The notes under the pieces are model-generated. The model did not search any database. It was not told the DNA's origin and was given only the letters and a program-made list of their open reading frames with translations. Below, piece by piece: positions 1 through 25,657 of a stretch of DNA of 25,657 bases. A program made the position numbers and the translations under genes. Source of the stretch: a virus; IMG/VR virus record IMGVR_UViG_3300005843_000036, positions 1 to 25,657 of that record; one strand, given 5' to 3'. Every line of letters starts with the position of its first letter. The first letter of the stretch is position 1.

Positions 1-666
1 GGTGATGTTCGAGCCGTTGAGCCCGGCGTCGGCCTTCGGGTTATTCAGAGAGTCGAACTCCGAATCGATGACCTGAATGCCGGTCGCCCCGACGTCGTTG
101 AGCAGGAGCCAGTAGCAGCCGTCGGACTTGAACAGGACGTTGCGGAAAACGACGTTGGAGACGCCGGAGCCGAAGGTCACGCAACCGTCGATCTCCAGGT
201 TCTGGTAGGTCGAGTTGGATGCGGTGACCTTGAGCGAGCCCCGCTTCGTGAGCACCGTGCCCGCCGGCACACCGGTGGTACTCGCGTTCGGGAAACCAGC
301 CGGCACGACGGTAGGAGTCGGGGTGGGCGTCGGGGTGACGCTCAAGGTCGGCGCGGTACTGGTGGGAGTCGGGGTCGGCGTGACGGTCGTGACCACGGTG
401 CTCGGTGCCGGAGTCGGCGGGGCCGGCACGACGCAATGGGTACCAGCGACGTCGAACCCGTAGGAGCTGCCGTCCGCGCTCATGCTTGGGGTCGAGACGG
501 CTAGCGGGGCGCAAGACGGTGCGACCTGCGGGATGTCGGCCAAGGTGACAGCGTTGCCCGATGGGCCTGCGGCGACACCGAAGCCGACCAGGCCCACGAT
601 GGCCAGAGCCGCAGCGGAAGCGACCAGGGCTCGCTTCGTAATGAAGGTGCGGACGTTGCTGGTCAT
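1..666 (-). CDS. Partial secreted protein: signal peptide, Thr/Pro linker, probable beta-helix domain
   Basis: The reading frame runs from ATG at 666 to the window edge with no stop (222 codons), so the C-terminus is missing. The start has an ideal ribosome site, AAAGGAG, 7 nt upstream. Residues 1-30 have a basic start and a hydrophobic Ala/Val/Leu/Gly core, like a Sec signal peptide or signal anchor. A short region with two cysteines follows (about residues 47 and 72), then a linker rich in TPTPTP, then from about residue 115 short alternating segments (YQNLEIDGCVTF, VVFRNVLFKSDG, IQVIDSEFDSL) that look like coils of a right-handed parallel beta-helix, as in pectate-lyase-like and tailspike folds. 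The gene lies just past the terminator that closes the lysis module. A signal peptide is unusual for a virion spike, so I infer an exported, possibly lysogenic-conversion protein. A tail spike or depolymerase is the alternative. Enzymatic activity cannot be judged. Confidence 0.8.
   Translation of the reverse strand, partial: MTSNVRTFITKRALVASAAALAIVGLVGFGVAAGPSGNAVTLADIPQVAPSCAPLAVSTPSMSADGSSYGFDVAGTHCVVPAPPTPAPSTVVTTVTPTPTPTSTAPTLSVTPTPTPTPTVVPAGFPNASTTGVPAGTVLTKRGSLKVTASNSTYQNLEIDGCVTFGSGVSNVVFRNVLFKSDGCYWLLLNDVGATGIQVIDSEFDSLNNPKADAGLNGSNIT
311..385 (-). repeat. Imperfect tandem repeat coding for the Thr/Pro linker
   Basis: Two similar copies, at 311-340 and 362-385, share the plus-strand core GGAGTCGGGGT followed by GGCGT and GTGACG. 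On the minus strand they encode the VTPTPTPT stretches of the linker in the partial secreted protein. Such low-complexity repeats can change in copy number, so linker length may vary between strains. Confidence 0.6.
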
Positions 667-690
667 CAGGTTTCTCCTTTGGGGCGCATG

Positions 691-719
691 AAAAAACCCG
701 CCACGGTATTCCGGGCAGG
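691..719 (-). terminator. Intrinsic terminator closing the lysis module
   Basis: On minus-strand RNA the sequence forms CCUGCC-CGG-AAUA-CCG-(U)-GGCGGG and runs directly into six U residues (plus-strand A tract 691-696). One stem pair is G-U on the minus strand but would be a C-A mismatch in plus-strand RNA, which fixes the orientation. It starts about 18 nt after the holin stop and sits just before the ribosome site of the gene starting at 666. Confidence 0.9.
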
Positions 720-737
720 TAGGGAGGACGGAAGCGG

Positions 738-1169
738 CTAGACCGGTGGGTTCTGATTGCCCAACAGTTGGGCGGCTTCAGCGTCGAGGCTGGCCAAGTC
801 GACCGGGCTCGGTGGCGGTGCCGCCACGGCCGCGGCCGCCGCCTGGGTAGCGATCTGAGCGGCCGCGTCGACGCGGATCAGCGGCACTCCGTCGGAGTCC
901 TTCGGGTCCAGTGCGATGTCCGCCGGCGTCGCGCCTTTGTGAATCCAGAGGCCCGCGCCGATCATGGTCAGGGTCGCGAGGCCGATCTGAATGAGCCCGG
1001 TCACGTGCGATGACTCGTCCGGTGTGATCACGTCGAACAGGACACCCAGTTGCAGCAAGGCACCTACGACAGCGGTGATGCCGGCCCGCTTCAAGGCGAT
1101 CACCCGGGCGAACTTCGAGACGGTCTTCTCCGCATCCTCGATGACGTTATCGATGCTGTGTTCGGCCAT
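738..1169 (-). CDS. Holin, two transmembrane segments
   Basis: This 143-residue protein has a short charged N-terminus, two hydrophobic segments (about residues 30-50, AGITAVVGALLQLGVLFDVI, and 60-78, GLIQIGLATLTMIGAGLWI) and an Ala/Pro-rich soluble tail of about 60 residues. The size, topology and place directly after the endolysin fit an actinophage holin, which opens the cytoplasmic membrane at lysis. Its ATG overlaps the TAA of the endolysin gene by one base (TAATG), so the two are translationally coupled. An intrinsic terminator follows. Other membrane proteins lie upstream, so which one sets lysis timing is not proven. Confidence 0.75.
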   Translation of the reverse strand: MAEHSIDNVIEDAEKTVSKFARVIALKRAGITAVVGALLQLGVLFDVITPDESSHVTGLIQIGLATLTMIGAGLWIHKGATPADIALDPKDSDGVPLIRVDAAAQIATQAAAAAVAAPPPSPVDLASLDAEAAQLLGNQNPPV

Positions 1170-1909
1170 TACTTGCCCGCTTTCATTGCGTCCTGGACCG
1201 CGGCGATTTGCGCCTGGGTCACCTTGATCTGGTTGAAATTGCTCTGCGCGGTGCCCAGGGACGCCTTCACCGTCGAGGCGAAGTCGCGTTGTCCGACGGC
1301 GACCGCGCTGCGGATCTCGTTGTAGACGTAGGCGAGCATCTGGGCCTGTGCTGGGGTCATGTCGTCCTCCTCGGACGTGATGGGGGTACCGCTACCGGAC
1401 GTGGTCTCGATCGGGGTCGTGATGACTGCGGCGATCGGGGCGAGGGCGGCGGCGTTGGTGGCAGCGTCGCGGTACAGCGACAGGTGCACGTGGCTGAGGT
1501 GGGATGAGTCCCACGTGTTGACGCCTTCCGAGGAGTTCGTCGGCAGGTCCCACGGGTAGGTGTTGCGTCCATCGAGGGTGCCGCAGAACTCTCGCAGCGC
1601 ACTCAGCCGCGGGTCCTTCGCTTTCGCTGCGTGCAACAGCCGGTTGGTGACCGCTTTCATCAGGTCCGGACTGAGCGAGATGTCCAGGGCGCTGCATGCG
1701 TCCCCGTCGCCGCCGAGATCCCGGGACAACCGGATCGAGTAGTCGCTAAAACCTTGCGAGCTGTGTAGCCGGTTCCAGTTCCGGGACCGGTGATAGCCGT
1801 AGGTATGCGTGGCGGGGTCACCCATGATGCCGGCCAGTCCGGCGGATGGAATGCCCTTCTGGATCAGGGCGAACAAGCTGTAGACAGCTCCGGGTGCGTA
1901 TTCGGGCAT
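1169..1909 (-). CDS. Endolysin with M15-type peptidase domain
   Basis: This 246-residue protein cleaves peptidoglycan cross-links by inference. The first 150 residues resemble the VanY/M15-like peptidase domain of actinophage lysins: a DYS segment near residue 57, the zinc-ligand-type ACSALDISL near 72-80 and the SSHLSHVHLSLYRD motif near 136-148, whose HxH supplies a metal ligand and catalytic residue. The first M15 histidine is not obvious. The C-terminal 90 residues are an Ala/Thr-rich linker and a helical region with no recognised wall-binding domain. I prefer ATG at 1909, which overlaps the previous stop (TGATG). GTG at 1912 is possible. It is coupled to the holin downstream. Confidence 0.8.
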   Translation of the reverse strand: MPEYAPGAVYSLFALIQKGIPSAGLAGIMGDPATHTYGYHRSRNWNRLHSSQGFSDYSIRLSRDLGGDGDACSALDISLSPDLMKAVTNRLLHAAKAKDPRLSALREFCGTLDGRNTYPWDLPTNSSEGVNTWDSSHLSHVHLSLYRDAATNAAALAPIAAVITTPIETTSGSGTPITSEEDDMTPAQAQMLAYVYNEIRSAVAVGQRDFASTVKASLGTAQSNFNQIKVTQAQIAAVQDAMKAGK

Positions 1910-2256
1910 CACTTCACCCCGGCCGGGAGGAGCGGCTTTACCCGCGGATCGGGCTCCGGTAGTGCCCCGGTGGTCTTCTCGCAGCTCTGTTTGGCGTAGG
2001 CGATCCGGGTGTCGGCGATGATCGTGAACGCGAGTTTCGTCGAGGTAGCGGACAGCGGTAGTTGCGCGAGGTCACGCCAGAACGGGCACAGCGCAGCGAT
2101 CGACGCCGCAGTCTGGGAGGACCTACGTTCAGAGATGTACGCCTCGGCGAGGCTGCCGACCAGCATCAGGAGAACGATGCTCAGCACGAGCAGCCGCACA
2201 GTGAACCGATCGAGGGATCGGATAGAACCATGCTCGGGTCTCGGTCCGAATGGCAT
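1909..2256 (-). CDS. Small membrane protein of the lysis cassette, one TM segment
   Basis: This 115-residue protein has a basic N-terminus, one hydrophobic segment (RLLVLSIVLLMLVGSLAEA, about residues 20-40) and a probably extracytoplasmic domain with two cysteines (in LCPFW and SCEK) that could form a disulfide. An in-frame ATG exists at 2274 inside the previous gene, but the ATG at 2256 has GGGGAAGG about 8 nt upstream and begins just after the previous stop (TAA, 2262-2264), so I chose it. It overlaps the lysin start. The function is unknown. Its position suggests a role in lysis, as an accessory holin, antiholin or envelope-disrupting protein. Confidence 0.7.
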   Translation of the reverse strand: MPFGPRPEHGSIRSLDRFTVRLLVLSIVLLMLVGSLAEAYISERRSSQTAASIAALCPFWRDLAQLPLSATSTKLAFTIIADTRIAYAKQSCEKTTGALPEPDPRVKPLLPAGVK

Positions 2257-2261
2257 CAGAA

Positions 2262-2579
2262 TTACCTTCCCCATAGTTGCCGCTGAAGGTCCGCGATCTG
2301 CTGGCGGTATTCACGGCCGGCCTCATTGGCTTGGGCTCTGGCTTCGGCAGCGTCAGCGCGGGCCTGCGCCAGGTCGTTCTGGGCCGCTATTTTCTGGTCG
2401 CGTTCATAGAGCATTTGCCGCTCCATCTCGCGTCTGCCTTCGGCTTTTGCGTCGGCGAGTTCTCTGGCCCGATGGGCTGCCTGTTCACGACCTGCGGTGC
2501 GGGCCTGGAGCCACAACCCGATGACGCCGAAGATCACCGCCGCTAGCACTCCAAGAGCGGTCCAGTGTTCGCTGCTCAT
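2262..2579 (-). CDS. Membrane-anchored coiled-coil protein of the lysis cassette
   Basis: This 105-residue protein has an N-terminal hydrophobic segment (LGVLAAVIFGVIGLWL, residues 9-24), then about 75 residues of highly charged Ala/Glu/Arg/Gln helix with heptad character, predicted as a coiled coil, ending in LQRQLWGR. The layout resembles an inner-membrane spanin or a stalk protein, but no o-spanin partner with a lipobox is seen, and classical spanins are a Gram-negative device. It overlaps the upstream gene by ATGA (2576-2579). I do not assign a function beyond a membrane protein next to the lysin. Confidence 0.7.
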   Translation of the reverse strand: MSSEHWTALGVLAAVIFGVIGLWLQARTAGREQAAHRARELADAKAEGRREMERQMLYERDQKIAAQNDLAQARADAAEARAQANEAGREYRQQIADLQRQLWGR

Positions 2580-2950
2580 CTCAGATACCGGTCGAGCGCG
2601 CTGAACCTGATCGCCAAGGCGTGGTACATGGTGGCGATCACGGCCGCTTCGACCGCGAAGATGTTCTTAGGTCCCGGTCCGCCTAAGGTGATGATCAGCG
2701 ATATGGACACGGTGGCGTACAGGACGGTGCCGAGGGCATAGCCGGCGGTGCGGGTGCGGTCGGCGAGAAGGAAGCAGCCGTAGACCACGGCCAGCACACC
2801 CCAGCAGTCGATCGGGATCGGGCTTTGGTTCAGCAGTTGCAGGGACGGTGTTCGTTGCCACTTGGAAGGATCACCGAGGACGAATACCAGACCGGAGACG
2901 ATGGCCGTGGCCGCCAGCAGATATCGCATAACAGGGAAGCGAGACGGCAT
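2576..2950 (-). CDS. Polytopic membrane protein, about four TM segments
   Basis: This 124-residue protein has hydrophobic segments near residues 10-26 (LLAATAIVSGLVFVLG), 49-65 (CWGVLAVVYGCFLLA), 71-92 (YALGTVLYATVSISLIITL) and 98-115 (IFAVEAAVIATMYHALAI). A longer open frame extends upstream to 3373 but is antiparallel filler over the fibre gene with Arg/Pro/Ser-rich translation. ATG at 2950 lies 25 nt after the fibre stop and has GGAG 9 nt upstream. The family is not recognised. Position between the fibre and lysin genes suggests a holin-like or superinfection-exclusion protein. Confidence 0.7.
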   Translation of the reverse strand: MPSRFPVMRYLLAATAIVSGLVFVLGDPSKWQRTPSLQLLNQSPIPIDCWGVLAVVYGCFLLADRTRTAGYALGTVLYATVSISLIITLGGPGPKNIFAVEAAVIATMYHALAIRFSALDRYLR

Positions 2951-2975
2951 CGAACATGGCTCCAATCTCCCTTGA

Positions 2976-3752
2976 TTAGGCGCAGAGTCCGTGCGCTTGC
3001 AGAATGGCGATGACGTCGGCCAGCGTGGTCGGCGTGGCTGACTGGGCGACCGGGGTGGCGCCGTGGACAGCGAACAGGCCGGGCACGCTGACTTTGTGCT
3101 GGTCGGTGCCGAGCACGAAGTCGTTTTCGCCAGTCGCAGTTGCGCCGTCCCCGTCAGCATTCGTGCCGATCGCAACCGATCCGTTGGCCTTGGCCGTCGT
3201 GTACGCGCCGAGCGTGGAGGCGTAGTTGACTGGATCGCCGCCCGAGGTCTGGATCTGCGAGCCTTGCCCGACAGCGGTCGAGTCATCACCCTCAACGCGA
3301 CCATTGCCGTACATATTCGAACGGGCGCCGAACACGCCCGCCTGGTAGCCGACGCCGGTTGACCATTCGCCATGGACTGTCACGCCCGAACCGACAGCAG
3401 TGATGCCGGTGCTGTCATCGCCGGATGATCCGCTGCCGACGATGGTGACCTTGTCGCCTGGGGAGTACGCGCCGTAGCCGAGGGCCACCGATTCGACCCC
3501 GTCCGCTTCGGTGCTGTTGTCGACACCGGACGAGAAAGCCAGGGCCAAACTGTGCGCGCCATCCGTGGTGATCCCAACGGTTATCCCTGAAGGCTGTGGA
3601 GCCGCCACCGCCCGCGCTTGAGGCCCTGCCCACGGTGCGACAGGTCGAGCGAACCGGGTAGCGCCAAGGTCCGACCCCGGCGACATCCGATCCAGAGTCA
3701 CGTTGAGGCGCTCTTCAGGTGTGCTCGGGAGGCGCCGGGGAACGTCAGCCAT
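2976..3752 (-). CDS. Minor tail protein / fibre with YadA-like beta-roll repeats
   Basis: This 258-residue protein has an N-terminal 55-residue Pro/Ala-rich anchor. Residues about 65-210 then carry repeated SxAxGxxxx units (SVALGYGAYS, STGVGYQAGV, STAVGQGSQI, STLGAYTTAK, SVAIGTNADG). This is the signature of trimeric autotransporter head domains, which form left-handed beta-rolls. A short FVLGTDQHKVSVPG segment and a C-terminal TLADVIAILQ helix follow, as seen at the ends of actinophage fibres. It probably forms a trimeric host-contacting fibre. The start at 3752 uses AAGGA, which overlaps the TAA stop of the hub gene 9 nt upstream, so the two are coupled. Confidence 0.8.
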   Translation of the reverse strand: MADVPRRLPSTPEERLNVTLDRMSPGSDLGATRFARPVAPWAGPQARAVAAPQPSGITVGITTDGAHSLALAFSSGVDNSTEADGVESVALGYGAYSPGDKVTIVGSGSSGDDSTGITAVGSGVTVHGEWSTGVGYQAGVFGARSNMYGNGRVEGDDSTAVGQGSQIQTSGGDPVNYASTLGAYTTAKANGSVAIGTNADGDGATATGENDFVLGTDQHKVSVPGLFAVHGATPVAQSATPTTLADVIAILQAHGLCA

Positions 3753-3761
3753 CAGCCGTCC

Positions 3762-5381
3762 TTAGGAGTTGTCGATAACGAACTCGGGCCACGCCTGAAC
3801 TGTGTCGCCCGACCCGTCGACCGTGATTGACAGGACCCGGGCACGCATGGTGCCGTCGTTGCGGTGAGCGGGGACGGTGATCGAGTCGCCCAAGCTGTAA
3901 TCCACATACGGCAGGGCGCCTACGAGGACTGACGGTTTCGCGGTCGAAGAGACAAGGATCGCGGCGGATTCGGCGAGTTGTGCTCGCGCGACATTCGCCG
4001 CAGTGACCAGGGATGAGGTCGACCCGATATTCAGGCCGACCTCGATCAGCCCGGTCGCCGAGACCCCGGCGGTGTCCAGCGTGTCGATCCACGTCCCGTC
4101 GGCGAGTTGCGTCAGAACGGAAGTGAACCGGGCCGTGGTCCGCGTGGTGTCGTAGGACATCAGGGTGCCGTCATCGTCGCCCAGCTTTAGCTCTACTGTC
4201 GCGGACAGGTCCGAGCCGCGCCGGTTCCAGGCCTGCAGCGTCATGGTGTCGGCGGCGACGTCGAAGTCCACTAGAGACTCGGCCAGTTGGGTCGCTATAT
4301 CTGAAAGGTTCACAGTGCCGACGTCGAACGTGAACTCGCCCCGGTCGGACCAAGCAACGCTGTCGGAGTCCTGTGTGACGTCGAAGTCCATCGTCAAGAG
4401 CGACGGCCCTAGAACCCCGCGGTCCTGCGCCTCCGTGACCAGGGTGTGCAGCACCCAAGCCCGGCCCCACCCCGGCTCGGGGACACCTGAGGAAACTTCC
4501 CACGTGTCGTCAGTGTGGATGACGAATGAGTCGCGGATCGGCTGCCCGTTGCCGTCCACAAACATCAGGGTGGCCATGAAAGCCATCGGGTTCAGAGCAC
4601 CCGGAGGAGTCCACGTGTAGGAGGTGTTTTGGCATTTCGCGGCGATCAGGTGATCACCGGCATCGAGTCGCAGCGGAATGAATTGGGCGTTGAACCAACT
4701 CGTCGCACCGGTCCGGTCCGCAGTGACCACTTGCTCGTTGTCGATATAGACATCACCGAAGTTGTCAGCCGATGTGATCAACACAAGGTCGGCCGCGTCG
4801 GTCAGGGTGAAGGTCTTGCGGAAGAAGTTCACGGTATCGACCGGCTGCGAAGTGTCAGGGTCGGTGTAGCCGATCCAGAACCAATTCCGGTCGTACGGAA
4901 GAAGCGCTTTAGGGTTGGGGCCGTGGGTACCACCGCCGAAAGCGGCAGTCTGTGGCGTCACCCATTCAGTCGGGTCACGCCAATCTCCATCCTTGGACAT
5001 GTATCCGAACGAGCGGCTTTGAGCGGACCGCCGGTTCAGACCATTCTCGGGATACACCACAGCGTCGTTGAGTAGCGACAGCAATCCCGGCTGATTGTCG
5101 AACTTGACCCACCGTGTCCCGTCGACCGCGAGCGAACACTGCTCCGACGTGATCCGCACACCGAACCGGATCGCGCCTTTCCATGAGAACTTGACGATGC
5201 AGCGGTCGGCGATATCCCCAGCATCAGCAAGGGGAACCTCGAACGATGCTGTGCCCGGCTTCGATAATTCGTGAAGCCACTGGATATTGCGGGCCGTGGT
5301 CAGATCGGAGATAAAGGTCGTGCCATCCGAGGCGTACAAATGGACCGCCGGCCGTTCAGTTCCGAGCACCGGGTCGGTCAT
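3762..5381 (-). CDS. Tail hub-like minor tail protein with inserted beta-sandwich
   Basis: This 539-residue protein resembles the Gp37-like minor tail proteins that close the distal tail (the siphovirus equivalent of the gp27 hub). The first ~120 residues (LHELSKPGTASFEVPLADA, then CIVKFSWKGAIRFGVRITS) and the C-terminal ~230 residues (GTVNLSDIATQLAESLVDFD, DSITVPAH near the end) are beta-rich hub-type sequence. Between about 125 and 300 lies an insertion with WIGY, FFRKTFTL and a GDVYIDNEQV stretch, like the sugar-binding jelly roll at the N-terminus of GH2 enzymes. I infer a carbohydrate-binding insertion. It overlaps the upstream gene by ATGA (5378-5381). Confidence 0.78.
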   Translation of the reverse strand: MTDPVLGTERPAVHLYASDGTTFISDLTTARNIQWLHELSKPGTASFEVPLADAGDIADRCIVKFSWKGAIRFGVRITSEQCSLAVDGTRWVKFDNQPGLLSLLNDAVVYPENGLNRRSAQSRSFGYMSKDGDWRDPTEWVTPQTAAFGGGTHGPNPKALLPYDRNWFWIGYTDPDTSQPVDTVNFFRKTFTLTDAADLVLITSADNFGDVYIDNEQVVTADRTGATSWFNAQFIPLRLDAGDHLIAAKCQNTSYTWTPPGALNPMAFMATLMFVDGNGQPIRDSFVIHTDDTWEVSSGVPEPGWGRAWVLHTLVTEAQDRGVLGPSLLTMDFDVTQDSDSVAWSDRGEFTFDVGTVNLSDIATQLAESLVDFDVAADTMTLQAWNRRGSDLSATVELKLGDDDGTLMSYDTTRTTARFTSVLTQLADGTWIDTLDTAGVSATGLIEVGLNIGSTSSLVTAANVARAQLAESAAILVSSTAKPSVLVGALPYVDYSLGDSITVPAHRNDGTMRARVLSITVDGSGDTVQAWPEFVIDNS

Positions 5382-5845
5382 GGCACGATCGGCACTGTCG
5401 GGGCCGAGGCGTCGAACCAGCAGCCGTCGAGATTCACGAACTGAAGCTCAGTCTGACCCGTCTGCGGGTTGAGGAGGGAGATACCGAGACCCTGCACGAA
5501 CTGCCCAGCCGCTGTATGCGTGTCATAGCCACCGCCGGACTTCGACAGTCGCCGGGTCAGCGTCACCAGACCGTTCGTGCCGGCACACGCCGCAGCGACG
5601 GAGCGCAGATTAGCGATCATGTCGACGCGGCTTGGTCCCTCGATCGTAACCATGACCGAGAAGGCGTAAGCGTCATAGGCTAGTTCGGCGCCGAGCTGAC
5701 CCCTCCGACCAGGGATGACATCGTTCGAGCCTCTCCGCACACCGGGCGCGAACAGCTCCATCTCATTGACGATGACGCCGTCGATGGCTTGAATGTCTGT
5801 CCCGTCCACCAGCAACGTGTCCGGAAGCGGTCCGTAGTACGGCAT
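5378..5845 (-). CDS. Distal tail-like minor tail protein
   Basis: This 155-residue protein follows the tape measure gene, where siphoviruses encode the distal tail protein that forms the ring linking tube and baseplate. Sequence features fit: a beta-rich N-terminal half with FAPGVRRGSNDVIPGRRGQ (about residues 33-51), a central TIEGPSRVDMIANLRSV segment, and a final LQFVNLDGCWFDA strand. Its ATG overlaps the tape measure stop by one base (TAATG) and its stop overlaps the hub start, so all three are coupled. Assignment rests on position and general character rather than a decisive motif. Confidence 0.7.
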   Translation of the reverse strand: MPYYGPLPDTLLVDGTDIQAIDGVIVNEMELFAPGVRRGSNDVIPGRRGQLGAELAYDAYAFSVMVTIEGPSRVDMIANLRSVAAACAGTNGLVTLTRRLSKSGGGYDTHTAAGQFVQGLGISLLNPQTGQTELQFVNLDGCWFDASAPTVPIVP

Positions 5846-8800
5846 TACGAAGCCCCGAGGGCGTAGGCGGCCCGGCGGAGACCGGCAGGTCCGGACTGGG
5901 ATGCACGTTCAGGCAAGGGGTTATTGATCGTCTGCTGGACAGTCACATTAGGTGTTTGTGACTGAGATCCGAGCGCGGCGGACCAGGCTTGAGCTTTCCC
6001 TCGGTTGTCGGCCAGTCCGCCTCCCGCGAATGCGGGGACCGCGCGATTGATCTTCGACAACATGGGGAGAAACACCTTGGTCGCGTTGGCGTTGACGACG
6101 AACTCACCATTGGACAGCCGCGCATTGATCGAATCCGATGTGCCTGTCCCCGGGCCGCTGACGTAGCCGCCCATCGCTCGGTTGACCGACGCGGCGAAAC
6201 CGGCGGCCTTGTTGTCTCGTAGCGCTTTCTGTAGTCCGGCGGCGTCGTCGTCGAACTGGAGTAGCACCGGGACGGTCCACACTTGGCCGGTGAGATTAGC
6301 CAGCAGCTGACCGAGCTTATCCAGCACGGTGCTCAACTGGTCGGCTCCGGGCGATGAGATCTTGTTCTCGATGTCACCGACGTTCTTGATGCCTAGGTAT
6401 TCCTCGGCCACCCTGTGGGCGGCTGGTGCTGACAGCCCCAGTTTGGTCAACTGATCTTCGAGCTGTCGCTGCGTGTGAGACACATAGAAGTCGTAGGCGT
6501 CAGACAGCGCGGTCGTGTCATGACCGGTCGCCAGTTCGTGCTGATAGATGGCCGCAGCCGCCTTCACCGCGCCGTCCTGGATGCCTTGCAGTTGCTCGAT
6601 GAGCGGTGCCGCACCTTCCTTGCTCAGGTCGATCAGGCCGGTCTTGGCGTCGATCGCGGCGAGTTCGGAGGCCTTGAGGTCTTTGGCCTGCTTGTCCGCC
6701 GCGGCCGATACCGCTGCTTGTGCACTGGCCACGGCCTGCGCACCTTGCAGTTGGGCATCCACGACGCCCTGCTGGGACTTCGCGAGTGCGGTCTGCGCAT
6801 CGGTGACGGCCTGAATCGACTGGGCAATGTTCTGCTGCGCGGCGACGACTTGCGCTGAGCCCTCGATCCCATCCTTGTCGGATTGTTTCTTTTCGTCCGC
6901 GAGGCGCTGGTTCTGCAAGCGGATCTCGGCCAACTGCTGCACGGCCTGGTCGTAATCCAACTTGGCCTGCGGGTCGTTGGGGTTCGCGGCGAGGTTCTTC
7001 TTCGCCTGCGCAAGGCTCAGAACCGCCTGACGCTCCGACAACTGGCCGTCGATGATCTGGTTACGCAGATCCTCCAGCTGCTCCTTGGCGGCCTTACGGG
7101 CGGCGGTGAGCGCAAGCTGGGCGTTGCGGGCCGCGGCCTGCGCTTGAGTCAGGGACCGCTCCGAAGATGCGACCTGATCGATCGCGTTCGCAACACCAGC
7201 CGAAGCCTGCCGCTGCGCCTGCCCGAGAGCTGTCTCAGCGGCACGCAGACCGGTTGCGTCGGCAACGGCTTCTGCGGCCTGGTCGGAGATCGCGTTGGTC
7301 AACGCGAGGTTGGCCTGGACTGACCCGGAGATGGCGGCGCTGTAGGACAAGGCATCGCCGTTGGCCGCACGCAGAGTCTCGCCGACCAGGGTGGCGCGGT
7401 CGGCGGCCCCTTTGGCGGACTGGCTGAACGCGCTCAAGGCTTGCATGTAAGTCGTCACCGACGCGCTTCCTGTGGCGCTCGCGGCCGACACCTTGCTCAC
7501 CGCATCGGCGAGCCTGCCGGTGGAGAGTGCGCCGCTATCAATCTGATCCTTGGTTATGCCCAGGACGCCGGCGAACTTCACTACCTGATCTGAGCTGAGG
7601 CCGAGCTTGTCGGCGACAACCTGCACACTGGCTGACGTCGTATTCAGGCCGCGCCACACGTCCGGCTGGGTATCAGCGAGTTCGCGTTGGGCCGCCACGG
7701 CCTTCTGCACCGCCGCCTGCTGGGACAGAAACGCGGCCCTCTGCAGATCCAACGCGAAAATGGTGGACTTCGACGGAGCACCCGAAGCCTGCCAAGTCTC
7801 GATCAGGTTCTGGTACTGCTGGTCGGTTCCGGTGATCGCTTGGGTCAGCTGATCGGACGTGATCGACGCCTTCAGCGCCCGTTCCGGCAATTTCGCCTGT
7901 TCCAGCGCATACTCCGCCGCGCTACGCGTCGCCTTATCGACCACCCCGTTACTCGCCTCGAGCGCCGTCCGGAAGCTCTTCTGCGTTTCACTGAAATGGT
8001 CCAGGGCCTGAATGCCCGCATTGTTTCGTTCGATGTAGTCACTGATCGCTTTGCCGGCCGTGTAGACGGCGATACCAATACCAGCGAAGACGCCAACTTT
8101 CGACGCGACCCCTCCCAGCGAGCCAGACAACTGGCCCACTCGGGTGTTGGCCAACACGCTGTTCTCCGACAGACCCAAGAGCTTCACGCTGATGCCATCG
8201 AAGACCCCCGACAACCGGTTCGCCGCATATAGCGAGGTGAAAGTGACGGCAAGGGCCTGTAGCACGGGCAACGGAATCGCGTTGATGACGTCAGCGAGCG
8301 CACCTAGTCCACCGACGACCTCCGACCCCACGGGAGCGAACGCAGCGACGACCCGGCCGGCGGCCTCCACGAGGTGCTCCAGGACAGGAATCACCTGGTC
8401 GAAATCCTGGCCGAGGGTCTGCGCGAAGTGTGCGCCGCCAGCGCCGGACGCGAACTTGTCGAACCGGGCCGACAGCGAATCGAGATACAGAGCGGTGTGT
8501 TGAATCAACGGGTTGAACGTGTCGAATCCTGCGATAATGCCGTGCAGGGTGTGGGCCGTCAGATCGCCGAGTGTCGTAGACAGCCCACTGACCGAATCGC
8601 GTAGATGCGGCATCTCGGCCGAGGCGTCGGCGATCGACCGGTTGAATCCGGCGAGCACACCGCGAGCAGCGATCTGCTCCAGACCAGCCAGGTCGGTTTT
8701 GATCAGGGCCAAGCCCTGGGCGTACTGCCGGCCCTCGGCGCTGCCCGACTTCATCTCGTTCGAGATGCCCTTAACTGCGAGGACAGCGGTGCCGCCGAGC

Positions 8801-9456
8801 CCAACGAATCCCGCGCCGAAGCCGACCACCGCACCGCTCAGCGGGATCAGCGCCGGACCGAGCAGGAGGATGGCGTCGCGAAGAGGCTTGATACCGAGAT
8901 CGGTAGCCTTTTTCGACTCCGTCTCGACGAGCCCCAGTTGCGCCTGCAGAGCAGCTAGCTCGGCCGAGGCTGCCGCTGCGTCCACTCGTACCCGGATGTC
9001 ATGCCCCGGGCCGGTAAGTTCGTCCAGTCGCGTCTTGAGGTGATTGATCACCGCAACGGCGGCGTCATCGGTGATGTGAACACCGACCGTCTTTCCGAGC
9101 GTGCCGAGCTGGGTTCGGAGCTTGGCCAACTGCTGCTCCGCTGGCTTCAGGTCAGCATCGATTTTCGCGGTCGGCAGCTTCGCCAAGGCGCGACGGATCT
9201 TCTCGGTGACCGCATCGCCGAACGCGCCGCCGTACAGGTCGCCTTGCTTGCCGCCCTGGGCCACAGGGTTGCCGGAGCGGATGCCCTTATCGATCGCGGT
9301 CCCGACCTTGGACGCGATCCGCGCGCCCATCAGCTCACCTATCTGGTCGCCGAGTCGTGACGCGTCGGGCAGGATCGATCCGCGGAGCTTTTCGACGAAG
9401 GCGCGGGAGGACGGAACAACATCTACGGCTACCGATCCGATGATGGGTTCGGTCAC
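5845..9456 (-). CDS. Tape measure protein
   Basis: At 1203 residues this is the largest protein in the window. It sets tail length (roughly 180 nm at about 1.5 angstrom per residue) and probably helps DNA entry. Residues 100-190 and about 770-970 are Ala/Gln/Lys-rich helices with coiled-coil character. A hydrophobic stretch spans about 196-230 (AILLLGPALIPLSGAVVGFG onward), and another occurs near 455-475. The C-terminus has the GGYVSGPGTGTSDSI and LSNGEFVVNA motifs common to many siphovirus tape measures. The start is GTG, overlapping the frameshifted chaperone stop (GTGA at 9453-9456). It lies between the chaperones and the distal tail gene, as in most siphoviruses. Confidence 0.95.
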   Translation of the reverse strand: MTEPIIGSVAVDVVPSSRAFVEKLRGSILPDASRLGDQIGELMGARIASKVGTAIDKGIRSGNPVAQGGKQGDLYGGAFGDAVTEKIRRALAKLPTAKIDADLKPAEQQLAKLRTQLGTLGKTVGVHITDDAAVAVINHLKTRLDELTGPGHDIRVRVDAAAASAELAALQAQLGLVETESKKATDLGIKPLRDAILLLGPALIPLSGAVVGFGAGFVGLGGTAVLAVKGISNEMKSGSAEGRQYAQGLALIKTDLAGLEQIAARGVLAGFNRSIADASAEMPHLRDSVSGLSTTLGDLTAHTLHGIIAGFDTFNPLIQHTALYLDSLSARFDKFASGAGGAHFAQTLGQDFDQVIPVLEHLVEAAGRVVAAFAPVGSEVVGGLGALADVINAIPLPVLQALAVTFTSLYAANRLSGVFDGISVKLLGLSENSVLANTRVGQLSGSLGGVASKVGVFAGIGIAVYTAGKAISDYIERNNAGIQALDHFSETQKSFRTALEASNGVVDKATRSAAEYALEQAKLPERALKASITSDQLTQAITGTDQQYQNLIETWQASGAPSKSTIFALDLQRAAFLSQQAAVQKAVAAQRELADTQPDVWRGLNTTSASVQVVADKLGLSSDQVVKFAGVLGITKDQIDSGALSTGRLADAVSKVSAASATGSASVTTYMQALSAFSQSAKGAADRATLVGETLRAANGDALSYSAAISGSVQANLALTNAISDQAAEAVADATGLRAAETALGQAQRQASAGVANAIDQVASSERSLTQAQAAARNAQLALTAARKAAKEQLEDLRNQIIDGQLSERQAVLSLAQAKKNLAANPNDPQAKLDYDQAVQQLAEIRLQNQRLADEKKQSDKDGIEGSAQVVAAQQNIAQSIQAVTDAQTALAKSQQGVVDAQLQGAQAVASAQAAVSAAADKQAKDLKASELAAIDAKTGLIDLSKEGAAPLIEQLQGIQDGAVKAAAAIYQHELATGHDTTALSDAYDFYVSHTQRQLEDQLTKLGLSAPAAHRVAEEYLGIKNVGDIENKISSPGADQLSTVLDKLGQLLANLTGQVWTVPVLLQFDDDAAGLQKALRDNKAAGFAASVNRAMGGYVSGPGTGTSDSINARLSNGEFVVNANATKVFLPMLSKINRAVPAFAGGGLADNRGKAQAWSAALGSQSQTPNVTVQQTINNPLPERASQSGPAGLRRAAYALGAS

Positions 9457-10129
9457 GACTGCCCCCCTTCTCGTTTCTTCTCGCGTTCAAGCCAGCGCGC
9501 TGTCCGGACGGCGAGCGCCTGCTGGGCGCGTTCGGTTTCGCCGGGTCGCGGGTAGGGTTTCGGGTCTTTGAAGATCGCCCGCATTTGAATGTCGATCAGG
9601 TCGGCGATCATGTACTGCCAGTCCGGCCACGTCGGGTGCCCGGCAAGGGCTGACTTCGTCGACGAGGTGATGGGCAGGCCGTTGATCAGAATGTGCAGCC
9701 GGCGCAGAGTGATCCGTCCCCGCCAGAAGTCCTGCAGATCAATCCCGAGACCGGCTAGGTCGTATTCGAGTTGGGCGTGGAAGCTGTTCACCAGGGCGAA
9801 CAGCGTCAGGAGTTTCCCGCTCCCACCGCCGCACCGATCGCGGCAACGAAATCGAGGTACGTGTCCTCGGGGGTGCAGCCGTCTTCGTCCTCGGTGGCTG
9901 CTAAGAACCGTGCGAACTGCGACGCACCGAGCAGCCACTCGATCGCTGCCGCGTCACGGTACTTCTGCATCTGTACCCGGAACTGAACCGAGTTGATTCG
10001 CTTCCGTTTGAACGTGAACACCGCTCCCGCGAATTCGACGGACACGGATTCCTTGCTGTCGATGATTTCGGCGACCGCAGTGTCAGCGGTGGCCGTGTCG
10101 CTCACATCAGTCTTAGCCTTTGAGGGCAT
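9453..10129 (-). CDS. Tail assembly chaperone, frameshifted long form (G-T type)
   Basis: The long product begins at ATG 10129, reads 106 codons in frame, then slips back one base on GGGAAAC (9818 to 9812) and continues 119 codons to TGA at 9453-9455, giving about 225 residues. The second frame (LLTLFALVNSFHAQL onward) is open across the slip, has no convincing own start, and its N-terminal extension upstream of the site is Arg-rich shadow translation. It ends in a charged helix (WLEREKKREGGQS). By analogy with lambda gpG/gpGT, the short and long forms are made in a fixed ratio and bind the tape measure during tail assembly. Confidence 0.9.
9806..10129 (-). CDS. Tail assembly chaperone, short form (G type)
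   Basis: This 107-residue protein starts at ATG 10129 with AAGGGAG about 9 nt upstream and ends at TGA two codons after the slippery heptamer. It has an acidic Ala/Thr/Asp-rich N-terminus, a central beta stretch (SVSVEFAGAVFTFKRKRI) and a helical C-terminal half (FARFLAATEDEDGCTPEDTY). It lies between the major tail protein and tape measure genes, the standard place for the gpG equivalent. A strong hairpin separates it from the major tail gene, so chaperone output is probably lower than that of the tail tube protein. Confidence 0.92.
   Translation of the reverse strand: MPSKAKTDVSDTATADTAVAEIIDSKESVSVEFAGAVFTFKRKRINSVQFRVQMQKYRDAAAIEWLLGASQFARFLAATEDEDGCTPEDTYLDFVAAIGAAVGAGNS
9812..9818 (-). 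promoter_or_regulatory. -1 programmed frameshift slippery site GGGAAAC
   Basis: On the minus strand the zero-frame codons are GCG GGA AAC TCC TGA, so the heptamer is placed exactly as X XXY YYZ. After a -1 slip the reading is GGG AAA CTC CTG ACG, which matches the open downstream frame. The zero-frame stop lies one codon after the heptamer. Confidence 0.93.
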
Positions 10130-10155
10130 GGCGCAGACTCCCTTATTTCAGCGCA

Positions 10156-10205
10156 GGAAAGTGAAGGCGGGACGGTCGGGCCTGCGCGTCCCGGACCGCC
10201 CCGCC
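10156..10205 (-). terminator. Strong hairpin between major tail protein and chaperone genes
   Basis: Minus-strand RNA folds GGCGGGGCGGUC (10205-10194) against GACCGUCCCGCC (10177-10166), 12 pairs with one G-U, closed by an inner GGG/CCC stem. It is followed by UUCACUUUCC, a weak U-rich run. The G-U pair would be an A-C mismatch in plus-strand RNA, so it works leftward. It begins 9 nt after the major tail stop. It probably gives partial termination, or protects the upstream message from 3' decay. Confidence 0.75.
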
Positions 10206-10214
10206 GATCAGGGG

Positions 10215-10790
10215 TTACGAGACCGACTCGGCCGCGTTGTCGGTGATGTCGGTGTAGAGGACACCGTCCGCCGACGGGAAGCAGGTCACTTCGAATTGCA
10301 CGACGGACAGGCCGGAGTGGTTGTCGGTGATGGTGCCGGTGACGGCGGCCTCACCCAGTGCGATGGATACGCGGCGGATGACGACGGTGCCGTCACCTGC
10401 GGTGAAGTGCTCCTCGAGCACCCACGCCCGCCCGTCGGTGCCGGTGAAGGCCTTGACGGGCGTCGTGGTGATGCCGGTCGCCGTTGCCGGCGTCGACCCG
10501 GGCCGGGTCAGGCCGTTGACGATCGCGTTGCGCTCGAGCGCTTCGAACGTGAACTTCCTGGTGTCGTTGGTCCGGACGTTGCGGATCAGGGATCCGTTGA
10601 CGCCGTAGACCTCGGTGGCGTTGTTGGACCGGGTCTCTCCGAACCCCGACTCCCCGAGCCACCCGACCTCATCGAAGGCAGCGTTCAGGGCCGTGGTCGT
10701 ATTGGTGGGTGCGGTGGTGCCGACGGGGCCGACGTAGACGAACCCGTCGAGGAGGACGAGGGCGTTGTCGGAGCTGCGAGTGCTGGTCAT
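10215..10790 (-). CDS. Major tail protein
   Basis: This 191-residue tail tube subunit is beta-rich and begins with NALVLLDGFVYVGPVGTTAP, typical of actinophage tail tube proteins. Further segments include FDEVGWLGESGFGETRS (about 40-56), KFTFEALERN and the late SGLSVVQFEVTCFPSADG strand. Length and position before the chaperones fit. Its ATG overlaps the stop of the upstream small gene (ATGA). A strong hairpin follows the stop, consistent with a need for far more of this subunit than of the downstream tail proteins. Confidence 0.88.
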   Translation of the reverse strand: MTSTRSSDNALVLLDGFVYVGPVGTTAPTNTTTALNAAFDEVGWLGESGFGETRSNNATEVYGVNGSLIRNVRTNDTRKFTFEALERNAIVNGLTRPGSTPATATGITTTPVKAFTGTDGRAWVLEEHFTAGDGTVVIRRVSIALGEAAVTGTITDNHSGLSVVQFEVTCFPSADGVLYTDITDNAAESVS

Positions 10791-11020
10791 GAGTTCTCTT
10801 CTTTCTTGTCAGCGCCCGAGTCCGGGACTGGTGAAGGGGTTCGCTTGCTGGGCTGGGTTTTCTTCGGGGCCTGCGCAGCGGCCTTCTTCGTTGCTGACGG
10901 GCGGGCGTAGCCGTCCCGGATCATTTGCTTCGCCAACGGTTCGTCAAGATCGACCGTTGAGTCGGGGGCGTGAACCTTGCCCTTGTCGTCGGTGTACGGA
11001 TACGCCAAGTCGACGCGCAT
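10787..11020 (-). CDS. Small protein with lysine/proline-rich tail, head-tail region
   Basis: This 77-residue protein has an ordered N-terminal half (MRVDLAYPYTDDKGKVHAPD, then VDLDEPLAKQMIRDGYARP) and a disordered, basic then acidic tail of about 30 residues. Similar small proteins are common between the tail terminator and major tail genes of actinophages, but no function is established. I chose ATG at 11020, which has GGAGG 7 nt upstream, over ATG at 11038 upstream of that site. The stop overlaps the major tail start by ATGA. Confidence 0.75.
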   Translation of the reverse strand: MRVDLAYPYTDDKGKVHAPDSTVDLDEPLAKQMIRDGYARPSATKKAAAQAPKKTQPSKRTPSPVPDSGADKKEENS

Positions 11021-11069
11021 AACAGCGCCTCCAACCAAGAGGGGATTTACTAACTGAGGAAAAGGAAAA

Positions 11070-11432
11070 TCAGCGAGTGATCAGCTGAAAAGTCGCGCCG
11101 AAACGACGCACATTCGTGTTGTCCCACGGACGCCAAATCGGCGCCGCGATCGTCGTCACCGCAGACACCCCGCCGGCCGCTGTCACCGTTCCGGGAAGCC
11201 GAAAACACATCGAGTCACGAACCGATTCAGCCAATGCCCGAGCGGCGATCCGTGTCAGCGCCCAGCAGTCGACATCAACCACAGCACGATCCACAACGAA
11301 CCGGTTCGCACCGCCGATGCGCAGCACCCTGATCACGTGACCCGCGATGGTTGCTGGCACCTCGGTTGAGACGCGCGCGGAAGGGAACTCGCCAGTCAAC
11401 CAGTCCAGAACGAGCTTTTCGGCGTCAATCAC
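11070..11432 (-). CDS. Tail terminator protein
   Basis: This 120-residue protein is probably the ring that ends the tail tube and joins it to the neck (lambda gpU-like). It has an N-terminal helix (DAEKLVLDWLTGEFP), beta strands with IRVLRIGG and AVVDVDCWA, a helix RIAARALAESVRD and a final FGATFQLITR strand. This order is usual for actinophage tail terminators. It starts at GTG 11432, overlapping the upstream stop (GTGA), and lies between the HK97 gp10-like gene and the major tail region. Confidence 0.75.
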   Translation of the reverse strand: MIDAEKLVLDWLTGEFPSARVSTEVPATIAGHVIRVLRIGGANRFVVDRAVVDVDCWALTRIAARALAESVRDSMCFRLPGTVTAAGGVSAVTTIAAPIWRPWDNTNVRRFGATFQLITR

Positions 11433-11779
11433 GTGTCGGCCGCCGCATCCAACGCGCGGACCAAGGTGTGATGCCCTTCGACCGGACGCCGGTCCGTGTC
11501 GCCCGTCTGACCCGACAAGTGACCGAACTCGATAGCCGCTGCCGCCGGATCGGTATTACGGACCCGGCCGTAAGCCCGATCCCCACGAGAACCACCGTGA
11601 GTACCGGACGAGGATTCAAACGAACTGGCGTAGTGGCCGGTGTCGCTGTAACGGGCCGCGTCCGCCTCAGCAGCCGCCTTCACCCGCTCAGCACGAGCAA
11701 GGAGATTCGCCCGCATCCAATCAGCCCGCAGCACATGCTCACCGAAGGCGCGATAGTCGTGCCGATAACTGGCGCCCAT
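11429..11779 (-). CDS. HK97 gp10-like neck/tail completion protein
   Basis: This 116-residue protein has an N-terminal helical region (RAERVKAAAEADA), a YASSFESSSG stretch and RVRNTDPAAAAIEFGHLSG, close to the typical HK97 gp10 pattern in which an Ala-Ala-x-x-x-E-F-G motif precedes a C-terminal helix. ATG at 11779 overlaps the upstream stop (TGATG). A longer frame to 11932 is basic shadow sequence inside the stopper gene. It probably helps tails join to heads. Confidence comes from both the motif and the position. Confidence 0.75.
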   Translation of the reverse strand: MGASYRHDYRAFGEHVLRADWMRANLLARAERVKAAAEADAARYSDTGHYASSFESSSGTHGGSRGDRAYGRVRNTDPAAAAIEFGHLSGQTGDTDRRPVEGHHTLVRALDAAADT

Positions 11780-12129
11780 CAGCCGGTCACCCGATTCACG
11801 TTGACTCGGAGGACCGTCAAACCGGTTAATGGGCTCGGTGATGGGGCCGTTGATCCGTCGATTTCGTAGACGTATCCGTTGGGCCGTCTGATTGCGTCCA
11901 CTGCAGTCAGATCTGGTACCACTTCGACCCACGTGAAGTGGTCGTGTTCGCTCACCTGTTGCTGCCCTTGTACTAATTCCGTCGAGCCGGCTGGGCTGAA
12001 CACGGTTCCAGCGAAGGGTGATTCGGTATCTGTGTACATGTCGTTGCCGTCTGAATCACGGCCAGTGACTGTGCGCCTGATCAGGGTCACCGTCTCCGCG
12101 TACGGGAACCGCGGCCCGAATGTGGTCAT
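11779..12129 (-). CDS. Head-to-tail stopper (head closure) protein
   Basis: This 116-residue, mostly beta protein (ETVTLIRRTVTGRDSDGNDM, then FSPAGSTELVQGQ, then a DHFTWVEVVPDLTAVDAIR segment and YVYEIDGSTAP) fits the SPP1 gp16-like stopper that plugs the portal channel after packaging. It lies between the adaptor and the gp10-like gene, the standard order. Its start overlaps the adaptor stop by ATGA and its stop overlaps the next start by TGATG, so the neck genes are coupled. Confidence 0.72.
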   Translation of the reverse strand: MTTFGPRFPYAETVTLIRRTVTGRDSDGNDMYTDTESPFAGTVFSPAGSTELVQGQQQVSEHDHFTWVEVVPDLTAVDAIRRPNGYVYEIDGSTAPSPSPLTGLTVLRVNVNRVTG

Positions 12130-12608
12130 AGATAGCTGACCGCAATTCGTCCGACCACCGCAGGCCCAGTCTCACAACCAGGCCATGGATTGACCCTGAT
12201 GGAACGTGGCAGCGATGGGCCCTGGAAGGGACGGAGCGCCTTCAGGTCCGACTCAGTAACGATCAATTCGCCGCGGACATCATCGTTGCCGCGTAGGGCG
12301 AACGACACTGACTCGGAATAGCCGTCGACCGCCTGACTGCGTGAGACGGCACCGTCAATGTTGGTGACGAACCGCTTCACGATGGTCGCGACAACGCTAG
12401 CCACCAACACCGGATCGAGAGCCATCGGATCGTCAGGGTCGGATTCGAACAGCGCGATCCGATCATCAATCGACGGACTCTTCGGAGTGTTCTGACGCAG
12501 CAGCGCCGACGCCTTATCCAGCAGGTTCGACACCCGCCCAATTTCGGCGGCAGTGAGGGGACGCCATACATCTGCCAGGTCATCCGTGGATGCCAAAGCA
12601 ACAGCCAT
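12126..12608 (-). CDS. Head-to-tail adaptor protein
   Basis: This 160-residue protein resembles the Gp19/gp6-type adaptors that bind under the portal. The N-terminus reads ASTDDLADVWRPLTAAEIGR followed by a helix with LDKASALLRQ, then a DPVLVASVVATIVKRFVTN helix and the SRSQAVDGYSESVSFALRG hairpin region seen in actinophage adaptors. The start has a purine-rich GGAGGGAGGGGG upstream. It lies 18 nt after the HeH-like gene and overlaps the stopper start. Confidence 0.8.
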   Translation of the reverse strand: MAVALASTDDLADVWRPLTAAEIGRVSNLLDKASALLRQNTPKSPSIDDRIALFESDPDDPMALDPVLVASVVATIVKRFVTNIDGAVSRSQAVDGYSESVSFALRGNDDVRGELIVTESDLKALRPFQGPSLPRSIRVNPWPGCETGPAVVGRIAVSYL

Positions 12609-12626
12609 GACGCCCCCTCCCTCCGA

Positions 12627-12911
12627 CTACTTCGCGGTTTCTACCGCAGCGATGATGTCCTCGCGGGTCGCGTCCTCTTCGACGTCGACCCCGACCGACT
12701 CGGCGTATGCGGCCCACGCCGCCTTCCCCGATCCCGGGCCGGCCTTCGGAGGTTCGCCGTCAGCAGAATCCCCTTCGTCATCGGCTACGCCGCCGAAACA
12801 GTGCGCGCCGAGCTGATCGGCTGCCCACTTCGGAACCTCGGAACCCGCCGTGAGAACCACAGGAGTCCCGTCCTCGTCGAGCACGATCACGTTCACCGCC
12901 AGTGCAGCCAT
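12627..12911 (-). CDS. Small head-region protein with HeH/LEM-like C-terminus
   Basis: This 94-residue protein has an N-terminal beta part (VNVIVLDEDGTPVVLTAGSE), a segment VPKWAADQLGAHCF, an acidic Gly/Ser/Pro linker, and a C-terminal ~30 residues (AAWAAYAESVGVDVEEDATR then EDIIAAVE) that look like the helix-extended-helix fold seen in many phage proteins at this position. Its ATG overlaps the capsid stop (TAATG). The role is not established. A head-tail joining or DNA-contact function is inferred from position. Confidence 0.72.
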   Translation of the reverse strand: MAALAVNVIVLDEDGTPVVLTAGSEVPKWAADQLGAHCFGGVADDEGDSADGEPPKAGPGSGKAAWAAYAESVGVDVEEDATREDIIAAVETAK

Positions 12912-13957
12912 TACGTGATCACCTGCGCAGCGAGGGACAGGTCAGCGTTGGCCAGAACCGGCAGACCGATCGCATCCGGGATGACCTCGGCGATCATCGG
13001 AGGCTTCTCGTTGCGGTACGTACCCACCACGATGCCGGGCTGCTCCGACGGCTCGATCTCCCAGCCGGGCTCCGACGAGGACAAGGTCTGTCCCCAGAAG
13101 GTCGCGCCGAGCTCGGTGCCTTCCCAGTCGGTGGGGTCCACCGCAGCCGGCAGCAGGAACAGCTTGTTCTGCGGCAAGACCCGGGTCGTGGAGCCCGCAA
13201 CCTTCACCCTGCGATCGAAAACGGTGATCGGCGGGAAGTCGTTGGCGTCCAGAATCGCGTTGACGTCCGCCGTCGTGGCCGGCCGTGACGCGCCATTGAC
13301 GAGCTGATTACTAAACTCATCCCCTTGTGCGATCACGCGCAGAACCTTGGTCGACGTGACGATCGCGCCGGGGGCTTCACCGTTATCGTCGGTGTAGGTG
13401 TCGATGATCGTCTGCAGGTAGGTCAGACGAGACACCGAGGTCGCCGAGTCCCACAGCGTGCCGGCGACCAGGTCATGCCCGGCGCTTCGGCCAAATCCAT
13501 CGTCCATGGTGAAACCATCGACATTGGAGATGGTTGCCCGTCCCGTGCTGATGACGATGCCGCGCATCCGCTCCATACCGTCGGCGACGGAACGAACGAC
13601 CAACTTGGTCGTGTCGAGGATGAACTTGCGAACCTCGTCCTCAGTGGCGATGCTGCGCTGACGGAGCTGGTTGTACTCCGAAACCGGAAACTGCTTTCCG
13701 ATCGCGGGCAGCTCGAGCGTGACGCGCTTACCGCCGGGGAGCGACCCGATACCGGGCTCGGCATCGTAGGCGCGAAAATCGGCCACGTCGATAAGGCCGG
13801 TCTGGCCAGCGACGAACCGGGCAACGATGTCCGCCACTTCGCGGTTGGGCAGCCAGCGTGCCAGCGTGCCCTTGCTCGCTTCGTAGTCCGACAGGTACCC
13901 ACGGGCGTAGCCGGTGAGTTCGGCCGGAGTGATGTAGTCAGTCCAGAGAGTCGACAT
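12911..13957 (-). CDS. Major capsid protein, lambda gpE type
   Basis: This 348-residue protein matches the length and layout of the lambda E (Phage_cap_E) family. It has an N-terminal arm (ITPAELTGYARGYLSDYEAS), the E-loop-like SLPGGKRVTLELPAIGKQFP, a long helix (DEVRKFILDTTKLVVRSVAD), a P-domain/A-domain stretch with APGAIVTSTKVLRVIAQGDE, and a PPMIAEVIPDAIGLPVL end. The neighbouring D-like decoration gene supports this class. It has GAGAGG upstream and lies 15 nt after the decoration gene. It should assemble with the scaffold into an HK97-fold shell. Confidence 0.92.
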   Translation of the reverse strand: MSTLWTDYITPAELTGYARGYLSDYEASKGTLARWLPNREVADIVARFVAGQTGLIDVADFRAYDAEPGIGSLPGGKRVTLELPAIGKQFPVSEYNQLRQRSIATEDEVRKFILDTTKLVVRSVADGMERMRGIVISTGRATISNVDGFTMDDGFGRSAGHDLVAGTLWDSATSVSRLTYLQTIIDTYTDDNGEAPGAIVTSTKVLRVIAQGDEFSNQLVNGASRPATTADVNAILDANDFPPITVFDRRVKVAGSTTRVLPQNKLFLLPAAVDPTDWEGTELGATFWGQTLSSSEPGWEIEPSEQPGIVVGTYRNEKPPMIAEVIPDAIGLPVLANADLSLAAQVIT

Positions 13958-13972
13958 TGTTCTCTAGCCCTC

Positions 13973-14368
13973 TCAGACGTAGTCGATGGTGACGTTGGCG
14001 CGCTTGGCGGCTGCCACGGGCGCGGTGAAGGCGTCGGTGCCTTGCGGGACCTTGGCTGCGTTGACTCGGCCGTGGCTGATCATCGGAGCCGAGAAGTCGT
14101 CGGTTCCGTTCACGATCGCGTCGGTCAGCAAGTGACCCCACAGCACACCGGCACCGGTGGTGGTGCCCTCCGCGCTGGTGTACGGGCCGGCCAGGTTGCT
14201 GGTCTTGGTCAGAGGCGTCCCGGCTGGGATGTACCCGTTCGGGTAGTGCGTTCCCGCCGTGAATAGCGAGATGTCGATGGTGACTGTGCGGGCGTTGCCG
14301 ATGCCGTGGGTCGAATCGAGCCAGGACATGTCACCCGTGCCGACAGTCTCCGTCCGGAGCTTGGGCAT
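13973..14368 (-). CDS. Capsid decoration protein, lambda gpD type
   Basis: This 131-residue protein resembles the lambda D head-decoration family: a disordered N-terminus (PKLRTETVGTGDMSWL), then a beta-tulip-like domain with PNGYIPAGTPLTK near residues 43-55, GVLWGHLLTDAIVNG near 74-88 and a C-terminal ANVTIDYV strand. Such trimers clamp the expanded capsid. The start has a perfect AAGGAG seven nt upstream. It lies between scaffold and capsid genes, in the same relative order as lambda D and E. Confidence 0.85.
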   Translation of the reverse strand: MPKLRTETVGTGDMSWLDSTHGIGNARTVTIDISLFTAGTHYPNGYIPAGTPLTKTSNLAGPYTSAEGTTTGAGVLWGHLLTDAIVNGTDDFSAPMISHGRVNAAKVPQGTDAFTAPVAAAKRANVTIDYV

Positions 14369-14430
14369 TGGTTTCTCCTTGCATTGTTGGGGGTTTAGGG
14401 CTGGTGGCCATGTCGGCTCGGTATTTCAGG

Positions 14431-15171
14431 TCAGGCAGTGCGCTTCCTGCTGGCCGCGTAGAGCTCGCGGCCTGCCGCAACAGACGACCCCTTTGCGCCG
14501 CTCGCCGTACCCGAGCCGTGGCCGCTGAGGGTCGGGCCCTTGCGCTGATCGTTGCCCTTGGCGGGCGCGATGCCGTCGACGTACGCGGCTACCTTGGCGG
14601 TGTCCGGTGTTCCGTCTGCGGCGAGGAACTTGCTCAGGTCGAGCGGTTCCAAGATGGTGGTCAGCTTGTCGGCGTCGATACGCCCGGCAGCTGCAGCCTT
14701 GAACTCGGCTCTCACCAGCAGCGGCTGGTACTTCTCGTTCGACTTCTGCTCAGCCTCGGTGTAAGCGGATCGGACGGCCTTTTCCTTGTCGGAAGATTGG
14801 TCGTACTCGAGTTCTTCGACGCGTTTCCGGTCAGCAGCTGCCTGCTCCCGGAATGCCTTGAACTCGGGCGTATCCATTCCCTTCGCTCGCTGCTCCCACT
14901 TCCTGGAAGCCTCGAGTCGGGCCTGTAGTTGACCGGGCGTCAACCCCTGGCTGTCGATCTCACGTTTGAACGCATCCCAGGTGACTTCAGCCCCATTTGG
15001 CGGCTCAATTGCCCGCTTACCGTCATCCGACGACTGCGAGGACCGGCTGAATACCGGCGGCTGTACCGGATTGGCCGGATTGTCTTCCGCGCCCAGGATC
15101 GGGTAAATCGGCTGGCCGTTCTTGCGGTGCCCGATCGGTTCGAACACGAACGGGTTAAATGCATGTGCCAT
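14431..15171 (-). CDS. Scaffolding protein
   Basis: This 246-residue protein has a short ordered N-terminus (MAHAFNPFVFEPIGHRKNGQ), a Pro/Ser-rich part, a long charged helical region (about residues 80-150, rich in Glu/Lys/Arg/Ala with EEFRE-type heptads), an ILEPLDLSKFLAADGTPD segment near 170-187, and a Gly/Ser-rich basic tail. This is the standard actinophage scaffold layout, and the gene is in the expected place between MuF and capsid genes. It has GGGAGAGG upstream. No maturation protease gene lies nearby, so it may leave the procapsid uncleaved. Confidence 0.85.
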   Translation of the reverse strand: MAHAFNPFVFEPIGHRKNGQPIYPILGAEDNPANPVQPPVFSRSSQSSDDGKRAIEPPNGAEVTWDAFKREIDSQGLTPGQLQARLEASRKWEQRAKGMDTPEFKAFREQAAADRKRVEELEYDQSSDKEKAVRSAYTEAEQKSNEKYQPLLVRAEFKAAAAGRIDADKLTTILEPLDLSKFLAADGTPDTAKVAAYVDGIAPAKGNDQRKGPTLSGHGSGTASGAKGSSVAAGRELYAASRKRTA

Positions 15172-15219
15172 GTCGGCCTCTCCCTTGTCGGGTATGGGTA
15201 AGCGCCGAAGCCGTGACGG

Positions 15220-16056
15220 CTATGCGGCGTAGTCGTTGAGGTCGTGGAAGTCCTGACCTCGAACACCGAGCACAGGGCCGAGCTCGGTGTGGTGGTGCTC
15301 GATGAGCACGTCTCTGTACTTCAGGCCGCCCTGTCCCGGAATCGCGCGGGCACCGGCGTTCGCCTCGCCGAAGCGGTCAGCGATCTCCTGGTGCACCGCA
15401 GACAGCAGCGCCGGATCGATGACCAGATCAGCTGGCTGACCGCCGAGGATCGGTTCTACTGAGCAGTCACAACCCGGATGGATCGGCAGCAGCTTCCCCG
15501 TCGAGTAACGCTGAGTGGAGGCCACGATGCACAACCCGCAGGAGTGCGGACCTTCGAGAACTCGGCGGTATCCCACGACGTTGGCATTGCGAGGCAGCAC
15601 ACGCTGGCTCGTCTGCACCTTGGTGAGCTGCAAATCGGTCTGCGCCAGGCTGACGGCGCGCTCAACCCCCGACTTGATCGCTGAGTCGATGGCGCCTTCC
15701 CGCCGTGGAAGATCGTGCAGCTGTCGCCACACCAGATGAAACGGCCTTTGGTAGACCTCGATCGGGTCAACGCCGTTTCGAGCCGCGGCGCCAATGACCG
15801 ACGTCGGATTGACCGTCTGCACGCGTCCACCGAGAACGGCCGCCAGATAGGCGATCGTCAAACTGAGCATGTTGCGCTGGCCGGCTTGGACGATCGGAGT
15901 CACCGCACGCGCGAAGTCGGCCATCTGCGGCTGCCGGTACTCGCTGTAGCTGCCCCATAACGAGCGTATGAATCGTTCGATCTGATCCCGGAGAGCCTGG
16001 CTCTGCAGCTGGTAGGCCGCCAACGTAGCGGCGGCCTGGTCAGGCTGCTGGGCCAT
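15220..16056 (-). CDS. MuF-like minor head protein
   Basis: This 278-residue protein has an N-terminal helical half and a C-terminal region with SCGLCIVAS (173-176 are C-x2-C) followed by LPIHPGCDCSVEPI (His193, Cys196, Cys198), the HPxCxC signature of the Mu gpF head morphogenesis domain, possibly metal-binding. Such proteins enter the head in few copies, and some are ejected with DNA. The start overlaps the portal 3' end by 17 bases. No ADP-ribosyltransferase or protease fusion is seen after the MuF motif: about 75 residues remain, ending with DFHDLNDYAA. Confidence 0.85.
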   Translation of the reverse strand: MAQQPDQAAATLAAYQLQSQALRDQIERFIRSLWGSYSEYRQPQMADFARAVTPIVQAGQRNMLSLTIAYLAAVLGGRVQTVNPTSVIGAAARNGVDPIEVYQRPFHLVWRQLHDLPRREGAIDSAIKSGVERAVSLAQTDLQLTKVQTSQRVLPRNANVVGYRRVLEGPHSCGLCIVASTQRYSTGKLLPIHPGCDCSVEPILGGQPADLVIDPALLSAVHQEIADRFGEANAGARAIPGQGGLKYRDVLIEHHHTELGPVLGVRGQDFHDLNDYAA

Positions 16057-17605
16057 CGATTACCGGCGTCGGCGGTACGGTCGGCGCAGTCGGAGCGGCA
16101 GCAGCCTTCAATGCCTGCACTCGTAGAAGTTCCGCCGCACGCTGAGCTGCGTTGATCCCGATCTCGTCCGGCGTCAGGTTGTAGAACTTCTGCGCGGCCA
16201 TGTCCGGCGACAGTGACTTGTTCGCTGCGTCCGCCTGGGCCATCTCCACGATCGAGCGTCGAACCGGAGACTCCCAATCCAGAACGATCCGGCCGGCGTC
16301 GGCTCGATCCTTGCCGGTTGTGCCGCCCTTGTAGCGATCCTCGTCCGGTGCGAACTGGAAGAGGATCGAAACGACCTTGGCCCATCTGCGACCAGCGATC
16401 TTGTCCCGGTCGTTGACCTTGAATATCTGGGGATCTAGATACCCCTCGGCGCCGGCGGCTGATTGATTCATGCCGTCGGGCGAGAAGATCGTGAACGGCG
16501 TCCCGGTGACGATCGAGATCTCTTTGAGGGTGTCCTTGATCCCGCCCAACAATCCGTTGAGGTCGACCTGTCCCGACTCGCTGACCTTCACGCCGGGCGG
16601 CAACTTCCAGAGCGCGTCAGGCCCGGGCTGGAAGATCTCAGCCCAGTCGATGGTCTCGCCGGTGTCGGGATTCTTGTCGGGAAGTCGGTCGACGCCTGTG
16701 CCGTCAGCCGTTTGCTCCAGGGACCGCTGCTTGTAGGCCTGGACCCCGGCGGTGACCAAGAACAGCATCTTGAGCAAGAACGCGCAGTCGAGGAGGTCCA
16801 AGTGCTCCTCGAACTCGCCGACACCGTCTCTATTGGAAAATTTCACCACCGGGACGGTCTTGATTTCGTACGCCTGCGAATAGGGCCGGCCGTCCCGGTC
16901 CGCTTGGTCGACGTCGTCGACGAAGGGCCGCATCGTAAAAGTGTTCGGGTCGAAGGTCAGCCGCGGCCAATCCCACTTGAACCGTCGATCCGCGGACGAC
17001 AAGCCGGGGACTGACAGCTGAGTCGGGGGGCTAGTACGCAGTCGGTCGGCCACCCATTGCTCACCGGGCAACCACAAATATGCGTAGTCGTAGCCGGTGT
17101 ATTCGTCCCAGGCGAGCTCGAACGCGGCGCGGGTCTCCATCGGGTCCAGCGGGTCCTCAATGGCGATGCAGAACCGCGGGTCACGACGTAGAGCGATCGG
17201 CGTCCCGTCCTCACGAAGGCCGACACGAACGAGGCCGTCCGAGTAAGCCAACATGTCGGTGTGAACGTCCGTCGATGCGATATCTAGGCCGCTTCCGGTC
17301 CAGTATCGCCAGGCAACCTGATCGCCCTCGTCGTCATTGTCGGCGGCCGTGCGTATCGCGCGGACCAGCATCCGCTCGCCCGGGGTCCGAACGATGGTTC
17401 GGGCGTATCCGGTCCGCGACACCTTCGAGAACGCGTGGTACGCCTTGCGCTGGGATTCCGTTGCGGTCACCAGCGGAGGGCAATTCTCCATATACGCCCG
17501 CAGTACGGCCAAGCGCTTCGTCCGCCGAGGGTCCAAGAGTTGCTTGGCGAGCGTGGTCATCCACCAGGCTGGGCTTCCCGCAACGTCAACGTCGTCCAAC
17601 GCCAC
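16040..17605 (-). CDS. Portal protein, SPP1 gp6-like
   Basis: This 521-residue protein forms the dodecameric DNA gate by homology. It has the N-terminal AYMENCPPLVTATESQRKAY region, a SRTGYARTIVRTPGERMLVR stretch, the MLAYSDGLVRVGL segment, a clip/stem region with VPVVKFSNRDGVGEFEEHLD and an SIVTGTPFTIFSPDGMNQSA segment near residues 366-385 typical of Gp6-like portals. The length is normal. It starts at GTG 17605 with AGGAAGGGG about 7 nt upstream, 23 nt after the large terminase. It ends in a Pro/Ala/Thr-rich tail. Confidence 0.92.
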   Translation of the reverse strand: MALDDVDVAGSPAWWMTTLAKQLLDPRRTKRLAVLRAYMENCPPLVTATESQRKAYHAFSKVSRTGYARTIVRTPGERMLVRAIRTAADNDDEGDQVAWRYWTGSGLDIASTDVHTDMLAYSDGLVRVGLREDGTPIALRRDPRFCIAIEDPLDPMETRAAFELAWDEYTGYDYAYLWLPGEQWVADRLRTSPPTQLSVPGLSSADRRFKWDWPRLTFDPNTFTMRPFVDDVDQADRDGRPYSQAYEIKTVPVVKFSNRDGVGEFEEHLDLLDCAFLLKMLFLVTAGVQAYKQRSLEQTADGTGVDRLPDKNPDTGETIDWAEIFQPGPDALWKLPPGVKVSESGQVDLNGLLGGIKDTLKEISIVTGTPFTIFSPDGMNQSAAGAEGYLDPQIFKVNDRDKIAGRRWAKVVSILFQFAPDEDRYKGGTTGKDRADAGRIVLDWESPVRRSIVEMAQADAANKSLSPDMAAQKFYNLTPDEIGINAAQRAAELLRVQALKAAAAPTAPTVPPTPVIDGPAA

Positions 17606-17628
17606 AGTGCAACCCCTTCCTGGTTAGG

Positions 17629-19359
17629 TCATCTGAGCCGCTTGGGGGCCACGAATGCTGGCGCTTGGGAGATACCAGCGGCGACACAATCGAGCCGGGC
17701 CTGCCAGGCCAGAACGGCGGCAATCGCGGCGTCGATCTTCTTGATCGAATAGTCGTTCTCTTTGCGGAGGGACAGCTTTCCAGCCTTGAACTGCCGTCGG
17801 GCGTTGAGCACGTGCCGGGTCAATGCGTATGAGCCGTCGTGGCTCAGATCGCCGTTGCGGATTGCGCCTTCCATCTGCTCGATCGCTCGCTGGATCAGGC
17901 CCGATCGGCCGCCCGTCATCCACCACTCGAACGGATGATCACGTGTCGCATGAACCTGCTTACCGTCCGGTGCCTTCACTGTCTTGGCGCCGTACTTGGC
18001 CTCCCACGCGTTGACGTGTGAACGCCAATCCTTCGCCGGATCGCAGTAGAAGGCCGCTACCCGATACCTGGTGAAGCAGTCGGCGATCGCGGCTTCGATC
18101 TCGACGATGCTCGGAGCCCAGGAAGACCACGGTTTAAGTTTCGTCTCCGAGTCGTCGGCTTCCCACACGTTGACCTGGAAGAGGTGACCGTCTGACACCC
18201 GACACCCGATCAGGGCCGTGGCGTCGGGCTTCCCCTTGAATCGCCCGCGGGAACCGTCGAACCCGAGTGTGATCACGTCCCCGTCGGCGATTGATCGGAT
18301 CGACGGCTCGAGTGCGTCCCCGTAACGGCCGGCCCATGTCGGTTGATCGATCCATGCGTTAGCAGCGTGGGTGATCTGGTTGAGAAAGTTCGCACGAGCT
18401 TTCTGCGGGTCGTAGTCAGGCGCCCAGATCCGGTTGATCAGCGACTCCAGATCGACGTGCCCAGGGGAGCAAGGCGGATCATGGATCACGCACCCGTCAG
18501 GGTGAGCCGAGGCATCCCCGTAAGAAACTCGGAGGCCCAAGGTGATCGACTCACGCTCGTACAGGTCAGTCTCGGGCGGTGCTTCGCGGTGGTCCCACAG
18601 CAGATCATCGGCCAGAGCGCGACCTTCCCGCACCAGTTGAGCGAATTCGGCCGATGCCTCAGCAACCGATCCATCGCCCGGGATGTGTGCGTTGGGCGAC
18701 TCGATCGACGAACCGCCGACCTTCGCAACGTTGTCGCGGATGGTGTCGGCGAAGTCAACGCCGCGGTTTCCTTTAACCCACTCCTCGGTTTGATCCAGTA
18801 CCACGAACTGCGACGGCGACCCCTTGATCGATCGCCCAGCCGATGTGCGTTGTTCGATAACGCCACCCGGGACATTGACCATCGTGTCCAACGGCTCAAG
18901 CCCAGGGTAGTTATCGATCACCGGTCCTTCGCACATGGTCAGGATTGGCCGCCACGTGTTCTTGGTCTGCTCCTCGCTAACCGCTGTGATCTGTCCCAGG
19001 AATCGGATGTGGTCGGACCACGGAACACCTACCGGCTGTCCGTGCGCGTCCCACCCGTTCGGCACCACCGGGCCCATGGACTCGGCCAGCGCGATCGCTC
19101 CGAGAATCGGGCTTTTGGAGAACCCACGCGGTCGGCCGAGAAGAGCCCGCTTGACCTTGCGCCGGCCCAGCTGATCCCTGTAGATCGGATTTGGCGCGAG
19201 CGGGTCGAGTGCGTAGAACTCCAGGAGGAAGTCCTCGACCTCACGATAGAGCGTCCATTCACCGCCGTCGGCCGGATGCGCCAGGTTCTCAACGATCCAG
19301 TCGATTACCTGGTAACCGAGGGTGGGAATCTCGCCCGGGGCGGACGGTTTCCACGGCAT
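17629..19359 (-). CDS. Terminase large subunit
   Basis: This 576-residue packaging motor has an N-terminal ATPase and a C-terminal RNase H-like nuclease. The Walker A-like GRPRGFSKSP is at 75-84, the Walker B-like FVVLDQTEEW at 185-194, and nuclease acidic residues are expected at Asp368 (GFDGSR), Asp440 (FYCDPAKDW) and Asp543 (KKIDAAIA). The Walker A is the deviant form with Phe-Ser-Lys-Ser, common in actinophage terminases. The ATG overlaps the small terminase stop (TGATG). It translocates DNA into the procapsid and cuts concatemers. Confidence 0.95.
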   Translation of the reverse strand: MPWKPSAPGEIPTLGYQVIDWIVENLAHPADGGEWTLYREVEDFLLEFYALDPLAPNPIYRDQLGRRKVKRALLGRPRGFSKSPILGAIALAESMGPVVPNGWDAHGQPVGVPWSDHIRFLGQITAVSEEQTKNTWRPILTMCEGPVIDNYPGLEPLDTMVNVPGGVIEQRTSAGRSIKGSPSQFVVLDQTEEWVKGNRGVDFADTIRDNVAKVGGSSIESPNAHIPGDGSVAEASAEFAQLVREGRALADDLLWDHREAPPETDLYERESITLGLRVSYGDASAHPDGCVIHDPPCSPGHVDLESLINRIWAPDYDPQKARANFLNQITHAANAWIDQPTWAGRYGDALEPSIRSIADGDVITLGFDGSRGRFKGKPDATALIGCRVSDGHLFQVNVWEADDSETKLKPWSSWAPSIVEIEAAIADCFTRYRVAAFYCDPAKDWRSHVNAWEAKYGAKTVKAPDGKQVHATRDHPFEWWMTGGRSGLIQRAIEQMEGAIRNGDLSHDGSYALTRHVLNARRQFKAGKLSLRKENDYSIKKIDAAIAAVLAWQARLDCVAAGISQAPAFVAPKRLR

Positions 19360-19994
19360 CAGTCATCGCCGGCGGCCTTGGGCAGATCCGGAACGGCAGT
19401 CAGGGGACCTCGCCGAGCTCGGCTGCCCGATGCACGTGAAGCGCTCCGCGCCGAGCGAGCGGCCTTAGCCTCTGCCTTCGCGGCGATGGTCCAGCGAAGG
19501 TTCTGCATGCCTTTCGGATTCAGCCCGAGATCGGTCTCTCGGTAGCGCGCTTCCTTGGCCTGCTTCTCGTCGCCGAGCTCGCCAGCGACCTGGGCGCGGA
19601 CGTACATCGCAACCGATGAGATCGCTGACATTCGCTCCCACATCACCGATTGCGGCGACTTCCACAGCTGCGCCCACAATTCGCGTTGGCGTCGGCTCGT
19701 TTGCTTCGCGGTCTCCACCTGAACGCGCAGCGAGAATTCGGCCGCGTCGATGTCTTTGGCGAGACGGCGGTGCTCAGCCCCACCGGGATCCGCAATTCCG
19801 AACTGCTTGCGCAGCTTTCGGAGGTTCGCCCGTTGGTGCTGGGTCTCAGCGATGGTTCGAGGGTCCGGAGCAAAGGGCCAACGGGGTGCAGGCCCTGACC
19901 GACCTTCGGCCGGAAGCTGGGTTCCGACGACCGTCGGTGCATTGCGACGGGCCCGCTTCGACGGATCCTTCGGGGGTGGGCCCATTCCGGGCAT
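19359..19994 (-). CDS. Terminase small subunit
   Basis: This 211-residue protein recognises the packaging site by family role. The N-terminus (MPGMGPPPKDPSKRARRNAP) is the usual start of actinophage small terminases. A central helical part (ETQHQRANLRKLRKQFG, then SRRQRELWAQLWKSPQ) and a basic Ala/Arg tail follow. ATG 19994 has GGGAGG about 5 nt upstream, so I prefer it to the GTG frame extending to 20081. The stop overlaps the large subunit start. Confidence 0.85.
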   Translation of the reverse strand: MPGMGPPPKDPSKRARRNAPTVVGTQLPAEGRSGPAPRWPFAPDPRTIAETQHQRANLRKLRKQFGIADPGGAEHRRLAKDIDAAEFSLRVQVETAKQTSRRQRELWAQLWKSPQSVMWERMSAISSVAMYVRAQVAGELGDEKQAKEARYRETDLGLNPKGMQNLRWTIAAKAEAKAARSARSASRASGSRARRGPLTAVPDLPKAAGDD

Positions 19995-20095
19995 TGGTGC
20001 CTCCCATGTCGGGACGAATGCCCATGGCGGGCAGTGCCGTACGAAATTTCCTAGACCCGTACCTCGCGCGAGCCACAGCACGTTCCGGTCTGGGG
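19995..20095 (-). other. Intergenic region, candidate packaging (cos) site
   Basis: No gene is seen here. The stretch between HNH and small terminase holds a cluster of short palindromes: CGTACG (20039-20044), AAATTT (20044-20049), CTAG (20051-20054) and CTCGCGCGAG (20063-20072). In cos-type phages with an HNH gene next to the terminase, the packaging site is often close by. Nothing else supports the idea. Confidence 0.2.
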
Positions 20096-20428
20096 CTACG
20101 GGTGGGGGAGGGGTCCTGGCCGGGGGTCTCGCTTCGCTGGGTGTTGCTCACGCGGATGCATGGCCTTTTCCCGGGCCCGACGGGCGGCGTCGTGCCCCTC
20201 GCGTGCTGACTTCGTATCGTGATGATGGGGACACAGCCACTGCAGGTTGTCGAGCGTGTCAGGCCCATCGCGCTTGACGTGGTCGCATTGGTTGCCGAAT
20301 GCGTTGCACCGTTCGCCGTTGGCCTTGATCTGTTCGCATCGGCCGTGTGCTCGTCGCTTGGTTGCTGCTCTGAGCTCGGGCCAGTTGGAGGGCAGTCGTG
20401 CGCGGCGGTCGCTGGTTGACCAGGGCAT
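20096..20428 (-). CDS. HNH endonuclease
   Basis: This 110-residue protein is the small HNH nuclease common beside actinophage terminase genes. It starts with PWSTSDRRARLPSNW, has zinc-type cysteines at 31, 41 and 67, and the HNH core at His50 (QCDHVKRDG), Asn61 (DNLQWLCPHHH) and His70. In HK97-type systems such proteins help the large terminase cut cos. A frame extending to 20509 exists, but ATG 20428 overlaps the stop of the 59-residue gene (TGATG), which sets the start. The C-terminal tail is Pro/Arg/His-rich. Confidence 0.88.
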   Translation of the reverse strand: MPWSTSDRRARLPSNWPELRAATKRRAHGRCEQIKANGERCNAFGNQCDHVKRDGPDTLDNLQWLCPHHHDTKSAREGHDAARRAREKAMHPREQHPAKRDPRPGPLPHP

Positions 20429-20607
20429 CAGCCGTACACGAGTTCCCGTCCGTCTAGGCTGGCATGGATAACCAGGGGTCGAGCATCGCGTTCGATCCTG
20501 GGTCCGCACACGCAGTTGGTATCCATGGTGTGCTGAGCGGCGTCAGCTACCGGATGAACGTGGACGCTATGGCCATGGTCCTCGACGATCCACGGAAGGC
20601 TGATCAA
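20428..20607 (-). CDS. Small conserved-type phage protein, 59 residues, TTG start
   Basis: This frame starts at TTG 20607, overlapping the previous stop (TTGA), and ends with TGA overlapping the HNH ATG (TGATG). The fit at both ends is strong evidence that it is real. The product contains HVHPVADAAQHT, NCVCGP (a C-x-C) and VIHASLDGREL. From memory this resembles a widespread type of short actinophage protein with H-V-x-P, C-x-C-G-P and H-x-S-L-D-G-R-E blocks, and the His and Cys could bind a metal. The function is unknown. There is no strong ribosome site, so it probably relies on coupling to the upstream gene. Confidence 0.72.
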   Translation of the reverse strand: MISLPWIVEDHGHSVHVHPVADAAQHTMDTNCVCGPRIERDARPLVIHASLDGRELVYG

Positions 20608-20882
20608 CCTGGTCCGATCCGTTTGCCGCGCATCTTGCCGCCGTGCTCAACCCGGTACGCGTCGGAGCCAGTGTGCTGGTGAAACACCTCGTAATGCCAC
20701 TTGGAGACGGTGGCATTGAGTTTGGCTGGGTCGTGGATGTACTTGGCCAGGTGGTTGTGTAGGGCCGTCCACGGGTGCGGGGACTTCGCCCACTTAGCCA
20801 GGCCAGGGCCGGCTACCCAGTACTGGTGTAGGCGCTCCTCGGCCTCTTTATCTCCTGGCGTAACCACGCGGCCGGCAACCAT
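20604..20882 (-). CDS. Conserved-type phage protein of the terminase region
   Basis: This 92-residue protein has a pattern often seen near actinophage terminases: LHQYWVAGPGLAKWAKSPHP, WTALHNHLAKYI, a HYEVFHQHTGSDAYRVEHG stretch and the final RGKRIGPG. Function is not established, though the aromatic and basic content would suit nucleic acid or capsid contact. ATG 20882 overlaps the upstream stop by one base (TGATG). It is co-transcribed with the small TTG-start gene and HNH. Confidence 0.75.
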   Translation of the reverse strand: MVAGRVVTPGDKEAEERLHQYWVAGPGLAKWAKSPHPWTALHNHLAKYIHDPAKLNATVSKWHYEVFHQHTGSDAYRVEHGGKMRGKRIGPG

Positions 20883-21091
20883 CAGCGGGTTTTCTGGGCT
20901 GCCTGACGGGCGACTTCGTAGGGGTCTGGCTGCGAGGTGAAGTTCTGGCTGATGCTGATCACTTGTCGGGGGTTGAGCGCCTTCTCGATGGCTGCGGTTA
21001 CCCGAGCCTCGATCAGGTTGCCGAGGAGTTCAAGCGCAGCTTCGTCTAGGACTGGCTTGATCCGTATTTCAGCGGTCCCGATTTCGCTCAT
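20882..21091 (-). CDS. Small hypothetical phage protein
   Basis: This 69-residue protein is mainly helical, with IRIKPVLDEAALELLGNLIE and ARVTAAIEKALNP in the first half and a polar C-terminus (QNFTSQPDPYEVARQAAQ). No family is recognised. The ATG has GGAG about 9 nt upstream and lies 16 nt after the 27-residue membrane protein. The stop overlaps the next start (TGATG), so it belongs to the operon that continues to HNH. Confidence 0.68.
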   Translation of the reverse strand: MSEIGTAEIRIKPVLDEAALELLGNLIEARVTAAIEKALNPRQVISISQNFTSQPDPYEVARQAAQKTR

Positions 21092-21107
21092 GGCCTAGCT
21101 CCAGTTC

Positions 21108-21191
21108 TCAGCGGATGCGGACGGTGTTGGCTAGTACGGGTAGCCAGATGCCAGCGGCGATGATGATCAGGAGGATGTTTGTGAGTGACAT
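21108..21191 (-). CDS. 27-residue membrane microprotein
   Basis: The ATG at 21191 has GGAGG 6 nt upstream, and the frame ends at TGA 21108-21110. The product is almost entirely one hydrophobic helix (ILLIIIAAGIWLPVLA) with short polar ends, finishing in Arg-Ile-Arg. It begins just after the terminator hairpin that follows the GIY-YIG gene and is followed 16 nt later by the next gene. The clean ribosome site and clean TM segment support it. The function is unknown. Confidence 0.68.
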   Translation of the reverse strand: MSLTNILLIIIAAGIWLPVLANTVRIR

Positions 21192-21211
21192 CGGTGTCCT
21201 CCGGGCATGAA

Positions 21212-21238
21212 GAAAGCCCCGGCCGTTGGGCTCGGGGC
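21212..21238 (-). terminator. Intrinsic terminator after the GIY-YIG gene
   Basis: Minus-strand RNA forms GCCCCG-(A bulge)-GCC-CAAC-GGC-CGGGGC, nine pairs with a four-base loop, followed by UUUCUUC. It begins about 16 nt after the GIY-YIG stop and ends about 20 nt before the microprotein start. Confidence 0.8.
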
Positions 21239-21254
21239 AATAGTTGGGCGGGGA

Positions 21255-21662
21255 CTACCGCAACCACAGACCTGCGTGGACGAGTATCGCTACAGGATCT
21301 CCGTGTGCGGCCTTGATCCGTTCGACGTGTTCCATGAGTTCGGGGGTTCGGTCGAATAGTTCGTTGGCTCCGTGGCGCGATTCGGCGAACTCACGGTGCC
21401 GTTTCTGTTCGAGCAGGAATCCGCCGGGCTCGACTGCAAGCAGGAAGGTCGGGTCTGTGCCATGTTCGTGGCAGCGCCGGGCGACATTGCCGCTATACCC
21501 GATCTTGACCTTGTCGCCGGTGACAGCGAGGTAGTAGACGAGAGGAACACCGGTTCCGCGCATCGCGAACCGCTCGGCTCGTCCTTGCTTCCGGCGGCTA
21601 CTTCTGGGCGGTAGGACGGGGTGGGCAGCGGCGGCGATGCTCCGCAGAGTGTTACTTTCCAT
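21255..21662 (-). CDS. GIY-YIG-type nuclease domain protein (T5orf172/MUG113-like)
   Basis: This 135-residue protein has a basic N-terminal part and a GIY-YIG-like domain from about residue 40. Seen motifs are VPLVYYLAVTG (paired Tyr 43-44), KVKIGYSGNVARR (Tyr56 and Arg62-63), then LLAVEPGGFLLEQKRHREF with Glu85 and GANELFDRT. This is the T5orf172/MUG113 pattern, in which Y, Y, R and E form the active site. Phages carry such nucleases freestanding, sometimes as homing-type elements. TAGGAG about 9 nt upstream supports ATG 21662. A terminator follows, so it may be its own unit between the HicAB island and the packaging genes. Confidence 0.8.
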   Translation of the reverse strand: MESNTLRSIAAAAHPVLPPRSSRRKQGRAERFAMRGTGVPLVYYLAVTGDKVKIGYSGNVARRCHEHGTDPTFLLAVEPGGFLLEQKRHREFAESRHGANELFDRTPELMEHVERIKAAHGDPVAILVHAGLWLR

Positions 21663-21693
21663 GCTGTTCGACTCCTACATAGTCGGACCAAAG

Positions 21694-21722
21694 CCCCGGG
21701 CCTGTATCAGCAGGTGCCGGGG
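21694..21722 (-). terminator. Hairpin upstream of the GIY-YIG gene
   Basis: Minus-strand RNA gives CCCCGG-CA-CCUG-CUGAUA-CAGG-C-CCGGGG, ten pairs, followed by CUUUGG. The hairpin lies about 30 nt before the GIY-YIG start. It may be a weak terminator, an attenuator or a leader structure. The sequence alone cannot say which. Confidence 0.5.
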
Positions 21723-21738
21723 TTCCCTCACATGGCAA

Positions 21739-21769
21739 GACCCCCGCCGAAAGTTTCCGGGCAGGGGTC
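21739..21769 (-). terminator. Leftward terminator-like hairpin left of hicAB
   Basis: Minus-strand RNA pairs GACCCCUGCC (21769-21760) with GGCGGGGGUC (21748-21739), ten pairs including one U-G, followed by UUGCC. The wobble pair would be a mismatch in plus-strand RNA, so the structure fits leftward RNA. It could stop leftward transcription arriving from across the hicAB island, or sit in the leader of the GIY-YIG unit. Confidence 0.6.
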
Positions 21770-21847
21770 GTCAGTGGAGGAATAGCGTTACACGGACAGT
21801 ATGGGGCCTGTGAGTTTGGTTCTGCAACATGCGACACGCGGAGACTG

Positions 21848-21889
21848 AGTGTTTAGCGACTTGACACTTGCGATGTTTAGCCACTAAAC
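21848..21889. promoter_or_regulatory. Dyad operators in the hicA promoter
   Basis: GTTTAG-CCA-CTAAAC (21875-21889) is a perfect 6-bp inverted repeat over the -10 box. The related GTTTAG-CGA-CTTGAC (21851-21865) lies over the -35 box with centres 24 bp apart, and TGTTTAGC recurs as a direct repeat (21850, 21874). AGTGT/ACACT (21848-21852, 21864-21868) adds an outer dyad. By family analogy these are binding sites for the HicB helix-turn-helix domain. Confidence 0.6.
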
Positions 21890-21890
21890 T
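21861..21890 (+). promoter_or_regulatory. Promoter of hicAB
   Basis: TTGACA (21861-21866), an 18-nt spacer and TAAACT (21885-21890) match the consensus well. The expected transcript start is near 21897, one base before the hicA ATG at 21898, so the mRNA may be leaderless. This suits the absence of a ribosome site and is common in actinobacteria. Confidence 0.72.
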
Positions 21891-21897
21891 TACACTC

Positions 21898-22107
21898 ATG
21901 AGAGCAAGGGAAATCGAGCGGAAGATCGTACGACTCGGCGGTGTGCACACGCGCACGGTTGGGTCGCACAAGCGCTACCAGGTGACTGGCAACGGCGTCA
22001 CGGCCAGCACTGCGGTACCGCAGCATCCGGGCGATATCCCAAACGGGACGCTGCACAAGATCCAGAAGGACCTTGAACCGGCTTTAGGGAAGAAGTGGTT
22101 GATATGA
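21898..22107 (+). CDS. hicA: HicA toxin, mRNA interferase
   Basis: This 69-residue protein has the small dsRBD-like HicA fold. REIERKIVRLGGVHTRTVGS leads into HKRYQV, with the catalytic-type His24, and HPGDIPNGTLHKIQKDL matches the family C-terminal signature. HicA cleaves mRNA in a translation-independent manner and is neutralised by HicB. I chose ATG 21898 because it follows the promoter directly. The frame upstream to 21868 lies inside the promoter. The stop overlaps the hicB start (ATGA). It is one of only three plus-strand genes here. Confidence 0.92.
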   Translation: MRAREIERKIVRLGGVHTRTVGSHKRYQVTGNGVTASTAVPQHPGDIPNGTLHKIQKDLEPALGKKWLI

Positions 22108-22484
22108 CGTACCGAGTGGTTGTGACCCGGGAGGGCGACGACTGGCTGGCTGACGTGCCCGAGGTCGAAGGGGCGCACACGTGGGCTCGGTCGTTGGAAG
22201 GGTTGATGAAGTCGGTTCGGGAAGTGATCGTTCTTATGTCCGATCTACCCGATGACGCGGAGCCGGCGATAAGCCTGGATTTCCAGTTGGATGCAGAGGT
22301 CTTGCGGAACGCGGCGCGGGTTGGTGCTGAACGGCGGGAGTTGTCGGCGCAGAAACGCGAGCTTCAGCGGAAGGCCGCGCAGGCGTTGCAGGAGTTGTTA
22401 GCGGCTCACGTTTCCGGGCGGGACGCGGCCGTGCTGCTCGACATGACGCCCGGTCGGGTGTCCCAGCTCGCGAACAGTAAGTAG
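22104..22484 (+). CDS. hicB: HicB antitoxin with C-terminal DNA-binding domain
   Basis: This 126-residue protein has the HicB fold at the N-terminus (TYRVVVTREGDDWLADVPEV, then EGLMKSVREVIVLM), a charged helical linker (RRELSAQKRELQRKAAQA) and a C-terminal helix-turn-helix (HVSGRDAAVLLDMTPGRVSQ). It binds HicA and probably represses the promoter by way of the dyads at 21848-21889. The ATG at 22104 overlaps the hicA stop (ATGA) and is preferred to an upstream GTG at 22095. Confidence 0.9.
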   Translation: MTYRVVVTREGDDWLADVPEVEGAHTWARSLEGLMKSVREVIVLMSDLPDDAEPAISLDFQLDAEVLRNAARVGAERRELSAQKRELQRKAAQALQELLAAHVSGRDAAVLLDMTPGRVSQLANSK

Positions 22485-22487
22485 GCC

Positions 22488-22745
22488 GTGGTGACTGTGT
22501 GGCGTGTGGCTACTGTCGAGCGGCCAGTTCAGCGGAGAAGTCGGGGAATCCGTTCAGGGCGCAGGGCGCAAGGGCCGTCCGAAATTATTCCTAGTGGTGT
22601 CCAGCACGCGTTCAATCAAGCGGAGGACACAGTCGCGTGCGGCACAGATGAGGAGCTTTACATCCTTCCGGGGTCGACGTTCAGGCCGGGTGAGGTAAAC
22701 CGATGTCCTGAATGTTCGAAGGTTGTTGAGTCAGACCCATCCTGA
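22488..22745 (+). CDS. Possible third gene of the hicAB island, CxxC protein
   Basis: This open frame starts at GTG 22488, 3 nt after the hicB stop, and codes for up to 85 residues. The first ~38 residues are Arg-rich and unconvincing, but the rest has a natural pattern (GVQHAFNQAEDTVACG, then NRCPECSKVV with C-x2-C) like small actinobacterial proteins in which a His-Ala block and a Cys-Gly precede a C-x2-C pair. The exact start is uncertain. Its last 65 bases overlap the 3' end of the minus-strand HTH gene tail to tail. It may be real, or a remnant with a lost N-terminus. Confidence 0.42.
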   Translation: MVTVWRVATVERPVQRRSRGIRSGRRAQGPSEIIPSGVQHAFNQAEDTVACGTDEELYILPGSTFRPGEVNRCPECSKVVESDPS

Positions 22746-22911
22746 CTTGCAGCATCGTCGAGTTCCGTTCCTGATCGACCCACAGCAGGATCTCGGCCAC
22801 CTCGTAGCCGTCTGTGTAGCGGTTGATCACGCCGCGGTTGACCCACTGCCGGATGGTGGCCTTGTTGACCTCACCGATAGCGGCGGCGATGTCGAGCGGG
22901 ACACGGGTCAC
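22681..22911 (-). CDS. Small helix-turn-helix DNA-binding protein
   Basis: This 76-residue protein has a MerR/excisionase-like helix-turn-helix: TRVPLDIAAAIGEVNKATIR, QWVNRGVINRYTDG, YEVAEILLWVDQERN. The start is GTG 22911, overlapping the upstream stop (GTGA). A longer frame to 23037 is shadow sequence inside the zinc-ribbon gene. It is the last gene of the right-hand operon. It could be a regulator or a recombination directionality factor, though no integrase is in view. Confidence 0.8.
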   Translation of the reverse strand: MTRVPLDIAAAIGEVNKATIRQWVNRGVINRYTDGYEVAEILLWVDQERNSTMLQVRMGLTQQPSNIQDIGLPHPA

Positions 22912-23534
22912 GCCTGCTCCCTCATCACTGACAGTCTTGCCAACTCCTGCGGTGTGGACCAGGTGGCGTTGCAGCCGGAGCACTTGGCGTTGTTGGAGCC
23001 GTTGCGGATGAACACGGGCCCGTTGCAGTGGGGGCATTTGCCGTACTCGCGATGTGTCTGGTCCCGCACAGCCGACTTCAAGGCTTTGCGCAGCTCAGTC
23101 ATTTCCCGCTGGTAGTCCTCAATCCATTCTTGTCCGGTGATCCACTGGTGATGGCGGGTGAGGAGGTCGAGCTGCCCGACGACAGAGTTGGGCAGGGCGG
23201 TGGTGAGGGGTCGTTCGTCGGCGACTAGCAGCACCCATGAGGCGATGATCGCCGGTAGTGACGGCGGGTCGGTGTGGCCTTTCTGGATCGTCCGGTGGTC
23301 GCGGAGTACGAGGGCGTCGAGGTTCGCGGGTGCGGGTGGGCTGTCCGCTTTCAGCCGGCGGGTTTTCGGGGACGCTTCCTTCGGTGCGGAACCAGCCTCC
23401 AGGATCAGGGCCAGTTCGAACCACAGTTCCCGGATATCGGTGAGAGTGTCCAGAAGTCGTTGGGAGTGGCGACGGCAGAGCAGCCCGTCAGTGGCCTCGG
23501 TGTGCTGGTCGTGCTCAAGCACGCATCCGCTCAT
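22908..23534 (-). CDS. Zinc-ribbon protein, phage hypothetical
   Basis: This 208-residue protein has an N-terminal possible zinc finger (Cys4, LLCRRH near residue 20), a Pro/Lys-rich linker, a helical middle (SLPAIIASWVLLVADERPLT, then HHQWITGQEWIEDYQREMTE) and a C-terminal zinc ribbon with KCPHC and KCSGC near residues 168-190. Similar proteins next to a small HTH gene occur in actinophages, but no function is known to me. It overlaps the upstream gene (TGATG) and the HTH gene (GTGA). A transcription-related role is plausible. Confidence 0.78.
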   Translation of the reverse strand: MSGCVLEHDQHTEATDGLLCRRHSQRLLDTLTDIRELWFELALILEAGSAPKEASPKTRRLKADSPPAPANLDALVLRDHRTIQKGHTDPPSLPAIIASWVLLVADERPLTTALPNSVVGQLDLLTRHHQWITGQEWIEDYQREMTELRKALKSAVRDQTHREYGKCPHCNGPVFIRNGSNNAKCSGCNATWSTPQELARLSVMREQA

Positions 23535-23791
23535 CAGTCTCCTCGGTCTCCGTCGCCGCCTGCTACATGTCGGTCCATGAGGGCGCTGGCCAGCCTCACT
23601 AGACCGACTGCGCGGATCAGGTCGCAGTCGGGCCCGACGCTGTAGTCGTAGGCGTGGAGCATGTCCCCCTCATCGTCGAATCGGCTCGTAGCGACCATCA
23701 GCACCCACCCGGTTACGACACCCTGGCGTTCGAGGTTGTTGGCTGTGAACGCTCTGACTTGGTCGTCGAGCGCCATCATTTCGTCGCTCAT
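23534..23791 (-). CDS. Small phage hypothetical protein
   Basis: This 85-residue protein has an acidic helical N-terminus (MALDDQVRAFTANNLERQGV), a beta part (VVTGWVLMVATSRFDDEGDM, then YDYSVGPDCDLIRAVGLVRL) and a Gly/Asp-rich end. The layout resembles short mycobacteriophage-type proteins of unknown role. Start overlaps the upstream stop by ATGA, and the stop overlaps the next start by TGATG. Confidence 0.72.
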   Translation of the reverse strand: MSDEMMALDDQVRAFTANNLERQGVVTGWVLMVATSRFDDEGDMLHAYDYSVGPDCDLIRAVGLVRLASALMDRHVAGGDGDRGD

Positions 23792-24210
23792 CTGGTGGCT
23801 TCCGACGGGACCGATCGGTACTCATGCCGGGGGCGGATGATGATCTGCGCGAACGTGTTCCATCCCGGCGGAAGCATCGGCGGGACGGGTGTTCCAGCGG
23901 GAAAGCCCGTGAAGACTTTGAGTTCTTCCCAGCCTCCCTGGTAGGCCACGACGTCGATGCGGCGAAAGGCTGGGTGCGCTGGGGCGAAAACCAGCTGATA
24001 CTTGCCTACTTTGAAGGACAGCGCGGGCTCCCAATCGAGGACCTCTCTCGGAAGGGAAGACGATTCGTAGTGGTCTACCCCAAGATCGTCGCGGACGATG
24101 ATTGTTGGTGGTTCGATTATCCCAACCACTTCACCGGTCGCCCTGACTGAGGCCTTCGGTCCGTCCCAAATGCGGACTTTCTTGCCGACTAGATCTCTGA
24201 AGTTTGTCAT
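23788..24210 (-). CDS. Hypothetical protein with SH3-like N-terminus
   Basis: This 140-residue protein is beta-rich. The N-terminal 50 residues (LVGKKVRIWDGPKASVRATG, then VVGIIEPPTIIVRDDLG) suggest an SH3-like barrel. The later part holds KYQLVFAPAHPAFRRIDVVA and a PPMLPPGWNTFAQIIIRPRH segment. No family is recognised. Its start overlaps the 52-residue gene upstream by ATGA and its stop overlaps the next gene by ATGA. Confidence 0.7.
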   Translation of the reverse strand: MTNFRDLVGKKVRIWDGPKASVRATGEVVGIIEPPTIIVRDDLGVDHYESSSLPREVLDWEPALSFKVGKYQLVFAPAHPAFRRIDVVAYQGGWEELKVFTGFPAGTPVPPMLPPGWNTFAQIIIRPRHEYRSVPSEATR

Positions 24211-24365
24211 CTGGTTGCTTCCTGGTATCCGGGACGGCGGCGTTGTCCAGCGACCGCCTTGGTGGCGGCTTCCGTGAAGGCGCGCATGGCTTGCGCGACC
24301 TTGTTTACGTCTCGGCGTGCGGCGGCGGCGATGTCGGCTAGGTCAACGTCGCTGAGTTTGTTCAT
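24207..24365 (-). CDS. Small helical protein, 52 residues
   Basis: The ATG at 24365 overlaps the upstream stop (ATGA), and the TGA at 24207-24209 overlaps the next start (ATGA). The product is a charged, Ala-rich helix (NKLSDVDLADIAAAARRDVN, then KVAQAMRAFTEAATKAV) with a basic end. The precise fit between two coupled genes supports it strongly. Function unknown. Confidence 0.72.
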   Translation of the reverse strand: MNKLSDVDLADIAAAARRDVNKVAQAMRAFTEAATKAVAGQRRRPGYQEATR

Positions 24366-24595
24366 GGTTCGTTCCTGTCTTCCGGTTCGAGATGGCGCCA
24401 GAAATCTTCTATCCGCTGGATCTTGGCTAGTGCCGCGTCACGCTCAGCCACTGCATCTTCGAAGAGGTTCATGTGATGGCCGCATGCAGCTATCCACCAC
24501 CAGTTGTCATCGTCGTTGTACAGCGACAAGAACTCATCGACAGTGGGTGTTGGGCCGTTGCGTAGGTCGGCTTCGATCACTTCGCGGTCTCTCAT
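24362..24595 (-). CDS. Small hypothetical protein
   Basis: This 77-residue acidic, aromatic protein contains TVDEFLSLYNDDDNWWWIAA, a CGHHMN segment and a C-terminal charged helix (VAERDAALAKIQRIEDFW). The Trp cluster followed by Cys-Gly-His-His could be a metal or nucleotide site, but this is speculation. It is coupled at both ends by ATGA overlaps. Confidence 0.7.
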   Translation of the reverse strand: MRDREVIEADLRNGPTPTVDEFLSLYNDDDNWWWIAACGHHMNLFEDAVAERDAALAKIQRIEDFWRHLEPEDRNEP

Positions 24596-24882
24596 CGCTC
24601 GCCCCCTAGATGCTCAGCGGACGGCTCGGCCATCAACGACAGGAGTTTGATCAGACCCGGGATTTGATACGGGTGCACGATCAGGTTCTCGCTGCCAGTG
24701 TTGTCACCGCACAGCAACCACCAGCCGCGTGGCTCATCCCACGTCGCTGTCAGCCGATCGACCCACGCCTCGAACCCAGCGATCGGGTCGGGGTCCGGGA
24801 CCAGGACATCTATGCGGCGCACCAGATGTTCCTCGGTTCGGATCTCGGTGAGGCGGTCGGGTGTTACGGGCTGCTCAGACAT
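24592..24882 (-). CDS. Small hypothetical protein; RBS-decided start
   Basis: I chose ATG 24882 because AGGAGG lies 9 nt upstream (24888-24898 region) and it overlaps the end of the upstream gene by eight bases. A frame extending to 24939 has no such site. The 96-residue product has a Glu/Arg-rich start, then ATWDEPRGWWLLCGDNTGSE, then a hydrophobic helix PGLIKLLSLMAEP. The Trp-Trp-x2-Cys-Gly-Asp block resembles the WWW...CGHH of its downstream neighbour, so the two may be distant paralogues. Confidence 0.75.
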   Translation of the reverse strand: MSEQPVTPDRLTEIRTEEHLVRRIDVLVPDPDPIAGFEAWVDRLTATWDEPRGWWLLCGDNTGSENLIVHPYQIPGLIKLLSLMAEPSAEHLGGER

Positions 24883-25432
24883 AAGGGCCGTCCTCCTTGG
24901 TTGTCTCTGACCCAGCAACGAACGAGCGAATTCGTCCAATTAGGTCTCGGGTGTCGTAGAAGACGCCATGTACATCTCGATGGCAGATGTCAGCATTGAG
25001 AACATCCCGCTCGATCGCGTCGGCTATCTCGTTGGCGGTCTTGGCTCGTTCAGCGGCCACAGCCTCAGCAACCAGCAACGGAGCAGCGGCGGCAAGCATC
25101 TTCGGTGTGGCGTGAAAGAGCGCCATCGGCCAGGCCGCAGCGTCGTAGCGCATCGATGTGTGACCGACGTTGTAGGCAAGGTCGATCGCGTCGTCTCCCG
25201 GTGTTACCGGGTCGACAGGGTCGGGCAGTTCGCTGTCGCTGGAAATGATCACCAGCCGATCCCGCTCGTACGCCTGGCGCCCGTCCGGCCACACGAGCCG
25301 CGATGAATACTCCCCGGACGGGTAGCTCTCAGTAATCACCGTCGCGCCGAACGCTTCGGCCAGCACCGTCCAGTCTTCGTATTCGTCCAGATTTACGGAC
25401 GCGATCTCTTCCGGGTCAGCAGGGGAAGTCAC
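24875..25432 (-). CDS. Hypothetical phage protein
   Basis: This 185-residue protein starts at GTG 25432, overlapping the upstream stop (GTGA). The first half is beta-rich and acidic (WTVLAEAFGATVITES, SSRLVWPDGRQAYERDRLVI). The second half is helical and Ala-rich (MLAAAAPLLVAEAVAAERAK, TANEIADAIERDVLNADICH). No family is recognised. It is part of the coupled right-hand operon. Confidence 0.72.
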   Translation of the reverse strand: MTSPADPEEIASVNLDEYEDWTVLAEAFGATVITESYPSGEYSSRLVWPDGRQAYERDRLVIISSDSELPDPVDPVTPGDDAIDLAYNVGHTSMRYDAAAWPMALFHATPKMLAAAAPLLVAEAVAAERAKTANEIADAIERDVLNADICHRDVHGVFYDTRDLIGRIRSFVAGSETTKEDGPYV

Positions 25433-25657
25433 GACGACGGCTCAGCGAGGATCGACATGAAGTGCTCAATCTCGGCCCTCGTTGCCGAACGAGGCTCCGC
25501 TGACACCCATGCGCCCGTCTTCCAGCACACGGTCGCGATGTCACGGTCGGCCTTGAAGCTGCGTTTGATCACCGTAACCGCGCCGCGACTCGGGAACGAC
25601 TCGTGCAGTTCGGGGGCCAGCATCGAGTAGGTGTCGCCGGGTCCATAGGCCTCGACC
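25429..25657 (-). CDS. Partial hypothetical protein, 5' end outside window
   Basis: The frame is open to the window edge upstream of ATG 25623. The extra codons read VEAYGPGDTYSMLAPELHES, which looks like genuine protein and joins smoothly, so I treat the gene as cut by the edge. The visible part includes SRGAVTVIKRSFKADRD and ATVCWKTGAWVSAEPRSATR. Its stop overlaps the next start (GTGA). Function unknown. Confidence 0.68.
   Translation of the reverse strand, partial: VEAYGPGDTYSMLAPELHESFPSRGAVTVIKRSFKADRDIATVCWKTGAWVSAEPRSATRAEIEHFMSILAEPSS

Follow-up and report, generated by a model that had tools for sequence, protein, structure and literature searches.

The gene cut by the edge of the analyzed DNA stretch (the window, a viral record of 25,657 bases) encodes a predicted exported protein with a Thr/Pro-rich linker followed by the beginning of a right-handed beta-helix. 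Its likeliest reading, from sequence comparison, is a secreted protein that acts on exopolysaccharide (EPS), was borrowed from host EPS loci and belongs to the late lysis operon; in our assessment the balance tips slightly towards a beta-helix protein exported through Sec late in infection, with host exopolysaccharide as its target and, most likely, easier release and spread as its effect.

The window and its edge gene

The window comes from a soil virus, by its sequence a siphovirus-like actinophage; its genes lie nearly all on the minus strand, the large terminase is ~54% identical to that of Mycobacterium phage Cornie, and a tape-measure protein is also present. Two other regions of the window were recorded. 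At 21868-22484, on the plus strand among minus-strand genes, a HicA toxin gene (PF07927, E 6e-8) overlaps a second gene, with no Pfam match, which would be a putative HicB-type partner. At 2976-3752 (minus strand) a minor tail-region protein carries YadA_head repeats (PF05658, E 6e-8), an adhesin-type motif in an actinophage. The features of the edge gene and of the lysis region beside it, all on the minus strand, are as follows.

1..666, minus: gene of the exported-type beta-helix protein, 3' end missing at the window edge (ORF, relatives, synonymous excess)
565..666, minus: predicted Sec-type signal sequence, residues 1 to ~34 (rule-based prediction)
304..564, minus: extracytoplasmic spacer with two cysteines and a Thr/Pro-rich linker (sequence, comparison with L003 and L004)
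1..303, minus: right-handed beta-helix domain, first part, GFPNASTTGVPAGT... (profile, alignment, L004 model)
675..681, minus: ribosome binding site AAAGGAG (sequence)
690..720, minus: intrinsic terminator that separates the beta-helix gene from the lysis genes (-16.4 kcal/mol, z -2.66)
738..1169, minus: holin-like protein with two transmembrane stretches (hydropathy; no Pfam or PHROG family match)
1169..1912, minus: probable endolysin (SSHLSHVHLS motif and place; no Pfam or PHROG match)
1909..2579, minus: lysis-cassette genes for two small membrane proteins, one of which, the second, is weakly Rz-spanin-like (phrog_1403, E=4e-4)

The ORF running from 666 to 1 comprises 222 codons, is open at the window edge and runs off the contig. 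An edge-cut gene with an export-type N-terminus, a Thr/Pro linker and the start of a beta-helix had been predicted here, and this ORF contains all three: the linker holds TPTPTP twice and is followed by GFPNASTTGVPAGTVLT, the beginning of the helix domain. Searches of Pfam, PHROGs and NCBIfam with the window fragment gave nothing useful, and the G+C content of the gene (66.5%, against 63.2% +/- 1.9%) does not tell whether it is of foreign origin.

Lysis region and expression

The original prediction placed the gene just beyond a lysis terminator and gave it a ribosome site of its own, and both are found: the hairpin at 690..720, CCUGCCCGG-AAUA-CCG(U)GGCGGG-UUUUUU, separates the lysis genes from the edge gene, and AAAGGAG lies ahead of the latter at 675..681. 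A simple terminator scan missed this hairpin, probably owing to its bulge. The further suggestion, that the gene is a moron expressed apart from the lysis genes, found no support. AAAGGAG begins 10 nt past the U tract and the ATG follows 24 nt past it, a distance that leaves no room for a promoter; moreover, a scan of positions 1-6000 for the sigma-70 consensus, the only promoter type covered, revealed no promoter-like site.

The same hairpin structure is present in the related contig L002. In L004 a different hairpin occupies a similar place, before the preceding gene, and a gene start follows after a similarly short gap; the operon of this contig takes in the beta-helix gene and ends in a strong terminator at ~10950. 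In L021 the beta-helix gene starts at the end of an r1t-type holin gene. A terminator ahead of the gene was considered as a general trait of these loci and discarded: apart from the window group only L004 has one, and there it stands ahead of the preceding gene. The short gap, the L004 operon, the abutment on the L021 holin gene and the proximity to lysins described below favor read-through of the late lysis operon over an independent moron, and expression of the edge gene by such read-through fits the arrangement observed.

Complete relatives and exchange at the linker

Close relatives of the edge gene were found on three viral contigs, L002, L003 and L004. L002 is the same kind of phage as the window (97.9% DNA identity over 8.5 kb) and also ends inside the beta-helix gene, while L003 and L004 carry the whole gene, encoding 363 aa. 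Only the first 99 residues of the helix are covered by the window protein, the remainder being taken from L004; over this stretch it is 97% identical to L004 (residues 109-207), and the 99 codons differ by 16 synonymous and 3 nonsynonymous changes, an excess that argues for selection on the helix protein.

Identity with L003 and L004 at the DNA level (91%) begins inside the spacer and linker, at about position 333. Similarity between the window and L004 is limited to window positions 1-333 (91%) and 55 bp in the inter-domain linker of the lysin (window 1343-1397, L004:6493-6547), likewise 91% identical between otherwise dissimilar phages; the two lysin-like proteins are 37% identical over 112 aa. 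A nearly identical helix behind different export-type N-termini, in phages that otherwise differ, points to domain exchange at the linker, and on the same comparison we read the 55-bp lysin stretch as a second exchange point at a linker. The stretch common to the window and L004 may be the reason why two contigs end there.

Export-type N-termini in the viral family

A search with the family profile led to 41 viral loci, their viral status resting on IMG/VR and on the neighboring genes, with hallmark genes checked in part. To score export-type starts we used a home-made rule requiring a basic n-region and an uncharged hydrophobic 10-mer followed by small-X-Ala; relatives' start codons were picked by rule, gene calls on the contigs were our own, and other genes were counted if they had at least 150 aa. 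The N-terminus of the window protein, MTSNVRTFITKRALVASAAALAIVGLVGFGVAAG, with its basic n-region and hydrophobic core, is signal-like by this rule, which bears out the exported-type start predicted for it. At least 29 of 37 sampled viral members share such a start, compared with 31 of 346 other genes on the same contigs (Fisher p 7e-20); a laxer version of the rule gave 31/37 and 28/356, respectively. The basic-hydrophobic-small-residue pattern recurs although the N-terminal sequences of the members are otherwise unrelated, and two or more cysteines precede the helix in most members having an export-type start. By its predicted start, the window protein belongs to the exported-type majority of the viral family.

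Clear Ala-X-Ala sites for signal peptidase I are seen in L004 (TANA-DT) and in many relatives, while the window's own site is weak. This weak site and the long hydrophobic stretch preceding it would suit a protein anchored to the membrane or wall of infected cells or lysogens, which would bind or mask the polysaccharide receptor of competing phages and thereby exclude superinfecting phages or convert the cell surface; with such an anchor the helix would stand off the membrane on its spacer and linker, and read-through expression could be low and steady. We nevertheless hold anchoring to be unlikely, given the clear cleavage sites of relatives such as L004, a position in the late lysis operon that suits lysis time better than lysogeny, and a fragment in which no integrase or repressor was recognized.

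Beta-helix fold and candidate active site

AlphaFold2 modeled the L004 domain, with 60 relatives aligned, as a right-handed beta-helix (mean pLDDT 93, pTM 0.92), and the 99 helix residues of the window match part of this model, in agreement with the fold originally proposed. The best VIA-align matches to the domain lie close together at Z 18-21 and include alginate lyase 6kfn, an alginate epimerase/lyase, AlgE6/AlgE4, AlgG epimerases and the RbmB lyase, together with several glycoside hydrolases and several tailspikes. With enzymes and binders all at similar Z, the fold points to polysaccharide and not to a reaction. Sequence searches were less informative: L004 scored 21.5 bits (E 2e-4) against PF13229 Beta_helix, below the gathering cut-off of 25.9 bits, and the window fragment gave no match to this family; a PDB sequence search returned nothing with L004 and marginal matches only with the family profile, and Foldseek against the PDB yielded nothing below E 1e-3.

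Residue H137 is shared by 97% of the viral sequences and by all (100%) of the cellular ones; D139, H127, H153 and N154 are frequent alongside it, a pattern that would fit an active site, though it is not proof of one. The DPHNDG motif of L004 was considered as the counterpart of the catalytic DPH of AlgE and dropped, because the aligned residue ranges (ranges only) put it elsewhere.

Genomic setting of the viral members

In 8 of the 11 contigs with a recognized lysin, this gene and the beta-helix gene are no more than 3.2 kb apart, where 1.3 would be expected (P 3e-6), the radius having been picked after viewing the loci and the chance figures assuming uniform placement; the window and L004 add to these eight. 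The lysins were recognized by three families: GH25, Amidase_2 and Rv2525c-like. Several signal-bearing members, however, sit among other, uncharacterized late genes without an adjoining lysin, which counts against the favored reading.

Three further loci are of note. A PIG-L type deacetylase gene (L037:4396-5136) immediately precedes the lysin gene, and two signal-bearing family members stand in tandem on a single viral contig at L022:7371-9685. In L096 the lysin is 61% identical to its L004 counterpart, and the post-lysis slot is occupied by a GH16 protein and a protein with a GDPD domain (6726-7694 and 8563-10494). This was the one informative slot obtained by searching lysin relatives, and it suggests that the slot is variable and holds envelope-active proteins.

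At L048:6243-8780 the beta-helix domain of the family is fused to a Mu gp48-like baseplate protein; by its domain composition this is a virion-borne version of the family, and the helix can be virion-borne elsewhere. The window protein could accordingly be a tailspike or accessory fibre, mounted on the particle to recognize or digest host polysaccharide at entry, with a hydrophobic N-terminus that serves for attachment and is no signal. Tailspikes classically have a beta-helix fold and stand high among the structural matches, and at some loci the gene lies among other late genes. Yet signal-like N-termini recur across unrelated N-terminal sequences, whereas the baseplate-fused L048 has no such start and neither do L030, L032, L035, L038 and L041; paired cysteines stand ahead of the helix, and no virion-anchoring domain was recognized, the N-terminus having no Pfam or PHROG match. 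On this evidence a virion spike seems an improbable identity for the window protein, and the members lacking an export-type start, L048 included, point to two uses of the beta-helix family in phages.

A tblastn search of cultured-phage records with four family queries gave no match, nor did a PHROG search with 60 family members at E 0.01; a literature search, partial in coverage, returned no description of a phage-secreted beta-helix.

Cellular relatives in exopolysaccharide loci

The homology of L004 to an actinomycete EPS-locus family spans the whole helix domain (A1/A2 profiles). A family member is present in 58 of 297 genomes of one actinomycete class, and in 47 of these 58 a Wzy_C gene lies within 12 kb of it, compared with 0.7 expected by chance, which ties the family to exopolysaccharide synthesis. 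Most of nine clusters read in detail encode Wzz-like and Wzy proteins and a WecG-type glycosyltransferase beside the beta-helix genes, and also a UDP-GlcNAc 2-epimerase, a UDP-sugar dehydrogenase and RmlC. Tandem pairs or triplets of beta-helix genes within Wzy-type polysaccharide clusters were often seen in the actinomycete genomes (L113-L121). These relatives strengthen the earlier guess of a polysaccharide-binding or -degrading protein. In the phylogenetic tree viral and cellular copies are interleaved, the window and L004 grouping with Frankineae and Nonomuraea sequences, a topology consistent with repeated gene exchange between phages and hosts.

CAZyme genes, those for pectate lyases among them, are reported from soil viruses (PMC6460857; PMC12713726), and the related rhizobial proteins are of extracellular type; the edge gene might then be an auxiliary metabolic gene whose product is an enzyme secreted to make soil or plant polysaccharide available to the infected host as food. 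We regard this as very improbable: the actinomycete relatives reside in EPS biosynthesis clusters and not in catabolic loci, and a gene in the late lysis operon would leave little time for feeding.

Proposed role

The fold, the export-type start, the conservation, the position in the lysis region and the relatives in EPS loci come from the computations themselves. In the mechanism that we favor, transcription of the late lysis operon would continue past a leaky terminator into the beta-helix gene, the last operon gene known from the fragment, and the infected actinobacterial cell would export the product through Sec. Outside the cell, a disulfide-capable spacer and the Thr/Pro linker would carry the right-handed beta-helix, which would bind, and probably cleave or epimerise, host exopolysaccharide. 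The protein would accumulate there shortly before and during lysis, and the thinning of the polysaccharide could help progeny leave and spread. We infer this exit-side role from gene position, with precedents in Lys44 (PMC6116005) and in Actinoplanes hydrolases (PMC12691653).

A broader and more tentative proposal, which we consider possible but rather doubtful, is that uncultivated actinophages repeatedly took secreted EPS-locus beta-helix proteins into the late lysis region as an outside-acting release factor, clearing exopolysaccharide as holin and endolysin breach the wall from inside the cell. Polysaccharide-acting beta-helices of phages are familiar as virion spikes working at entry; a family that infected cells export and that is encoded with the lysis genes would put this fold to a second use, on the exit side. 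The findings also suggest a function for a beta-helix family that is common in actinomycete EPS clusters, and they supply a concrete candidate among proteins that could act on the EPS or biofilms of soil actinobacteria. Caution is advisable in annotation, as the fold alone is insufficient to name such soil-virus genes tailspikes or carbon-cycling auxiliary genes.

Comparison with known systems

The beta-helix proteins of actinomycete Wzy-dependent EPS loci and their rhizobial relatives belong by profile to the same family (~30-37% identity), and, like the phage copies, often have a signal or anchor and a linker. They are cellular and encoded in EPS clusters, often in tandem, whereas the phage copies are found in late lysis regions; the rhizobial relatives differ further in their RTX-type C-terminal extensions. 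The tailspikes of P22, Sf6, Det7 and CBA120 (TSP2) have the fold and a likely polysaccharide ligand in common with the window protein; they are virion trimers with head- or tail-binding N-termini, in contrast to its export-type start and Thr/Pro linker.

The mannuronan C5-epimerases AlgE4, AlgE6 and AlgG, alginate lyases and the polysaccharide lyase RbmB have the same fold (Z 18-21), and several of them act on EPS outside the cytoplasm; at ~13-19% identity in the structural alignments, their likeness to L004 is one of fold.

Lys44 of phage fOg44 is an exported endolysin, a lysis-region protein with a true Sec signal (PMC6116005), and so a precedent for such a signal on a phage protein of this region; it acts on peptidoglycan, whereas the window protein lacks any peptidoglycan-lytic domain, the lysin being a separate protein encoded beside it. 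In Actinoplanes missouriensis, GimA and GimB are Sec-secreted polysaccharide hydrolases that free spores from their matrix, one of them encoded beside a Wzx/Wzy-type cluster (PMC12691653); these are bacterial GH5 enzymes, whereas the window protein is a phage beta-helix.
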